Origin: Sandaracinus amylolyticus
Lineage (GTDB): Bacteria > Myxococcota_A > Polyangia > Polyangiales > Sandaracinaceae
Assembly: GCF_021631985.1 (NCBI RefSeq)
Contig: NZ_CP070225.1
Coordinates: 7,812,001-7,876,000, forward strand
Length of the DNA: 64,000 nt
Direction of reading: 5' to 3'
This document shows positions 1-64,000 of the stretch, piece by piece. Under the pieces are notes generated by a model. The model worked only from the letters and a program-made list of their open reading frames with translations, was not told where the DNA came from and did no database searches. The position numbers and the translations under genes are program-made. Numbering within the stretch: position 1 is the first letter of the stretch; each line of letters opens with the position of its first letter.

Positions 1-468
1 GTGCACCGCGAGCAGGCGTTGCTGCTCGAGCACGACGTGATCGTGCTGCAGCACCCGTTCTACTGGTACAGCGCGCCGGCGATCGTGAAGGAGTGGCTCG
101 ACGTCGTGCTCGAGCACGGCTGGGCCTACGGCGTCGGCGGCGATGCACTGCGCGGCAAGCTCTTGATGAACGCGACCACCACCGGCGGCGCCGAGGCGGC
201 GTACCACCCCGAGGGGCGCAATCGCTTCACGATGCGGCACCTCCTCTCGCCCTTCGATCAGAGCGCGCACCTCTGCGGGATGCGCTATCTCGCGCCCTTC
301 GTGGTGCACGGCGCGCTCCGGCTCTCGAAGGACGACGAGGTCGCGCCGTGGTCGCGGCGCTACGCGCAGATGCTCGCGATGCTGCGCGACGATCGGCTCG
401 ATCTCGGGCGCGCCGCACACGCGGAGACGATGAACGTCCTGATCGACGAGACGGAGGCGGCGCGATGA
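1..468 (+). CDS. KefF/MdaB-like NAD(P)H quinone reductase, 5' partial
   Basis: The visible 155 residues are the C-terminal part of a flavodoxin-like NAD(P)H dehydrogenase (quinone) of the KefF/KefG/MdaB family; the true start lies upstream of the window, so the GTG at base 1 is probably internal. Recognisable family signatures are HPFYWYSAPAIVKEWLD (residues 18-34) and the GGAEAAYHPEG loop near residue 63. Its TGA stop overlaps the ATG of the next gene (ATGA, 465-468), and that gene encodes a KefB/C-type antiporter. In E. coli KefF is the cytosolic ancillary subunit that activates KefC in response to electrophiles, so the translational coupling supports the same pairing here. The domain assignment is by motif; the role is inferred from the neighbour. 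Confidence 0.85.
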   Translation: MHREQALLLEHDVIVLQHPFYWYSAPAIVKEWLDVVLEHGWAYGVGGDALRGKLLMNATTTGGAEAAYHPEGRNRFTMRHLLSPFDQSAHLCGMRYLAPFVVHGALRLSKDDEVAPWSRRYAQMLAMLRDDRLDLGRAAHAETMNVLIDETEAAR

Positions 469-2333
469 GCGGGGATCTCTTCACGCAGGCGTTCGTCTAT
501 CTCACCGCGGCGCTGATCGCGGTGCCGATCGCGAACCGGCTCGGGCTCGGCTCGGTGCTCGGTTATCTCTTCGCGGGCGTGGTGATCGGGCCCTTCGCGC
601 TCGGGCTCGTCGGGCGCGAGGGACAGGACGTCATGCACTTCGCCGAGTTCGGCGTGGTGATGATGCTCTTCCTGATCGGCCTCGAGCTGCGGCCTTCGCT
701 GCTCTGGGAGATGCGCCGCACGATCCTCGGGCTCGGTGGCCTGCAGGTCGTGGTGACGGCGATCGTGGTCGCGGGGATCGCGTGGGCGCTCGGGCTCGCA
801 CCGGGCCCGGCGATCACCACCGGGATGATCCTCTCGCTGAGCTCGACCGCGATCGTGCTGCAGAGCCTCAGCGAGAAGAACCTGCTGCGCACCGCGGGAG
901 GTCAGGCGAGCTTCTCGGTCCTGCTCTTCCAGGACATCGCGGTCATCCCGATGATCGCGGTGATCCCGCTGCTCGCGTCGCGAGCGCCCGAGGTCGCGGC
1001 CGATGCCGCGCACGGCGCGGGTCACGCCGATCGTCCCGCATGGCTGCAGGCGCTGCTCGTGCTCGCGGCGATCGGCGGGATCATCGTCGCGGGGCGCTTC
1101 CTCGTGCGGCCGATGTTCCGCTATCTCGCGTCGACGCGTCAGCGCGAGGTGTTCACCGCGGCCGCGCTCTTCCTCGTCATCGCGATCACGCTCCTGATGC
1201 AGCGCGTGGGGCTCTCGGCGGCACTCGGGACGTTCCTCGCGGGGCTCGTGCTCGCGGAGAGCGAGTACCGCCACGAGCTCGAGGGCGACCTCGAGCCGTT
1301 CAAGGGGCTCCTGCTCGGGCTCTTCTTCATCTCGGTCGGCGCGAGCATCGACTTCGCGCTCCTGATGGAGCAGCCGCTGCTCATCGCGGCGCTGGTGCTC
1401 GGGCTCGTCGTGGTGAAGCTCGGCGTGCTCTACGTCGTGGCGCGCGTGTTCGGCCTGGTGCGCCCGGCGCGATGGCTCTTCGCGTTCGCGCTCGCGCAGG
1501 GCGGTGAGTTCGCGTTCGTGCTCGCGTCGTTCGCGCTGCAGAACGGCGTGCTCACGCGCGAGCAGGCGGGCCCGATCGTCGCGGTGGTCGCGCTCTCGAT
1601 GCTCGCGACGCCGCTGCTGCTGATCGTCGTCGAGCGCTTCGTGCTGCCCCGCGTGACCGACGCCACGCCCGAGCGCGCCGACGACGAGATCCCGCACCAC
1701 GACAACCCGGTGGTGATCGCGGGCTTCGGTCGCTTCGGGCAGATCGTCGGACGTCTGCTGCGCGCGACCGGCTACGAGACGACCGTGCTCGATCACGACG
1801 CCGAGACGGTCGAGGGCGTCCAGCGCGCCGGGCTGAAGGTCTACTACGGCGACGCGTCGCGCATCGAGCTGCTGCACGCCGCGGGATGCGCGCGCGCGAA
1901 GGTCTTCGTGCTCGCGATCGACGACCGCGAGCGCTCGCTGCAGATCGCGCGGGCGGTGCGCCAGCACTTCCCGAACCTGCAGGTGATCGCGCGCGCCTGG
2001 GACCGCCTGCACTACTACGAGCTGCGCAAGCTCGGCATCACCCACGTGTTCCGCGAGACGTTCGGCAGCGCGATGGAGGCCGGCACCGCGACGCTGCGCG
2101 CGCTGGGGCTGCGGGCCCACCAGGCGCACCGCGCGTCGCAGGCGTATCGCGCGCAGGATGCACGCGCGCTCGAGGAGCTCGCCGAGCTGTGGGACGGCGA
2201 CGAGGACGTGTATTTCGCGGCAGTGCGACGCGCGAACGAAGAGGCGGAGCGCCTCCTCAAGGCGAGCGCGAAGCAGCGCGAGATCGTGTCCGACGGCGCG
2301 TTCGACAACGAGGTGCTGCGACCCGACGCGTGA
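465..2333 (+). CDS. KefB/KefC-like monovalent cation:proton antiporter with RCK domain
   Basis: 622 residues, close to the usual KefC length. Residues 1-400 form the CPA2 exchanger with about 12-13 hydrophobic segments, including the LGYLFAGVVIGP, MMLFLIGLELRP and LSLSSTAIVLQ signatures. Residues ~415-540 are a TrkA-N/RCK Rossmann domain with GFGRFGQIVGRLL as the nucleotide-binding loop. The protein should exchange K+ for H+ across the inner membrane, gated by glutathione adducts through the RCK domain in characterised homologues. The ATG at 465 overlaps the stop of the KefF-like gene, indicating coupling. The tail after ~540 is charged and less conserved. Whether it is KefB-like or KefC-like cannot be decided by eye. 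Confidence 0.92.
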   Translation: MSGDLFTQAFVYLTAALIAVPIANRLGLGSVLGYLFAGVVIGPFALGLVGREGQDVMHFAEFGVVMMLFLIGLELRPSLLWEMRRTILGLGGLQVVVTAIVVAGIAWALGLAPGPAITTGMILSLSSTAIVLQSLSEKNLLRTAGGQASFSVLLFQDIAVIPMIAVIPLLASRAPEVAADAAHGAGHADRPAWLQALLVLAAIGGIIVAGRFLVRPMFRYLASTRQREVFTAAALFLVIAITLLMQRVGLSAALGTFLAGLVLAESEYRHELEGDLEPFKGLLLGLFFISVGASIDFALLMEQPLLIAALVLGLVVVKLGVLYVVARVFGLVRPARWLFAFALAQGGEFAFVLASFALQNGVLTREQAGPIVAVVALSMLATPLLLIVVERFVLPRVTDATPERADDEIPHHDNPVVIAGFGRFGQIVGRLLRATGYETTVLDHDAETVEGVQRAGLKVYYGDASRIELLHAAGCARAKVFVLAIDDRERSLQIARAVRQHFPNLQVIARAWDRLHYYELRKLGITHVFRETFGSAMEAGTATLRALGLRAHQAHRASQAYRAQDARALEELAELWDGDEDVYFAAVRRANEEAERLLKASAKQREIVSDGAFDNEVLRPDA

Positions 2334-2342
2334 GCTCCAGCT

Positions 2343-2430
2343 GGAGTGCTCGCCTGCGCCGGGCCCGCACGGGAGCGTGCGGAGCACGCGGACGGGAGGA
2401 CCTGGAGCGGGGCGAGCCGATTTGGACACT
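2343..2430. repeat. Intergenic repeat, copy A, with conserved hairpin
   Basis: About 88 bases after kefC closely match 35953-36029 (copy B). Both contain the stem CCGCACG / CGTGCGG around a 4-base loop (GGAG here, GAAG in copy B), framed by GTGCTC and AGCAC, and both end in GGGCGAGCCGA. The match drops off at the edges and neither copy is in a recognisable gene. It may be a small non-autonomous repeat or a conserved regulatory or structured element; only two clear copies are visible in this window. Confidence 0.7.
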
Positions 2431-2459
2431 CTTCGAGCACGTTCGGGGCGGTCGGGTGT

Positions 2460-2487
2460 CGAAAACTCCGGCGGCGCACAGTTTTCG
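2460..2487. promoter_or_regulatory. Perfect 8-bp inverted repeat upstream of a small gene
   Basis: CGAAAACT and AGTTTTCG are separated by 12 GC-rich bases. The element lies 126 bases past the kefC-like stop and 37 bases before the GTG of the next gene, with no T-run after it. It could be an operator, a factor-dependent terminator or a leader hairpin. Direct sequence observation; function inferred. Confidence 0.45.
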
Positions 2488-2524
2488 GGGTCTCCCGCCC
2501 CCATCGCGTGGTACCCTGCCGTCC

Positions 2525-2923
2525 GTGCTGGAGCGGCTCCACCAGGGCTGGGAGTGGATGCGCACCCATCGGCGACGGTGGGCGCCCGCGCTCGCGATCG
2601 TCGCGGCGCTGGTCGTGGGGCGCGAGGTCCTGGGCAGCACGCCCCGCGAGGTCGACGTCGAGCTGCCGATCGGCGCGGAGCACGCCGACATCCGGCGCGT
2701 GGACGTGACGTACCTGGAGTCCGACGCGCTCGTCCATCACGTGTCGCTGCGGTATCCGAGCGGCGCGCCGGAGTCGGTGCGGCACACGGTCGAGCTCGCG
2801 CCGGGCCGCTACGTCGTGGCGGTCGATCTGGTGCACGAAGACGGCGCGACGGAGTCGCGCGAGGGCAGGCTCGATGCACCCGCGGAGGGGCGGGTGCGCG
2901 TGAGCCTGCGGGAGGGTTCCTAG
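2525..2923 (+). CDS. Small single-pass membrane protein, unknown function
   Basis: 132 residues from the GTG at 2525; an ATG at 2558 would give 121 residues. An N-terminal basic stretch (RTHRRRW) precedes one hydrophobic segment ([13 protein letters not shown]), then a ~90-residue periplasmic part with a beta-sandwich-like pattern ([25 protein letters not shown]) of the kind seen in small carrier or PEGA-like domains. It ends one base before the GTG of the FHA-sigma54 activator, so the two are probably co-transcribed. I do not recognise the family. Confidence 0.7.
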
Positions 2924-2924
2924 C

Positions 2925-4337
<1,413 letters not shown>

Positions 4338-4341
4338 TCGT

Positions 4342-6612
4342 TCAGCGCGCCCAGCGCTGGAACGAGATCGCGGCGGTCTCGCTCTCGGTCGCGGGGCGGC
4401 ACGCGCCGTGGAACGCGAGCGTGCGGCGCTGCGGATCGTAGCGATAGCCGTCGACCGTGCTGCGCGGCATGTCGTCGGCGTCGCACGCGAGCGGATCGCG
4501 CACCGCGCTCAGCGCGACACGGAGCGAGGCCGCGGCGAGCGGCACGTCGACGCGATGGCCGGTGCGCGCGATCGTGTCCCGGGTGATGGCGTCCATCGCG
4601 CGCAGCACCGCGGGCGCGCCGACGATCGAGCCGAGCACGCCGCCGGTCGCGGTGACGACCGCCGCGTGGCGCTGCTGCGACACGCCGTCGATCGGCTGGG
4701 GGTTGAACTCGCGACTGCCGTTCGTGAGATCGCAGACACCGGCGGTGCACCCGCACGCCGCGCCCGAGGGACAGACGACGCCGTGCACCGTGATCGGCGC
4801 GCCCGTCGGGTTGTTCGGCGCCGCGCCGAAGAAGCTCACGAAGTCGGCGACGGGCACGCACGCGGTGCCCGCGCGCTCGGGGGTGCCGCCGGGCCCGCAG
4901 TTCGTGCTCGTGGTGGCATCGCCGGTCGTCTGGTCGTCGGCATCGCCGACGAGGACGATCACGAGCCGCGCGGCCGCGCGGATGCGCATCGGGGACTCGT
5001 CCTCGCCGGGTGCGGTGCCGGGCGCGATGGCGTTCACCGCGGCGCGCGCCGAGCCCAGGATCGCCTCGGCGCCCGCGCCCGCGATGCTGACCCAGCACCC
5101 GCCGTGGGTGCCCTGCGAGCCGTCGCCCGGGCAGCTCGCGGGCTCGGGCGTGGTCGGCACCTGAGAGCACGTGCCCGCGACACAGACGCTGTTCTCGGAG
5201 AGCCATGCGCCGACGAGGTTCGCGTTGCGCGTGAACTGGCGCAGCCGCAGCGAGTTCCCCGCCGCCGCGGCGATGTAGCTCGACGTCACGAGGCCCATGC
5301 GCCAGTCGAGCTGCGCGTTCTCGAGCGCGCGCGCCATCGCACGCGCTGCTTCGCCGAGCGCGGTCTGCGAGGAACGCATCGAGCCGCTGTCGTCGACGAC
5401 GAAGAGCACGTCGAGCTGCGGCGTGGAGAGCGGCGAGAGGAGACGGCACGTCGGCGCGAGCGCGTCGCCCGCGGTGCCGAGCGCCGCGCCCGCGACGAAG
5501 TCGTGCGCCACGAACGCCGCGGCGCTCTCGGCCGCGGCGCCGGTGACGCTCGCGCGCTGGGCGACCGAGACCAGCACGACGGCCTCGGTGGCGCTGCGGA
5601 GCACGTAGAGCGCGCGGAGCTGCATCGCGCCGGTCGCGCCGGTCGCGGCGTCGAGGCGCCCGGTGCTGCCCGGCGCGAGCACATCGACGAGCGCGTTCGC
5701 GTGGTCGTCGGCGTCGAGCGTGCTCGCCTGGGTGTACGAGACGACGAGCGCGGGCGCGCCGTCCCACGTGGTCGTGGAGATCGCCTCGCGCTCGCTCAGC
5801 GCGCCGGCGGTCGCGAGCGCGGGGCGCAGCGCCTCCTCGAGGCCGAGCGGCCCGACGACGCCGTCACCGGGCATCACGCGGAGCGCGACGAACGCGACCG
5901 AGGTCGGGGCGTCGCGGCCGAGCACGCCGATCGGCGCGCCCGACGACACGACCTCGACCGTCGTCGATCCCTGCGGCAGCACGAGCGCGAGATCCGCCGG
6001 CGCGACGTTGGTGATCGCGACCTCGCGACGGCCGCTCGCGGTGCACGCCGCGCCGATCGAAGCGGGCGGCGAGGTGGGGTCGTTCGGATCGGTCTCGCCT
6101 TCGTCGAGCGCTCCGTCGCGGCCCGCGTCCTCGACGCCGTCCTCGATGCCGTCGCCGTCGGTGTCGGCGCGCGTCGGATCGGTGGTGGTCGACGCGTCGA
6201 GGTCGGGCACGAAACGATCGGCGCACGCCGTGGCGTCGAAGGGCGTCGCGAGCCCGCGCTCGATGCCGTCCGAGAGCCCGTCGCCGTCGCTGTCGAACAC
6301 GCTCGGATCGGTCTCGCCCTCGTCGAGCTCGCCGTCGCCGTCGAGGTCTTCGCCGAGCCATCCCTCGCGGGTCGGACCGTCGATCAGTCCGTCGCAGTCG
6401 GAGTCGATCGGCGGAACGTACGCGTCGGACCCGCCGTCGGAGCCCGCGTCGATCGGTGCCTCGCCGCCCGCGTCCGATCCCGCGTCGGGCGCGGCAGCAT
6501 CGACGACGTGCGCGGCATCCGGGAGATCGTGGCCCGCGTCGCCCGGAGGGGCCTCTCCGTCACACGCCGAGAGGAACACGAGCGTGGCGACGAACAGTGT
6601 TACGCGAGTCAT
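4342..6612 (-). CDS. VWA lipoprotein with thrombospondin-3-like repeats
   Basis: 756 residues. A lipoprotein signal (LFVATLVFLSAC, lipid Cys17) is followed by an Asp/Ala/Gly linker and several calcium-binding DxDxDGxxD repeats (DSDCDGLIDG, DSDGDGLSDG, DTDGDGIEDG) at about 70-175. After a ~200-residue unassigned segment, a von Willebrand A domain begins at ~405 with VVDDSGSM, an intact MIDAS DxSxS. It also has several cysteines and ends in a short Trp/Arg tail. Expected location is the outer or inner membrane face. It lies 64 bases beyond the P-domain lipoprotein on the same strand and could be the last gene of the MoxR/VWA cluster, though it may have its own promoter. Confidence 0.85.
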   Translation of the reverse strand: MTRVTLFVATLVFLSACDGEAPPGDAGHDLPDAAHVVDAAAPDAGSDAGGEAPIDAGSDGGSDAYVPPIDSDCDGLIDGPTREGWLGEDLDGDGELDEGETDPSVFDSDGDGLSDGIERGLATPFDATACADRFVPDLDASTTTDPTRADTDGDGIEDGVEDAGRDGALDEGETDPNDPTSPPASIGAACTASGRREVAITNVAPADLALVLPQGSTTVEVVSSGAPIGVLGRDAPTSVAFVALRVMPGDGVVGPLGLEEALRPALATAGALSEREAISTTTWDGAPALVVSYTQASTLDADDHANALVDVLAPGSTGRLDAATGATGAMQLRALYVLRSATEAVVLVSVAQRASVTGAAAESAAAFVAHDFVAGAALGTAGDALAPTCRLLSPLSTPQLDVLFVVDDSGSMRSSQTALGEAARAMARALENAQLDWRMGLVTSSYIAAAAGNSLRLRQFTRNANLVGAWLSENSVCVAGTCSQVPTTPEPASCPGDGSQGTHGGCWVSIAGAGAEAILGSARAAVNAIAPGTAPGEDESPMRIRAAARLVIVLVGDADDQTTGDATTSTNCGPGGTPERAGTACVPVADFVSFFGAAPNNPTGAPITVHGVVCPSGAACGCTAGVCDLTNGSREFNPQPIDGVSQQRHAAVVTATGGVLGSIVGAPAVLRAMDAITRDTIARTGHRVDVPLAAASLRVALSAVRDPLACDADDMPRSTVDGYRYDPQRRTLAFHGACRPATESETAAISFQRWAR

Positions 6613-6676
6613 CCAGCGCGGACGTTATCAGACCCGCGATCGCGGAGGAGACTCAACGGCGACACATCCGTGAGCC

Positions 6677-8125
6677 TCATCCCATCGGCGCGACGATCAC
6701 GCGGCCGCCACCGCCACCGCCGTTGCTGCGCGATCCCGGCGTCGGCGACTGCTGCCAGGGCTGGGGCGGAGGCGGAGGCTGAGGAGGCAGCGGACGCCGG
6801 CCCCAGGGATCGAGCACCGGTGCTTGCTGGGGCGGCATCGTGGTCGTGCGCGGCCGCGATCGCCGCACCTGCGGGCGCGTCGGGGGCGGAGGCGACTGGG
6901 TGCCGAAGCCGATCGTGGGATCGCCGCGGCCGCCCGATCCACCGGTGCCGGTGAGGCCGAGGCCATCGCTCTGCGTCGCGATCGGCGCGCCCGACTCGAC
7001 GCACGCGAGGCGCAGCGTGAACGAGCGGAACGTGCCGGTGTCGGCGCCCGCATCGTCGTGCACCGCCATCGTCCACTGACCGCGCGCGCTCTGTCCTGCG
7101 AGGCGCTGCAGCGCGCCGCGTCGCGCGTTCCAGTCGTAGCTCGTGACCAGGTTCGCGCGGCCCGCGCCACCGTGGTCGTGCAGCGTGACCTCGGTGCCGC
7201 TCGGCGCGCGGAGCACGACGCGCAGATCGCCGATGAACGAGTGACGGATGTCGACGTCCACGGTTGCGCGCGCAACCGTGCACTCCGCGTTCACGTCGAC
7301 CGCCTGGCGCGCGACCTGGTAGTCGCGGATCGGCTGCGCGCTCGACGCGGTCGCGACGAGCTCGGCGCCCTGCATCGTCGCGCCGATGGACGCGACGCCG
7401 CCGAGGCTCGCGATCTGCGGCGCCGGCCCGCCGGGCAGCGTCGCGTGCATCACCACCGCACCGCCGATCAGACGCCCGCTCACCTCGGTGCTCGGGCGGC
7501 CCGGCATGTCGAGCACGAAGCGGCGCTCGGTGCCGATCTCGCTCGCGCTCACGTGGATGACGAACATCGCGGGCGTGGTGCCGAGCACCTGGCCCTCGGG
7601 CGTGCGCACCGACGCGCCCGGCGGATCGCTGGTGACCGTCACGCTCACCGCCTGACGATCGCTGCCCGGCGCCGGCGGCGCGCTCGCGGGATCGCTGCCC
7701 GCGGGCGCGATCACCAGCTCGTACTGCAGATCCTCGGCCTGGTGCAGCGACGCGACGTGCACCGCGTAGTCGCCCGCTCGATCGACGGTGACGTGCGGCG
7801 CGTGGCCCGCGCCGCCGTCGCTGTCGCAGCGCACCTCGCCGCCGCCGGAGATCGCGAGCGCGAGCGGGCCGCGGCTCGAGCGCGCGGTGATCGTGACCGC
7901 GGTCGCGTCGTCGAGGTGCACGACGTGCTCGGGCGCTGCGGGATCGAGATACCCAGGGCACCCGGGGCTGAGCTCGATCGCGGGGGCGACGGCGCGCGTG
8001 CTGCCCGAGAGCGTGGCGCTCGGCGCCGCGCTCGAGATCGTGACCTCGGCGAAGCGGGGCTCACCGGGACCGCCGCACGCGACCAGCAGCGCGGCGATAC
8101 AGAGGAGAGATCGCAGGCGCGTCAC
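6677..8125 (-). CDS. Lipoprotein with PEGA-like and proprotein-convertase P domains
   Basis: 482 residues from a GTG that overlaps the stop of the VWA gene (GTGA). It has a lipobox (LLCIAALLVAC). About 30-140 resembles a PPC-type beta-sandwich (VHLDDATAVTITARSS, DRAGDYAVHVAS). About 155-235 looks like a PEGA segment (VTVTSDPPGASVRTPEG). A P domain follows (~285-385; VDVDIRHSFIGDLRVVL, GQWTMAVHDDAGADTGT). The C-terminal ~90 residues are Pro/Gln/Gly-rich, ending in a glycine run. P domains usually accompany secreted subtilisins, but no protease domain is present, so this is more likely a binding or scaffold protein. Overlap places it at the end of the MoxR-DUF58-VWA operon. Confidence 0.85.
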   Translation of the reverse strand: MTRLRSLLCIAALLVACGGPGEPRFAEVTISSAAPSATLSGSTRAVAPAIELSPGCPGYLDPAAPEHVVHLDDATAVTITARSSRGPLALAISGGGEVRCDSDGGAGHAPHVTVDRAGDYAVHVASLHQAEDLQYELVIAPAGSDPASAPPAPGSDRQAVSVTVTSDPPGASVRTPEGQVLGTTPAMFVIHVSASEIGTERRFVLDMPGRPSTEVSGRLIGGAVVMHATLPGGPAPQIASLGGVASIGATMQGAELVATASSAQPIRDYQVARQAVDVNAECTVARATVDVDIRHSFIGDLRVVLRAPSGTEVTLHDHGGAGRANLVTSYDWNARRGALQRLAGQSARGQWTMAVHDDAGADTGTFRSFTLRLACVESGAPIATQSDGLGLTGTGGSGGRGDPTIGFGTQSPPPPTRPQVRRSRPRTTTMPPQQAPVLDPWGRRPLPPQPPPPPQPWQQSPTPGSRSNGGGGGGRVIVAPMG

Positions 8126-10680
8126 GCGGCCTCCTTGTCGTTCTTCTGGCGGGGCGCGGGCGAGTCGGTCAGCGAGGGACGACCACGCGCGGGCACCGGG
8201 ATGCGCGAGGGACGCTCCACCGAGAGCCCGCTCGCGAGGCGGCGATCGGGCAGGCGCAGGAGGAGGAGCGAGAGCACGTAGAGAACGAGCGCGAGCGCGA
8301 GGATCGCGGTGCGCAGCGGGCGCATGACCTCGGCCTCGCCGGGCGCCTCGAGCACCGCGAGCGGCGCGTCGACCACGCGTCCTCCGCCGATCGTCGCGAG
8401 ACGATCGAGCGCGGCGCGATCGGGCCCGAACGCGCGCAGCGACTCGGGGTACGGTGCTTCGTCACCGGCCGCCGCAGTGGGCTCGGGATCGATCGGGAGG
8501 CGCGCATCGACGAGGAACTGCTCGCCGATCGCGAGGGGCACTTCGCTCTGCCACACGCCGGGACCGCGCGGCTCGAGCTCGAGCGCTGCGCCCGGACCAC
8601 GCGCCCGGAACATCCGCACGATCGGCGCCGGCTCGAGCACGGGGAACGGGGACACGACGGTGACATGCCGCACGTCGGCGCGGAGCGGATCGCGCTCGAC
8701 GATGACGCGCGGCGGCTCGACGGTGCGGGTGCGCAACATGCCGCGCGCGAGCGACGACCAGAACGTGCGGAACCCCGGCCACGCGCGGAAGTGATCGGCC
8801 CAGCTGCCGCTCGTCGCGCTGGTGAAGGTCGCGACCTGACCGAGCCCGCGGTGCCAGTGCGCGAGCAGCGGCATGCCCTCGGTCGCGGTGAGCGCGACCG
8901 TGGCGCCGGTCTTCGGCGCGGAGAGCGCGTGACCGTTGAGCGCGGGCGCGCTCTCGAACGACACGCCGTCGAGCATCGCGAGGTGCGTCTGCTCGCGCAC
9001 CCGGAACGAGCTCTGTCGATGCGCGGGCGGCTGGCGGTACATCGCCTCGCTCACCACGAGCGAGGTGAGGCCCGCGGCGCTCGTCGTGTGGTAGCGACCG
9101 CGCCCGATGCGCGCGATCTCGGAGAGCAGCTGCGAGTAGGGGCCGATCGTGATCGTCGAGATCGACACCCCGCGACCCGCGAGCGCGATCGCGGCCGCGA
9201 TCGCCGACTGCGGCTCGCTCTCGCCGTCGCTCACCAGGATCACGTGATGGATGTACCGCGGATCGTTCGACATGATCCGGTTCGCAGCCTGGACCGCGGC
9301 GGCGATGTTGGTGCCGCCCTCGGCGTTCAGGCCCTGGATGAAGCCGACCACGGTGTCGGCCTGCGACATCGGCACGGGCGCCTGCACGCGATCGGCGGCG
9401 CCCGAGAACGCGACCGCACCGACCATCGCATCGGCGCGCAGCGCGCGCACCGCGGCGACCCCGGCGCGGCGCGCCGACTCCATCGCGTGGCCGCTCATGC
9501 TCGAGCTGCGGTCGATCACGATCACGAGCTCGAGCGGGCGCGGCTCGGGCAGCGCGGGCGGCGGCTCGATGGGCTCGATCTCGCGGAGCACGCGCGGGGT
9601 GCGACGCACCGCGTTCGAGCCGGTGACGGTGATGAGCCCACCGCCCTGCTCTTCCACCCAGCGCCGCAGCGTGCGCTGCTGCTCCTCGGTGAAGTCGCCG
9701 AGCTCCATCTCGTCGGCGATCACGAGCGAGTAGCGGTCGTAGTCGGCGAGGCGCGTGAACGCGGCCTGCGGGCCGACCACGTCGACGTCCATGCCCGACT
9801 CGCGCAGCACCCGCGCCAGCGCGGGCTCGGGACGATCGAGGTCGTGATGGATGCGGACGCGCGGCTTGGGCAGCACCTCGACCAGCGAGCGCCAGCGATC
9901 GTTGAGCGCGATTCCGTCGCCCGCGTGCAGCACGAGCTCGAGCTCGTGCATGCCCGGCTGATCGGGGAATTCGACCGCGATGCGGCGCTCCGAGGTGCCT
10001 TCGGGCACGTCGAGCTCGGTGGTCGCGACGCTGCGTCCGTCGAGCAGCGCTTCGAAGCGCACGTGGCGCGACATCGACGCGACGATGGTCGCGCCCACGT
10101 CGAGCGTCTCGGCGGCGCGCACCAGGCGCGGGGTCTCGACCGACGCGATCGCGACTCCGTCGATCGGCGGCGAGATGCCCATCGGGAGCACCGAGACCTC
10201 GACCCCGGCGCGGCGCGCCGCGTCGATCGCGGCGGGGAGATCGCCCGCGGGATCACGTCCGTCGGTCGCGAGGAGCACGCGACGCACCCGATCGCGCGGC
10301 ATCGTCGCGACCGCGGCCGACAGGCGCGTGGCGACGTCCTCGCGCGCGCCTTGTTGTGCGGCGCCGACGATGCGCGCGCTCACCTCGGGATGCGCGGCGT
10401 GCATGCGGCCGAGCTCGCTCTCGAGCGCGGCGCGCTCTTCGGGCGCGATCGCGGGCGAGCCGTCGATCACGGTCGCGAGCGCGAGGTCGTCGGTGGGCCA
10501 CGCGATGCGCACGTCGGCGACCGAGAGCACGACCAGCGCGACCACCAGCGCGCGGAGGATCGCCGCGGCCCAGCGACGTCCGCGCGAGAGCGCGAACTTG
10601 CTGCGCAGCGTGAGCACGAGCAGCAGCGGGACCGCGAGGAGACCCCACAGCGCGATCGGCCAGCCGACGGTGATGCTCAC
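8122..10680 (-). CDS. Large VWA-domain membrane protein of the MoxR/BatA cluster
   Basis: 852 residues from a GTG overlapping the BatA-like stop (GTGA, 10677-10680). Two N-terminal membrane segments (PIALWGLLAVPLLLVLTL, AAILRALVVALVVLSVA) precede a periplasmic domain. A glutamine-amidotransferase-like region (~270-345) contains the EEQGGGLITVTGSNA stretch. A VWA domain near residue 388 has an intact MIDAS (VIVIDRSSSMSG) and continues to ~520. A last membrane helix (TAILALALVLYVLSLLLL) is followed by a basic, Ser/Pro-rich cytoplasmic tail. Such proteins are partners of MoxR ATPases in assembling or gating envelope complexes. The reading frame extends far upstream of this start, but the strong coupling signal and membrane topology fix the start here. 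Confidence 0.9.
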   Translation of the reverse strand: MSITVGWPIALWGLLAVPLLLVLTLRSKFALSRGRRWAAAILRALVVALVVLSVADVRIAWPTDDLALATVIDGSPAIAPEERAALESELGRMHAAHPEVSARIVGAAQQGAREDVATRLSAAVATMPRDRVRRVLLATDGRDPAGDLPAAIDAARRAGVEVSVLPMGISPPIDGVAIASVETPRLVRAAETLDVGATIVASMSRHVRFEALLDGRSVATTELDVPEGTSERRIAVEFPDQPGMHELELVLHAGDGIALNDRWRSLVEVLPKPRVRIHHDLDRPEPALARVLRESGMDVDVVGPQAAFTRLADYDRYSLVIADEMELGDFTEEQQRTLRRWVEEQGGGLITVTGSNAVRRTPRVLREIEPIEPPPALPEPRPLELVIVIDRSSSMSGHAMESARRAGVAAVRALRADAMVGAVAFSGAADRVQAPVPMSQADTVVGFIQGLNAEGGTNIAAAVQAANRIMSNDPRYIHHVILVSDGESEPQSAIAAAIALAGRGVSISTITIGPYSQLLSEIARIGRGRYHTTSAAGLTSLVVSEAMYRQPPAHRQSSFRVREQTHLAMLDGVSFESAPALNGHALSAPKTGATVALTATEGMPLLAHWHRGLGQVATFTSATSGSWADHFRAWPGFRTFWSSLARGMLRTRTVEPPRVIVERDPLRADVRHVTVVSPFPVLEPAPIVRMFRARGPGAALELEPRGPGVWQSEVPLAIGEQFLVDARLPIDPEPTAAAGDEAPYPESLRAFGPDRAALDRLATIGGGRVVDAPLAVLEAPGEAEVMRPLRTAILALALVLYVLSLLLLRLPDRRLASGLSVERPSRIPVPARGRPSLTDSPAPRQKNDKEAA

Positions 10681-12482
10681 TCGAGCCTCCCGCGATGCAA
10701 GAGCGCCCACTCGAGCAGCAGGAGCGCGACGAGCGCGCCCGCGATCATCAGCGCGAGCGGAGGCCAGGTGCTGCGCGCGGCGAAGCGTCCACCGGTCGCG
10801 CCCGCGGCGAGCGGCGATGCGTGATCGACCGACGAGAACGCGACCGCGCGATCGCCGACGTGCCAGATCCCGGCGCGCGCGACCTCGGGCACCACGCCAC
10901 TCGTGATCGTCTCGCCATCGGGATCGCGCACCGCGTGTCCGCTGTCCGCGACGAGCGGTCCGCCGACCCGACGCGCGAGCGGCGTGGGCTCGGCGCGATC
11001 GGCGACCCAGCGCAGCGACGAGTGCACGAGCAGCGGGAACGCCTCGCCGCGCACGAGATCGGTGTCCTCGGTGCCGAAGCCGAACGCGACGAGCCGACCG
11101 CGCGGGAGCTGTCGCGCGATCCCGAGCGCGTGGCCGCCGCTGCGCAGCAGCACCTGATCGCTGGGCTCGGCGATCAGCGCGGTGGCGCGGGTCACGCGGG
11201 TCGCGTCGAGGCGCAGCCCGTCGAGCGCAGGATGGGTCGCGAGGGTCGCGGTGATGCGCGGGCGCGAGATCGAATTGCCGACGCGCAGCGCGCCGCGCGC
11301 GGGAGGCGCGAAGATCAGCTGCGCGCCGTGGGCGACGCCCGACGGGAGCGTGACCCCATCGAGCACCAGCGCGTGGTAGCGCGCGAGATCGGCGGTGCTG
11401 GTCCCCGTGATCGCGGCGGGGGCCATCACGTCGACGTCGAGGCCGGGATGCGCGGCGAGCGCGGCCTCGAGGTAACGATCTCCGTCGCTCACCAGGAGCA
11501 CGCGGGTGGCCTCGAGCGCATCGACCACCGCGTAGGCGCGATCGTCGCCCTCGAAGCCGTCCTCGCCGCTCGCGAGCTCGATGTCGTGCAGCTCCGCGAC
11601 CAGCTCGGCGCGCGCGCTCGAGAACCCGCCCGCCTCGAGCACCTCGGAGGTGTGCGGCGCGATCTCGACGCGCTCGTCGAGGATCGTCACGTCGCCATCG
11701 CGGATCACCACGCGCGCTCGCGCGCGACCCGCGGTGAACGCGCTCACCTCGCATCGCACCGCGTATTCGCCGACTGCCTCGGGCACCCGGCGCGCGGAGA
11801 ACGACGTGATCGCGACGGTGTGCGCAGCGGTGCCGACCGGCAGCACGACGATGGGCGCGCGGGTCGCGACCTCCACGCCTTCGTCGGCGACCACGAGGAT
11901 CTGCCCGACGCCTGCCTCGAGCGCGCCGTGCTCGGCGAGGATCGTGTCGGCGAGCGCGATCGCCGCGGGGAGATCGCTCGGCCCGTCGTCGAGCGCGAGC
12001 CCGGTCAGCGCGCGCTGCAGATCGGCGGCGTCGTCGGTGATCGGCAAGAGCACGCTGGGCCGCATGCCGGCGCGCACCACCGCGACCTCGCCGGTGATCG
12101 TCGTGCGTTCGACCCAGCGCCGGAGCTCGAGGAGCGCGCGATCGAGGCGGCGCTCTCCGTCGACGCCGACCGCGTCCATCGTGCGCCCCGCGTCGAGCAC
12201 CACGACGGTCGTACCGCGCACACCCGAGCCGAAGCGCGGATCGCCGATCAGCGCGATCATCGCCAGCGCGGCGAGCAGCGAGATCAACATCGCGATCAGC
12301 GGGATGCGCCAGCTCGCGAGGAGCTTCGGCTTCGCGCTCTGCATCGCGCGCATCCAGAACTCGACGTTCGAGACGACCTGGGGGCGCGGCGTGCGGCGCA
12401 GCAGATACACCGCGACGATCGCGACCGCGGCCGCACCGGCCATCGCGAGCACCGCCCAGAGGGGGAACGCCGCGAAGCTCAC
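10677..12482 (-). CDS. BatA-like membrane protein (aerotolerance N-terminal domain, VWA-like)
   Basis: 601 residues from a GTG overlapping the DUF58 stop (GTGA). The N-terminus (WAVLAMAGAAAVAIVAVYLL RRTPRP, then VSNVEFW) is the BatA/aerotolerance domain with two helices, the second at ~57-80. A degenerate VWA-like domain follows (~90-200; TVVVLDAGRTMDA has D and T but not the canonical DxSxS), then a large periplasmic part and a C-terminal membrane helix (PPLALMIAGALVALLLLEW). In Bacteroides and Leptospira, Bat proteins affect stress tolerance. Here it probably forms a complex with the next VWA protein. Confidence 0.9.
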   Translation of the reverse strand: MSFAAFPLWAVLAMAGAAAVAIVAVYLLRRTPRPQVVSNVEFWMRAMQSAKPKLLASWRIPLIAMLISLLAALAMIALIGDPRFGSGVRGTTVVVLDAGRTMDAVGVDGERRLDRALLELRRWVERTTITGEVAVVRAGMRPSVLLPITDDAADLQRALTGLALDDGPSDLPAAIALADTILAEHGALEAGVGQILVVADEGVEVATRAPIVVLPVGTAAHTVAITSFSARRVPEAVGEYAVRCEVSAFTAGRARARVVIRDGDVTILDERVEIAPHTSEVLEAGGFSSARAELVAELHDIELASGEDGFEGDDRAYAVVDALEATRVLLVSDGDRYLEAALAAHPGLDVDVMAPAAITGTSTADLARYHALVLDGVTLPSGVAHGAQLIFAPPARGALRVGNSISRPRITATLATHPALDGLRLDATRVTRATALIAEPSDQVLLRSGGHALGIARQLPRGRLVAFGFGTEDTDLVRGEAFPLLVHSSLRWVADRAEPTPLARRVGGPLVADSGHAVRDPDGETITSGVVPEVARAGIWHVGDRAVAFSSVDHASPLAAGATGGRFAARSTWPPLALMIAGALVALLLLEWALLHRGRLE

Positions 12483-13366
12483 CGGCGCGCTCCCGCCGAA
12501 TCGCCGCCCGCGAACGCGCGGCGCAGCGCCATCTCGAGCGGCATCTCGATCGGCACGTCGACGAAGCGCCCGCCCGCGCGGCGCGCCGAGTCACGACACG
12601 ACCCGACGTGCTTCTCGATCTCCTTGCGATACGCGTCGAGCAGATCGCGCGAGACGCGCAGCCGCACGGTGCGCTGATCTTCGACGTCGAAGAGCTCGAG
12701 CTCGCCCTGGAAGTCGGGCGCGAGATCCTCGGGGCAGCGCACGTGCACCACGCGCAGCTCGTGACCGAGCGCGCCGATGGTGCGGAACCCCGCGTCCCAT
12801 CCCTCCGGCTTCATCAGGTCGGTGATCACGACGACGAGGCCGCGCTGCGGGAAGCGCTCGGCGAGCGAGCGCACCGCCTGGGCGAACGACGTGGGCCCAC
12901 CCGCGCCGCACTCGGTGAGGAACCGATCGACCTCGGGCAGATCGGCGGCGGTGCGCAGCGGGCGCGTCTCGCGCTCGAGGTCGTCACCGAAGGGCATGAC
13001 CAGCGCGCGATCGAACTGCCTCATCCCGACGTACGCGAACGACGCCGCGAGACGCTTGGCCATCTCGAGCTTCGCGACCGGCGCACCGCGCGACATCGAG
13101 CCCGAGAGATCGAGCATCACGTAGACGCGCGCGTCGCGCTCTTCCTCGAACTGCCGGATCGTGAGCTGCCCGTGGCGCGCGAACGCCTTCCAGTCGATGT
13201 GCCGCACGTCGTCGCCGGGCACGTACTGGCGGTGATCGGCGAACTCGACGCCGCTCGCGAGCACGGGCGACTTGTGCCCGCCCTGCCGCGTCGCGGTGGA
13301 TCCCGGGCGGACCGCGAGCTGGAGGCGATCGAGCAGACGTCGCGCAGCGTGATCGAGGAGCTTCAA
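12479..13366 (-). CDS. DUF58 domain protein, MoxR partner
   Basis: 295 residues. DUF58 signature GVEFADHRQYVPGDDVRHIDW is at ~39-59, followed by a VWA-like fold with an intact DxSxS (MLDLSGSMSRG, ~88) and TDLM. The only start that preserves the N-terminal helix is a TTG at 13364-13366, preceded by AAGAAG; it begins one base after the MoxR stop. DUF58 proteins are almost always encoded beside MoxR ATPases and are thought to be their soluble VWA partners. The start codon is the least certain part. Confidence 0.9.
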   Translation of the reverse strand: MKLLDHAARRLLDRLQLAVRPGSTATRQGGHKSPVLASGVEFADHRQYVPGDDVRHIDWKAFARHGQLTIRQFEEERDARVYVMLDLSGSMSRGAPVAKLEMAKRLAASFAYVGMRQFDRALVMPFGDDLERETRPLRTAADLPEVDRFLTECGAGGPTSFAQAVRSLAERFPQRGLVVVITDLMKPEGWDAGFRTIGALGHELRVVHVRCPEDLAPDFQGELELFDVEDQRTVRLRVSRDLLDAYRKEIEKHVGSCRDSARRAGGRFVDVPIEMPLEMALRRAFAGGDSAGARR

Positions 13367-13367
13367 T

Positions 13368-14411
13368 TCACTTCTTCTTCGCGGGCGCCTTCGCGCCGCC
13401 GTCGTCCTTGGTGCGATCGAGCTCGATCAGCGTCTGGTGGATCAGCGAGTCGGTGGTCGCCTCGTCGGCGATCGCATCGAAGTTGAGGAGGATGCGGTGG
13501 CGCAGGCACGGGTATGCCGCGCGCTTCACGTCGTCGATCGCGACGTTGAGACGACCGTCGAGCAGCGCGAAGAACTTCGCGACCGCGAGCACGCTCTGCG
13601 CGGCGCGCGGCGACGCGCCCGCCTTCACGTAGCGTCGATTGCACGCGGGCGCGCTCTTGTGATCGGGGTGCGTGGCGAAGACGAGCCGCACCGCGTAGCG
13701 CGCGACGTGATCGGCGACCGGCATCGTGCGGATCGTCTTGCCCGCGGCGATGATCGCCTCGGCGTCGGCCACGCGCTGCACCGACGCTTCGGCGCCGCCC
13801 GCGGTGCGCGCGACGATGTTCATCACCTCGTCCTCGGTGGGGAAGCGGACCATCACCTTCATCAGGAAGCGGTCGAGCTGCGCCTCGGGGAGCGGATACG
13901 TGCCCTCGTTGTCGATCGGGTTCTGGGTGGCCACGACGAAGAACGGCGAGGGCAGCGCGTGGGTGCTCGAGCCGAGCGAGACCTGGCGCTCCTGCATCGC
14001 CTCGAGCAGCGCGCTCTGCGTCTTCGGCGAGGCGCGGTTGATCTCGTCGGCGAGCACGATGTTCGAGAAGAGCGGTCCCGGCTGGAGCGCCATCACGGGG
14101 CGACCATCGGGACCGGTCTGCACCATGTACGTGCCGAGCACGTCCGCGGGCATCAGGTCCGGCGTGAACTGCACGCGATGGAACTTGAGGTGCACGACGT
14201 CGGCGAGCGTGCGCGCGAGGAGCGTCTTGCCGACGCCGGGCACGCCTTCCATCAGCACGTGTCCGCCGAGAAGGAGACCGGCGGTCACGCACTCGACCGC
14301 CTCTTCCTGTCCGACCACGCGCTCCGCGACCTGTCGCGTGATGCGCTGACAGAGCGCGCGAACGTGCTCGAACGGGTTGAGGACGTGGATCTGCTTGGTC
14401 GCCTCGGACAT
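13368..14411 (-). CDS. MoxR family AAA+ ATPase
   Basis: 347 residues. Walker A GVPGVGKT (56-63), Walker B VLADEINRASPK (~118-129), sensor-1 TQNPIDNEGTYPLPEAQLDRF (split here as a standard MoxR signature) and a C-terminal lid. The ATG at 14411 has GGAGG six bases upstream. It is predicted to be a cytosolic chaperone-like ATPase that remodels VWA-containing partners. The next four genes (DUF58, BatA-like, VWA, P-domain lipoprotein) overlap or abut it. The C-terminus is Lys-rich (KAPAKKK), which is unusual but short. Confidence 0.95.
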   Translation of the reverse strand: MSEATKQIHVLNPFEHVRALCQRITRQVAERVVGQEEAVECVTAGLLLGGHVLMEGVPGVGKTLLARTLADVVHLKFHRVQFTPDLMPADVLGTYMVQTGPDGRPVMALQPGPLFSNIVLADEINRASPKTQSALLEAMQERQVSLGSSTHALPSPFFVVATQNPIDNEGTYPLPEAQLDRFLMKVMVRFPTEDEVMNIVARTAGGAEASVQRVADAEAIIAAGKTIRTMPVADHVARYAVRLVFATHPDHKSAPACNRRYVKAGASPRAAQSVLAVAKFFALLDGRLNVAIDDVKRAAYPCLRHRILLNFDAIADEATTDSLIHQTLIELDRTKDDGGAKAPAKKK

Positions 14412-14437
14412 CGATTTCCTCCGCAGGTCGCGCGCGC

Positions 14438-17128
14438 TCAGCGCGGACTGCTCTCCTGCTCGCCGCCACGCCCCTGGAGCGCGCGGAGATATCGTTGGAC
14501 GTACGCGCGCAGCGAGCCGGGCACGCGAGTGCCTCCGCCGACGCGCGGTGCATCACCGCTCGAGCCACCGACCACGCCCGAGCCCTCGCCCGCGGCGCCG
14601 CCGGTCACCGCGTCCATGCGCATCCCACCGCGGCCGGGGAGACGCGATGCGCCGGGGAGCAGGCCCATCGGATCGGGCTGCGCGCCGAGCTCGGCGGACT
14701 GCGCGGGGTCGGTGCCGGGGTCGACCTGGACGCCCTCGGACGAAGCGCCGGCGGCCTGTGCCGCGGCGAGACCGGGATCGCCGGCGGCGCCACTGCCCCA
14801 GCCGTGCGTGGGCTGACCGCCGCCCTGGCCGTCGCCGCCCTGGCCCTGGCCTTGTCCCTGACCTTCGCCTTGGCCTTGTCCCTGGCCTTCGCCCTGGCCC
14901 TGGCCTTGTCCCTGACCTTCGCCCTGGCCCTGGCCTTGTCCCTGACCTTCGCCTTGGCCTTGTCCCTGACCTTCGCCTTGGCCCTGACCTTGACCGGACT
15001 GCCCCGCTTGGCCCGACTGCCCAGCTTGACCCGACTGGCCCGCTTGACCCGACTGCCCCGCCTGGCCCGACTGCCCAGCTTGACCCGACTGGCCCGCTTG
15101 ACCCGACTGGCCCGCTTGACCCGATTGGCCCGCTTGACCCGATTGGCCCGCTTGACCCGATTGGCCCGCTTGACCCGACTGGCCCGCTTGACCCGACTGG
15201 CCCGCTTGACCCGATTGGCCCGATTGGTTCGCTTGACCCGACTGCCCGGACTCGCTCGATTGCCCCGACTGACCCGCTTGCCCGGATTCCCCGGATTGCC
15301 CGGATTCCCCGGACTCGCCCGACTGGCCCTCCGAGCCCGATTGACCCTCCGAGCCCGATTGCCCCTCCGAGCCCGACTGGCCCTCCGAGCCCGACTGCCC
15401 CTCTTGCCCCGACTGCCCCTCCGAGCCCGATTGCCCCTCTTGCCCCGATTGGCCCTCCGAGCCCGACTGGCCCTCCGAGCCCGACTGGCCCTCTTGCCCC
15501 GACTGCCCCTCTTGCCCCGACTGCCCCTCTTGCCCCGCCTGGGCGAGCTGCTCGCGCGCGTCCTGGCCCGCCCGCTCCGCCATCTGGTCGTGCAACCGCG
15601 ACAGCCGCTCGCGCGCTTCCGCGAGCTCGCGCGTCTCGCGACCGGCCTCGCGGCGCAGTGACTCTCTCGCGCGCTCGAGCGCGCGATCCATCGCATCTGC
15701 GTCGCCGCGCTCGCGCGCCGCCGCCGCATCCGCGAGCGCCTGTGCGGTCTCCGGCGTGTGCTCGCCGATCTCGCCCGACGCCCGCTCGAGCCCCTGACCG
15801 ACCTCCGGGCCCGGCACGCCGGTGTCCTGATCGGTGCGATCCATCGAGCCGATCGCGCGATCGAGCCGATCGACGGCTTGCGCGAGCTGCTCGCCCTCGT
15901 CGCCCCGCTCCGCAGCCTCAGCCGCGTCGGGATCGACCTCGCCGTCGCCGTCGCCATCTTCCGGATCGCCCGGCTCGTGCTGCGCCTGCGCCTCGCGCCA
16001 GCCGCGCTCCTGCTCGGCCATGCGCAGCGCGTCCATCTGCGCGCGCTGCGCCTCGGTCTGCAGCCGCGCGACCTCCTCGGGCGTCGTGCCGGGACGCATC
16101 GCGGCCTCGCGCCAGGCCTCGCGCGCGCGCTGCGCCTCTTCCCACGCCTCGCGCAGTCGCTCCGACGCGAGCTCCGGCGGCGCGCCCTCGACCGACTCCA
16201 CCGTCGGCGCGCTCTCGCCGTCGCTCGTCTCGCCCGCGCTCTCGGCGCTCTGCGCGTCCGGTTGCGGCGCGATCCCCATCGCGCGCTCGATCGCCTCGGC
16301 CGCGCGCTCCAGCGCCTCGGTGCGGCTGCGCTGCACGCGCTCGCGCTCACGCTCCAGCGCGTGCTCGAGCTCGTTGATCTCCTGGTCCACGCGGCGCGCG
16401 GGGTCGCGCTCGAGCTCGCGACGCAGCGCCTCGGCCGCGTCGGCGATCTCCTCCGCGCTGCGCGGCGTCTCGTCCTCGCCCATCGCCTCGCGCGCCCACG
16501 CGACGAACGCGGGCCACGCGACGCGCAGCGGCACCGCGATCGCCACCGCGGTCACCGCCGCGACCATCCAGCGCGCGGAGCGGAAGCGCGGCCGCGGCGC
16601 ATCGGGCACCGGCACGCGCTCGGCGAGGAACTCCGCGGCTTCTTTGATCTGCAGCCGATGCAGCGCCGGCGGATCGTCGGCGCCCGCGAACGACACCGCG
16701 CTCGCGAAGCGATCCTTCGCGTCGAGCAGTCGATCGAGCACCATCGCGGCGCGCACCCGATCGAGCAGGCGCCGTCGCACCTCGACCACGCTCACCACCA
16801 GCGCCGCCGCGCCCGCGAGGCCCAGCGCGGGCGCGACCGGCCATCCCGCGACGTCGAGCACCATCGCCGCAGGCACGCCGATCGCGACACCCGCGCCCAC
16901 ACCGGAGAGCGCACCGTCGAGCACCAGGAAGCGCAGCACCCGCGCCCGGATGCGCTGCACCTCGCGCTCGATCGAGGCGGGCAGCGCCGCGCCCTCCCCC
17001 GGGTCCGGCGTGGAGACCGCGTCGTCGGCGACGCGCTCGGGCGTGGTGTCCCGCTCGCCCGACGCCTCCTCTAGCTCTCGCCGCTCGTCGCCCACCGCGC
17101 CTCCGTCCGGCTCAGACGATCGATCCAT
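14438..17128 (-). CDS. Coiled-coil membrane protein with long collagen-like Gly/Gln/Ser tail
   Basis: 896 residues from the ATG at 17128 (GGAGGG upstream). About 65-130 holds two or more membrane helices (VLDGALSGVGAGVAIGVPAA; PALGLAGAAALVVSVVEV). This is followed by another helix near 190-210 and a long charged coiled coil (~220-520). Residues ~525-775 are low complexity: repeated GQEGQSGSE, then many GQAGQS units, then GQGQGEG units, ending in ~100 residues of Gly/Pro-rich sequence. The membrane-plus-coiled-coil part recalls DUF4175-type proteins that accompany MoxR operons. It is the first gene of the minus-strand cluster, 26 bases before MoxR. The tail is not true Gly-X-Y collagen throughout. 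Function unknown. Confidence 0.8.
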   Translation of the reverse strand: MDRSSEPDGGAVGDERRELEEASGERDTTPERVADDAVSTPDPGEGAALPASIEREVQRIRARVLRFLVLDGALSGVGAGVAIGVPAAMVLDVAGWPVAPALGLAGAAALVVSVVEVRRRLLDRVRAAMVLDRLLDAKDRFASAVSFAGADDPPALHRLQIKEAAEFLAERVPVPDAPRPRFRSARWMVAAVTAVAIAVPLRVAWPAFVAWAREAMGEDETPRSAEEIADAAEALRRELERDPARRVDQEINELEHALERERERVQRSRTEALERAAEAIERAMGIAPQPDAQSAESAGETSDGESAPTVESVEGAPPELASERLREAWEEAQRAREAWREAAMRPGTTPEEVARLQTEAQRAQMDALRMAEQERGWREAQAQHEPGDPEDGDGDGEVDPDAAEAAERGDEGEQLAQAVDRLDRAIGSMDRTDQDTGVPGPEVGQGLERASGEIGEHTPETAQALADAAAARERGDADAMDRALERARESLRREAGRETRELAEARERLSRLHDQMAERAGQDAREQLAQAGQEGQSGQEGQSGQEGQSGSEGQSGSEGQSGQEGQSGSEGQSGQEGQSGSEGQSGSEGQSGSEGQSGSEGQSGESGESGQSGESGQAGQSGQSSESGQSGQANQSGQSGQAGQSGQAGQSGQAGQSGQAGQSGQAGQSGQAGQSGQAGQSGQAGQSGQAGQSGQAGQSGQAGQSGQAGQSGQGQGQGEGQGQGQGEGQGQGQGQGEGQGQGQGQGEGQGQGQGEGQGQGQGQGGDGQGGGQPTHGWGSGAAGDPGLAAAQAAGASSEGVQVDPGTDPAQSAELGAQPDPMGLLPGASRLPGRGGMRMDAVTGGAAGEGSGVVGGSSGDAPRVGGGTRVPGSLRAYVQRYLRALQGRGGEQESSPR
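14829..15540. repeat. Low-complexity coding repeats (18-base and related units)
   Basis: About 700 bases inside the preceding gene are built of near-identical short units. The central block (roughly 14990-15250) is an 18-base unit encoding GQAGQS; flanking blocks encode GQGQGEG (14829-14990) and SGQEGQ/SGSEGQ (15250-15540). All unit lengths are multiples of three, so copy-number changes keep the frame. The near identity of adjacent units suggests recent slippage or recombination. Confidence 0.9.
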
Positions 17129-17328
17129 CCGATCGTTCCCGGCCCTCCGTCCCTTGGATCGATCGACCCCGCGTCCGACGAGACGGCCGGGCGTCGATTT
17201 CACTTCCGGAGCGAGAGCCCCCCGCGTCCACGTGGCGACGAGAGCGGGTTCCGTGACGGCGCAACGGCGGCACCACGAGGAGCTTACGCCCCTGCGCGGC
17301 CCGCCGCCCCTCATCCCCCCCGAACGCG

Positions 17329-17360
17329 GAGGCCCCCGCCGCTCACGCGACGGGGGCCTC
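17329..17360 (-). terminator. Hairpin after the large cysteine-rich lipoprotein gene
   Basis: A perfect 10-bp stem GAGGCCCCCG / CGGGGGCCTC encloses a 12-base loop, 44 bases past the stop of the gene at 17404-22344 (minus strand). There is no clear T-run, so it may act with Rho or as an mRNA end-stabiliser. Confidence 0.55.
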
Positions 17361-17403
17361 ACGACGGCTCATCCGGCGCGCATCCGCGCGCCTCGTCTCA
17401 CGA

Positions 17404-20400
17404 TCACGGCGTCGGCGTGTAGCGGAAGCCCGCGCCCGGCGCGATCGGTCCGACCATGTCCTGCGAGATCACCACACCCGCGGTGCCAGCGCCGTTCTCC
17501 AGGCCGATCGTCGCGCCCGAGCCGCGCAGCGACCCGGTCGTGCCGGACGCCGAGCAGTAGTGCAGCTCGACCTGGTTCGTGCCCTCGACCAGGTGTGCCT
17601 GGAACGACATCCGGCTCCCCGGGACGCTCTCCACCTCGGCGGCGTTCCACGCGACCACGAAGCGACGGCTGCCCGCCGCGCCGCTGACCAGCGTGCGCAC
17701 CGAGCTTCCGCCCGGGATCGCGACGTCGTCCCAGAACGCCGCGACGAGACCGTTCGGCGTGCTGGTGTTCGGCAGCAGCTGGTTGCTCGACGAGGTCGAG
17801 CCGCTGCTCGAGCCGACGGTCAGCTGGAGCAGACCGTTCGTGCTCGCGGTGAAGTGCGTCACCGCCGCGCCGAAGAAGGTGAACGCGAACGGCAGCGCCG
17901 CGCTCGAGGAGACCGCGTCGTCACCGGTGATCGACAGCGCGGTCCCGCTCGCGGTGTCCACGCACGCGCCGCTGATCGCGACGAACCCGGGCGAGTACGT
18001 GAACGAGATGTCGAACGTCGGCAGCGTCGTAGGCGTCCCGTACGGACGCACACCCACGATCCGCGTGATCGTCGACGTGCCCGTGTTCGAGAGCACCACG
18101 CGCTCCGGCGACGCGTCGGTGCTGTACGTGCACTGGTTGCTGCACGAGTCCTGCGTGAACAGGACGACGTCGGCGCTCGGCGTCGTCTGGACGACGACCT
18201 GCTGGCCGGCCGGGATCTGCACCGAGTAGTACAGCGCGCGAGCGCCCGCACCGAACCCGCAGAGCGAGCCGGTCGGACGGGTCCCGCCCGCTGCCGTGCT
18301 CTCACCCGTGAACGTGGTGTTCGTGGTGATCACCTCGGCGGTCGCGCAGTACGCGTTGCCCGCGCCCAGCACGCACGCCGACGGCTCGCCCGCGCACGCG
18401 TAGCCGCTCTCGTACTGACAGGTGCTCGAGCACCCGTCGCCCGCGACCGTGTTCCCGTCGTCACACGTCTCGGTGCCGTCGGTGCGCCCGTCGCCGCAGG
18501 AGTACGTCGAGTAGTTGAACGCGATGTCCCAGGTGCCCGAGGTCGCCGAGTACAGGTGGACCGAGACGATCTGGGTGATCGGGGCCGCAGTGTCGTTGCG
18601 CAGCACCGCGGTCTCCGGCGAGGAGTCCGTGCGGTACGTGCATTCGGCAGCGCCGCACGCGTCCTGCAGGAGCAGCACGCGGTCGGTCGTACCGGCGGTC
18701 GTCACCGTCACGCGGGTCGCGGGCGGGACGGTGACGGCGTAGTAGAGCGAGCGATTGCCGCTGTTCGTGCCGCAGCCGTCGCCCTGCGGGCGGGGCCCGG
18801 CGGCCGCTGCGTTCTCACCGGTGAACGACGCGTTGGCCGTCACGGCGAGCGCGCCGGAGCAGAACGCGTGCGCGGCGACCGCGCGGCAGACCGACGGCGA
18901 CGCGGTGTCGCAGAGGAAGCCGGTCTCGGCGGTGCAGGTGCTCGAGCAACCGTCACCGTTGTCGAGATCGCCGTCGTCGCACACCTCGGGACCCTCGCGG
19001 CGACCGTCGCCGCACTGGATCGCGCGCTCGGTGAACGTGATGTCGAACGTGCCGCCGGTCGTGATCGCCGCGCCGTGGACCGCGACGATGCGCGTGATGT
19101 TCGAGCCGGTGCCGTTGACCAGGGTCCCGGTCTCCGGCGCGCTCGCGTCGCGCGACGTGCACGCCCCCGCGCCGCACGCGTCCTGCGTCAGCAGCACGAT
19201 GTCGGCGCCGCCGGCGACCGTCGTGGTCACGTCGACCGCCGAGAGCGGCGGGACCGTGACCGAGTAGTACAGGGTGTTCTCGCCGCCGTCGGTGCTGCAG
19301 CCCGTGCCCACCGGGCGGGGCCCGCCGAGCGCGACGCTCTCACCCGTGAGCGTGCGCGTGCCGGAGACCGGCTCCGCGCCCGAGCACACCGCGTAGTCCG
19401 ACAGGGTCGAGTAGTTGAACGCGATGTCGAAGGTGCCGGTGCCGGCCGTCACCGCGCTGTGAACCGCGACGATCCGGGTGATCGGCGCGTCCCCACCGTT
19501 CACCAGGCGCGTGCGCTCCGGCGAGCTGTCGGTGCGCGAGGTGCACGCGACGGCGCCGCACGCCTCCTGCGTCAGCAGCGTGATGTTGCTGCCGCTCGCA
19601 GGCGTCGTGACGACGTCGACGGCGTTGCGGGGCGGGATCGTCACCGCGTAGTAGAGCGCGGTGTTGCCGCCGCCGGTGCCGCAGACGTCACCCTGCGGGC
19701 GCGGGCCGCCGACCGAGAGGTCCTCACCCGTGATCGTGCGGGTGCCGGTGACCGGCTCCGCCGTGCTGCACCCGGCATTGTCCGCGAGGTCCGCGTACGT
19801 GAACGCGATGTCGAACGGGCCGACGTCGGCCGCGAGACGGCTGTGGACCGCGACGATGTGCGTCACGGTGGACCCGGTCGCGTTCGCGATGCGCGCCCGC
19901 TCGGGATCGCTGTCGTCGCGCAGCGTGCACGACGTGTCGCCGCACGCGTTCTGCGCGAGCAGCACGAGGTCGGGATCGGCCGTGGGATCCGGCGTCACCG
20001 CGATCGCGACCGCCTGCAGCGGCGGGATCTGCACCTGGTAGTAGAGCGCGCTGTTGCCCGCGGTGGTGCCGCAGCCGGTGCCCTGGGGGCGCGGCCCGCC
20101 GATCGACACGTCTTCGCCGGTGATGGTGCGGGTGCCGCTGACGACCTCACCGCCCGCGCAGATCGAGTTGTCCGCGAACGACGCGTACGTGAACGCGATG
20201 TCGAAGGTCCCCGCCGTCCCCAGCTCGGCCGCGTGGACCGTGACGAAGCGGGTCACCGCCGAGGTCGTGAGGTTCGAGAGCACCATGCGCTCGGGGTCGC
20301 TGTCGTCGCGCTGCGTGCACGCGGTCGCGTCGCACGCGTCCTGCGCGAGCAGGACGAGGTCGGGAGCGGTCGTCGCGTCGGGCGTCACCGCGATCGACAC

Positions 20401-22344
20401 GGTGCTCGTCGGCGGGATCGAAACCGCGTAGTAGAGCGCCTGATTGCCCTCGACGGTGCCGCAGCCCGTGCCCTGGGGGCGCGCGCCGCCGATCGCGATG
20501 TTCTGGCCCGTGAGCGTCCCGGTGGCGGTGACCGCGGTCGCGCCGACGCACGCCGCGTTCGGCGCGAGCGGTGCACACACGGAGGGCTCGCCGCCGCAGC
20601 CGTAGCCCGACTCGGGCGCGCAGCTCGGGCTGCAGCCATCGCCGGCGGCCGTGTTGCCGTCGTCGCAGAGCTCGCCGTCGCCGAGCGCACCGTCACCGCA
20701 CACGATCTCCGTGCAGGTCACGGCGAGCGTGAAGTCGGTGGTCGACAGGGTCGTCGTGTAGAGGTCGTAGACCACGTACGCGGTCTCGCCCGGTGCCGCG
20801 AGGAACTCGACGGTCTCGGTCGCGCCGGTGCCGGTGCTCGTGTCGAGACACGCGAGCGACTCGTCGGTGCACACGAGCGTCTCGGCGCCCGCGCCGATGA
20901 CGAAGAGGTCGAAGTCGCCGGTGCCCGCTCCGCGCGTCGTCGTGATCTCGACGATCGCGCGATTCGGCCCGGTGTTGCGGAAGCGGTACGCGCGCTCGGC
21001 GCCCGCGAACGTCGTGCTGGTGCACGCGTTGGTCGAGCCGCCGAACACCGTCGGTCCGCCCTCGGTGTTGCCGGTGATGGTGCCGCTCGTGCAGTCGAGC
21101 AGGATCGGCTCGGCCGAGGGGCAGAGCGTGTCCACGCAGGCCGGATTTCCGCCGCTCACGCCGCAGCTCTCGACGCACGTCGCGCGCGAGGTCTCGACGA
21201 GGCAGCCCTGCGGGTTCGCCTCGCAGGTCACGAGGTCGTCGCCGTCGCACGAGAGCGCCGCGGGGCACGTCTCGACGAGCGAGCAGGGATCCAGACACGC
21301 GGCCGTTCCGCTCGACGCGTCGCAGATCTCGGGCGCGCACGCGGTCGTGGTCTCGACGAAGCAGCCGAACGCGTTCGGCGCGCACACCGTGAGCGTCGCG
21401 GCGTCGGTGCAGACGCGCGAGGGCTCGGTGCCGCACGCGGTCGTGCCCATGCAGGGATCGACCGCAGCGGTGCTGCACTGCGCGGCCGGGGTCGCGTCGG
21501 CGTCGCAGAAGCCGAACGTCGCGTCGGTGCAGTCCGCGCGCGTCTCGACGAGGCACCCGAACGCGTCGGGAGCGCAGGAGACGAGCTCGGGGCCGTCGCA
21601 GCTCGTGCCCGCCGTGTCGCAGAGCTCCAGGCCCGCGCATGCATCCGTCGCGGTGCAGATCGCGGTCGCGCCGCTCGCGTCGCACGCGCCGCCCGCGCGG
21701 TCGGTGCACGTCGTGCGCGTCGTGACGAGACAGCCGAACGCGTTCGGCGCGCACGCGACGAGCGCGTCGCCGTCGCAGCTCGTGCCCGCCGTGTCGCAGC
21801 GGTCGGCCGCGGGCACGTCGGCGCAAGGATCGGCCGGCATCGCGCACACGGGCATGTCACCCGCGGTTCCCCCGTTGGGGTTGCAGGTGCCGCCGGGAGC
21901 TTCGCTGCAGTCGGTCGCCGTCAGCACGAAGCAGCCATCGGCGTTCGCGCCGCAGATCTCGAGCGAGTCGCCGTCGCAGCTGCGCGCGCCGTCGGTCTCG
22001 CAGCGCTGCTCGGCCGGGATCAGCGAGCATGGGTCGACGCAAGCGGCGGTGCCGCTGGTGTCGTCGCAGACGTCCCCCTCGGCGCCGCACCCGTTGCGCG
22101 TCGCGACGAGGCATCCGTCCGCGTCCTCCGCGCACGTGACGAGCGTGTCGCCGTCGCAGCTCGTGCCGGCTTCGTCGCAGAGCGCACGCCCCGCGCACGG
22201 GTCGGTCGTCGAGCCGTCCGGCCCCGCGTCCTGCCCGATCTCACCTGCGTCCGTTCCCGTCCCGTCGTCGTCGCCGCAAGCCGTGAGCGCTGCGATGCAG
22301 CCGGCATAACAGCAGACGGCGAGCCACCGTCTCATCCTTCCCAT
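17404..22344 (-). CDS. Giant cysteine-rich lipoprotein with tandem sandwich repeats and nidogen-like end
   Basis: 1646 residues from the ATG at 22344, chosen for GGAGGT six bases upstream. A lipobox (GCIAALTAC) is followed by six cysteine repeats of the form CD.AGTSCDGD.LV.CAPNAFGCLVET. A PPC-like domain comes next (~480-590). Three DUF4215 units (CGDG..GDGELCDDGNT..GDGCS) separate six ~110-residue repeats, each with FTGE...GGPRPQG.GCGT..GN.ALYY.V.IPP and LL.QDACG...CT.R.DSSPE. The last ~150 residues resemble a nidogen-like domain (TFFGA, NGLLQLTV, VAAFWDDV, RFVVAWNAAEV). It is expected on the cell surface as an adhesin or ligand-binding protein. A strong terminator just upstream separates it from 22464-26804. 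Confidence 0.88.
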   Translation of the reverse strand: MGRMRRWLAVCCYAGCIAALTACGDDDGTGTDAGEIGQDAGPDGSTTDPCAGRALCDEAGTSCDGDTLVTCAEDADGCLVATRNGCGAEGDVCDDTSGTAACVDPCSLIPAEQRCETDGARSCDGDSLEICGANADGCFVLTATDCSEAPGGTCNPNGGTAGDMPVCAMPADPCADVPAADRCDTAGTSCDGDALVACAPNAFGCLVTTRTTCTDRAGGACDASGATAICTATDACAGLELCDTAGTSCDGPELVSCAPDAFGCLVETRADCTDATFGFCDADATPAAQCSTAAVDPCMGTTACGTEPSRVCTDAATLTVCAPNAFGCFVETTTACAPEICDASSGTAACLDPCSLVETCPAALSCDGDDLVTCEANPQGCLVETSRATCVESCGVSGGNPACVDTLCPSAEPILLDCTSGTITGNTEGGPTVFGGSTNACTSTTFAGAERAYRFRNTGPNRAIVEITTTRGAGTGDFDLFVIGAGAETLVCTDESLACLDTSTGTGATETVEFLAAPGETAYVVYDLYTTTLSTTDFTLAVTCTEIVCGDGALGDGELCDDGNTAAGDGCSPSCAPESGYGCGGEPSVCAPLAPNAACVGATAVTATGTLTGQNIAIGGARPQGTGCGTVEGNQALYYAVSIPPTSTVSIAVTPDATTAPDLVLLAQDACDATACTQRDDSDPERMVLSNLTTSAVTRFVTVHAAELGTAGTFDIAFTYASFADNSICAGGEVVSGTRTITGEDVSIGGPRPQGTGCGTTAGNSALYYQVQIPPLQAVAIAVTPDPTADPDLVLLAQNACGDTSCTLRDDSDPERARIANATGSTVTHIVAVHSRLAADVGPFDIAFTYADLADNAGCSTAEPVTGTRTITGEDLSVGGPRPQGDVCGTGGGNTALYYAVTIPPRNAVDVVTTPASGSNITLLTQEACGAVACTSRTDSSPERTRLVNGGDAPITRIVAVHSAVTAGTGTFDIAFNYSTLSDYAVCSGAEPVSGTRTLTGESVALGGPRPVGTGCSTDGGENTLYYSVTVPPLSAVDVTTTVAGGADIVLLTQDACGAGACTSRDASAPETGTLVNGTGSNITRIVAVHGAAITTGGTFDITFTERAIQCGDGRREGPEVCDDGDLDNGDGCSSTCTAETGFLCDTASPSVCRAVAAHAFCSGALAVTANASFTGENAAAAGPRPQGDGCGTNSGNRSLYYAVTVPPATRVTVTTAGTTDRVLLLQDACGAAECTYRTDSSPETAVLRNDTAAPITQIVSVHLYSATSGTWDIAFNYSTYSCGDGRTDGTETCDDGNTVAGDGCSSTCQYESGYACAGEPSACVLGAGNAYCATAEVITTNTTFTGESTAAGGTRPTGSLCGFGAGARALYYSVQIPAGQQVVVQTTPSADVVLFTQDSCSNQCTYSTDASPERVVLSNTGTSTITRIVGVRPYGTPTTLPTFDISFTYSPGFVAISGACVDTASGTALSITGDDAVSSSAALPFAFTFFGAAVTHFTASTNGLLQLTVGSSSGSTSSSNQLLPNTSTPNGLVAAFWDDVAIPGGSSVRTLVSGAAGSRRFVVAWNAAEVESVPGSRMSFQAHLVEGTNQVELHYCSASGTTGSLRGSGATIGLENGAGTAGVVISQDMVGPIAPGAGFRYTPTP

Positions 22345-22378
22345 CCCACCACCTCCGCTCCGGCGCGGCGCGCCGAAC

Positions 22379-22432
22379 GAAAAAGGAAAACACAACGCGA
22401 CCGGTCCGCTCCGGTTGGAGCGGACCGTCGCG
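22379..22432 (-). terminator. Strong intrinsic terminator between two giant secreted-protein genes
   Basis: On the minus strand a 10-bp perfect stem (GGTCCGCTCC / GGAGCGGACC, loop AACC) is extended by CGCGAC / GTCGCG past a single bulged base, then TTGTGTTTTCCTTTTT. It lies 31 bases after the stop of 22464-26804. Its T-tract ends only ~35 bases before the start codon of the next gene on the same strand. Confidence 0.9.
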
Positions 22433-22463
22433 GTCCTCACGCGCCGATGGACGCGCTGCGGGC

Positions 22464-25400
22464 TCAGGGCGTGATGCCCACTGCGTCGAAGCCGAAGCCT
22501 TCGTCGGTGCCGCTTCCGTCGGACTGGAACACGAAGCGGAAGCGGACGACGGGGAGCCCGGCGGAGCCGGTCACGACGTGCGAGGCGGTCACCCAGTTGC
22601 CCATCGGCTCACTGGTGCCGCGCCAGACGCTGTTGGCGGCGTCGCCGTACCAGTTCGTGCCCTCGCCGGCGGCGCCGAGCTTCGTCCACGTGCCGTCGAG
22701 CGACACCTCGATCCAGCCGCTGTCACCCGAGCTGCGCGTCTTGTGCACGAGCAGCATGGAGAGCGTCGGATCGGTCGCGAGCGCGCTGAAGTCGAAGCAG
22801 GGCGACGTCACGAAGCTGCGCTCGTTGCTGTTGTAGGGGCCGGTCAGGTTGGTGACCCACGCGTTCGTGCCCGCGCCCGCCATGTCGATGAACGTGTTCA
22901 TCGGCACGCCGCGCGCCCACGAGCTGTTGGTCCCGCCCGCGAGCCAGCCCCCGGCGCCGCCCTCGAAGCCCTCGAGGTACGTCGCGCCGGCGGAGACCGC
23001 GATCACCGGGGAGATGGCGGTCGCCGCCGAGCGCGAGTCGTTCGAGGGCGCGAGATCGCCCGCGAGCGCGACCGTCACGCGCACCATCGGCGTGCCCGCC
23101 GGCAGGACGGCCGGCGTCGCGAACGTGTGCTCGTAGATCTGACCGGGACGCAGCGTGCGCGTGACGCGCTCGGTGATCGGCGCGCCGGCATCGATCGCGT
23201 ACGAGAGGTCGTACGCGCCGATCGTCGTGGTGCCCGTGTTCTGCACCGACGCCGTCACCGGCGTGGCGACGCCCGCGCACGCGTTCGCCGAGCTCACCGC
23301 GACCGCGGTGACGGCGAGATCCGGCAGCTGATCGCCCATGCGGATGTCGTCCACGCCGAAGCCGTCACGGACGCTGCTGGTGTCGGTGCGGAAGTAGAAC
23401 CGCAGCCGCACGTTCGCCTGCCTCGCCGTGCCGGGCAGCGTGATCGACGCGCGGCGCCAGACGCCCGCCTCGCCGCTCGTTCCCGCCCACGCCTGGTTGC
23501 TGGTGTCGCCGTACCAGTTGGTGCCCTGGCCGACCATGCCGACCTTCGTCCAGGTCGAGCCGCCGTTGAGCGAGAGCTCGAGCCAGCTGCGGTCGCAGCA
23601 CGACTCCGTCTCGAAGATGTGCGCGAACGAGAGCACGACGTCGGTCGTCGCGGTGCTCATGTCGATCACCGGCGACGTGAGGTACGAGGTCTCGTTGTCC
23701 GGGTAGTCCGCCGTGAGGTTCGTGACCCAGGCGTTCTCGCCCTCGCCGGCGCGCGTGATGAAGTCCTTCGTCGGACGGCCTCGCGCCCAGCTCCCCGTGC
23801 CGGCCCAGCCGCCCGCGTCGGTCTCGAAGCCCTGCACGTACGCGAAGGGCGTCCCGCAGACACCCGCCGCGTTCGGCACGAGCGTCGCGTCGCCGTCGTC
23901 GCAGTCGATGTCGCAGAACGCGCCATCGGAGTCGAGGTCCACGACATCGTCGAGCGTCGCCGCGTCGCAGTCGTCGTCGATGACGTTGCCGCAGACCTCG
24001 TGCGAGTCGGGGTGAACCGCCGCGTTCGTGTCGAGGCAGTCGCCGCAGCGACCGACGCACGCCGCGCCGCACGCGACGTCCGCGTGGCCGTCGCGATCGT
24101 CGTCCTCGTTCGTGCCGTCGAGCAGCCCGTCGCAGTCGTTGTCGAGCCCGTCGCAGATCTCGCTCCCGCCGGGACGGCGGCGCGGATCGTCGTCGTCGCA
24201 GTCGACCTCGCAGCTCGACGTGTCGCCGTCGCCGTCGAAGCGATCGGGCGTCGACGGATCGCAGTCGTCGTCGAGCGTGTTGTTGCAGAGCTCGTCGCAG
24301 TCGGGGCACGTGGTCGCGCGGTAGTCGTCGCAGTCCACGTCGCACGTCGCGCCGTCGCCGTCGGCGTCGAACACGTCGGTCGTGCGCTCGGCGCAGTCGT
24401 TGTCGATGCCGTCCGAGCAGAGCTCGAGGAAGAGCGGCGAGCGCATCGGGTCGTTGTCGTCGCAGTCGAAGTTGCACGACGAGCGATCGCCGTCGGCATC
24501 GACCGCGTCGAGCGTGGTCGTCGAGCAGTCCTCGTCGATCCGGTTGCACGGCACCTCGGTCGCGCCGGGGTGCACGTTCGGATCGCTGTCGTTGCAGTCG
24601 GTGCCGCCGCACGCCGAGTCGAACGCGCCGTCACCGTCGTAGTCGACCGAGCAGTCGACGCATGCGGCGGTCTCCGCGCAGTCGGGCACGCAGTTCGTGC
24701 ACGTCTCGCCCGCGTCGCAGGTTCCGTCGCCGCAGGTGCGCGGCTCGATCGAGCACACCGCGCTGCAGCCGTCGCCGTCGACGTCGTTCTCGTCGTCGCA
24801 CTCTTCGCCGGCGCGGCGGTTCAGCTCGCCGTCGCCGCACACCGCGCGCGTGCAGTCGAGGTCGCACTCGACGCTCTCGGTGCCGTCGTCGCACTCCTCG
24901 CCGGCCTCGATCGCGCGGTTGCCGCAAACGGGCTCCTCGCCGATCTCGGTGCACACGCTCGGCGAGCCGGTGCACGTGAAACCGCTCTCGACGAAGCAGA
25001 GGGCCGAGCAGCCGTCGCCGTCGGCGTCGCCGCCGTCGTCACAGAGCTCGGGGAACGTGACGGTCCCGTCGCCGCAGGGATCGTCCATCGGGTCGTTGCC
25101 CTCGGGACGCGTCGTGCACGCCGCCGCGCTCGCCGCCAGCGCGCCGGCCACGACGAAAGGGAGCAGCTGCGCGCCCCGCCGCCGCACCGCGAGCACGACA
25201 CCGATCGCCAGCACGAGCATCCACGTCGTGGGCACCGAGCTCTGCGTCCCGCCGGGGACCGAGCAGCCACAGCCATCGCCCGGAGGCGGCGGCGCGTGCG
25301 AGCCCGAGTCGGGCATGCCCGCGTCGAACGGCTGCGGCACGTACGCGTCGGGGCGCTCGCCCGCGTCCGGCATCACCGGCACCTCGCGCTCGCAGACGCC

Positions 25401-26804
25401 GTCGACGCACATCTGGCCCATCGGGCAGACGACGTCCTCGCACGAGCTCACGCAGCGACCGCCGCGGCACGAACGATTCGGTCCGCAGATGACGCCGAGG
25501 CACGCTTCCTCGACGCAGCGACCGGTCTCGTCACACGCCTCGCCGCTACGGCATCCCGCGACCTCGCAGCGCGTGATGCACGAGCCCGCGTCGCAGATCT
25601 GGCACTGGCCGCACTCGATGTTCGCGCAGAGATCCTCGCAGCGACCGCCGACGCAGCTCTGGCCGTCGGGGCACACCACGCCCGCGCAGACGTCACCGCA
25701 GGTGCCGCCGATGCAGCGCTGACCCGCCTCGCAGGTCACGCCTTCGCACGCGTTCTCGAGGCACACGCCCGACTCGCTGCACGTGTAGCCCTCGGAGCAT
25801 CCGCCCTCGAAGCACGGGTCGATGCAGCGGCCGCGATCGCACACCTGCAGGCCGGGGCAGAGCACGGTGTTCTCGCCCTCGTCCGTCGTGCCGTCGCAGT
25901 CGTTGTCGTACGAGTCGCAGGTCTCCTCGGTCGGGCCGACGAGCGCCTCGCAGACGACGCCCGAGCCCTCGCACTGCGTGCGGCCGTCGGCGCACTGACC
26001 GATCTGGCCGGGCACCGTGCAGATGTCGCCGGCGTCGGGGCACTCGACCTCGCCGCGGCGGATCGCGAAGCGCCACACTCCGGGCTCACCGACGTTCGAC
26101 TGGTCGCACATCACGCGGCTGATGCCGTTCACGCGCGAGCCGGGGATCGTCACGAAGTCGAGGCCGTTCGCGGCGTCGAAGCCGACCTGCGCCGGCGTGC
26201 CGCCGAAGCCGCCCGAGCCGCTGCTCGCGTCGCCGGTCTCCCACTCGCACTGCGTGAAGCGGAACTCGACGTCGAAGTCACCCGGGATGCCGCAGTAGCG
26301 GGCCTCGCGGATGATCAGCTGGAACGTCATCTGGAGATCGTTGTGCTGGTTGTAGTAACCGACACGATCCCAGGTCACGACGAGCTGGCCCTCGCTGAGG
26401 TGCCACCACACGCCGTTGGTCGTGCGCGTCGCGCACGTGCCGCTCACGCCGCGGATGTCGACGTCGGCCCAATACGGCGCGATCATCGGCTGGCGACCCG
26501 TGAAGGTCGCGGGCAGCGGAATCGGCTCGGGCGTGAACGTGCTCAGCGCCGCGTTGAACGTGATGTTCCCGTTCGTGTTGACGAACACGCGCGAGTGGCG
26601 GCGGCCGAAGAACTCCAGGCCGCCCGGGAACGCACTGGTGATGTCGATCGAAGGCGACGACTGGTCGTCGTTCGGGGCCAGGCAGTCCGTGCCGAAGCCG
26701 GTCGGCCCGCCCAGGTCGTCGATCAGCTCTGGTTGCGCGAACGCTGCGGTTGGCGCTCCGAGCACGGAGACCACGATCGCGGAGGTCCAGACGAAACGGT
26801 ACAC
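22464..26804 (-). CDS. Fused secreted protein: nidogen-like/Cys-rich part + internal MYXO-CTERM-like tag + lipoprotein-like MopE/MAM-like part
   Basis: 1446 residues from a GTG with AGGTGA five bases upstream. A signal peptide (~1-24, ...APTAAFAQ) is followed by a nidogen-like domain (~40-235), then EGF/TIL-like cysteine modules (~250-480) and an Asp/Pro linker. At 511-514 comes GCGC, then a hydrophobic stretch (~525-540) and RRR (541-543): the layout of a MYXO-CTERM sorting tag, which should be at a C-terminus. Directly after it is a second secretion signal with a lipobox (LLPFVVAGALAASAAAC, Cys563). Residues 565-690 are DUF4215-like; ~710-985 hold about six MopE-type DxDxDG...C.D modules; ~990-1446 hold two GFE...GGW...SWARG MAM/jelly-roll-like domains around a CARDB-like domain. 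The frame is open throughout. Fusion versus two overlapping genes is discussed in the findings. Confidence 0.85.
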   Translation of the reverse strand: MYRFVWTSAIVVSVLGAPTAAFAQPELIDDLGGPTGFGTDCLAPNDDQSSPSIDITSAFPGGLEFFGRRHSRVFVNTNGNITFNAALSTFTPEPIPLPATFTGRQPMIAPYWADVDIRGVSGTCATRTTNGVWWHLSEGQLVVTWDRVGYYNQHNDLQMTFQLIIREARYCGIPGDFDVEFRFTQCEWETGDASSGSGGFGGTPAQVGFDAANGLDFVTIPGSRVNGISRVMCDQSNVGEPGVWRFAIRRGEVECPDAGDICTVPGQIGQCADGRTQCEGSGVVCEALVGPTEETCDSYDNDCDGTTDEGENTVLCPGLQVCDRGRCIDPCFEGGCSEGYTCSESGVCLENACEGVTCEAGQRCIGGTCGDVCAGVVCPDGQSCVGGRCEDLCANIECGQCQICDAGSCITRCEVAGCRSGEACDETGRCVEEACLGVICGPNRSCRGGRCVSSCEDVVCPMGQMCVDGVCEREVPVMPDAGERPDAYVPQPFDAGMPDSGSHAPPPPGDGCGCSVPGGTQSSVPTTWMLVLAIGVVLAVRRRGAQLLPFVVAGALAASAAACTTRPEGNDPMDDPCGDGTVTFPELCDDGGDADGDGCSALCFVESGFTCTGSPSVCTEIGEEPVCGNRAIEAGEECDDGTESVECDLDCTRAVCGDGELNRRAGEECDDENDVDGDGCSAVCSIEPRTCGDGTCDAGETCTNCVPDCAETAACVDCSVDYDGDGAFDSACGGTDCNDSDPNVHPGATEVPCNRIDEDCSTTTLDAVDADGDRSSCNFDCDDNDPMRSPLFLELCSDGIDNDCAERTTDVFDADGDGATCDVDCDDYRATTCPDCDELCNNTLDDDCDPSTPDRFDGDGDTSSCEVDCDDDDPRRRPGGSEICDGLDNDCDGLLDGTNEDDDRDGHADVACGAACVGRCGDCLDTNAAVHPDSHEVCGNVIDDDCDAATLDDVVDLDSDGAFCDIDCDDGDATLVPNAAGVCGTPFAYVQGFETDAGGWAGTGSWARGRPTKDFITRAGEGENAWVTNLTADYPDNETSYLTSPVIDMSTATTDVVLSFAHIFETESCCDRSWLELSLNGGSTWTKVGMVGQGTNWYGDTSNQAWAGTSGEAGVWRRASITLPGTARQANVRLRFYFRTDTSSVRDGFGVDDIRMGDQLPDLAVTAVAVSSANACAGVATPVTASVQNTGTTTIGAYDLSYAIDAGAPITERVTRTLRPGQIYEHTFATPAVLPAGTPMVRVTVALAGDLAPSNDSRSAATAISPVIAVSAGATYLEGFEGGAGGWLAGGTNSSWARGVPMNTFIDMAGAGTNAWVTNLTGPYNSNERSFVTSPCFDFSALATDPTLSMLLVHKTRSSGDSGWIEVSLDGTWTKLGAAGEGTNWYGDAANSVWRGTSEPMGNWVTASHVVTGSAGLPVVRFRFVFQSDGSGTDEGFGFDAVGITP

Positions 26805-26989
26805 CGATCACCTCACCGTCTGCGCCGCGGTGGGAGGTCGGTTACAGAGTCGTCCCGGACATACAACGTGGGACGCTGCGACGGCCGACCCTCACCGCGA
26901 GGGAAGCGCCGGGGTAGCACCGAAAGAAAACGAACGGTACGACGCTGTCGCCGAATTATTCCTTGTGTAACGCTCCAGAAACGTCCCGA

Positions 26990-27004
26990 TACGAAATTTT
27001 CGTA
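26990..27004. promoter_or_regulatory. 15-base palindrome, possible operator
   Basis: TACGAAA-T-TTTCGTA is a perfect palindrome around a single central base in the AT-rich divergent promoter region. It is suitable for a dimeric regulator; the regulator is unknown. Confidence 0.45.
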
Positions 27005-27039
27005 GACGATCGGAGCGGACCAATTGGGCCATTTGCCTT

Positions 27040-27088
27040 GCCAAAGTGGCCAAAGGCACGTGCACGAAGGACGTCTTGGCGTCTTGGC
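27040..27088. promoter_or_regulatory. Cluster of TTGGC/GCCAA direct repeats
   Basis: GCCAAAG occurs at 27040-27046 and 27049-27055, and GTCTTGGC is tandemly repeated at 27073-27080 and 27081-27088. The shared core GCCAA/TTGGC in both orientations resembles iterated regulator half-sites. Function inferred only from arrangement. Confidence 0.4.
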
Positions 27089-27156
27089 AGCACGCGCCGA
27101 AATCGATCACGAGCAGAGTGAGTCACCTCACTAGGACGGGAGCCAAACTCGGATCT

Positions 27157-27181
27157 GTCTCTATCGTGAGACCCCTTTTTT
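27157..27181 (+). terminator. Isolated terminator-like hairpin in a leader or intergenic region
   Basis: GTCTC-TATCGT-GAGAC followed by four C and six T reads as a weak intrinsic terminator on the plus strand. No plus-strand gene precedes it, so it would end either a short untranslated RNA or act as an attenuator 98 bases before the RCC1-repeat gene. The stem is only five base pairs. Confidence 0.35.
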
Positions 27182-27278
27182 GAAGTATCCCGCGGAACTA
27201 CGGAGTCTCACCGGCGCGCCGGGAGGAGCACCTCGGATCGTCCGTGAGCCCGCCGCGTGACCCGGCGGACCTCGCACG

Positions 27279-29048
27279 GTGGTACGCTCGAAGGCCGTGT
27301 CGGCGCGTGCCCCGTTGCGCTCGGCTGCGTTCGTGTCGCTCGCGCTGTTCGCGACCGCGCTCGGCGCGTGCACACGCCCAGTCACGCAGATCGTGCTGAT
27401 CGTCGAGTCCGATCTGCGCGCACCGAGCGAGATCGATCGCGTCGACGTGCACGTGCTCGGTCCGAGCGGCGAGCGCGTGAGGGCGGGCGCGACGTTGGGC
27501 ACGCCGGAGTCGCCCCGGCCTCCGTTCACGCTCGGGATCACGCCGGCGACGACGCGCTTGTCGCCGGTGCACATCCGCGTGGTCGCATCGCGTGGCGGCA
27601 ACACCGTCGTCGAGCGGGTGATCCGCACCGAGTTCGAGCACGATCGCTCGCTCGAGCTGGTGGTGCGGCTCGAGCGCGCGTGCGCCGCGGTCACGTGCGG
27701 CGAAGGCGTGACGTGCGACGACGGACGCTGCGTCGACGTCTTCGTCGACCCCTCGTGGCTGCCGCCGTTCGTCGGCCTTCCCCAGAGCGGCTCGGATGCG
27801 GGCATGGCGGGCGACGCGTGCGTGGGAGATCCCGGCGCCGCCGAGACCTGCGACGGCGTCGACCAGGACTGCGACGGGGTGATCGACGAGGGGCTCGATC
27901 TCGACGCGAACCCCGACCACTGCGGCGTCTGCGGCAACGCGTGCGGCGACGGAGTCGCGTGCTTGCGCGGCAGCTGCGGCGATCCCGCGGTGCAGCTCGC
28001 GCTCGGCGAGTGGCACTCGTGCGCGCTGCGGAGGAGCGGTCGCGTCGCGTGCTGGGGCGCGAACGAGACCGGTCAGCTCGGCGACTCCTCGCGCACCGAT
28101 CAGCCGCGTCCGACGGAGGTCGCGGGCATCGAGGACGCGATCGAGATCGGCGTGGGCGAGCGCCACGCGTGCGTGCTCGGTCGTGATGGTCGCGTGCGGT
28201 GCTGGGGCTGGAACGCGCGCGGCGAGCTCGGCGACGGAACGACGACGAACCGCGATGCGCCGGTCGAGGTGCCGCTCGACGGCGTGGTGGAGCTCGGCAT
28301 CGGGTACGAGCACTCGTGCGCGCGCACGAGCAGCGGCGAGATCTGGTGCTGGGGCGCGCTGGTCGACTTCGATCGCGGGACCGGCGAGCTGCTGAGCCGC
28401 TCGTCGCCGGTGCGCATCGGGGGCGTGAGCGCGCCCCGAGCGATCGCCGGAGGCAACGACTCGACGTGCGCGATCGAGGGCACGGGTCGCGTCGTGTGCT
28501 GGGGCGAGGACATCGAGGGGCGGCTCGGCGACGGCTGGCCCTACGACGATCACGGTGCACCGGGCCCGATCGCGGAGTCGTTCGCGGCGGAGTCGATCGA
28601 TCGCTACGCGTACGGCTGGTACGCGATCGCCGACGACGGCGATGTCTGGGCCTGGGGCGACAACGACGACCTGCAGCTCGCGCGCACCGGGATCAGCGAG
28701 AGCGCGCGGCCGATCACGATCGACGGCGTCGACGGCGCGGTGCAGATCGCGGGCGGGCGCCAGCACGGATGCGCGCGCGGGCCCGACTGGGTGCGCTGTT
28801 GGGGCGACGACTCGCGCGGGCAGCTCGGTCGCGGGACGATCATGGGCAACGATCACGCGACCCCCGCGGCGGTCGTCGGGCTGCCGGTCGGGCTGCGAGA
28901 GCTCGCGGTCGGCGCGAGCCACGCGTGCGTGCGGACCGACGCCGAGGTGTGGTGCTGGGGCGGGAACGATCGAGGACAGGTGGGCGACGGTACGTTCGCC
29001 GATCGCGGAAGAGCAGTGAGGGCCGTGCTTCCGGGAGCGGCGCGGTGA
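27279..29048 (+). CDS. RCC1-repeat lipoprotein
   Basis: 589 residues from GTG 27279; a second GTG at 27297 gives a tighter signal peptide (SARAPLRSAAFVSLALFATALGAC) and is a real alternative. After lipid Cys31, an unassigned ~120-residue domain is followed by two Cys-rich modules (CGEGVTCDDGRC; ETCDGVDQDCDGVIDEGLD; CGVCGNACGDG). About seven RCC1-like blades come next (HSCALRRSGRVACWGANETG, HACVLGRDGRVRCWGWN, etc.), each with the CWG..N..GQLGDG signature and paired cysteines. RCC1 repeats fold into a beta-propeller; in myxobacteria such secreted versions are abundant but uncharacterised. Surface-exposed binding role is inferred. Confidence 0.88.
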   Translation: MVRSKAVSARAPLRSAAFVSLALFATALGACTRPVTQIVLIVESDLRAPSEIDRVDVHVLGPSGERVRAGATLGTPESPRPPFTLGITPATTRLSPVHIRVVASRGGNTVVERVIRTEFEHDRSLELVVRLERACAAVTCGEGVTCDDGRCVDVFVDPSWLPPFVGLPQSGSDAGMAGDACVGDPGAAETCDGVDQDCDGVIDEGLDLDANPDHCGVCGNACGDGVACLRGSCGDPAVQLALGEWHSCALRRSGRVACWGANETGQLGDSSRTDQPRPTEVAGIEDAIEIGVGERHACVLGRDGRVRCWGWNARGELGDGTTTNRDAPVEVPLDGVVELGIGYEHSCARTSSGEIWCWGALVDFDRGTGELLSRSSPVRIGGVSAPRAIAGGNDSTCAIEGTGRVVCWGEDIEGRLGDGWPYDDHGAPGPIAESFAAESIDRYAYGWYAIADDGDVWAWGDNDDLQLARTGISESARPITIDGVDGAVQIAGGRQHGCARGPDWVRCWGDDSRGQLGRGTIMGNDHATPAAVVGLPVGLRELAVGASHACVRTDAEVWCWGGNDRGQVGDGTFADRGRAVRAVLPGAAR

Positions 29049-29121
29049 TGGGTTGGTGCAGAATCTCCGGTGGTGAGGGCTTGGCGTGGAGCGACGCTGA
29101 GCCCAACCACGGAGCGCCTCC

Positions 29122-29418
29122 ATGACCTCTCACGCGTGCTCGATGTACTGCAGGCGATGTGACCACGTGGTCGACGTGATCGTTCCGTGGCGGGGGTGGA
29201 AGCCCGCGCTCTACGCCTGGTACGGGATGATGGCGCTGCTCGTGGTGCTCTTCCCGTTCATGGCGTCGGACTACTGCGTGATGATCCCGACGATGATGGC
29301 GATCATCCTCGCGGGCAGTCCGCTGCACCGCCTCGCGAAGGAGAAGCCGGTGTGCCGCGTCTGCTCGCTCGAGCTCGACGGCGAGCGCGGCGGCACGATG
29401 ACGCGCGCGCGGAGCTGA
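29122..29418 (+). CDS. Small membrane protein with paired CxxC-type cysteines
   Basis: 98 residues. Cysteines near the N-terminus (CSMYCRRC) and after the membrane part (CRVC) could form a split zinc ribbon, with two hydrophobic helices between them (YGMMALLVVLFPFMA; MIPTMMAIILAG). Third-base composition fits a real gene and the ATG is preceded by GGAGCG at a usable distance. It is separated from its neighbours and the family is not recognised. Confidence 0.65.
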   Translation: MTSHACSMYCRRCDHVVDVIVPWRGWKPALYAWYGMMALLVVLFPFMASDYCVMIPTMMAIILAGSPLHRLAKEKPVCRVCSLELDGERGGTMTRARS

Positions 29419-29460
29419 GCGCGGGAATGCGGGGGCGCGGGCCCCGCGTACGATTCGCCC

Positions 29461-29823
29461 GTGGGGCGCGCTCTCGTTCGGTCGACGCTCGTGGTGGTGC
29501 TGGCGACGTCGCTGTCCGGGTGCTTCAGCATCGCGGCGGCGGCGCTGGGCGGTCATCCATCGACGGTGCGCGCGGCGGGCGAGCTCGACGGCGCGCTGCT
29601 CGGCGCGATCGTCGACGCCGCGACCGGCACGCCGAGCGACGACGACGAGGTGCTCGTCGCGACGGTGCCGGAAGAGGGCGACGTGTACGCATGCCGCCTC
29701 GAGACCGGCGAGGTGCACCTCGTGAACGCCCACAGCATCGAGGGCGCACGCGCGGTGTGCCTGATGTCGAACGACGTCGACCTGCGCGGCGCGAGCTGCG
29801 CGTGCGCGTTGATCGTTCGTTAG
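29461..29823 (+). CDS. Small cysteine-containing lipoprotein, unknown function
   Basis: 120 residues from a GTG. Signal STLVVVLATSLSGC has a clear lipobox (Cys22). The mature part contains AVCLM and a C-terminal GASCACALIV cysteine group. It converges with and overlaps the stop of the DUF1688 gene by four bases. No family recognised; the secretion signal and coding bias are the main support. Confidence 0.65.
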   Translation: MGRALVRSTLVVVLATSLSGCFSIAAAALGGHPSTVRAAGELDGALLGAIVDAATGTPSDDDEVLVATVPEEGDVYACRLETGEVHLVNAHSIEGARAVCLMSNDVDLRGASCACALIVR

Positions 29824-31070
29824 ATCACGGTCCCGTCGGTCTCGACCCGGATCGGCGGCGCGCCGTCCGCGCGCAGCTCGCGCGCGACCTCGCGGCCCGC
29901 GTACCAGGTGCCGCCCTCGAGCACCTTGCACATCGGGAGCTGCTCGGGGCCGAGCTGCAGCGCGCTGCGCACGTCCTCCGCGACGTGGTCGAGCAGCGCG
30001 ACGGTGAGCGCGCGCCACTCGACCACCACCTCGCTGCTCGGCGCGTGCGTGCGCTGGAGCACCTCGTCGTGGCGCGGCACCAGCACGCCCTCGTCGACGA
30101 GGAGCCCGCCGTTGCGCGACTCGCCGAGGCCGGTGAGCTCGTCGAGCCCTTCGACCCGCAGCCCCGCGCGCTCGAGCGGCTCGATGAGCGAGTACACGAC
30201 CTGCTGCGAGAGCGCGTGGAACGGCACGAGGCCGTGGGTGGGCGCGCCTCCGCCCGCCGCGGGGTGCCGCCACACGTCCCCGAGGTTCACGCCGAAGAGC
30301 TCGATGCGTCCCGGCCAGATCGGGCCGAGCCCCTCGAGCACCGCCGCGAGCACGCGGCGCGCGGGCACCATGCCGCCCTGCGTCTTCGCGCAGACGTGAT
30401 CGAAGAGCGCGCCGAGCCGGGGGCGGTCCGCGCCGAACAGATGGGGCGCCGCCCGCAGCGCCGAGCCGAGCCGCGTGAGCAGCTCGAGGCGCCCATCGAG
30501 GCCGAGCAGCGGGTTGCGCTGGCCCGCCTGGAACCCGCCGGCGACGTCGCGGGGCTCGAGCGCGTCGAGCCCGTCGGCGTCGGCCCGCAGCGCGCCCTGC
30601 TCGCCGCTGAACAGGCCGTCCTCGAACATCCGCAGGCTCGCGATCGCCAGCCCCTCGCTGCGCTCGAAGCGAAGCCCGGTCTCCCGCTCGAGGTACGACC
30701 AGCGCGGCCCCGCCGCGGTGTCGAGCAGCACGCTCGTGATCGCGAGGTCGAAGCGCACCCGCGCCTGCTCGTCCTCGGGCAGCGCCGCGATCCGCGCGTC
30801 GAGCGCGGCCACGCGATCCACGCCACCGCTGCGGAACTGGTTCCAGCGGCTGTGATACGGGACCCGCAGATCGGGGTGGGTCGCGCGCGTGATGCGCACC
30901 ACCCGGGTGACGACCGCGGGCAGTCGCTCGAGCCGCACCGCGAAGTGCTCGAGGCGCGCGTCGAGCCCGGCGGCGAGCACGTCGCGGCAGCGCGTGCGGA
31001 TCGCGACCGGCGAGCGGAGCCAGTCGATCGGTCCTCGTGCTTCTGCGCCCAGCGAGCTGTCGCGGTCCAT
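29820..31070 (-). CDS. DUF1688 / URC4-urg3 family protein
   Basis: 416 residues from the ATG at 31070. Family hallmarks include VPYHSRWNQFRSGGVDR (~73-89), GAGPRWSYLE-like text at ~115 (TAAGPRWSYLERETG), RSEGLAIAS, and WPGRIELFGVNLGDVW (~260). URC4 acts in the fungal URC uracil-degradation route, probably opening the ring after URC1; bacterial homologues sit with a GTP-cyclohydrolase-II-like gene and uracil phosphoribosyltransferase. Neither partner is in this window. The substrate is therefore inferred from the family only. The reading frame runs far upstream but family similarity begins at SPVAIRTRC (~22). Confidence 0.85.
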   Translation of the reverse strand: MDRDSSLGAEARGPIDWLRSPVAIRTRCRDVLAAGLDARLEHFAVRLERLPAVVTRVVRITRATHPDLRVPYHSRWNQFRSGGVDRVAALDARIAALPEDEQARVRFDLAITSVLLDTAAGPRWSYLERETGLRFERSEGLAIASLRMFEDGLFSGEQGALRADADGLDALEPRDVAGGFQAGQRNPLLGLDGRLELLTRLGSALRAAPHLFGADRPRLGALFDHVCAKTQGGMVPARRVLAAVLEGLGPIWPGRIELFGVNLGDVWRHPAAGGGAPTHGLVPFHALSQQVVYSLIEPLERAGLRVEGLDELTGLGESRNGGLLVDEGVLVPRHDEVLQRTHAPSSEVVVEWRALTVALLDHVAEDVRSALQLGPEQLPMCKVLEGGTWYAGREVARELRADGAPPIRVETDGTVI

Positions 31071-31208
31071 GCGGGTCCCGGGCGCCGCGCGCCCCCGGCT
31101 CGGCCTCGTGATCTCCACGATCCCACGGGCCCCGCGGGTCGTCCATGCCTCCGCCGACGGGAACCCTTCGCGACGTGGGGCGCGTGCCAGCGCGTACACT
31201 GCGCCCCG

Positions 31209-32858
31209 ATGATGGGTGTCCTTCGCTTCGTCGCGGTCGCGCTCGTGATCGCGGGGTGCACCTGCGGGCGCGCCGAGCCCGCGGTCCCGCCCGAGGCCGA
31301 GCTCGATCGCAGCCCCGCGCCCCTGCCCGAGGGGTGGCTCTACGAGGTCGCGATCGACGGGGACGCGGCGCTCGCCCGGATCCGCGAGGTGCTGCCCGAG
31401 GGCCAGGCGCGCGCGCTCTTTCCGTCGCGGGTCGTCGACCTCGCCGACCAGATGGTCGGCACGACCACCGCACAACGTGCCGCAATCACCGAGGATTCTC
31501 CGCTGCGATGCATCGCGCTGGGCGGGCGCTCCGGCCCGGTGGGCGCGTGCGCGCTGCGGGTTCGCGCCGACGCCGGGCTCGAGGGCACGCCGGGCGCGCC
31601 GCGCGGGGCCTCGTGGGTCGAGGCAGGCGAGCGCGCGGCCGCGATCGCGGGCGACGTGCTGGTGATCGCCGGCGACCGCTCGACCCTGGAGCAGGCCCTG
31701 CCCTGGCTCGCGTTCACCGCGATGCCCGAGGACCCGCCGCGCGTCGCCCGGCTCCGGGCGGCCGAGCACGTCGCCGGCACGCTGCGGGCGGACCTCGACC
31801 GGTTCGTCGCGGAGCACGCGCGCGAGGCGCGCGAGACCGTGGCCGCCGAGCGCAGCGCACACGCCGAGGCACCCGCGCTGGGAGAGCCCGAGGCGGTGAT
31901 CTCGTGGCTCGAGGCCGCGCTCGCCGAGCGCCTCGCGCTGCTGCCCGACCTCGGCGGGATCACCGTCGAGCTCGACGTCGACGCGAGCGGGCTGGTGATC
32001 GACGCGCGTGCCGAGGTGCGCCCGGAGACGCCGCTCGCGCGCCGCATCGAGGGCGCGGGCACCAGCCCGGTGCGCGGGCTGCGCGAGCTCCCCGAGGGCA
32101 CCGTGCTCGCGTGGGCGTCGGTCGAGGACGAGGCCTCGCGCGAGGGCGCGAGCGGCGCGATCTCCGAGCGCCTCGCGGCGATCGGTGGCGAGCGGCTCGA
32201 CGCGCGGGCGCGCACGACCGTGGACACCGCGCTCGCGGCGTGGGCCGACGTGCGCGGGGACGCGACGGTCGCGGCGATCGGTCTCGACGCCGAGGGCGCG
32301 TGGGCCGCGATCGCGACCCGCTCGCCGCACGTGCCGCCGATCGTCCCGTTCCGCGACGCGCTCGCGATCGACTGGGCCGACGCCGCGCTCGCGACGCCGC
32401 TGGGATGCGAGCGCATCGACCCCCGCGACACCGACTTCGACGACGCGATCACGCTCTGCGACGGAGCGCACCTCGCGCGCGGCGCGCACGACGGCGCGTC
32501 GTCGCTGGTGATCGCCCAGGGCACGCTCGATCAGGCGCGCGAGCGCGCGCGGTCCCTCGCCGAGCGCATCGCGACCGAGCGTGCCGCGATCGGCGCGAGC
32601 CCCGACGTCGAGCGCGTGATGGGCGCGCGCGATCCCGAGGGCACGTTCTTCGTCGGGTATCTGGTGCCCTCCGCGATCCCGACGCTGATCGGGCGGCTCG
32701 CCCCCTCGCTGCGCGATCGTGTCGCGACGAGCGCGCGCGGTGCGGCCTTCGTGGTCCGCGCGGTGCGCGAGGACGGCGCGGTGCGCCTCGAAGCCCGCGC
32801 CAGCCGCGACGCGATCGCGGATCTGCTGGCGCTCGTGGACCCTCGCACCCAGGAATGA
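31209..32858 (+). CDS. Lipoprotein of unknown function
   Basis: 549 residues. Lipobox ALVIAGCTC gives a lipid Cys about residue 17. The mature protein is Glu/Ala/Arg-rich with repeated helical stretches and a few structured elements (IDGDAALARIREVLPEG, TVELDVDASGLVIDARAEV, FFVGYLVPSAIPTLIGRL). It resembles large bacterial surface proteins that bear a pair of DUF3352-like halves, but I am not certain. It lies six bases before the rhomboid gene on the same strand, so both are probably one transcript. Confidence 0.8.
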   Translation: MMGVLRFVAVALVIAGCTCGRAEPAVPPEAELDRSPAPLPEGWLYEVAIDGDAALARIREVLPEGQARALFPSRVVDLADQMVGTTTAQRAAITEDSPLRCIALGGRSGPVGACALRVRADAGLEGTPGAPRGASWVEAGERAAAIAGDVLVIAGDRSTLEQALPWLAFTAMPEDPPRVARLRAAEHVAGTLRADLDRFVAEHAREARETVAAERSAHAEAPALGEPEAVISWLEAALAERLALLPDLGGITVELDVDASGLVIDARAEVRPETPLARRIEGAGTSPVRGLRELPEGTVLAWASVEDEASREGASGAISERLAAIGGERLDARARTTVDTALAAWADVRGDATVAAIGLDAEGAWAAIATRSPHVPPIVPFRDALAIDWADAALATPLGCERIDPRDTDFDDAITLCDGAHLARGAHDGASSLVIAQGTLDQARERARSLAERIATERAAIGASPDVERVMGARDPEGTFFVGYLVPSAIPTLIGRLAPSLRDRVATSARGAAFVVRAVREDGAVRLEARASRDAIADLLALVDPRTQE

Positions 32859-32864
32859 ACCGAC

Positions 32865-33626
32865 GTGTTCCCCGTCCGCGATCTCAACCCCACCCGGATC
32901 TTCCCGTTCGTCACGTGGACGGTGATCGCGCTGAACGTCGTGGTGTGGATCTTCGCGTGGGCGCTCGGGCCCCAGGGCATCGACGTGTTCGTGTCGCTGC
33001 TCGGGCTCGTGCCGCGGCGCCTCGTCTCGCTCGATCTCTCGACCGCGGCGGGCCTGTGGACGCTGGCGACGCCGATCACGTCGATGTTCATGCACGGCGG
33101 GTGGATGCACCTGCTCGGCAACTGCTGGTTCCTCCACGTCTTCGGCGACAACGTCGAGGAGCACCTCGGCCACGCGCGCTACGCGATCTTCTACGTGCTC
33201 GCGGGGCTCTGCGCGGCGCTCACGCACGTCGTGCTCTCGCCCTTCGGCACGCTGCCGCTGGTCGGCGCGTCGGGCGCGATCGCGGGCGTGCTCGGCGCGT
33301 ACATGCTGCGCTTCCCGCGCGCGCCGATCCTCGCATGGTTCGTGATCGGCGTCGTCGAGGTGCCGGCGTTCGTGTTCCTCTTCGTGTGGTTCGGGTACCA
33401 GCTGCTGATGACGTGGGGATCGCTGGGCTCGATGGAGCAGGGCGGCGTCGCGTTCGCCGCGCACGCGGGCGGGTTCGTCGCGGGCATCGCCCTCGAGCGT
33501 CTGCTCGCGCCGAGCCGCGAGGCGCTGATCCGCGAGCAGCAAGAGCGTCGTCATCGGCTCGCCGAGTCGCGCGCGCGGCGGGTGCAGGAGCATCGTGAGC
33601 GTCGTCGCTGGCTCGATCCCGATTGA
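32865..33626 (+). CDS. Rhomboid family intramembrane serine protease
   Basis: 253 residues from a GTG with AGGA upstream. At least six membrane helices. Catalytic serine is S136 in GASGAIAG, the partner histidine H200 in AFAAHAGG, and the oxyanion residues H82 and N86 lie in MHLLGNCW. All are present, so it should be active, cleaving membrane-anchored substrates. The WR-type loop between helices 1 and 2 is modest. The C-terminal ~35 residues are strongly basic and cytoplasmic (ERRHRLAESRARRVQ). It is a general rhomboid of typical length, not the shorter rhombosortase subgroup. The upstream lipoprotein may be functionally linked but need not be its substrate. Confidence 0.93.
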   Translation: MFPVRDLNPTRIFPFVTWTVIALNVVVWIFAWALGPQGIDVFVSLLGLVPRRLVSLDLSTAAGLWTLATPITSMFMHGGWMHLLGNCWFLHVFGDNVEEHLGHARYAIFYVLAGLCAALTHVVLSPFGTLPLVGASGAIAGVLGAYMLRFPRAPILAWFVIGVVEVPAFVFLFVWFGYQLLMTWGSLGSMEQGGVAFAAHAGGFVAGIALERLLAPSREALIREQQERRHRLAESRARRVQEHRERRRWLDPD

Positions 33627-33660
33627 GATCGATCGGTGCCATCACGCGTCCCACGCGCGG

Positions 33661-34302
33661 ATGCGGATCGCGTGCTGGGGGATCGTGGTGCTGGTCGGAT
33701 GTGGGGGCGGTCCGGCGACCCGCGACGATGCCGCGCCGCCCGTCGCACGGAGCGAGCCCTTCGTCGTCGACGGGCTCGTGTTGTGGAACGAGCCGATCGA
33801 TCGCGCGCCCGACGCGGTGCGCGAGATGTGGTCGTTCATCGACGCGGTGATCGCTGCGAGCGACGACGCGCCGCGCGCCGCGACGCCCGAGGGCGCGTGG
33901 CTCACCGACGTCTACCTGCCCTACTGGGCCGAGGTCCGAGCGCGCATCGAGCCGCGCGGGCACGCGCTGGTCGCGACGCGCGAGCGCGCGTTCGCGGAGC
34001 TCCCGGCCTACGGCCTCTTCGAGACGCTCACCTCGCTCGTCGCGACCGAGCACGAGATCCGCGCGCTCGACGAGGCCGGCTTCGAGCCCGTCGTCGGCGG
34101 CTGCGGCAACGGGCCCTGGGGCACGCTCGGCGATCTCCTCGACGACTGCCGCGAGCACGCCGAGCGCTGCGTGCGCCTCGCCGCCGAGGCGACCGGTGCG
34201 ATGCGCGAGAACGTCGAGCCGTGCGCACGGCGCGCCGCGATCTGCCGCGCGCGCCACGCCGCCGCGGAGCAGGACGTCTGCGAGGTCGACTACCCGGAGT
34301 GA
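33661..34302 (+). CDS. Cysteine-containing lipoprotein, unknown function
   Basis: 213 residues from the ATG at 33661, chosen because it begins a short lipoprotein signal (RIACWGIVVLVGCGGG). The mature part has a helical region with LPYWAEVRARIEPRGHAL and several cysteines near the end (DDCREHAERC, EPCARRAAICRA, QDVCEVD), likely disulphide-bonded. Its last 13 bases overlap the end of the convergent histidine kinase gene. The family is not recognised. Confidence 0.75.
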   Translation: MRIACWGIVVLVGCGGGPATRDDAAPPVARSEPFVVDGLVLWNEPIDRAPDAVREMWSFIDAVIAASDDAPRAATPEGAWLTDVYLPYWAEVRARIEPRGHALVATRERAFAELPAYGLFETLTSLVATEHEIRALDEAGFEPVVGGCGNGPWGTLGDLLDDCREHAERCVRLAAEATGAMRENVEPCARRAAICRARHAAAEQDVCEVDYPE

Positions 34303-35900
34303 GCTGCGTCGCCGCCGCTCTCGTCGATCGCGAAGTACGCGCTGAGCCGACCGTCCTCGGCGATCGTCGCCACCGCGCCCTCGCTGCCGAGCATCGCCTC
34401 GAGCACCCCCGGCGCGATCGCGGTGCCTGCCACCCCCTCGACCGTCACGCGCGCGTAGCGTCCCGGCGGCAGGCCGAGCGCCGCGGCGCGCGACTGGTCG
34501 AGGGTGTCGTTCGACGTCGCGACCTCGAGCGTGCCTCCGTCGCCGAGCGCGTCGCGCGCGTTCGCGACGAGGTTCACGACGAGCTGATCGAAGTGCACCG
34601 GCACGATCGACACCGGCAGCGCGCGACGCGCCTCGAGCCGGATGCGCACCCGCGCGCCCACCAGCAGCTCGAGCATCGGCGCCAGCTCGCGGACCCGCGC
34701 CGACGCGTCGATCACCCGCGCCTCGGTGGGCTCGCGTCGCGCGAACGCGAGGAGCTGCCGCGTCATGTGCCCGGCCTGGAAGACCGCGCGCTCGATGTCG
34801 GCGGCGCGCGCCCGCTGCCACTCGCTCGTGAACGAGCCGTCGAGCAATTCGATCTGCCCGGCGATCGTCATCAGCGCGTTGTTGAAGTCGTGCGCGATGC
34901 CGCCCGCGAGGCGCCCCACCGCCTCCATGCGCTGGCCGTGCGCGAGGCGCTGCTCGAGCTGCTTCCGATCGGTCACCGCGAGCGCGACGCCGCGCATGCT
35001 GTGATCGCGCCCGGTGCCCGTCAGATCGTGATCGCCGCGCAGCTCGAGCCACACCGTCCCGCCGTGCGGCGTGCGGGCCCGGCACTCGACGCGCAGGTCG
35101 ACGCCCTTGGTGCGCGACGCGTCGAACGCCGCGCGCACCGCGTCGCGCTCGCCGGGATCGATCGCGCGCAGCAGCTCGTCGAGGCTCGCCGGCGCCCACC
35201 CGCGCGGCCGCGCGATCAGCGCACCGAACGAGTCCGACACGTCGAGCGCGTCGCGCGCCGGCCACCACCGCCAGATCGCGATCCGCGCCGCGCCCAGCGC
35301 GAGCCGCAGCTCGGTCTCGCGCTCCCGCAGCATCGTCTCCGCCTCGCGCCGTCGCGCGCTCTCGATCGCGAGCCCGACCATGTCGCCGATCGAGCCGGCG
35401 AAGAACTGCTCCTCCGCGGTCCAGGTGCGCGCCGGCCCGACGTGCTCGTGACAGACCACGCCGACCGAGCCCACGCCGCCGACCACCGGCGCGTCGAGCA
35501 GCGCGCCCACGCCGAGGGCGTCGAGGTAGCTCTCGCGCAGCGCGGCGGTGCGAGGATCGCTGCGCGCGTCGTGGGCGTCGATGATGCGATCCGAGTCGAG
35601 CGCCTCGAAGTACACGCGGTGATCGTCGCGCGTGATCACGAGATCGTCGGTGTGCGTGCCGCTGCTTCGATCGAAGAGGCACACGCACCGCAGCGTGCTG
35701 CGCTCGGCGTCGTCGAAGAGCCAGATCCCCACCCGCGCGACGTCGAGCGTGCTCGCCGCGACCGCGGTGATCTCCCGGAACGACGCGCGCACGTCGGCGC
35801 CCTGGCCGCGCGAGCTGCGCGACAGGCGCCCCAGCGCCTCCAACATCGCGCGGAGGCGGGGGAGCTCGCTGCCCGGCGTGGCGATGTCGTCGCTCCCCAT
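34290..35900 (-). CDS. GAF-PAS histidine kinase with degenerate ATPase domain
   Basis: 536 residues from the ATG at 35900. A GAF domain (~40-180) has the VGVVCHEHVGPARTW signature; a PAS domain (~195-315) follows. The dimerisation box is GGIAHDFNNAL with phosphoacceptor H337. The N-box (VVNLVANARDAL, 441-452) is intact, but the G1, F and G2 boxes expected over ~485-530 are missing: residues 486-492 read TVEGVAG instead of a DxGxG loop, and no GxGLGL follows. ATP binding is therefore doubtful. It is divergent from the GAF-STAS gene, whose GAF domain is clearly paralogous. It may be a phosphatase-type or dimer-only sensor. Confidence 0.88.
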   Translation of the reverse strand: MGSDDIATPGSELPRLRAMLEALGRLSRSSRGQGADVRASFREITAVAASTLDVARVGIWLFDDAERSTLRCVCLFDRSSGTHTDDLVITRDDHRVYFEALDSDRIIDAHDARSDPRTAALRESYLDALGVGALLDAPVVGGVGSVGVVCHEHVGPARTWTAEEQFFAGSIGDMVGLAIESARRREAETMLRERETELRLALGAARIAIWRWWPARDALDVSDSFGALIARPRGWAPASLDELLRAIDPGERDAVRAAFDASRTKGVDLRVECRARTPHGGTVWLELRGDHDLTGTGRDHSMRGVALAVTDRKQLEQRLAHGQRMEAVGRLAGGIAHDFNNALMTIAGQIELLDGSFTSEWQRARAADIERAVFQAGHMTRQLLAFARREPTEARVIDASARVRELAPMLELLVGARVRIRLEARRALPVSIVPVHFDQLVVNLVANARDALGDGGTLEVATSNDTLDQSRAAALGLPPGRYARVTVEGVAGTAIAPGVLEAMLGSEGAVATIAEDGRLSAYFAIDESGGDAAHSG

Positions 35901-35941
35901 GTGTATCGACGATACGTCCCCCGTCCCCACCCGAACAACTC

Positions 35942-36071
35942 TGTCCACGGCGGGAGTGCTCGCCTGCGCGGGGCCCGCACGGAAGCGTGCGGAGCACGCG
36001 CACAGGAGGGCCCTGCGCGGGCGAGCCGACGGACGACTCTGTCCAGTGAACACAAACGTCCGGTTGTCCAC
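35942..36071. promoter_or_regulatory. TGTCCAC half-sites in the divergent kinase/RsbR promoter region
   Basis: TGTCCAC occurs at 35942-35948 and 36065-36071, and TGTCCAG at 36039-36045. The same half-site forms the perfect palindrome upstream of the GGDEF-EAL gene (39378-39392). A shared regulator of the module would explain this; chance occurrence in GC-rich DNA is not excluded. Confidence 0.35.
35953..36029. repeat. Intergenic repeat, copy B, with conserved hairpin
   Basis: This matches 2343-2430 closely, with the same CCGCACG / CGTGCGG stem and the GGGCGAGCCGA end. It lies in the divergent region between the histidine kinase and the GAF-STAS gene, among the TGTCCAC half-sites. Confidence 0.7.
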
Positions 36072-36143
36072 CGCCACAACGGAACGATTTCACGACGGCA
36101 TACGACGTGCTCGGAGGCGACGCGCTCCAAGGAGGTCGTCCCG

Positions 36144-37277
36144 ATGTCCCCGCCGAACGCGATCCCCCGGCCCTCGTCGCTCCCGCCCGACGACCCGCGC
36201 GACGCCGTCCTTCGCCGCCACAACCAGATCCTGCTCTCGCTGGCGAAGAGCACCGAGCTCGACGGCTCCGATCTCCAGCGCGCGTGGCGGCTGCTGACCG
36301 AGGCCGCGGCGCACGGCATCGGGACCGAGCGCGCGTCGATCTGGTTCTTCGACGAGGGCCGCACCCGGATCGAGCTCGTCGACCTCCACGAGGCCTCGAA
36401 GAGCGCGCACTCCGCGGGGTTCGTGCTGAAGTCGGCGGACTACCCCGCGTACTTCGCGGCGCTCGCCGAGGATCGCACCATCGCGGCGAGCGACGCGCGC
36501 AGCCACGTCGCGACGCGCGAGTTCAAGACCGGCTACCTCGAGCCGCTCGACATCCACTCGATGCTCGAGGCGCCGATCCGCCGTCGCGGCAAGGTCGTCG
36601 GCGTCCTCTGCCACGAGCACGTCGGCGAGCAGCGCACGTTCTCGCGCGAGGAGGAGCAGCTCGCGGCGAGCATCGCCGATCTCGTCGCGCGCACCCTGGA
36701 CGATCGTGACCGCCTCGCGGCCGAGCACGCGATGCGCGAGGCGAACCGCGAGCTCGAGGAGCACAAGGCGCGGCTCGAGCAGGAGGTCGCGGAGCGCACC
36801 CGCGCTCTCGCCGAGCGCAACGCCGAGAACCAGGAGCTCATCCGCCGGCTGCGCACCGCGGTCGAGCAGCTCTCGAGCCCGGTGCTCGAGCTGTGGGAGG
36901 ACGTGCTCGCGGTCCCGGTGATCGGCGTGGTCGACTCGGAGCGCGCCGCGATGCTGGTCGAGCGCGTGCTCGCCGACGTCGCGCACCGCAACGCGCGCTT
37001 CGTGCTGATCGACCTGACCGGCGTCGACGTGGTGGACACCGGGACCGCGGATCGCCTGGTGAAGCTGGCGCGCGCGGTGGAGCTGCTCGGTGCGCGCTGC
37101 GTGCTGACCGGCCTGCAGCCGCTGGTCGCGCAGACCCTGGTCGATCTCGGCGCGGACTTCGGCGAGCTCGAGACGCTGCGCAACCTGAAGCAGGGCCTGG
37201 TGCACGCGCTGCAGCACCAGCGCTCGCGCCGCGAGCAGACGCGCGGCCTCGAGAGCGCGCCCGCCCCCCGCCGCTGA
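36144..37277 (+). CDS. GAF-STAS protein, RsbR-like stressosome component
   Basis: 377 residues; the ATG at 36144 has a perfect AAGGAGGT seven bases upstream. GAF domain ~40-190 (VGVLCHEHVGEQRTF at 152-166); a charged coiled coil at ~190-238 (REANRELEEHKARLEQEV); STAS domain ~245-360. Threonines T299 (VVDTGTAD) and T322 (LTGLQP) appear to occupy the positions phosphorylated by RsbT in RsbR proteins. In a stressosome such proteins sense a signal N-terminally and sequester or release an RsbT kinase. Two RsbT-like kinases and an RsbX-like phosphatase lie downstream, but no separate RsbS. Its GAF domain is paralogous to that of the divergent kinase. Confidence 0.9.
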   Translation: MSPPNAIPRPSSLPPDDPRDAVLRRHNQILLSLAKSTELDGSDLQRAWRLLTEAAAHGIGTERASIWFFDEGRTRIELVDLHEASKSAHSAGFVLKSADYPAYFAALAEDRTIAASDARSHVATREFKTGYLEPLDIHSMLEAPIRRRGKVVGVLCHEHVGEQRTFSREEEQLAASIADLVARTLDDRDRLAAEHAMREANRELEEHKARLEQEVAERTRALAERNAENQELIRRLRTAVEQLSSPVLELWEDVLAVPVIGVVDSERAAMLVERVLADVAHRNARFVLIDLTGVDVVDTGTADRLVKLARAVELLGARCVLTGLQPLVAQTLVDLGADFGELETLRNLKQGLVHALQHQRSRREQTRGLESAPAPRR

Positions 37278-37339
37278 CCACGCGCTCCATGTCGATCCCG
37301 CGACATCCGGTGCACCGCGCCGCTGGTAGGATGCCCGCG

Positions 37340-39340
<2,001 letters not shown>

Positions 39341-39377
39341 GCTCGCCAGCTCTGCTCCGTCCGCGTCGGGACAGGAG

Positions 39378-39392
39378 TGTCCACGGTGGACA
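39378..39392. promoter_or_regulatory. Perfect palindrome, candidate upstream activating site
   Basis: TGTCCAC-G-GTGGACA is a perfect 7+1+7 palindrome centred about 77 bases upstream of the -12 element at 39461, the distance usual for enhancer sites of sigma54 activators. The activator gene ends just before it. Confidence 0.5.
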
Positions 39393-39447
39393 GCTTCGTC
39401 CGTGCGCGGACGCGTGGCGTTTCTCGGAATTCCTCGCCAACGACGGC

Positions 39448-39463
39448 TGGCGTCTCGTTTGCG
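39448..39463 (+). promoter_or_regulatory. Sigma54 (-24/-12) promoter for the GGDEF-EAL gene
   Basis: TGGC-N7-TTGC with exact GG-to-GC spacing (TGGCGTCTCGTTTGCG) matches the sigma54 core at all eight invariant positions; the middle ACG is GTC. Predicted transcription starts near 39474. This is only eight bases before the ATG at 39482, which would favour the in-frame GTG at 39515 (preceded by AAGGGA) as the true start of the gene. Confidence 0.6.
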
Positions 39464-39481
39464 AAGGGGGCCGCGCCCACG

Positions 39482-40825
39482 ATGACAGTGCACGTTCCGA
39501 AGGGACAGCCCGAGGTGCCGGAAGGGTCGGCCCTCCGCTCGATCCCGCCCGCGCTCGCCCGCGTCGGGGTCGACCCGCTCACCGGTCTTCCCGGGCACCA
39601 CGCGCTGCACGCGTGGCTGGAGCGCGCGATCGCGCGCTGCGAGGTGCGCGATCGGCCGGTGTCGGTCGTCGTGCTCGACCTCGACCGCTTCGGCGAGGTG
39701 AACCGGATCGTCGGCCACACCTCGGGCGACGACGTGATGCGCGAGATCGCGCGCGCGCTCGAGCACGCCGACGGCGATCTGCCCGCCGATGCCGGAGCGC
39801 CGATCATCGTGCGCTCGAGCGGCGACGAGTTCGCGGCGTTGCTCGCCGGGTGGTCGCGCGAGGAGGCCGTCGCGTGGGCCGATCGCAAGCGCGCGGCGAT
39901 CGCATCGCTGCGCTTCCTCGCCGGTCACACCTGCTCCGCGTCGGCCGGCGTCGCGACGTACCCGGTGGACGCGCCCGATGCACGCGAGCTCGTGGTGAGC
40001 GCGCGCGCCGCGCTGCGCGTCGGCAAGCGCGAGGGACGGAACTGCACGCTCGCGTACCAGCCCGCGCACGACGGCGCGTGCGGCATCGCCGAGCGCGTGG
40101 TGCACGCGCTGCTCGAGCGCCGCGGGGCGCGCGCGCTGGCGTTCGTGCACCAGCCGATCGTGCGCGCGAGCGATCACGAGATCGTCGCGTGCGAGGCGCT
40201 GTGCCGGCCGCGCCTCGAGCGCTACGCGTCGCCCGCCGCGCTCTTCGCGGCGGCCGCGGCGTCCGACGTCGTCTGGGAGATCGGGCGCCTGGTGCGCAGC
40301 GTCGCGACCGAGCCGTTGCGCCGCGATCCCAGCCTCGTGCCGCTCTTCCTCAACCTGCACCCGCACGAGCTCGCGGATCCCACCCTCGTCGATCCCGAGG
40401 GCGAGCTGCGCGCGCTCGCGCCCCGCGTGGTGCTGGAGATCGGCGAGTGCGCGCGCCTGTCCAGCCTCGACGCAGCGCGCGCGACGATCGATCGCCTCCA
40501 CACGCTCGGCTTCCGGGTCGCGCTCGACGATCTCGGCGCCGGCTACGCGACGCTGCGCTGGATGTCGGAGCTCGACCTCGACTACGTGAAGCTCGATCGC
40601 ACGCTGATCGCCGACCTCGACGGCTCGGCGGCGCGCCGCACGCTGGTCCAGGCGCTGATCGAGTTCGCGCACCAGCGCGGGCAGATCGTCGTCGCCGAGG
40701 GCGTGGAGACCGAGGCCGAGCGCGACGCGCTGGCCGGCCTCGGGTGCGATCTCCTGCAGGGTTGGCTCTTCGGGCGGGGCACGAGCCAGGTGCCTCGCTT
40801 GCCGTCCGAAGGAGAGAAGCGATGA
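39482..40825 (+). CDS. GGDEF-EAL c-di-GMP turnover protein
   Basis: 447 residues from ATG 39482; GTG 39515 is an alternative (436 residues). The GGDEF domain (~30-190) has the active-site variant SGDEF (113-117); such variants can still make c-di-GMP. The EAL domain (~200-440) keeps E238 of EALCR, N291, E319, D349-D350, K370, E406 and Q426, so phosphodiesterase activity is likely. There is no sensor domain and no transmembrane segment, so input must come from partners. Its TGA overlaps the ATG of the RsbT-like gene (ATGA, 40822-40825), tying c-di-GMP turnover to the partner-switching kinase. It lies behind a sigma54 promoter. Confidence 0.93.
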   Translation: MTVHVPKGQPEVPEGSALRSIPPALARVGVDPLTGLPGHHALHAWLERAIARCEVRDRPVSVVVLDLDRFGEVNRIVGHTSGDDVMREIARALEHADGDLPADAGAPIIVRSSGDEFAALLAGWSREEAVAWADRKRAAIASLRFLAGHTCSASAGVATYPVDAPDARELVVSARAALRVGKREGRNCTLAYQPAHDGACGIAERVVHALLERRGARALAFVHQPIVRASDHEIVACEALCRPRLERYASPAALFAAAAASDVVWEIGRLVRSVATEPLRRDPSLVPLFLNLHPHELADPTLVDPEGELRALAPRVVLEIGECARLSSLDAARATIDRLHTLGFRVALDDLGAGYATLRWMSELDLDYVKLDRTLIADLDGSAARRTLVQALIEFAHQRGQIVVAEGVETEAERDALAGLGCDLLQGWLFGRGTSQVPRLPSEGEKR

Positions 40826-41460
40826 GCGCGGTCGCGCAGAGCGCGGTGCTCGCGATCCTCGAGCAGCACATCTCGCCGCTGCACGCGCGCGCGATGCTCG
40901 CGCGTGCGGTCGGGAGCGATGGCGCGATCGAGATCGGTCGGCTGCCCGAGCTGGTGGAGGCCCTCGAGCGCGGCGTTCGTCTCTTCGGAGGCGCGCGTCT
41001 CGAGGACACGATCAAGAGGCAGATCCTCGCCCTCGCGCCCAGCGAGGCGAGCGAGGTGCGCATCGAGATCGCCGAGGAGCGCGACGTGATCGAGGCGCGG
41101 CTCGCGGCGCGCCAGCTCTGTCAGACGCTGGGCACCCGCGCGCTGGTGATCCAGCGCGTGGCGACCGCGGTCAGCGAGCTCGCGCGCAACGTGAGCCTCT
41201 ACGCAGGACGCGGGGTGGTGACGATGACGCCCCTGCGTGGCGGTGCGGCGCTGCGCATCGTGGTCGAGGACGAGGGACCGGGGATCGCGGACCTGAAGTC
41301 GGTGCTCGACGGGACGTACGTGAGCAGGACCGGGATGGGCAAGGGGCTGCTCGGCGTGAAGCGCCTGGTCGACGAATTCGACGTGAAGACCGGCCCGCGC
41401 GGCACGCGCGTCGAGGCGACGGTCGTGCTCGACCCGACGAGCGGAGGGATGGCGCGGTGA
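40822..41460 (+). CDS. RsbT-like serine/threonine protein kinase with N-terminal extension
   Basis: 212 residues. The C-terminal ~130 are an RsbT/RsbW-type HATPase: N-box ELARNVSLYA (119-128), G1 DEGPGI (150-155), G2 GMGKGLLGVKRL (171-182). The first ~75 residues form an extra helical domain (ILEQHISPLHARAMLARAV; LVEALERGVRLF) not present in Bacillus RsbT (~133 aa). In stressosomes RsbT phosphorylates the STAS domains of RsbR/RsbS and is then released to activate a downstream partner. The overlap with the GGDEF-EAL gene suggests stoichiometric expression. The extension may bind the GGDEF-EAL or STAS protein. Confidence 0.9.
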   Translation: MSAVAQSAVLAILEQHISPLHARAMLARAVGSDGAIEIGRLPELVEALERGVRLFGGARLEDTIKRQILALAPSEASEVRIEIAEERDVIEARLAARQLCQTLGTRALVIQRVATAVSELARNVSLYAGRGVVTMTPLRGGAALRIVVEDEGPGIADLKSVLDGTYVSRTGMGKGLLGVKRLVDEFDVKTGPRGTRVEATVVLDPTSGGMAR

Positions 41461-41467
41461 GCGAAGG

Positions 41468-42034
41468 TCAGAGGTCGATCACCGCGAGCGAGACGTCGTC
41501 GTGATCCTTGGCGTGGAGATCGAAGAGCTCGCGGCACGCCTGGGCCGCGTCGCGGCTGCGCGCGTCCGAGAGCGACATGCGGGTCGAGATGCCGTCGCTG
41601 GCGAGCACGATGCGAGCGCCCGGGGCGCGTGCGCTCACCACGGGACGCAGGCGCGGCATCCGCACGCCGACGACCCCGGGCGTCGGGACGAACGAGAGCG
41701 CGAGGCCCTCGCTGCGGAGCGCGACGTTGCCGACCCCGCACGCCTCGAGCTCGCTCGCGCGCAGCAGCACGGCGGTCATCGCCGCGCCACGGGTGCCGCG
41801 GAGCGCGGTGTGCGCGCGATCGAAGAGCGCGCGGAGCCCGAGCGAGAGATCCGCGCCCTCGAGCGAGGCGCGCAGGGCGCGAGCGACCTCCGCGGCGCGC
41901 TCGCCGTGACCGAGCGCGTCGATCACGGCGATCAGGATCGCGCTCTCGCTGCGCACGACGACGACGTCGTCGCCGCAGGCGGTCTCACCGGGGAAGGGAC
42001 GAACGAGTTGCGCGAGTCCGCGGAGCACGGGCAC
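41468..42034 (-). CDS. RsbX-like PP2C/SpoIIE-type phosphatase
   Basis: 188 residues, the length of RsbX. Motifs GDDVVVV and AVIDALGHGERAAE (~21-50), VLASDGISTRM (~143) and HDDVSLAVIDL (~178) carry the metal-binding aspartates. In Bacillus RsbX resets the stressosome by dephosphorylating RsbR and RsbS. It is convergent with the RsbT-like gene (7 bases between stops) and divergent from the second kinase. The start is a GTG with no clear ribosome-binding site, only eight bases from the ATG of the divergent gene. Confidence 0.88.
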   Translation of the reverse strand: MPVLRGLAQLVRPFPGETACGDDVVVVRSESAILIAVIDALGHGERAAEVARALRASLEGADLSLGLRALFDRAHTALRGTRGAAMTAVLLRASELEACGVGNVALRSEGLALSFVPTPGVVGVRMPRLRPVVSARAPGARIVLASDGISTRMSLSDARSRDAAQACRELFDLHAKDHDDVSLAVIDL

Positions 42035-42042
42035 CAGACTGC

Positions 42043-42486
42043 ATGAGCGCGGCGTCGCCGAACAGGGCCGCGTTCACGATGCGGTGCACGAGCCAGGCGG
42101 ACCGGCTCGCGTGCGGCGCGGAGGCGGGCGCCTTCGCGCGGCGGCACGGGCTGAGCACGCGCGCGTCGGGCGAGCTGGTGCTGTGCGTGACCGAGCTGCT
42201 CTCGAACGCGGTGCGCCACGGCGGCGGGGCCGGGCGGCTCGAGATGCAGGTGATCGACGAAGGCGTCGAGGTCGTGGTGCGCGACGAGGGCCCGGGGATC
42301 GCGTGCGTGGAGGACGCGATGCGCGACGGCTGGTCGCGAGGACGGCAGCGCGAGCCCGGCGAGGCGAAGCCGATGGGCGCGGGGCTGGGGATCGGGCTGG
42401 GCTCGGTGAAGCGGCTCGCCGACGTGATGGTGGTGGAGAGCGTGATCGGCGCGGGGACGTGCGTGCGAATCGTGAAGCGGCGGTGA
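42043..42486 (+). CDS. Second RsbT/RsbW-like anti-sigma-type kinase
   Basis: 147 residues, a compact HATPase domain: N-box ELLSNAVRHGG (~48-58), G1 DEGPGI (~84-89), G2 GLGIGLGSVKRLAD (~110-123). It is closer to free-standing RsbT/RsbW regulators than to the neighbouring kinase, lacking the N-terminal extension. Targets could be the STAS domain of the GAF-STAS protein or an unseen sigma factor; no sigma factor or anti-anti-sigma gene is adjacent. The ATG begins eight bases from the divergent RsbX-like start. Confidence 0.88.
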   Translation: MSAASPNRAAFTMRCTSQADRLACGAEAGAFARRHGLSTRASGELVLCVTELLSNAVRHGGGAGRLEMQVIDEGVEVVVRDEGPGIACVEDAMRDGWSRGRQREPGEAKPMGAGLGIGLGSVKRLADVMVVESVIGAGTCVRIVKRR

Positions 42487-42519
42487 GAGGAGCACTGCCG
42501 AGCAGGCGGCACGAGGGAC

Positions 42520-42531
42520 GTGCACGTGCAC
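42520..42531. repeat. 12-base perfect palindrome in intergenic DNA
   Basis: GTGCACGTGCAC is followed by a short GAGCAC duplication. It lies 34 bases after the second kinase gene. It may be a simple-sequence accident or an operator; no function is claimed. Confidence 0.3.
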
Positions 42532-42623
42532 GAGCACGAGCACGGTCTGGGTGGCCGTCGGTGGCGGCGGATCGCCTTCCGGGTGCGCCGGATCTCGTCG
42601 GCGCCGGTGGGTGAGCGGGCGCG

Positions 42624-43724
42624 CTACTGCGGCTCGAACACGAACGGGAACTGGTAGGTCACCCTGCCGCCCTCGGGCCCCGGGCGAAAGCGGAAGCCTC
42701 GGACCACGCGCACGATGCACTCGCCGATCGCCTCTCCGGGCGGGCCCGGGATCGTGCGCTCGACCACCCGCACGTTGGTCACGTCGCCGCTCTCCTCGAT
42801 CGTCATCGAGATCTTCACGCGACCTTCGAGGTCGAGGCGCTCGCGCAGCTCGCGCTCGTAGCACGCACGGATCTGGGCCTGCCGCGTCTGGATCATACGG
42901 ATGACGACCCGCACGTCGAAGTCGCCGTCGCCCTCCGCGACCTCTTCGCGGTCGAGGTCCTCGCATGACGTCGGGGGTGCGCGGCGAATCTGCGCGCGTG
43001 CGCTGCGCGTGCGCTCGTCGATGCGCACTTCGCGCGGCCGCACCGATGCGCTCTCGTCGCGCACCGTCGGGGTGCCCTCGATCCGGGTGCGCACGTCGAA
43101 CGCCATGGGGTCGACCGCGTCGAGATCCGCGATCACCCGCACTCGGGCATCGCCGGTCGCGTGCACGAGCGCGAGGGGATCCTGATCGAGCGCGAGCGTC
43201 GCCTCGGCGCGCATGCCCTCGGCCACGGCGCGGGTGCGCGCGACGAGCGGCTGCTCGCGCTGCTCGACGAAGAGCTCGCTGTGGTTCGCCCGGGGATAGG
43301 GCGCGATCACGTGGCGGATGAAGCGCGCGGCGAAGAGATCGTCGTCGGCGCGATCGCAGAGGAGATCGGGATCGCGGCGCAACGTTCCGTCGGGCGCGAG
43401 CTGCAGCGCGACCACCGCACGCGCGATCTCTTCCGCGCCTTCTTGCTGCCGGGTGAGGGTCGCGGTCGCGTCGTAGGCACCGTCGGCGCGACGAGCGCCG
43501 ATCCACAACACGACGCGGGTGTGCCGCACCCGCTGGAGCGCACCGTCGAGGCGCTCCTCGACGTCGTGGTCGATCGTGTAGACCGCGCCCGGCTGGATCG
43601 CGCCACTCGCAACCGCAGTCGCGCGGCGTGGGCGCGGCGCGACGGAACGGCTCGGCGCGCTGCCGCACGCGACGAGGGTCACGAGCGAGAGCGCGCCGAG
43701 GACGATGCGGAGAGAGCGGATCAC
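42624..43724 (-). CDS. Lipoprotein with AgmX/PglI-type (TonB-like) C-terminal domain
   Basis: 366 residues. Signal GALSLVTLVAC with lipobox. The middle (~45-240) is an unassigned periplasmic domain with repeated VRVIADLDAVDPMAFDV-type strands. The last ~100 residues match the AgmX/PglI C-terminal domain, with IRMIQTRQAQIRACYERELR, GRVKISMTIEESGDV and FRFRPGPEGG. In Myxococcus, proteins with this domain are linked to gliding motility and energy-coupled envelope complexes. It sits next to a PilZ-PEGA protein on the same strand, so a joint envelope role is plausible. Confidence 0.85.
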   Translation of the reverse strand: MIRSLRIVLGALSLVTLVACGSAPSRSVAPRPRRATAVASGAIQPGAVYTIDHDVEERLDGALQRVRHTRVVLWIGARRADGAYDATATLTRQQEGAEEIARAVVALQLAPDGTLRRDPDLLCDRADDDLFAARFIRHVIAPYPRANHSELFVEQREQPLVARTRAVAEGMRAEATLALDQDPLALVHATGDARVRVIADLDAVDPMAFDVRTRIEGTPTVRDESASVRPREVRIDERTRSARAQIRRAPPTSCEDLDREEVAEGDGDFDVRVVIRMIQTRQAQIRACYERELRERLDLEGRVKISMTIEESGDVTNVRVVERTIPGPPGEAIGECIVRVVRGFRFRPGPEGGRVTYQFPFVFEPQ

Positions 43725-43757
43725 GTGGGCCTCGCGACGGGCGCGAGGCCTAGCAGA

Positions 43758-45797
43758 TCACCCGAACGGATTCTCGGGCGGCGCTTCGGCGGGCGGCTCC
43801 GCCGCCGGCGGCGGCTCGGGCGCGGGCTCGGGGCGCGACGGGGCCGGCTCGGGCGCCGGCTCCGGAGCCGCACCACCACCGCTCGACTCGCCGCCACCGG
43901 CCGCCGCCTCATCGCCACCTTCACCGCCGGTCGCCGCCGGCTCGCGGGGCGCGCGCGGGGTGCGCGGGGTCGTGGTCGGCGGCGGTGCCTCGGGGCGCTC
44001 GGTCAGCGTGAGCGAGACCGTCGCGACCATCTCGCCGTCGCGCTCGGTGAACGCGCCCGGCGCGACCGTCGTCGACGCGTCCTCGTAGCCGCTGCGCGTC
44101 GCGCTCACCGCGATCGGGGCAGTCGCGCGACCGACCGTCATCCGGCTCGGCGCGCCCGCGCCCGTCGTCGCGGTGCGCGCGCCCGCGCGGACCCGCGCGC
44201 CCGGCGGCGTCGTCGTCACCTCGATCACGTAGGGCATCGCCGCGAGCGTGATGCGCACCGGGCGCTGCGACGCGCTCGGCGTGACCTGCTGGGTGCCCTC
44301 GCGGAACCCCGCGAGCGTCGCGGTGATCGTCACCGCGGTGCCCACCGGCGCCTCGACCTCGACCGGCGAGACGCCGCGCTCCGCGCCGTCGACGCGCACG
44401 GTCGCGCCCGGCGGCGTGGTCTCGACCCGGAAGCGCGCGGGTGCGACCGCCGGCGCCGCGGGCTCACCCGCGCTCGCCGCCTGCACGCCGGGACCGCTGC
44501 CGGTCGTCGGCTCCGGGGTGCCCTCGACCGCCGCGAGCTCGGTGCCCGCCGCCGCTTCCGCTTCCGTACCTTCTTCTTCCGGCGCGCCTTCCTCGGCGCT
44601 CGGCGCCTCGGCGACCGGCTCGGTCGGCGTCGGCTCCTCGGGCGCCGGGGTCGGCGCGGCCGCGGTCTCGGGCGGGGTCTCGGGCGTCTCGTTCGACCCG
44701 CCCTGGGTCATGAAGAACGCGCCGACCGCCACCACCGCGACCACACCGATGATCGCCGGCAGCACGTACGACTTCGGCTCTTCCACCGGCGGCGGACGAT
44801 CGGTCGAGATCGCCGCGGCCGCGACCGGACGCACGCTCTCGCTCTTCTTCGCCGCGGGCTTCACCTCGCCCGACGCCGGGCTCTTCTTCGCGGGCGCGGG
44901 ATCCGACTTCTTCGTCGACGGCGCGATCTCGGTCTTCGCGGTGCCGAGCTCGGCCTTCGCCTTCGCCGCCGCGGCTTCCTTCTCCTTCGCCGCCTTCTCG
45001 GCCTTCTCGCGCTCGGCCTTCTCCTTCGCCGCCTTCTCCGCGGCCTCGGCCTTCTCGCGCTCGGCCTTCTCCTTCGCCGCCTTCTCGGCCTCGGCCTTGT
45101 CGCGCGCCTCGGCCTCGAGCCGCTCGCGCTCCGCGTCCTTCGCGCGCTGGGCCGCGCGCTCGCGCTCGATCTCCGCGGTGCGCTTGCGCGCCTCCTCGGC
45201 CTTGCGCTCCGCCTCGCGCGCCGACTCGCTGTCCCCGCCCGCCTCGGCCAGCGCGGACGCCAGGAATTCGCTGGCGTGACGCACCTGCGTGCGGTCCTCG
45301 GGGCGCGGCAGCTCGGCCTCGGTGGGGCCCGCCGTCGGGAAGAACGGCGCGCTCGACGACTTCGCCGCGGGGAGCGCGCTCGTCTTCTTCTCGTCGGCAC
45401 CGACGTGGGCCGCGCCGCCGACCGCGCTCGCCTCCGCACCGACCTCGAACTGCCCGGGGGCCTCGCCGCGCTGCACGACGATCTTGTCGACCATCACGCG
45501 GCACTCGGGATCCATGCGGATGAACTTGATGCCCATGCCGCTCGGCGAGTCGCTCGAGTCGCTCGCCTCGCGCTTCCACACCACGCGACCGACGCCGTGG
45601 ATCAGCGGGCTCTCGTCCTTGAGCTGGATCTCGAACTTGAGCAGCGTCCCGACCGGCATCGGGCTCTTGCTCTTGATGAAGACGCCGCCTCGGCTGATGT
45701 CCTTCGCGTACTGCTCGATGAACTCGTCGATGGTCGCGCTCTTGTAGCGGACCTTCAGCGACACGTCGGCGCGCTTGTCCTTGCGCGTGTCGGCCAT
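43758..45797 (-). CDS. PilZ domain protein with coiled coil, membrane segment and PEGA repeats
   Basis: 679 residues from the ATG at 45797 (GGAGG nine bases upstream). A PilZ-type domain at ~1-100 (RADVSLKVRYKS; DISRGGVFIKS, 33-43) resembles the myxobacterial TIGR02266 group, whose c-di-GMP binding is often weak because the RxxxR motif is altered. A long Ala/Glu/Lys coiled coil runs ~195-310. One membrane helix (AIIGVVAVVAVGAFFM, ~365) leads to two PEGA-like domains (TTPPGATVRVDGAERG; TTPPGARVRAGAR, ~465-600) and a Pro/Glu tail. It should link cytoplasmic c-di-GMP signalling to the envelope. The GGDEF-EAL protein upstream is a possible source of signal. Confidence 0.9.
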   Translation of the reverse strand: MADTRKDKRADVSLKVRYKSATIDEFIEQYAKDISRGGVFIKSKSPMPVGTLLKFEIQLKDESPLIHGVGRVVWKREASDSSDSPSGMGIKFIRMDPECRVMVDKIVVQRGEAPGQFEVGAEASAVGGAAHVGADEKKTSALPAAKSSSAPFFPTAGPTEAELPRPEDRTQVRHASEFLASALAEAGGDSESAREAERKAEEARKRTAEIERERAAQRAKDAERERLEAEARDKAEAEKAAKEKAEREKAEAAEKAAKEKAEREKAEKAAKEKEAAAAKAKAELGTAKTEIAPSTKKSDPAPAKKSPASGEVKPAAKKSESVRPVAAAAISTDRPPPVEEPKSYVLPAIIGVVAVVAVGAFFMTQGGSNETPETPPETAAAPTPAPEEPTPTEPVAEAPSAEEGAPEEEGTEAEAAAGTELAAVEGTPEPTTGSGPGVQAASAGEPAAPAVAPARFRVETTPPGATVRVDGAERGVSPVEVEAPVGTAVTITATLAGFREGTQQVTPSASQRPVRITLAAMPYVIEVTTTPPGARVRAGARTATTGAGAPSRMTVGRATAPIAVSATRSGYEDASTTVAPGAFTERDGEMVATVSLTLTERPEAPPPTTTPRTPRAPREPAATGGEGGDEAAAGGGESSGGGAAPEPAPEPAPSRPEPAPEPPPAAEPPAEAPPENPFG

Positions 45798-45883
45798 CTG
45801 GGGCGTCCTCCGGAAGCGGGTGGAGCGGGTGGAGAGAGCGGGCAGAGCTTCCACACGAGCGGCGGAAGCCGCCCGGATGGTAC

Positions 45884-46396
45884 CTAATGACGCTCCGGAA
45901 CCACAATGCTTTGGGATCCTTGCGCGCGCGCAGGAGGACCCCCGAGCGCGCGTAGCGTCGTGCCCCAGCGCCCCTCCAGCTCGGGGACGACGTCGAGCAG
46001 CGGCGCGAGCGCGAACGTGCGCTCCAGCAGGTGCGGGTGCGGCACCGTGAGGCGCGGCGTGGTGATCGCGCGGGGCGCGAACGAGCGCGGATCACAGACG
46101 ACGAGCACGTCGAGATCGAGGGTGCGCGCGCCCCATCGCTCGCGGCGCACCCGACCGTGCGCGGCCTCGACGGCGAGCAGCACGTCGAGCAGCGCCTCGG
46201 GCTCGAGCGTGGTCTCGACGCGCACCGCGGCGTTCAGGTAGGCCGGCTGCGGAGGCCCGACGGGCTCGGTCTCGTAGATCGGCGAGGCCGCGCGGACGGT
46301 GATCGAGGGCGTGCGCGCGAGCATGTCGACCGCGCTCTGCAGCGTCTTTTCGCGCTCTCCGAGGTTCGCACCGAGCCCGATCCCGACGACCCACAT
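45884..46396 (-). CDS. folK: 2-amino-4-hydroxy-6-hydroxymethyldihydropteridine pyrophosphokinase
   Basis: 170 residues, near the family's ~160. HPPK landmarks are GIGLGANLGERE (5-16), SPIYETEPVGPPQPAYLNAA (~39-58) and RWGARTLDLDVL (~87-98), which holds the metal-binding aspartates. It transfers pyrophosphate from ATP to the pterin in folate synthesis, in the cytosol. No other folate gene is adjacent. The ATG at 46396 was preferred to one 22 codons upstream because homology starts at WVVGIGLG. A C-terminal stretch of ~25 residues is extra. Confidence 0.95.
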   Translation of the reverse strand: MWVVGIGLGANLGEREKTLQSAVDMLARTPSITVRAASPIYETEPVGPPQPAYLNAAVRVETTLEPEALLDVLLAVEAAHGRVRRERWGARTLDLDVLVVCDPRSFAPRAITTPRLTVPHPHLLERTFALAPLLDVVPELEGRWGTTLRALGGPPARAQGSQSIVVPERH

Positions 46397-46498
46397 GCGC
46401 TCACCGATAGCACCACGGAGATTGCGGCGTTGGTGGCATCGTCCTATGTGTTCGGCGTTCACGTCGATCCGGGAAACGGGCTGAGCGTGGATACGAAG

Positions 46499-46518
46499 GG
46501 ACCGCGCCTCTGCGGTCC
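46499..46518 (+). promoter_or_regulatory. Leader hairpin before the RRM protein gene
   Basis: GGACCGC-N6-GCGGTCC is a perfect 7-bp inverted repeat 81 bases before the ATG of the glycine-rich RNA-binding protein. It would form in the 5' untranslated RNA if transcription starts upstream; no promoter is identified. Confidence 0.35.
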
Positions 46519-46599
46519 GAGACGCGCCGCCCTGTTCGAGCCCACGGGTCGGGTAGCACCTCCACTGTGACTCTGGGCTCCGTCCGAGGATCGATCGAC

Positions 46600-47043
46600 A
46601 TGTCTCGTCTCTACGTGGGCAATCTCGCGTTCCACACCACCGAGGACTCGCTGCGCGACGCGTTCGCGCAGGTCGGAGAGGTGACCGACGTCCACCTCGT
46701 GCTCGACCGCATCACGGGCAACTCGCGCGGCTTCGCGTTCGTCACGATGGGCACGCCCGAGGGCGCGCGCGCGGCGATCGAGCAGCTCAACGGCATGAAC
46801 CTCGACGGCCGCTCGCTGCGCGTCGACGAGGCGCAGGAGCGCGCGCCCCGCGCCGGTGGCGGCGGCGGTGGCGGCTTCGGCGGCGGTGGTGGCGGCGGCG
46901 GCCGCGGCGGCTTCGGCGGCGGCGGTGGCGGCCGTGGGGGCGGCGGCGGTGGCGGCGGCTGGGGCGGCGGCGGCGGCGACCGTGGTGGTCGTGGCGGCGG
47001 CGGCTTCGGCGGCGGCGGCCGTGGCGGCGGCCGCGGGCGCTGA
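46600..47043 (+). CDS. Glycine-rich RRM RNA-binding protein
   Basis: 147 residues from ATG 46600 (GAGGA nine bases upstream). One RRM (1-80) with RNP2 LYVGNL (4-9) and RNP1 RGFAFVTM (~43-50), followed by a ~62-residue tail of Gly runs broken by Arg, Phe and Trp (GGRGGFGGG, GDRGGRGGG). Bacterial homologues in cyanobacteria and myxobacteria are abundant, often cold- or stress-induced RNA chaperones; tail-mediated condensation is plausible. A strong intrinsic terminator follows, so it is a monocistronic unit. Confidence 0.95.
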   Translation: MSRLYVGNLAFHTTEDSLRDAFAQVGEVTDVHLVLDRITGNSRGFAFVTMGTPEGARAAIEQLNGMNLDGRSLRVDEAQERAPRAGGGGGGGFGGGGGGGGRGGFGGGGGGRGGGGGGGGWGGGGGDRGGRGGGGFGGGGRGGGRGR

Positions 47044-47076
47044 GCGCATCGCGACCTGAAGAACGCGAGACGACGA

Positions 47077-47113
47077 CGCGGGCCGATCGGAAGATCGGTC
47101 CGCGTTTTCTTTT
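47077..47113 (+). terminator. Textbook intrinsic terminator of the RRM gene
   Basis: A 12-bp stem (CGCGGGCCGATC / GATCGGTCCGCG, one G-T wobble) around loop GGAA is followed by TTTTCTTTT. It begins 33 bases after the stop. Confidence 0.93.
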
Positions 47114-47176
47114 CGGGCGCGTTCTTTTCGGACGCCAGGGAACCGGCGACGACGACGCGTGGTACATCCGCGCGCC

Positions 47177-48412
47177 GTGAGAGACGCGCTCGACATCGGG
47201 ATCGTCGGCGCGGGCACCGCGGGCAGCGCGGCGGCGCTCCTGCTCGCGCGCGCCGGGCATCGCGTGACGGTCTACGAGCGCGTGCCCGCGCCGAGCGCGG
47301 TGGGCGCGGGGATCGTGCTGCAGCCGACCGGACAGTCGGTGCTCGCGCGTCTCGGGCTGCTGGGGCCGATCCTCGAGCGCGGGGCGCGCATCGATCGGCT
47401 GCGCTGCGAGACCGATCGCAGGCGCGTGGTGGTCGACATCTCGTACGCCGACGTCGACGCGCGGCTCTTCGGGATCGGGCTGCATCGCGGCGTGCTCTTC
47501 GAGGCGCTCTTCGACGCGGCGCGCGCCCAGGAGGGCGTGCGGGTCGAGCTCGGCATCGAGATCACGGGGTGCGAGCTCGAGCACGATCGACGCGTGCTCG
47601 TCGACACGCGCGGCGAGCGGCACGGGCCCTTCGATCTGATCGTCGTCGCCGACGGCGCGGGCTCGCGCATCACGTCGAGCGACGTCGAGCGGCGGGTCGC
47701 GCACTACGCGTGGGGCGCGCTGTGGTGCGTGCTGCCCGATCCCGAGCAGGTCTATCGCGGCGAGCTCTACCAGGTGGTGCGCGGCGCGCAGCGCATGCTC
47801 GGTCTGCTCCCGACCGGGCGCGGCCCGGGCGAGCGCGCCGAGAACGTGGTGAGCCTCTACTGGAGCGTGCGCGCCGACGCGGTCGAGCGCTGGCGCGAAG
47901 AGGGTCTCGCCGCGTGGAAGGACGAGATCGTACGTCTCGAGCCGCGCGCGGCGCGGGTGCTCGACGCGATCGACTCGCCCGAGCGCGTGCTCTTCGCGGC
48001 GTACCGCGACGTCGTGATGCCGCGCTGGCACGGCGCGCGGATGGTGTGGCTCGGCGACGCCGCACACGCGATGAGCCCGCAGCTCGGACAGGGCGCGAAC
48101 CTCGCGCTCTGGGACGCGATGTCGCTCGCCGACGCGATCGAGGCGCACCCGACGCTCGATGGCGGACTGCGCGCGTACTCGCGCGTGCGCCGCCCGCACC
48201 TCGGCTTCTATCAGCTCGCGACGCGCTGGCTCACGCCGTTCTTCCAGAGCGACGCGGCCGCGCTCGGATGGATGCGCGACGCGCTGATGCCGCTCGGGCT
48301 CGCGATCCCCTACGTGCGCCGCCGCATGGTGCGCAGCATGGCGGGCATCGAGCGCGGCCTCGTGCGAGCCGCGCTCCCCGTCGGCGCGGTGATCCCGCGC
48401 CTGCCTCGCTAG
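47177..48412 (+). CDS. FAD-dependent monooxygenase
   Basis: 411 residues from GTG 47177 (a GTG at 47159 would add six). FAD-binding signatures are GIVGAGTAGSAAALLLARAG (~6-25), DG motif DLIVVADGAGSRI (~150) and the ribose-binding GDAAHAMSPQLGQGANLALWD region (~285-305, GD motif). This places it in the p-hydroxybenzoate-hydroxylase / salicylate-hydroxylase fold family. It is a soluble class A flavoprotein monooxygenase; the substrate is unknown and no clustered pathway genes reveal it. Confidence 0.9.
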   Translation: MRDALDIGIVGAGTAGSAAALLLARAGHRVTVYERVPAPSAVGAGIVLQPTGQSVLARLGLLGPILERGARIDRLRCETDRRRVVVDISYADVDARLFGIGLHRGVLFEALFDAARAQEGVRVELGIEITGCELEHDRRVLVDTRGERHGPFDLIVVADGAGSRITSSDVERRVAHYAWGALWCVLPDPEQVYRGELYQVVRGAQRMLGLLPTGRGPGERAENVVSLYWSVRADAVERWREEGLAAWKDEIVRLEPRAARVLDAIDSPERVLFAAYRDVVMPRWHGARMVWLGDAAHAMSPQLGQGANLALWDAMSLADAIEAHPTLDGGLRAYSRVRRPHLGFYQLATRWLTPFFQSDAAALGWMRDALMPLGLAIPYVRRRMVRSMAGIERGLVRAALPVGAVIPRLPR

Positions 48413-48436
48413 CCCGGTGCCAGCGAACGAGAGCAA

Positions 48437-48527
48437 GCGGGGCTGGGGCCCCGCGCGCAGCGTTCGGGGTGGGGGGCCCCGATCCGGCTTTGCCGGTCGG
48501 GGGGAGGGGTCTTCCAAGACCCCTCCC
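48437..48527. repeat. Three consecutive hairpins between convergent genes
   Basis: GCGGGGC / GCCCCGC (48437-48454), CCCCGA-t-CCGGC / GCCGG-TCGGGG (48477-48502) and GGGAGGGGTCTT / AAGACCCCTCCC (48502-48527) occupy the 120-base gap between the monooxygenase and HAD genes. They may serve as a bidirectional terminator, although no T-run is present on either strand. Confidence 0.6.
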
Positions 48528-48532
48528 GCGAA

Positions 48533-49363
48533 CTACGCGCTCGCGTGGACGAGCTCGGCGGCGGTGCGGCGCCAGCGATCGATCGCCTCGGCGAGCGCAC
48601 CTTCGCCGGCGCGCGCAACCAAGCGCTCGCAGCGTGCACCGAGCCGCTCGACGGGCACGTCGGGCAGACAGAACACGCGCGGGAGCTCGAGGATCGCGCT
48701 CGCGTCGACGTAGGGTCCGCGCACGCCGGTCACGTATGCGGCGCGCGTGCGACGCGTGCCCAGCCGTGCGGCGAGATCGCCGATCGCCCGTGCGCGCGAG
48801 CCACGACGCGACGACACCCGCAGCGCCGATCCTCCCGACGGCAGCGAGTACGTCGCGCGCGCGATGCGCGTCGGCGCGAGCTCGGTGAGCGCGTTCGCGC
48901 CCGCGTGCACACGCGCGGTGTCACCTGCTGCCACGAGCGCGCAGATCTCCGCGCGCAGCGCCGGCGCCGAGGTGTAGCCCTCGGAGGCGAAGCCGAGCGC
49001 GGTCTGCGCGAGCTCGTGCGCGCCCGGCGGACCGTGCGCGCCGTCCGCGGTGACCGCGAACACCTCGAGCTGCATCGCGCTCAGGATCTCCTGGGCACGC
49101 GCGGCGATCGACGCAGGCAGCGAGTGGCGACAGAGCAGATGCCCGTCCCGCGCACGCGCCAGCTGCGCGCCGTCACAGCCGATGATCCAGCCCTCGAGCC
49201 CGAGCGCGCGCATGCGCGCTCGAGCCGCAGCGGCTCGGCCCGACGACGTGAACCCGATCTCGCATCCCGTGGAACGAAGGCGCTCCAGCGCCATCCGATC
49301 GCGATCGCAGACGCGATCGTCGAACACGGTGTCGAGATCGACCACCAGTAGCGAGGACTCCAC
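48533..49363 (-). CDS. HAD-superfamily protein with degenerate active site
   Basis: 276 residues from a GTG. Motif I is kept (LVVDLDTVFDD, D-x-D) and motif II is SSGR (~42-45), as in Cof-type/mannosyl-3-phosphoglycerate phosphatases; a cap domain (~75-180) follows. Motif III lacks the usual Lys (SSRRGSRARAIGDLA has Arg), and motif IV, normally GDxxND, reads TGVRGPYVD. Catalysis is therefore doubtful, and it may be a binding or regulatory relative. It converges with the monooxygenase. Confidence 0.75.
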   Translation of the reverse strand: MESSLLVVDLDTVFDDRVCDRDRMALERLRSTGCEIGFTSSGRAAAARARMRALGLEGWIIGCDGAQLARARDGHLLCRHSLPASIAARAQEILSAMQLEVFAVTADGAHGPPGAHELAQTALGFASEGYTSAPALRAEICALVAAGDTARVHAGANALTELAPTRIARATYSLPSGGSALRVSSRRGSRARAIGDLAARLGTRRTRAAYVTGVRGPYVDASAILELPRVFCLPDVPVERLGARCERLVARAGEGALAEAIDRWRRTAAELVHASA

Positions 49364-49407
49364 GGGCTCTCGGTGCTGCACGAGGTGGGCCCGACTCGGA
49401 CCCGGGC

Positions 49408-50052
49408 TCACATCGAGGCGATCTCGTCCCGTCTCTGCCGAGCGTGGTCGAGATGCACCGCGACACCGGCGCGCACCGTCGTCAGGAGCTCCCGGAACCG
49501 AGGATCGTGCACGACGGGCAGGAGCTGCTCGTCGATCAAGACGAGCGCGTCGCGGTGCATCGCGACCTGCGACTCCAGGTAGACGACGTCGAATTCGACG
49601 CCGCCGTGCATCCACAGCTCGAACGTGACCGCGCGGCCCGTGGTGCGCAGCGCGTAGGCGAGCGACGCATCGCTCGGCACGAGCCCTTCGCTGCGCAGGA
49701 GCGTCGCGAGCATCGCCTGGGCTTCGAGGTGATCGTCGATCGCCTCGTGCGCGTAGGCGAGCGCGCCCGGTGTCACCGCACGCTCGAGGGCGAGGCGTGC
49801 GAGCTCGATCTCGGTGGCGTCGAGCGCGAGGAGGACCGCCGCGACGTCGGGCTCCTCGAGCGCGGCCGGCGTGCGATCCCGACCGCCACCGTCGGGCGTG
49901 CCCGCGTCGCTCGGTGCGCCACCGTCGACCGGGGATGGCAGCGACCCATCGGCGCCGGGCTCCTCGATGCGCGGTGCGTCGCCGCAGCCACACACCGCGA
50001 TCGAGAGCGCCATCAGCGTCGCGATCCCGATCGTCGTCGAGCTCGACGTCAC
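49408..50052 (-). CDS. DUF4142-family lipoprotein
   Basis: 214 residues from GTG 50052, which gives signal IGIATLMALSIAVCGC; ATG 50013 would leave too short a signal. After an Asp/Gly/Pro linker, residues ~75-212 match the four-helix ferritin-like DUF4142 domain (LALDATEIELARLALERA; AHEAIDDHLEAQAMLATLL; YLESQVAMHRDALVLID). Such domains occur in secreted or lipid-anchored proteins of unknown role; metal binding is speculative. The next gene downstream on the same strand is the HAD-like gene (45-base gap). Confidence 0.85.
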   Translation of the reverse strand: MTSSSTTIGIATLMALSIAVCGCGDAPRIEEPGADGSLPSPVDGGAPSDAGTPDGGGRDRTPAALEEPDVAAVLLALDATEIELARLALERAVTPGALAYAHEAIDDHLEAQAMLATLLRSEGLVPSDASLAYALRTTGRAVTFELWMHGGVEFDVVYLESQVAMHRDALVLIDEQLLPVVHDPRFRELLTTVRAGVAVHLDHARQRRDEIASM

Positions 50053-50224
50053 GATGGCGAAGTAGCTCCCCGGCGCTGCGCGCCAACGCGCGTCGACGGC
50101 CAGCACGCCTCGCCACGCTGCGCGGCGTGCGCGGGCGTCCCAGGCGCACGACGAGGCGACGCGCCTCGTCGGGGCGCGCGGTCGCTGCTGCCACGCGCGC
50201 GGCGCTCTGGTACCACGACCCGCG

Positions 50225-51262
50225 ATGGACGACGTGGTGGCGAGCGCGCCCGGTCGCGTGAACCTGATCGGCGAGCACACCGACTACAACGACGGCTTCG
50301 TCCTGCCGACGGTGATCCCGCAGCGCACGTTCGTGGCGATCGCACGGCGTGACGACACCCGGGTGAGAGCCCGCAGCGAGACGCTCGGCGCCGAGGACGG
50401 CTACGAGCTCGGGCGCGAGGCGCGCACCGGGCGATGGATCGACTACGTGCAGGGCGTCACCCGCGCGCTCGTGCGCCGCGGACACGTGGTGCGCGGGTTC
50501 GACGCGGTGATCACGTCGGAGGTGCCGGTGGGGAGCGGGCTCTCTTCGAGCGCGGCGCTCGAGGTCGCGACGATGCGCGCGCTGCGCGACGCGTTCGGGC
50601 TCGCGCTCGACGACCTCGAGATCGCGCGGCTCGCGCAGCGTGGAGAGAACGAGCTCGTCGGCGCGCCGGTCGGGATCCTCGATCCGCTCGCGTGCTCGCT
50701 CGGCGAGGACGGGGTCGCGCTCTTCGTCGACACCCGCACGCTCGCGTGCGAGCGCATCGCGATCCCGGACACGATCGAGCTCGTGGTGGTCGACTCGGGG
50801 GTCGCCCACGATCACGCGCAGGGCGGATATCGCGAGCGGCGCGCGCAGTGCGAAGAAGCGGCCCGAGCGCTCGGCGTGCGCGCGTTGCGCGACGTGGGCG
50901 AGGACGACCTCGCGTCACTGCGCGCGCCCCTCGATCGACGCGCGCGGCACGTCGTGACCGAGAACGCGCGTGTGCTGCGGGCCGTCGACGCGCTCCGTCG
51001 CGGTGACGTGCACGCGCTCGGTGCGCTCTTCGATGCATCGCACGCGTCGATGCGCGACGACTACGAGGTGTCGGTGCCCGAGGTCGATCGCCTGGTCGCG
51101 CGCGCGAAGGCGCATCCGGCGGTGCTCGGCGCGCGGCTCACCGGCGGAGGGTTCGGCGGCGCGATCGTCGCGCTCGCGCGCGCCGGGCACGCGCACGACG
51201 TCGCGCGCGCGATCGCAGTGGAGCCCGGGGCGCGTGTGCTCGTTCCGAAAGCTCAGAACTGA
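50225..51262 (+). CDS. galK: Galactokinase
   Basis: 345 residues. GHMP-kinase motifs: galactose signature GRVNLIGEHTDYNDGFVLP (10-28), ATP loop PVGSGLSSSAALE (101-113), base D153 in VGILDP, and GARLTGGGFGGAIV (~303). It phosphorylates galactose at C1 in the Leloir pathway in the cytosol. No galT, galE or galM is adjacent, which is odd but common in myxobacteria. Its end overlaps the convergent outer-membrane-like gene by ten bases. Confidence 0.95.
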   Translation: MDDVVASAPGRVNLIGEHTDYNDGFVLPTVIPQRTFVAIARRDDTRVRARSETLGAEDGYELGREARTGRWIDYVQGVTRALVRRGHVVRGFDAVITSEVPVGSGLSSSAALEVATMRALRDAFGLALDDLEIARLAQRGENELVGAPVGILDPLACSLGEDGVALFVDTRTLACERIAIPDTIELVVVDSGVAHDHAQGGYRERRAQCEEAARALGVRALRDVGEDDLASLRAPLDRRARHVVTENARVLRAVDALRRGDVHALGALFDASHASMRDDYEVSVPEVDRLVARAKAHPAVLGARLTGGGFGGAIVALARAGHAHDVARAIAVEPGARVLVPKAQN

Positions 51263-52221
51263 TAGCCGAGCGCCACCACCAGGCTCGGGAAGAAGGTGAA
51301 CGTCGCGAGGCGCTCGCCGACCTCCGCCTCCGCGTCCTCGATCGCGCGCTGCAGCTCGACCTCGCCTCCCGCGTCGATCGACACGTCCGCGTTGGCCGCG
51401 ATCGCGTGGTCCCACCGCACGCCGAGGCGCACGACGAGGTGCTCGAACGCGACCATCCGCGCGCCGAGCTCGAGGTGGACCATGTGGACCATCACCTCGG
51501 CGGGGAACGACTCCGGCAGTCGTCGCTCGAGGCCGGGCGCGGCGACTCCGTCCTGGCCCATCACCCGCGCGACGAGGTCGCGCGAGATGTGCGGCGCGCG
51601 GTGCAGCAGCGTGTAGCCCGCTGCGACGTCGAGCACCTGGTGCGCGACGCCGAGCGAGAACGACGCCATCGTCGTGCTCGTCGCGATCGCGCGCACGTGC
51701 GGAGAGAAGCCGGCGTCGTAGGCGCGTGCATCGACGAGCACCTCGTCGATCGCGGCGACGTAGGGCTCGGGGACCCAGCCGACGTAGGCGCGCGCGAAGA
51801 CCGGCATGGTCGGTGGGCGCACGTAGATCGACGCACCGATCGAGATCGGCGCGTGGGTCGCGGCCGAGATCTCGAACGCGCCGCGATCCTCCTCGTGATG
51901 AGCGGCCTCGTCCTCGTCCTCCTCGTCGCGCTCGACCTCGGGCGGCGCGGCCTCCACGCGCGCGACGACCTCGTGCTCGGTGGTGTCGGTCGCGCGCGGG
52001 GCGGGCGGCAGCGGATCGGGCGGCGGCGCGTGGATGGTGCGGCGTGCATGCGTCCGCGCGCCCACCGACGTGCGATGTCGCGCCGGACGACGTCGTGCGC
52101 GCGCGCGCTCGACGCGCGCCGGACGGCGCTGCGCGTGCGCGGTCGATGGCATCGCGTCGATCGCGACGACGACCAGGAACGCTGCGGTCATGGCCGCAGC
52201 GGCACCGACGAACGTTCGCAT
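51253..52221 (-). CDS. Secreted protein, probable outer-membrane beta-barrel
   Basis: 322 residues from ATG 52221. A Sec signal peptide (TFVGAAAAMTAAFLVVVAI...STAHAQ) is followed by an Arg-rich, Pro-rich spacer (~35-115) with an acidic patch (DEEDEDEAAHHEED). From ~120 on, alternating amphipathic strands (ISIGASIYVRPP, FARAYVGWVPEP, FSLGVAHQVLDVAAGY) suggest a small barrel and end in the aromatic VVALGYQF typical of BAM substrates. Family unknown. Confidence 0.75.
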   Translation of the reverse strand: MRTFVGAAAAMTAAFLVVVAIDAMPSTAHAQRRPARVERARARRRPARHRTSVGARTHARRTIHAPPPDPLPPAPRATDTTEHEVVARVEAAPPEVERDEEDEDEAAHHEEDRGAFEISAATHAPISIGASIYVRPPTMPVFARAYVGWVPEPYVAAIDEVLVDARAYDAGFSPHVRAIATSTTMASFSLGVAHQVLDVAAGYTLLHRAPHISRDLVARVMGQDGVAAPGLERRLPESFPAEVMVHMVHLELGARMVAFEHLVVRLGVRWDHAIAANADVSIDAGGEVELQRAIEDAEAEVGERLATFTFFPSLVVALGYQF

Positions 52222-52364
52222 CGTGCCCACGACGGAGCGCACTCCGCACGGCGCGTGCCGGGCGAATTTCCCCAATTTTCGCGTAGTCTCCGCGTGCACC
52301 GCGCCGCGCGGCGCAGGCTCCGCTCCGAGCGTGCGAGGTGGGGCCTCTCGTCCTCGGCGTGCGA

Positions 52365-52994
52365 TCAGCGACGCTGCTGGCGCGAACGCGAGGCGCGCGA
52401 CGCCTCTTCTTCGAGCTCGTGCTCCGGCGCGTCCGCCGCGACCCGCACCCGCGGTCCCTTGGTGAGCCCGCGCGCGCGATCGATCGCCTCGACCAGCACC
52501 TCGGGCTGCAGCGAGCCCACGTACGCGGCCTTCGCAGCGCCGGTCGGGTCGGTGTACTCGATGCGCACCAGCTTGCGCCCCGGCGTGATCGTCGCGAAGT
52601 CGCCGCTGCCCTCGCGCACCATGCGCGTGCGGTGCTCGTCGTCGTAGGTCGCGGGCATCGCGCGCGTGATCGACGCGAGCGGGATCCGTCGCTCCTGGAA
52701 GCCGACGTGCATCACGACCTCGCGCGCGGTGACGATCACGCGCAGCACCGAGTGCGTGATGCTCATGAGGCCGAGGAACGCCGCGAGCGCGCCCATCGCG
52801 CCGCCACCGACGAGCCCTTGCCAGTCGCCCGACACGCCCGCGGCCAGGCCGATCGTCGCGAACACCCCGAGCGTCCCCGAGATCCCGGCGAGCGCGGCGA
52901 ACGTGGGCCGCGACGCGATGCGCTCGCGATAGAGGGCCTGCGCGCCGCCGAGATGCTCGCGCTCGAACGCGTCGTCGGACACGCGATCGAGCAT
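52365..52994 (-). CDS. Two-helix membrane protein with PH-like domain
   Basis: 209 residues. Two hydrophobic segments (FAALAGISGTLGVFATIGLA; GGAMGALAAFLGLMSI) are followed by a beta-rich cytoplasmic region (VIVTAREVVMHVGFQERRIPL; KLVRIEYTDPTG) resembling bacterial PH-type domains, then an acidic/Arg-rich tail. It is divergent from the zinc-finger gene 49 bases away. The PH resemblance is by strand pattern only. Confidence 0.7.
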   Translation of the reverse strand: MLDRVSDDAFEREHLGGAQALYRERIASRPTFAALAGISGTLGVFATIGLAAGVSGDWQGLVGGGAMGALAAFLGLMSITHSVLRVIVTAREVVMHVGFQERRIPLASITRAMPATYDDEHRTRMVREGSGDFATITPGRKLVRIEYTDPTGAAKAAYVGSLQPEVLVEAIDRARGLTKGPRVRVAADAPEHELEEEASRASRSRQQRR

Positions 52995-53043
52995 CGCACG
53001 AAGCGGTGACGCGACGCGAACGCGGGTCGAGTACGATCGCCGC

Positions 53044-53967
53044 GTGGACGCCCGCGCATGCGCGCTCGAGATGCTCGGTCGCTACGCCGCGGCGCGATCG
53101 TGGGCTCGGCGCGCGCCCTCGTCGCTGCGGATGCGCGACGTCGAGATCAGCGGACCGACGCAGGTGCTGCTGCGATCGATCTACGAAGCGCGCGGCGTGC
53201 GCTACCAGCTCCAGCCCGCGCTGCAACGCACCCTCGAGGACGTGCCGGGGCCGGACCCGTGGTCCGCGCCGCTCCGGCAGCCGGAGGGCGCGGCGGTCGG
53301 TCACGAGCTCACGTTCGTGATGCACGGCCACCACGTCCCGATGGACTGCGGCGTGTGCTCCGCGACCGGCGAGACCTCGTGCGTGGCGTGCGAGGGCACC
53401 GGCCGCGTGCAGAGCGGCAACCGCAGCCACGCGTGCGCGACGTGCGGTGCGCGCGGGTTCGTGCGCTGCGCGATGTGCCACGGCTCGGGCGGGCTGATCG
53501 GTCATCCGACGATCTGGTCGCGCATCGAGGCGCACCACGAGGTCCGCACGATCGGCACCGACGATCTGCCGCTCGACGTCGCGGTCGATCTCACCGGCGC
53601 GAACGACGACGGCGAGGTCGTCCACCGACAAGAAGGATCGCGCGTGCTCGAGATGCGCAGCGAGGGCGGCTATCGCGATGCAGCGCGTGCTCACGACGCG
53701 ATCGCGCGCACCGCACGCGCGCTCTGCGATCACCCGGGGGTGCCCGATCGCGCGCGCATCGTGTCCCAGGTGCTCGAGGTGCGCCGCGTCCCGGTGCTGG
53801 TGTTGCGGCTCGAGGACGGTCGCACGATCCACGCGTGGGGCGAGCCCCCGCAGATCAGCCCGCCGCGCGCGCTCGACTCCACCGCGCTCGTCGTGCTGCG
53901 CGCCTCACCGTGGCTCGCCCTCGCGAGCAGCATCGCGGCCGCCGCGACGTACTGGCTGTCCGGCTGA
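53044..53967 (+). CDS. DnaJ-type zinc-finger protein with C-terminal membrane anchor
   Basis: 307 residues from a GTG. There is no J domain. Residues ~100-150 carry four CxxC-type knuckles (CGVCSATG, CVACEGTG, CATCGARG, CAMCHGSG) as in the DnaJ cysteine-rich domain, probably binding two zinc ions. The following ~130 residues are a mixed domain, ending in a hydrophobic helix (WLALASSIAAAATYWL) that may anchor the tail. It could bind unfolded protein or act as a thiol/zinc scaffold at the membrane. Divergent to the PH-like membrane protein, which may be a partner. Confidence 0.82.
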   Translation: MDARACALEMLGRYAAARSWARRAPSSLRMRDVEISGPTQVLLRSIYEARGVRYQLQPALQRTLEDVPGPDPWSAPLRQPEGAAVGHELTFVMHGHHVPMDCGVCSATGETSCVACEGTGRVQSGNRSHACATCGARGFVRCAMCHGSGGLIGHPTIWSRIEAHHEVRTIGTDDLPLDVAVDLTGANDDGEVVHRQEGSRVLEMRSEGGYRDAARAHDAIARTARALCDHPGVPDRARIVSQVLEVRRVPVLVLRLEDGRTIHAWGEPPQISPPRALDSTALVVLRASPWLALASSIAAAATYWLSG

Positions 53968-54026
53968 GCCCTCGCCGGAGCGCTCGTCGGACGGCAGGGC
54001 CCGGCGGGCGAGCCGATTCTTTCGAC

Positions 54027-54824
54027 TCAGATCAGTTCGAAGCACTCGATCGACGTCTCGATGCGGAAGTTCGATCCCGTCGAGTGGCGCTCGGCGTGGA
54101 ACAGCTCGAGGCGGTAGTCGCCGCCGGGCACCAGACCGAGTCGCGGCGCGATCGCGTCGAAGTCGATCGTGCCCTCGACCGGCTCGTGCAGCCCGCCCAC
54201 ATCGAGCACCAGCTGGCCCTCGACGAAGATCCAGAGATCGTCGTCGCCGCGGAACGTGAGGCGCTCGCCGCCGCGATAGCGGAAGCGCGTGTGGAGCTCG
54301 GTCGTGAAGTGGAAGTTGTGGGTCACCGCGACGCCGCCCTCGTAGTACGTGCCGTCGCCGAAGCCGCGCCCGTCGATCGGGAAGAACGCGTTGCTGTCGA
54401 ACACCCAGCGCCCGTCGCCGGTCGCGCTCAGCGGCAGCTCCACGGTGAAGCGCTGGTTCGTGCCCTCGATGTCGCGATACCACTCGCGGAACGCATCCGG
54501 TCCCGCGGTCATCACCGTCGCGCCGGACGCTGCGTGCACCGGCTTTCCTTCGTCGTCGAGGCGATCGGCGACGAGCCCGGTGCGCGCGACGCGCGAGTCG
54601 CCGACCTGATAGGCGTGGTTCTCGAAGTCGACGTGGTCCTCGCGGAAGTCGCGCACCGTCGCGACCAGACGATCGCAGCGTGACTCGCCGCCATCGGCGC
54701 GCGGCGTCGTGGTGCGCGCATCGGGGCCGCGCATCGTCGCGCCTGCGTCGTCGTCCGTCGTGGGCTCCGCGCACCCGATGCCGAGCGCCAGCGCCGCGAT
54801 CATCACTCGTGAGATCGTCGCCAT
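54027..54824 (-). CDS. Fibro-slime domain lipoprotein
   Basis: 265 residues from ATG 54824. Lipobox AALALGIGC, then a short acidic linker. Residues ~60-260 match the fibro-slime/PA14-like domain: VRDFREDHVDFENHAYQ, GDGTYYEGGVAVTHNFHFTT, DDDLWIFVEGQLVLDVGGLH, YRLELFHAERH. Related domains occur in slime and surface adhesins. It converges with the zinc-finger gene. Confidence 0.88.
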   Translation of the reverse strand: MATISRVMIAALALGIGCAEPTTDDDAGATMRGPDARTTTPRADGGESRCDRLVATVRDFREDHVDFENHAYQVGDSRVARTGLVADRLDDEGKPVHAASGATVMTAGPDAFREWYRDIEGTNQRFTVELPLSATGDGRWVFDSNAFFPIDGRGFGDGTYYEGGVAVTHNFHFTTELHTRFRYRGGERLTFRGDDDLWIFVEGQLVLDVGGLHEPVEGTIDFDAIAPRLGLVPGGDYRLELFHAERHSTGSNFRIETSIECFELI

Positions 54825-54894
54825 GGAGACGAGAGAGGCCTCGCCGACGTCGATCGGGTCACGATCCCCACGCCGTGGTACGAAGCCGCGAGCG

Positions 54895-56346
54895 ATGGCG
54901 CAGGATCCGATCCCCGGATGGCCTCGATCGGCGGAGCACGCGCCGCGCGTGCTGCGCGTCGCCGAGCTCAACCGCGTCGCCCGCTTCGTCATGGAGGATC
55001 AGTTCCGCGACGTGTGGGTCGAGGGCGAGCTCGCCGACGTGTCGCGCCCCGCGAGCGGTCACGTGTACTTCACGCTCTGCGACGCGGAGATGCCCGCGCA
55101 GGTGCGCGGCGTCATGTACCGCAACGACGCGACGCGGGCGCGGGCGCGCCTCGAGAACGGCGCGCGCGTGCGGCTGCGCTGCGGGCTCACGATCTACGAG
55201 GCGCGCGGCACGTTCCAGCTCGTGGCGCGCGTCGCACTGCCTGCGGGCGAAGGCGATCGCGCCGCCGAGGTCGCGCGGCTCAAGCAGAAGCTCGCGAGCG
55301 AAGGGCTCTTCGATCCCACGCGCAAACGAAAGCTGCCGCGCGTGCCGCGTGTGGTCGGCATCGTGACCAGCCGCGACGGCGCCGCGATCCACGACGTGGT
55401 GCGCGTCGCGAGCGCGCGCATGGGCGTGCGGCTCGTGCTCGCGCACTGTCAGGTGCAGGGCCCGGACGCGCCGCTCTCGATCGTGCGCGCGCTCCGCGGC
55501 ATCCAGCAGGTGCCCGAGCTCGACGTGGTGATCGTCGCGCGCGGCGGCGGTGCGGCCGAAGATCTCTCGGCCTACGACGACGAGCGCGTCGCCCGCGCGG
55601 TCGCGGCGTGCCGGGTGCCCACCGTGAGCGGCGTGGGCCACGAGGTCGACGTCACGATCGTCGATCTCGTCGCCGACGTGCGCGCCGCGACTCCGTCGAA
55701 CGCCGCGGAGATCGTGGTGCCCGACGCGGTGCAGCTGCGCGCCGAGCTCGAGGGGCTCGAGCGTGCGCTCGCCCGGGCGCTCGATCAGCGCGTGCAGCGC
55801 GAGCGGCTGCGCATCGAGCGCCTCTTGCGGCGCATCCACGATCCGCGGCGTCGCATCGCGGCCCCGAGGCAGGCGCTCGCCGCGCTGCACGCCTCGCTCG
55901 AGCGATCGATCGCGCGGCGCCTCGGGGATGCGCACCGTGCGATCGATCGACTGCGGGCGCGGCTCGCGGTGCACGAGCCGCGAGCTCGCCTGTCGCGCGA
56001 TCGCGATCGCCTGATCGCGCTCGAGGATCGCCTGGTGCGCGCGATGCGCGCCCGGCTCGACGACACGCGCCGGCAGATCGTCGATCACGATCGGCGCGTG
56101 CGCGCGCTCGGCCCCGCGATGGTGCGCACGCCGCGCGAGCGCCTCGCGCGCCTCGTGGGCACCCTCGACGCGCTCTCGCCGCTCGGCATCCTGGCGCGCG
56201 GCTACGCGATCGCGCTGCATCAGCCCACCGGTGCCGCGCTGGTGCGCGCCCGCGACGCGGCGCCCGGTGATCGTGTGTCGATCCGCGTGCACGAGGGGAC
56301 GATCGAGACCGTCGTCGAGCGTGTTCGCGACGAGGAGGGTTCGTGA
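54895..56346 (+). CDS. xseA: Exodeoxyribonuclease VII large subunit
   Basis: 483 residues. N-terminal OB fold (~22-110; VWVEGELADVSRPASGHVYF), catalytic domain with VVGIVTSRDGAAIHD, ARGGGAAEDLSAYDDE and GVGHEVDVTIVD (~245), a long coiled-coil arm (~285-415) and the terminal LSPLGILARGYAIA motif. With XseB it degrades single-stranded DNA bidirectionally in the cytosol. No xseB is seen nearby. The TGA overlaps the GTG of aroE (GTGA). Confidence 0.96.
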   Translation: MAQDPIPGWPRSAEHAPRVLRVAELNRVARFVMEDQFRDVWVEGELADVSRPASGHVYFTLCDAEMPAQVRGVMYRNDATRARARLENGARVRLRCGLTIYEARGTFQLVARVALPAGEGDRAAEVARLKQKLASEGLFDPTRKRKLPRVPRVVGIVTSRDGAAIHDVVRVASARMGVRLVLAHCQVQGPDAPLSIVRALRGIQQVPELDVVIVARGGGAAEDLSAYDDERVARAVAACRVPTVSGVGHEVDVTIVDLVADVRAATPSNAAEIVVPDAVQLRAELEGLERALARALDQRVQRERLRIERLLRRIHDPRRRIAAPRQALAALHASLERSIARRLGDAHRAIDRLRARLAVHEPRARLSRDRDRLIALEDRLVRAMRARLDDTRRQIVDHDRRVRALGPAMVRTPRERLARLVGTLDALSPLGILARGYAIALHQPTGAALVRARDAAPGDRVSIRVHEGTIETVVERVRDEEGS

Positions 56347-57176
56347 AGCAGCTGCTCGCGGTGATCGGGCATCCGATCCACCACTCGCTCTCGCCCGCGA
56401 TGCACGGCGCGGCGATCGAGGCGCTCGGGCTCGACGCGGCGTACCTCGCGTTCGACGTCGCGCCCGAGGCCCTCGGGGACGCAGTGCGCGGGCTGCGCGC
56501 GATCGGCGCGATCGGCTTCAACGTCACGCTGCCGCACAAGGAGACGATCGTCGCGCACCTCGACGCGATCGACGACGCGGCGCGCGCGATCGGCGCAGTG
56601 AACACCGTGGTGCGCGAGGGCGCGCGAGTGGTCGGCACCAACACCGATGCTCGCGGCCTGGTGCGCTCGCTCGAGGAGGCGGGCGTGGCGCTCGCGGGCA
56701 CGCGTGTGGTCATCGCCGGCGCGGGCGGCGCGGCGCGCGCCGCGGCCTACGGCATCGCCCAGGCGGGCGCGCGCTCGATCACGATCGCGGCGCGCCGACC
56801 TTCGCAAGCCGAGGCGATCGCCCGGGATCTCGGCGGTGTGATCGACGCCTGCGCGCTCGATGCACCGCGCTTGCTCGAGGGCTGCGACCTGCTGGTGCAG
56901 GCCTCGAGCGCGACGCTCCACGCCGACGCGGGGCGCGAGCTCGCCGGCGCGCTGCCGCTCGCGACGATGCCGCGCGGCGCGGCGGTGATCGATCTCGTGT
57001 ACCGGCCGCGCGTCACCGCGGTGCTCGCAGCCGCCGAGTCCCACGGCCTGCGCACCGTCGATGGGCTCGGCATGCTGGTGCACCAGGGCGCGCTCGCGCT
57101 CGAGCGCTGGACCGGCCGCGAGGCCCCGGTCGCGATCATGCGCGCAGCCCTCGAGCGCGCGCTCGCCGCGCGCTGA
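56343..57176 (+). CDS. aroE: Shikimate dehydrogenase
   Basis: 277 residues from a GTG overlapping xseA. Family signatures: GHPIHHSLSPAMHG (9-22), NVTLPHKE (~62-69, catalytic Lys), GAVNTVV / GTNTDARG, NADP loop GAGGAARAAAYG (~125), and DGLGMLVHQGALALERWTG at the end. It reduces 3-dehydroshikimate with NADPH in the aromatic pathway. Pairing with xseA is unusual functionally but the overlap indicates one transcript. Confidence 0.96.
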   Translation: MKQLLAVIGHPIHHSLSPAMHGAAIEALGLDAAYLAFDVAPEALGDAVRGLRAIGAIGFNVTLPHKETIVAHLDAIDDAARAIGAVNTVVREGARVVGTNTDARGLVRSLEEAGVALAGTRVVIAGAGGAARAAAYGIAQAGARSITIAARRPSQAEAIARDLGGVIDACALDAPRLLEGCDLLVQASSATLHADAGRELAGALPLATMPRGAAVIDLVYRPRVTAVLAAAESHGLRTVDGLGMLVHQGALALERWTGREAPVAIMRAALERALAAR

Positions 57177-57281
57177 TCACACGCCCACTGGGCGGCCCAT
57201 GGGCCCCGATCGCGACGAGCGTGAGCGGTCGTCACGCCGCCCCCAGCACACGTGCGCCACGCTGTGCACAACCGACCTCGC

Positions 57282-57311
57282 CCATCGCGAAATGCGCAGG
57301 TTTCGCGATGG
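57282..57311 (+). promoter_or_regulatory. 11-bp inverted repeat spanning a potential start codon
   Basis: CCATCGCGAAA and TTTCGCGATGG flank the 8-base loop TGCGCAGG. The ATG at 57308 is inside the 3' arm and the AGG ribosome-binding site in the loop. This could hide translation starts in mRNA, or be a DNA operator if translation begins at ATG 57341. Confidence 0.6.
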
Positions 57312-57904
57312 CCCACGACCTGCAGAGCGCGACCGCGCCCATGCGCTCCGATCGGCTCCGCGGTCTCGGTCTCCTCGCGTCCACGCTCGCGCTCGCGGCG
57401 TGCGACACGCGCGTGCACGCCGCGGGCGACGCGCTCGCGACGATCGGCCGCGCGCGCTGCGAGTCGCCGTCGATCGTGAGCGCGCCCGAGGGCGCGACGT
57501 CGAGCACCGCCGTGGTCGCGCTCTACCCGGTGCGCGTGCCCTTCGAGGTGACGCACCTCGAGTACGAGCTCGCAGACGGCGAAGGGTGCGATGCGTCGCG
57601 CGCCCACCGCGTGCGCGTCCTCGTGAGCGAGGGCGAAGCGCTCGACGCGAGCGCCCTCGTCGTGCTCGATCGCGAGGTGCGCGCAGAGGGCTCCGGCACG
57701 CTCTCGCTCGCGCTCGACGCGCCCGCGATGCTCGACGGCGAGCAGCGCCTCTGGGCCGAGATCGAGCTCGGCCCGTGCCTCGCGCTCTGCCCCGGTCGCG
57801 ACACCCATCGCGACGGGTTCCGCACCGAGGCCGCCCGGTTCGAGCCGCTCGACGTCGACGGTCGGCTCGTCGTGCGCGCCCTCGGGATCGATCACACCCG
57901 CTGA
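57308..57904 (+). CDS. Lipoprotein, unknown function
   Basis: 198 residues from ATG 57308, or 187 from ATG 57341, which gives a compact signal (RGLGLLASTLALAAC). The mature part has cysteines (RARCESPS; GEGCDASRAH; GPCLALCPGRD) and a beta-sandwich pattern. It converges with the DoxX gene, overlapping by 13 bases. Start choice matters because the first ATG lies in a strong inverted repeat. Confidence 0.75.
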   Translation: MAHDLQSATAPMRSDRLRGLGLLASTLALAACDTRVHAAGDALATIGRARCESPSIVSAPEGATSSTAVVALYPVRVPFEVTHLEYELADGEGCDASRAHRVRVLVSEGEALDASALVVLDREVRAEGSGTLSLALDAPAMLDGEQRLWAEIELGPCLALCPGRDTHRDGFRTEAARFEPLDVDGRLVVRALGIDHTR

Positions 57905-58311
57905 GCGCGCACCTCGTCGATCGTCCCGCGCGCGTGCTGCGCGCCCGCGAGCAGCAGCGCGTAGGCGATCGCGTAGATCAGCTGCAGGCCCACCGCCTCC
58001 CACTGCTGGCGCAGGCACATCCCGAACGTCAGCGACGCCATCAGCGCCGACGCGACCAGCAACGACGCCCGCAGCCGCAGCCCGATCAGGATCGCCGCGC
58101 CGAGCCCGAGCTCGACGAAGGGCAGCACCAGCGCGAAGGGCCACACCAGCGCCGAGGGCAGCCACGTCTCCGCGAAGTCGCGCACCAACGCGTCGGCGAA
58201 CGTGCTCGCGCTCCCCGCCCGCGCGAGCCCGTGCCCGAGCAGGTTCACGCCGACCACGCCCCGCAGCGCGAGGTGCGCGAGCGCGGCGTCGCTCCACGGG
58301 CTCGCGCCCAT
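57892..58311 (-). CDS. DoxX-like membrane protein
   Basis: 139 residues with four hydrophobic helices (LALRGVVGVNLLGHGLAR, FALVLPFVELGLGAAILIGL, LLVASALMASLTFGMCL, LIYAIAYALLLA). The NLLGHG and FxELGLG patterns fit the DoxX/DUF417-like family. It precedes neither promoter nor terminator of note; the SDR gene upstream on the same strand ends one base away, so they are co-transcribed. Confidence 0.82.
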   Translation of the reverse strand: MGASPWSDAALAHLALRGVVGVNLLGHGLARAGSASTFADALVRDFAETWLPSALVWPFALVLPFVELGLGAAILIGLRLRASLLVASALMASLTFGMCLRQQWEAVGLQLIYAIAYALLLAGAQHARGTIDEVRAQRV

Positions 58312-58312
58312 C

Positions 58313-59107
58313 TCAGAACGCTCCCTTCAAGAGCCCGCCCTCGGCGCGCACCGCTGCGCCCGAGATCGCCGCGCCGCGCGCGCTCGCGAGGAACGCGACC
58401 ACGTCCGCGATCTCCTCGGGCTGGAGGAAGCGCTGGATCAGCGAGGTCGGCCGCACCGTGCGGAAGAACTCCGCCTCGACGTCCTGCTCGCTGGTCCCGC
58501 GCGCCTGCGCGAGCTCGCCCACGAAGCGCTCGACGCCCTCGGATCGCGTGGGGCCCGCGAGCACGCTGTTCACCGTCACCCGCGTGCCGCGCGTCAGCTC
58601 CGCGAGGCCACGCGCCAGCGCCGACTGCGCGGCCTTCGTCGCGCCGTAGTGGATCATCTCCGACGGCACCTGCAGCGCCGACTCGCTCGAGATGAACACG
58701 ATGCGACCGGCGTCCCGCGCGAGCATGCGCGGCAGGTGATGACGCGCGAGCTCGGCGCCCGAGATCACGTTGATCGCGAAGAGCCGCTCCCAATTCGCGC
58801 GCTCGAGCGACTCGAGCGGCACCGCCTCGTAGGCGCCGACGTTGTTCACCAGCACGTCGACCTCGGGCACCTCCGCGATCGCCCGCGCGACGCCCTCGGC
58901 GGTCGCGAGATCGGCGACGAGCCCGCGCGGACGCACGATCTTCGCGCGCGGCGCGATCGCGGCGATCGCCTCCTCGACGCGCGCCGTGGTCCGTCCGTGC
59001 ACGATCACCTCCGCGCCCTCCTCCGCGAGACGCGCCGCGATCGCGCGGCCGATGCCCGCGGTGGACCCCGTGACCAGCGCACGCTTCCCCGACAGCTCGA
59101 GCTCCAT
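58313..59107 (-). CDS. Short-chain dehydrogenase/reductase
   Basis: 264 residues; ATG 59107 has AAGGAGG six bases upstream. Classical SDR: TGSTAGIG (14-21) for cofactor, NNVGAY, catalytic S (FISSES), and YGATK (~152-156). The absence of an acidic residue and presence of HGRTT after the first fold suggests NADP preference. It is divergent to a LysR regulator with an operator-like inverted repeat in between, and co-transcribed with the DoxX gene. Confidence 0.93.
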   Translation of the reverse strand: MELELSGKRALVTGSTAGIGRAIAARLAEEGAEVIVHGRTTARVEEAIAAIAPRAKIVRPRGLVADLATAEGVARAIAEVPEVDVLVNNVGAYEAVPLESLERANWERLFAINVISGAELARHHLPRMLARDAGRIVFISSESALQVPSEMIHYGATKAAQSALARGLAELTRGTRVTVNSVLAGPTRSEGVERFVGELAQARGTSEQDVEAEFFRTVRPTSLIQRFLQPEEIADVVAFLASARGAAISGAAVRAEGGLLKGAF

Positions 59108-59159
59108 TCTCGCCTCCTTCTGAGCCTTCACATTGGCGCGTGGTTCGTCGCGCGCGCCA

Positions 59160-59186
59160 GGAACGAATCGGACGTACAGTCGTTCC
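59160..59186. promoter_or_regulatory. Inverted repeat between SDR and LysR genes, likely LysR operator
   Basis: GGAACGA-N13-TCGTTCC is a perfect 7-bp dyad 3 bases upstream of the LysR start and within the 82-base divergent promoter region. Spacing suits a LysR dimer. Confidence 0.55.
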
Positions 59187-59189
59187 GCG

Positions 59190-60137
59190 ATGGAACGACC
59201 GGCGGAGCCGCACGACGACGACACGCTCTTCGCGATGAGCATCCTGGTGCGCGCCCTCGCCGAGGGCTCGCTCGCCGCCGCGGCGCGCTCGCTCCATCTC
59301 ACGCCGTCCGCGGTGAGCAAGCGTCTCGCGCGCCTCGAGCAGCAGCTCGGCGTGCCGCTCTTGCGCCGCACGACGCGCTCGCTCGCTCCGACCCCGGCGG
59401 GCGCGCGCTACGCCGAGCACGCGGAGCGCATCCTCGCCGACGTCGACCGCGCGGCGCGCGAGGCGCGCGGTGAGCACCGCGAGATCCGCGGCGTGCTGCG
59501 CGTGAGCGCGCCGACGTTGCTCGGTCAGGAGCTGCTCGCGCCGGCGCTGCCCACGCTGCTCGAGCGCCACCCCGCGCTCTCGATCGATCTCGTGCTCGTC
59601 GATCGTTACGTCGACCTCGTCGCGGAGCGCGTCGACGTCGCGATCCGGATCGCGCCCTCGCTCCGCTCGAGCGGCCTCGTCGCGCGCAAGCTCGGGGTGT
59701 ACGAGCCGGTGCTGGTCGCGAGCCCGCGCTGGCTCGCGTCGGTCGAGCCGATCCGCGAGCCCCGCGATCTCGAGGCCCGGCGCTGCCTCGATCTCGCGCA
59801 CTCCCTCGATCGTGGTCGCTGGACGCTGACCGTCGGCGGCCGCGCGCAGGTGGTGCGTCCCCGGATCGCGCTGCTCTCGACGCAGCTCGGCGCGCTGCAT
59901 CGCGCCGCGCTCGCCGGTGCCGGCGTCGCCGCGCTCCCGGTGTACCTCGTCGCACGCGACCTCGAGCGAGGCGCGCTCGAGCGGGTGCTCCCGCGCGCGA
60001 GCCTGCCGCGCCGCACCGTGCACGTGGTGCACGCGAGCGGCCGCGCCGCGCCGGCGAAGGTGCGCGCGTTCGTCGATCTCGTCGTCGAGGAGCTCGGCCC
60101 CGCGCTGGTGCCCGCTGCGCGTCCGCGCGGCCGCTGA
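59190..60137 (+). CDS. LysR family transcriptional regulator
   Basis: 315 residues from ATG 59190. Winged HTH at ~10-70 (LAEGSLAAAARSLHLTPSAVSKRLARLEQQLG) and an effector-binding domain after ~95 (RGVLRVSAP, DLVLVDRYVDLVAERVDVAIRIA). The dominant regulatory target is probably the divergent SDR-DoxX operon plus itself. It resembles the AaeR/DmlR-like subgroup. Effector unknown. Confidence 0.94.
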   Translation: MERPAEPHDDDTLFAMSILVRALAEGSLAAAARSLHLTPSAVSKRLARLEQQLGVPLLRRTTRSLAPTPAGARYAEHAERILADVDRAAREARGEHREIRGVLRVSAPTLLGQELLAPALPTLLERHPALSIDLVLVDRYVDLVAERVDVAIRIAPSLRSSGLVARKLGVYEPVLVASPRWLASVEPIREPRDLEARRCLDLAHSLDRGRWTLTVGGRAQVVRPRIALLSTQLGALHRAALAGAGVAALPVYLVARDLERGALERVLPRASLPRRTVHVVHASGRAAPAKVRAFVDLVVEELGPALVPAARPRGR

Positions 60138-60698
60138 CTACTCGTCCTCGGTCTCCGCGCGCTCCATCGCGTCGACCTCGTCGACCCATCCGGCGCGCGC
60201 CTCGGGGAACGCGTCGGCGTAGGGAACGTAGGGCTTGATGTCGAGCACCGGCGTGCCGTCGAGCAGATCGAGACCATGCACCCGCAGCGTGCGTCCCTCG
60301 ATGCCGAGCAGGCGCACTGCCGACAGGCCGATCGGGTTCGGACGATGCGGCGAGCGCGTCGCGAGCACCCCGCGCTTGATGCGCGGCCCGCGCGGCGGCC
60401 GGACCATCGCGCTCCAGCCCTCGTTCATGTGGAACACGTAGATCAGCCACACCCGCTCGAAGCCCTCGAGCGAGCGCAGCGCCTCCACCGGCACGTGCGG
60501 CAGCAGCTCGATCGTCGCCTCGAGCGGCTCGCCCTCGCGCGTGCCGCGCACCGTCGTCGCCTGGTGCGGCGTGCCGAAGCGCTCCTTGTAGGGCGTGTGC
60601 GCGATCGCGATCGGCTCCATCGCGAAGCGCGCGCTCTCGCCCGGCGAGAACGCGCTCGTGTGGTCCTGGGGCGGACGGCGCGGCGTGTGGCGCGTCAT
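60138..60698 (-). CDS. trmO: tRNA (adenine37-N6)-methyltransferase TrmO (TsaA/YaeB family)
   Basis: 186 residues. The family's beta-barrel signatures are PIAIAHTPYKERFGTPHQ (~29-46), FERVWLIYVFHMNEGW (~80) and RSPHRPNPIGLSAVRLL (~114-130), then DGTPVLDIKPYVPYADA. It methylates the t6A37 of threonyl-tRNAs. The ATG overlaps the stop of the hotdog thioesterase gene by ATGA, so they form an operon. A ~25-residue N-terminal extension precedes the conserved start MEPIAIAH, which is a possible alternative start. Confidence 0.93.
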   Translation of the reverse strand: MTRHTPRRPPQDHTSAFSPGESARFAMEPIAIAHTPYKERFGTPHQATTVRGTREGEPLEATIELLPHVPVEALRSLEGFERVWLIYVFHMNEGWSAMVRPPRGPRIKRGVLATRSPHRPNPIGLSAVRLLGIEGRTLRVHGLDLLDGTPVLDIKPYVPYADAFPEARAGWVDEVDAMERAETEDE

Positions 60699-61084
60699 CG
60701 ATCGAGCACGTGCGAGTCGAGCGCGAACGCGGTCATCGTGCCCGAGAGCACCTCGCGATCGCCCACCTTCGCGCTCACCGCGAGCACGTGCTTCTTGCCC
60801 TTCTGCTCGGTGCGCGTCGCGGTCGCGATCACCTCTTCGCCCACCCGCACCGGCGCGAGGAAGCGCGTGTCCGCGCTGCCGAGCACCACGAAGGGATCGT
60901 TCACCGCGAGCATCGCCGCGTGATCGGCGAGCCCGAACACGAACCCGCCGTGCACGAGGCCACGATCGTCGGCCCCCATGTCCGCGCTCGCCACGAAGCG
61001 AACGCTCGCGGTGCCTTCGCCGAGGGAGACCGGCTCTCCGCAGAGCCGGCGATCGATCCCGAGGTGCGTGTTGGGCTTCGTCAT
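60695..61084 (-). CDS. PaaI-type hotdog-fold thioesterase
   Basis: 129 residues. The central helix signature GLVHGGFVFGLADHAAMLAV (split at ~42-61) with the HGG motif marks a PaaI/YbgC-like acyl-CoA thioesterase. The usual acidic catalytic residue is replaced by the D of ADHA. It is translationally coupled to trmO. Substrate unknown. Confidence 0.9.
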   Translation of the reverse strand: MTKPNTHLGIDRRLCGEPVSLGEGTASVRFVASADMGADDRGLVHGGFVFGLADHAAMLAVNDPFVVLGSADTRFLAPVRVGEEVIATATRTEQKGKKHVLAVSAKVGDREVLSGTMTAFALDSHVLDR

Positions 61085-61106
61085 CGCGCGCGAAGATAGC
61101 GCGCTC

Positions 61107-61544
61107 TCAGCTCGCGGTGCGCCCCGCGAGCGCGATCGCCGCGACGGTGGTCACCACGATCGCGACCGCGAACATCGTGGGCAGCGCGAAGAAGTAGAGC
61201 TGCGAGAGCACCGCGTTGATCACGAACGAGAGCGCGATCGTCGCCGCGATCGGGCGCACCCGCGTCGTGTCCTGCCGCGCGAGCGCGCCGAGCTGCCAGA
61301 GCACGACCCCGAGCGTGATCATCATCGCGCTGATGATCACGCCGAAGCCCACGTAGAAGTCCCAGTACGTGCGGCTCGCGCCCTCGGCCTCGAAGCGGAG
61401 CGTCTGCATCTGCTGGATCATCGCGGCCTCGTCGGGCCCGAGCGCAGGCGTCCACGGATAGCCCGAGGAGTGACCGAGCGCGTAGAGCACGGTCAGCACC
61501 GCGGCGATACGCAAGAAGAGCGTGGTCGTGAGGCGAGCTCGCAT
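61107..61544 (-). CDS. Four-helix membrane protein, unknown function
   Basis: 145 residues; ATG 61544 has AAGGAGAT nine bases upstream. Four hydrophobic segments (TLFLRIAAVLTVLYALGH, FGVIISAMMITLGVVLW, IAATIALSFVINAVLS, LPTMFAVAIVVTTVAAIAL). The GHSSGYPWTP loop after helix 1 is distinctive; I associate it with the LIC_13387 group but cannot verify this. It lies 14 bases after the VOC gene on the same strand. Confidence 0.8.
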   Translation of the reverse strand: MRARLTTTLFLRIAAVLTVLYALGHSSGYPWTPALGPDEAAMIQQMQTLRFEAEGASRTYWDFYVGFGVIISAMMITLGVVLWQLGALARQDTTRVRPIAATIALSFVINAVLSQLYFFALPTMFAVAIVVTTVAAIALAGRTAS

Positions 61545-61558
61545 CGCACCGATCTCCT

Positions 61559-61921
61559 TCACGCGCGGGGCTGCGCCCAGAGCCCGACGCGATTGCCCTC
61601 GGGGTCGCGGAGCACCGCGAACCGGCCCACGCCCGGCACGTCGTAGGCCTCCTGGAGCACCTCGCTCGCCCCGAGCTCGCGCGCACGCGCGAGGTGCGCG
61701 TCGACGTCCTCGACCTGCACGTAGATCGCGAGGCCCGGCGTCAGCCCGGTGCTCGTACCGCCGAGCCCTCCCTCGATGCCGCGCCCTTCGCCGGCGCGCA
61801 GCATCGCGTAATCCATGCCTTCCTGGTCCTCGGCACGCCACCCGAAGAGCGTCGTGTAGAAGCGCTTCAGGCGCTCGGGTGCGCTGGCGATCAGCTCGAA
61901 GTGCATCACCGGTTGGCCCAT
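61559..61921 (-). CDS. VOC (glyoxalase/bleomycin resistance) superfamily protein
   Basis: 120 residues; GAGGAGG precedes ATG 61921. It has paired beta-alpha-beta-beta-beta modules, with HFELIASAPERLKRFYTTLFGW, GLAIYVQVEDVDAHLARARELG and FAVLRDPEGNRVGLW. The group resembles VOC proteins that are co-regulated with ArsR genes; the substrate is unknown. It is divergent to the ArsR regulator. Confidence 0.9.
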   Translation of the reverse strand: MGQPVMHFELIASAPERLKRFYTTLFGWRAEDQEGMDYAMLRAGEGRGIEGGLGGTSTGLTPGLAIYVQVEDVDAHLARARELGASEVLQEAYDVPGVGRFAVLRDPEGNRVGLWAQPRA

Positions 61922-61934
61922 CTCGTCCTCCTCG

Positions 61935-61944
61935 TAACTGGTTA
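61935..61944. promoter_or_regulatory. TAAC-TG-GTTA palindrome between VOC and ArsR genes
   Basis: A 10-base palindrome, with related TTAGCG/TTACGC repeats just downstream (61942-61965), lies in the 96-base divergent promoter region. Fits an ArsR-family operator. Confidence 0.45.
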
Positions 61945-62017
61945 GCGACGACTTACGCGTTACGCACGGCCGGGTCAAGTGGTTGCGAGGCCCTCGGCGC
62001 TCCTCCACCCTGGCGAC

Positions 62018-62371
62018 ATGGACGTGGGAACCGTGATCGCCGCGATCGCCGATCCGACGCGCCGCGCGATCCTCGAGTCGGTGCGCCACGGGCCGCGCTC
62101 GGTCGGCGACATCGCGACCGACTTCGACGTCAGCCGCCCCGCGGTCTCGCAGCACCTGCGCGTGCTCGTCGACGCGCAGCTCGTCAGGCCGCAGCGCAGC
62201 GGCCGACACAACTTCTACGGGCTCGATCTGCGTGGGCTGACGCTGCTGCGCAGCTACATCGAGGGCTACTGGGACGACGTGCTCACCGCGTTCCAGAACG
62301 CCGCGATCGCCGAGTCCGAGTCCGCTTCGCGCGCGCCCGCGCCGCGCACACGCGCGCCGAAGCGGCGCTGA
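62018..62371 (+). CDS. ArsR family helix-turn-helix regulator
   Basis: 117 residues from ATG 62018. Winged HTH (ADPTRRAILESVRHGPRSVGDIA; SRPAVSQHLRVLVDAQLV) with no CxC metal site, so it belongs to the metal-independent group that is usually paired with SRPBCC/AHSA1 genes. It probably represses the divergent VOC gene and the SRPBCC gene downstream. Confidence 0.93.
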   Translation: MDVGTVIAAIADPTRRAILESVRHGPRSVGDIATDFDVSRPAVSQHLRVLVDAQLVRPQRSGRHNFYGLDLRGLTLLRSYIEGYWDDVLTAFQNAAIAESESASRAPAPRTRAPKRR

Positions 62372-62394
62372 TCTCGCTGGAGGATCCGTCACGC

Positions 62395-62886
62395 ATGTCG
62401 TTGCCCCCGCTCCGTCGATCCGTGGACGTGCCGCTCGCCCTCGACGCGGCGTTCGATCTCTTCGTGCGACGGCTGCCCGAGTGGTGGCCGCTCCGCACGC
62501 GCTCGGTGGGCCTCGAGCGCGCGCGCTCGTGCCACGTCGAGGCACACGTCGGCGGTCGTCTCTACGAGCGCTCCGACACCGGCGACGAGTCCGACTGGGG
62601 GCGGTTCCGCGTGCTCGAAGTGCCGTCGCGTGCGGTGTTCTCGTGGCATCCCGGTGCGCCCGAGACCGCCGCGACCGAGGTCGAGGTCCGCTTCACGCCG
62701 ATCGGCGACACGTCGACGCGCGTCGAGCTCGAGCACCGCCAGTGGGAGCGGCTCGGCGCGCGCGCATCGTTCGTGCGCGGTCTCTTCGAGGGTGGCTGGG
62801 GCCCCGTGCTCGCGCGCTTCGAGGCGCTCGCGCGCGGCGAGCACGAGCTGCCGCCGGTCGAAGGCCCGGGCTGCGTCCAGCGCTGA
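62395..62886 (+). CDS. SRPBCC (AHSA1/START-like) domain protein
   Basis: 163 residues; GGAGG ten bases before the ATG. The fold has AFDLFVRRLPEWWPL, FSWHPGAPETAATEVEVRF and a helical end with GGWGPVLARFEALARGE, matching activator-of-Hsp90-homologue-like START proteins. Placement after the ArsR gene is the usual ArsR-SRPBCC pair. Ligand unknown. Confidence 0.9.
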   Translation: MSLPPLRRSVDVPLALDAAFDLFVRRLPEWWPLRTRSVGLERARSCHVEAHVGGRLYERSDTGDESDWGRFRVLEVPSRAVFSWHPGAPETAATEVEVRFTPIGDTSTRVELEHRQWERLGARASFVRGLFEGGWGPVLARFEALARGEHELPPVEGPGCVQR

Positions 62887-62898
62887 TCGCGCGAGCGC

Positions 62899-63765
62899 TC
62901 AGCGGCGCCGCGCGCCCACGAACGCGATCGTCGATCCGATGCTCGCGACGATCGCCCAGAGCGGCGCGACCGCGGTCCACGCGAGCGCGATCAGCGCGAC
63001 CCGCGTGGCTCCGTCGAGCCCACCGTCGCGCGCGCCGCGCAGGCCGACCGGGCCCACGATGGGCTCGGTGCCGTCGTGATCGTCGGGCGCGACCGACGAG
63101 ATCAGGTTGCGCCACAGCCCGATCACCGCGCGCGCCGACACCGCGATCGCCTCGCCCACGCCGACGGCGCGACGCTCCGATCGCGCGCGCACCCCGATCA
63201 CCGCACGATCGCCGATCGAGAGGGGCACCAGCGAGAGCTCGTGCGGCGAGCCACCACGGGTCACCACGATCGGCGTCTCGATCCCACCGCGCGTGCGCAC
63301 CGCGTCGATGAGCGACGCGAGATTGTCGATCGCTCGCCCGTCGACCGACTCGATCACGTCACCGGGCGCGATCCCCGCGGCGTGCGCCGGCGATCCCTCC
63401 TCGACGAACCCCACGACCAGCGGCGGCCCGGGGTCGACTTCTTCCGCGCCGCGCGCGACCACCGCGATCACGAGGATCGCGGCGGGCAGGAGCAACATCG
63501 CGATCGGTCCCGCCGCGAGCGCGGCGATCGCGCGGCCGAGCCCGCCCCGCACCTCGACGATGCGGGCCGAGACCCACACCGGCAGCGGCCTGATCTCGAT
63601 CGCGCCGGGCTCGCGATCGCGCGGCCCGATGCGCGGCCCGGTGCCCAGCACGAGGCGCGCCTTCACCCCGAGCACCGCGGCAGCGCCACGCTGCGCGAGC
63701 GCGCCGACGAGCGAGAGGACGATCGCGGACAGCACGAGGCCGAGCACGGCGCGAGCGTACGCCAT
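62899..63765 (-). CDS. RseP-like site-2 protease homologue lacking catalytic residues
   Basis: 288 residues from ATG 63765. The layout follows RseP/M50: a first membrane helix (VLGLVLSAIVLSLVG), GVKARLVLGTGPRI at 33-46 where RseP has GVRVxxFxIGFGP, AGPIA (85-89) in helix 2, a PDZ domain (~118-200; GIAPGDVIESVDG), GPVGL (238-242) and a final helix pair. However, the HExxH position reads GALAQ (21-25) and the LDGG motif of the last helix is absent. It is thus a pseudo-protease and probably binds a membrane substrate without cutting it. The gene converges with the SRPBCC gene. Confidence 0.82.
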   Translation of the reverse strand: MAYARAVLGLVLSAIVLSLVGALAQRGAAAVLGVKARLVLGTGPRIGPRDREPGAIEIRPLPVWVSARIVEVRGGLGRAIAALAAGPIAMLLLPAAILVIAVVARGAEEVDPGPPLVVGFVEEGSPAHAAGIAPGDVIESVDGRAIDNLASLIDAVRTRGGIETPIVVTRGGSPHELSLVPLSIGDRAVIGVRARSERRAVGVGEAIAVSARAVIGLWRNLISSVAPDDHDGTEPIVGPVGLRGARDGGLDGATRVALIALAWTAVAPLWAIVASIGSTIAFVGARRR

Positions 63766-63896
63766 GCGGAGCGCGATGCATCGGCGCTTCGGTGATCCAC
63801 GATGGCGACGGACGTGCACGCTGGAGCGCGTCTGCGCGCCCGAAACGTGCATCTGCGTCGTTGACCCGCGCGCGCGTGTGGTTCACGCCAAGGCTC

Positions 63897-64000
63897 ATGA
63901 CGCGCGTGCTTTCACTGCTGTGCTGCGTGCTCCTCCTCTCGGCGTGCGGCGACGACGACGGCGCCACGCTCCCCGACGCATCGGTCGCGATCGACGCCGG
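63897..64000 (+). CDS. Lipoprotein N-terminus, 3' partial
   Basis: The ATG at 63897 starts a lipoprotein signal (TRVLSLLCCVLLLSACGDDD) with a perfect lipobox (LSAC) and an Asp-rich linker. The frame is open to the end of the window. Only 34 residues are visible, so the function cannot be seen. Confidence 0.8.
   Translation, partial: MTRVLSLLCCVLLLSACGDDDGATLPDASVAIDA

Follow-up and report, generated by a model that had tools for sequence, protein, structure and literature searches.

Does the stretch between a sigma54 activator gene and a GGDEF-EAL gene of Sandaracinus amylolyticus form a promoter controlled by the neighboring activator, and at which codon does the controlled gene begin? An earlier note on this DNA proposed that a perfect palindrome and a sigma54 promoter form an enhancer-promoter pair in this region. 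We analyzed the region within the window, which is the whole stretch of 64 kb that contains it.

Gene order and the activator protein

The genes of the locus are arranged as follows.

34290-36077, minus strand: histidine kinase gene.
36144-37277, plus strand: GAF-STAS protein gene.
37340-39340, plus strand: sigma54 activator (enhancer-binding protein) gene, with Pfam matches Response_reg, PAS_3, Sigma54_activat, AAA_lid_14 and HTH_8.
39482-40825, plus strand: GGDEF-EAL gene from its preferred start, ATG 39482, with Pfam matches GGDEF and EAL and a 92% identical ortholog.
40822-41460, plus strand: HATPase_c_2 gene, whose first 4 bases are also the last 4 of the GGDEF-EAL gene.

The HATPase_c_2 gene and the GGDEF-EAL gene are probably one operon. 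The GAF regions of the histidine kinase and the GAF-STAS protein were found to be about 36% identical (cross-hits in the sister species), a likeness that suggests duplication. The genome contains one rpoN gene, with a single Sigma54_DBD match (E 1.6e-65), and no known RNA family was found in the 64-kb window.

The activator consists of receiver, PAS, AAA+ and Fis-type HTH domains (PF00158, 210.8 bits; PF02954, 47.3 bits). In both this species and its sister species the activator loop reads GAFTSA instead of GAFTGA. Among the 70 activators of the genome, which were taken from 87 family matches with the weak ones left out, this protein alone has GAFTSA, while 46 have GAFTGA and 2 were left unassigned. 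NorR in which serine replaces the second glycine of GAFTGA has been reported to be active without signal and still partly under the control of its sensory domain (PMC2941729). Because the same change is active in NorR, GAFTSA is compatible with sigma54 activation; by analogy, the activator studied here may be leaky. The rarity of the loop, 1 in 70 activators, counts against the sigma54 switch proposed below.

A sigma54-type element and three phased inverted repeats

The following putative promoter features lie between the two genes.

39448-39462, plus strand: sigma54-type -24/-12 element TGGC-GTCTCGT-TTGC, with TGGC at 39448-39451, TTGC at 39459-39462 and N7 between them.
39474, plus strand: predicted transcription start, 12 nt past the C of TTGC.

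Transcription from -24/-12 promoters starts about 12 nt after the GC. The exact 7-nt spacing described previously was confirmed, and the end of the element was corrected from 39463 to 39462. Taken alone, TGGC-N7-TTGC was rejected as significant, since it occurs at chance level (1 in the 64-kb window, 0.8 expected). The published consensus, TGGCACG-N4-TTGC, has AC after TGGC (PMC9765219), which the N7 found here lacks, and this counts against the sigma54 promoter model. A weak stem resembling a terminator (CGCCA...TGGCG, 39435-39452; 1 found, 0.2 expected) shares bases with the -24 element, and the sister species shows no change in the paired bases of this stem.

The palindrome proposed as the enhancer site, TGTCCACGGTGGACA, is indeed present and perfect at 39378-39392, and its center at 39385 is 77 nt 5' of the C of the -12 element. 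As an element by itself it was also rejected, because 26 palindromes with 7-bp arms and a 1-base spacer were found in the window, with 24.8 expected at 73% GC. We found that it is the middle member of three tandem inverted repeats of the form GTCC-N5/6-GGAC, which are absent from the earlier note and form an array at 39359-39411.

39359-39372: dyad 1, GTCC-N6-GGAC, center 39365.5, -108.5 from the predicted start.
39379-39391: dyad 2, GTCC-N5-GGAC, core of the palindrome, center 39385, -89 from the predicted start.
39398-39411: dyad 3, GTCC-N6-GGAC, center 39404.5, -69.5 from the predicted start.

The half-sites begin at 39359, 39379 and 39398 (GTCC) and at 39369, 39388 and 39408 (GGAC), and the centers are spaced by exactly 19.5 bp each. 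Read in one direction, the six half-sites share YGTCCRCG beyond the tetramer, a consensus drawn by eye.

We then searched the window, simulated sequence and 97 further 3-kb loci from this genome for any tetramer forming three equally spaced dyads. The window has one such array, and 1 Mb simulated with a second-order Markov model gave none, so it is the array rather than its single elements that exceeds chance. The sole match in the 97 other loci was a tandem minisatellite in locus L096 (positions 567-700), whose 22-bp repeat is CGCTCCCGCGAGCGAACCGACG. In six whole genomes, the two-dyad pattern was observed at this locus only, in the genome studied here and in that of its sister species. The 15-mer palindrome has one exact copy genome-wide and one copy with one mismatch, the latter within long open frames. 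These counts and the restriction of paired dyads to this locus in six genomes gave no sign of a wider palindrome regulon.

Conservation in the sister species

We searched 56 genomes, including that of the species itself. The activator (E<=1e-110) was found in two of them, its own and that of a sister species in the same genus (G001), and the close (92%) GGDEF-EAL ortholog was found in the same two. All seven neighboring genes are syntenic in the sister species. A search for further orthologs in the genome contigs returned 147 stretches that matched a pattern, none of which was a relative.

In the ungapped block at 39369-39481, the two species differ at 17 of 113 positions, which fall in the dyad spacers, in the promoter N7 (two changes) and in the stretch between. 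All 14 bases of the palindrome arms and all 8 core promoter bases (TGGC and TTGC) are unchanged. If the differences were scattered at random, the joint probability of sparing arms and core would be P = 0.018, a value that is only modest because it comes from a single comparison genome; for this one sister species the separate values are P = 0.26 for the core promoter bases and P = 0.087 for the palindrome arms. Five of the six half-sites are kept. Dyad 1 lacks its left half there owing to a gap, dyad 2 differs in its central base alone, and dyad 3 keeps both half-sites with a diverged spacer. The segment from 39463 to 39484, through ATG 39482, is identical. Because the locus was found in two genomes only, the conservation is weak evidence.

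Sigma54-type sites close to start codons across the genome

To place the promoter element in its genomic context, we took all 98 TGGC-N7-TTGC sites of the genome (loci L037-L134) with 1.5 kb on each side and predicted genes with a purpose-written codon-usage caller; the comparison also covered loci L208-L232 of the sister species. The total is below that of the reversed control (98 vs 242), so raw counts give sigma54 use no support. Position relative to genes does support it: 58 of the 98 sites are wholly or partly outside predicted genes, compared to 6.9% of window 15-mers.

We found that many of these sites are followed closely by a start codon. An ATG lies 13-17 nt after TTGC at 19 of the 98 sites and 12-20 nt after it at 21 (P = 3e-8). 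At distances of 13-15 nt, a spacer of 7 gave 16 sites, while spacers of 4, 5, 6, 8, 9 and 10 gave 2, 2, 0, 5, 1 and 2, respectively. The short distance between TTGC and ATG thus depends on the sigma54-type spacing. Across 96 genomes of the order, 2111 matches had an ATG at 13-17 nt and 1196 had one at 33-37 nt; the nearer position was the more frequent in 82 genomes, with 3 equal. Several pairs hold the same TTGC-ATG distance in the sister species though the N7 differs, one of them at 19 nt. This is the distance at the GGDEF-EAL gene, and it recurs in a lipoprotein gene in both species (L123/L223).

A lipoprotein signal, called by a simple rule, starts from that exact ATG in 8 of the 17 genes (>=60 codons) with an ATG at 13-17 nt, compared to 31 among 245 other genes (P = 0.001). 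Since a signal peptide must be N-terminal, translation of those lipoprotein genes very probably does begin at this ATG. The first ten codons after the candidate near-leaderless ATGs show 10, 9 and 9 differences at codon positions 1, 2 and 3 (16 pairs, in which L062 and L063 are one site). TCG was observed directly before NTTGC at 15 of the 98 sites, the present one included, 13 of these 15 being intergenic; this motif was picked post hoc and is possibly a local extended consensus.

We tentatively propose, with confidence somewhat short of even, that sigma54 promoters of this myxobacterial lineage often abut the start codon, giving near-leaderless mRNAs (leaders of 2-8 nt) preferentially for lipoprotein genes, with the GGDEF-EAL gene as a member. 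If true, an activator-controlled sigma factor would be coupled to translation without Shine-Dalgarno pairing in a lineage-wide expression class. No description of sigma54 promoters against start codons was found in the titles or abstract openings of the papers listed from an open-access library. Sigma54 has been linked to the bacterial exterior, including lipoproteins, by Francke et al. 2011, who are reported to use 100-nt distance bins (PMC3162934); such bins would hide a peak near the start codon.

Translation start of the GGDEF-EAL gene

ATG 39482, GTG 39515 and the AAGGGA at 39500-39505 are located as described previously. The leader from the predicted start at 39474 to ATG 39482 would be about 8 nt, and the earlier note had preferred GTG 39515 on account of this shortness. 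That argument did not hold, as very short leaders recur after sigma54-like sites in the genome and the 19-nt distance of this gene is matched at a lipoprotein gene in both species. The AAGGGA, which resembles a ribosome site for GTG 39515, reads AAGCGA in the sister species, whereas the bases from 39463 to ATG 39482 are identical. On these grounds, ATG 39482 is quite likely the start of the gene.

Translation from GTG 39515 behind a real sigma54 promoter is the strongest of the alternatives, though an unlikely one. In the window AAGGGA lies 9 nt upstream of this GTG. Moreover, the 3 species differences between ATG 39482 and GTG 39515 are all at first codon positions, so that the first 11 codons are without a coding signature. 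The change to AAGCGA and the recurrence of very short leaders argue against this start.

Proposed switch and alternative explanations

We propose that a local, NorR-like three-dimer enhancer and a sigma54 promoter drive the GGDEF-EAL operon, and we consider this reading reasonably likely. The earlier proposal of an enhancer and a sigma54 promoter beside the activator gene is strengthened, at the level of sequence, by the three phased dyads, the conservation in the sister species, the co-occurrence of the activator and the presence of rpoN. The intergenic region at 39341-39481 would then be a self-contained sigma54 switch. A signal, perhaps via the histidine kinase (34290-36077), would phosphorylate the receiver of the activator. 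Dimers of the activator, encoded by the upstream gene, would bind the three dyads through the half-site YGTCCRCG, 19.5 bp or about two helical turns apart. The three dimers on the array, 70-110 bp upstream, would come together as an AAA+ ring, whose ATP hydrolysis would bring sigma54-RNA polymerase at TGGC-N7-TTGC (39448-39462) into the open complex. Transcription would start at about 39474, and ribosomes would most likely begin at ATG 39482, behind the leader of about 8 nt, to make the GGDEF-EAL enzyme and, from the next gene, the HATPase protein. We infer the binding of the activator to the dyads, the transcript start, the dependence on rpoN and the start codon.

A competing explanation involves a further feature, identical in the sister species.

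39463-39470, plus strand: GAAGGGGG, resembling a ribosome site, 11 nt before ATG 39482.

As GAAGGGGG is 5' of the predicted start, it would be usable on a read-through transcript only. It would be useless on a transcript from 39474, and its conservation counts against the sigma54 promoter model. The dyads could bind the activator or another regulator while transcription of the GGDEF-EAL gene begins at a promoter further upstream or elsewhere, with GAAGGGGG as the ribosome site for ATG 39482 and TGGC-N7-TTGC as a coincidence. The 0.8 such elements expected by chance per 64 kb and the identity from GAAGGGGG through the ATG favor this explanation. However, the element is correctly positioned downstream of both the activator gene and the proposed enhancer array, such sites preferentially lie, at least in part, outside genes (58 of 98, against 6.9% of positions), and no sigma70-like site was found in 39200-39700. 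We regard this explanation as unlikely, slightly more so than a start at GTG 39515.

The array could also act as RNA, as a nested hairpin at the 3' end of the activator transcript serving as an attenuator, terminator or stability element. The segment 39355-39415 folds at -37.2 kcal/mol (z = -4.38), which was matched by none of 200 shuffles. T39396 is a C in the sister species, converting a G-U pair to G-C (by eye), and the separate weak terminator-like stem overlapping TGGC exceeds the 0.2 expected. Against this, any dyad array of this type folds well as RNA, three stems of one tetramer at helical spacing are more than a hairpin needs, and loss of the left GTCC breaks the outer stem in the sister species. 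These points make an RNA element improbable.

Finally, it is very improbable that the frame from GTG 39377, open in both species, is translated with the palindrome as coding sequence: 3, 8 and 6 of the differences in 39377-39481 are at first, second and third codon positions, whereas the gene body has 23, 14 and 80, which led us to reject coding constraint on the leader, and the codon model puts the gene start at 39482.

Comparison with known systems

The proposed enhancer and sigma54 promoter resemble the NorR/norVW system of E. coli, in which three tandem inverted-repeat activator sites lie 5' of a sigma54 promoter with an adjoining activator gene. All three NorR sites are reported to be needed and to scaffold the active oligomer (PMC1274295, PMC2941729). 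The locus differs in its core, which is reported as GT-N7-AC for NorR (PMC1274295) and is GTCC-N5/6-GGAC here, corresponding to GT-N9-AC and GT-N10-AC. It also differs in that norR is divergent and its product has a GAF sensory domain, whereas here the gene order is tandem and the activator carries receiver and PAS domains. The locus would work like a NorR/norVW switch but is not a member of that system, as core consensus and sensory domain differ.

The Nla28 regulon of Myxococcus xanthus is similar in that a myxobacterial activator has tandem half-sites 5' of TGGCACG-N4-TTGC promoters (PMC9765219). The Nla28 half-site is, according to the same report, the 8-bp CT(C/G)CG(C/G)AG, with variable spacing and many targets, mostly intragenic (PMC9765219), whereas one target and fixed spacing were found here. 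The locus offers a clean single-target model in which three activator dimers at fixed spacing would build one AAA+ ring, and in which sigma54 would regulate the gene of a c-di-GMP enzyme.

The short leader is reminiscent of the leaderless genes of Deinococcus-Thermus, where a promoter element abutting the start codon is reported as a common mode of expression (PMC12340547). The elements reported there are -10 elements (PMC12340547), and those found here are -24/-12 elements. Should sigma54 promoters directly next to start codons prove real, the start sites of many myxobacterial lipoprotein genes and the regulation of their translation would be predictable from DNA and directly testable. The locus would be a switch of a known, ordinary kind; the candidate class of near-leaderless sigma54 promoters, a by-product of the analysis, is of greater interest and may outweigh the locus itself in importance.
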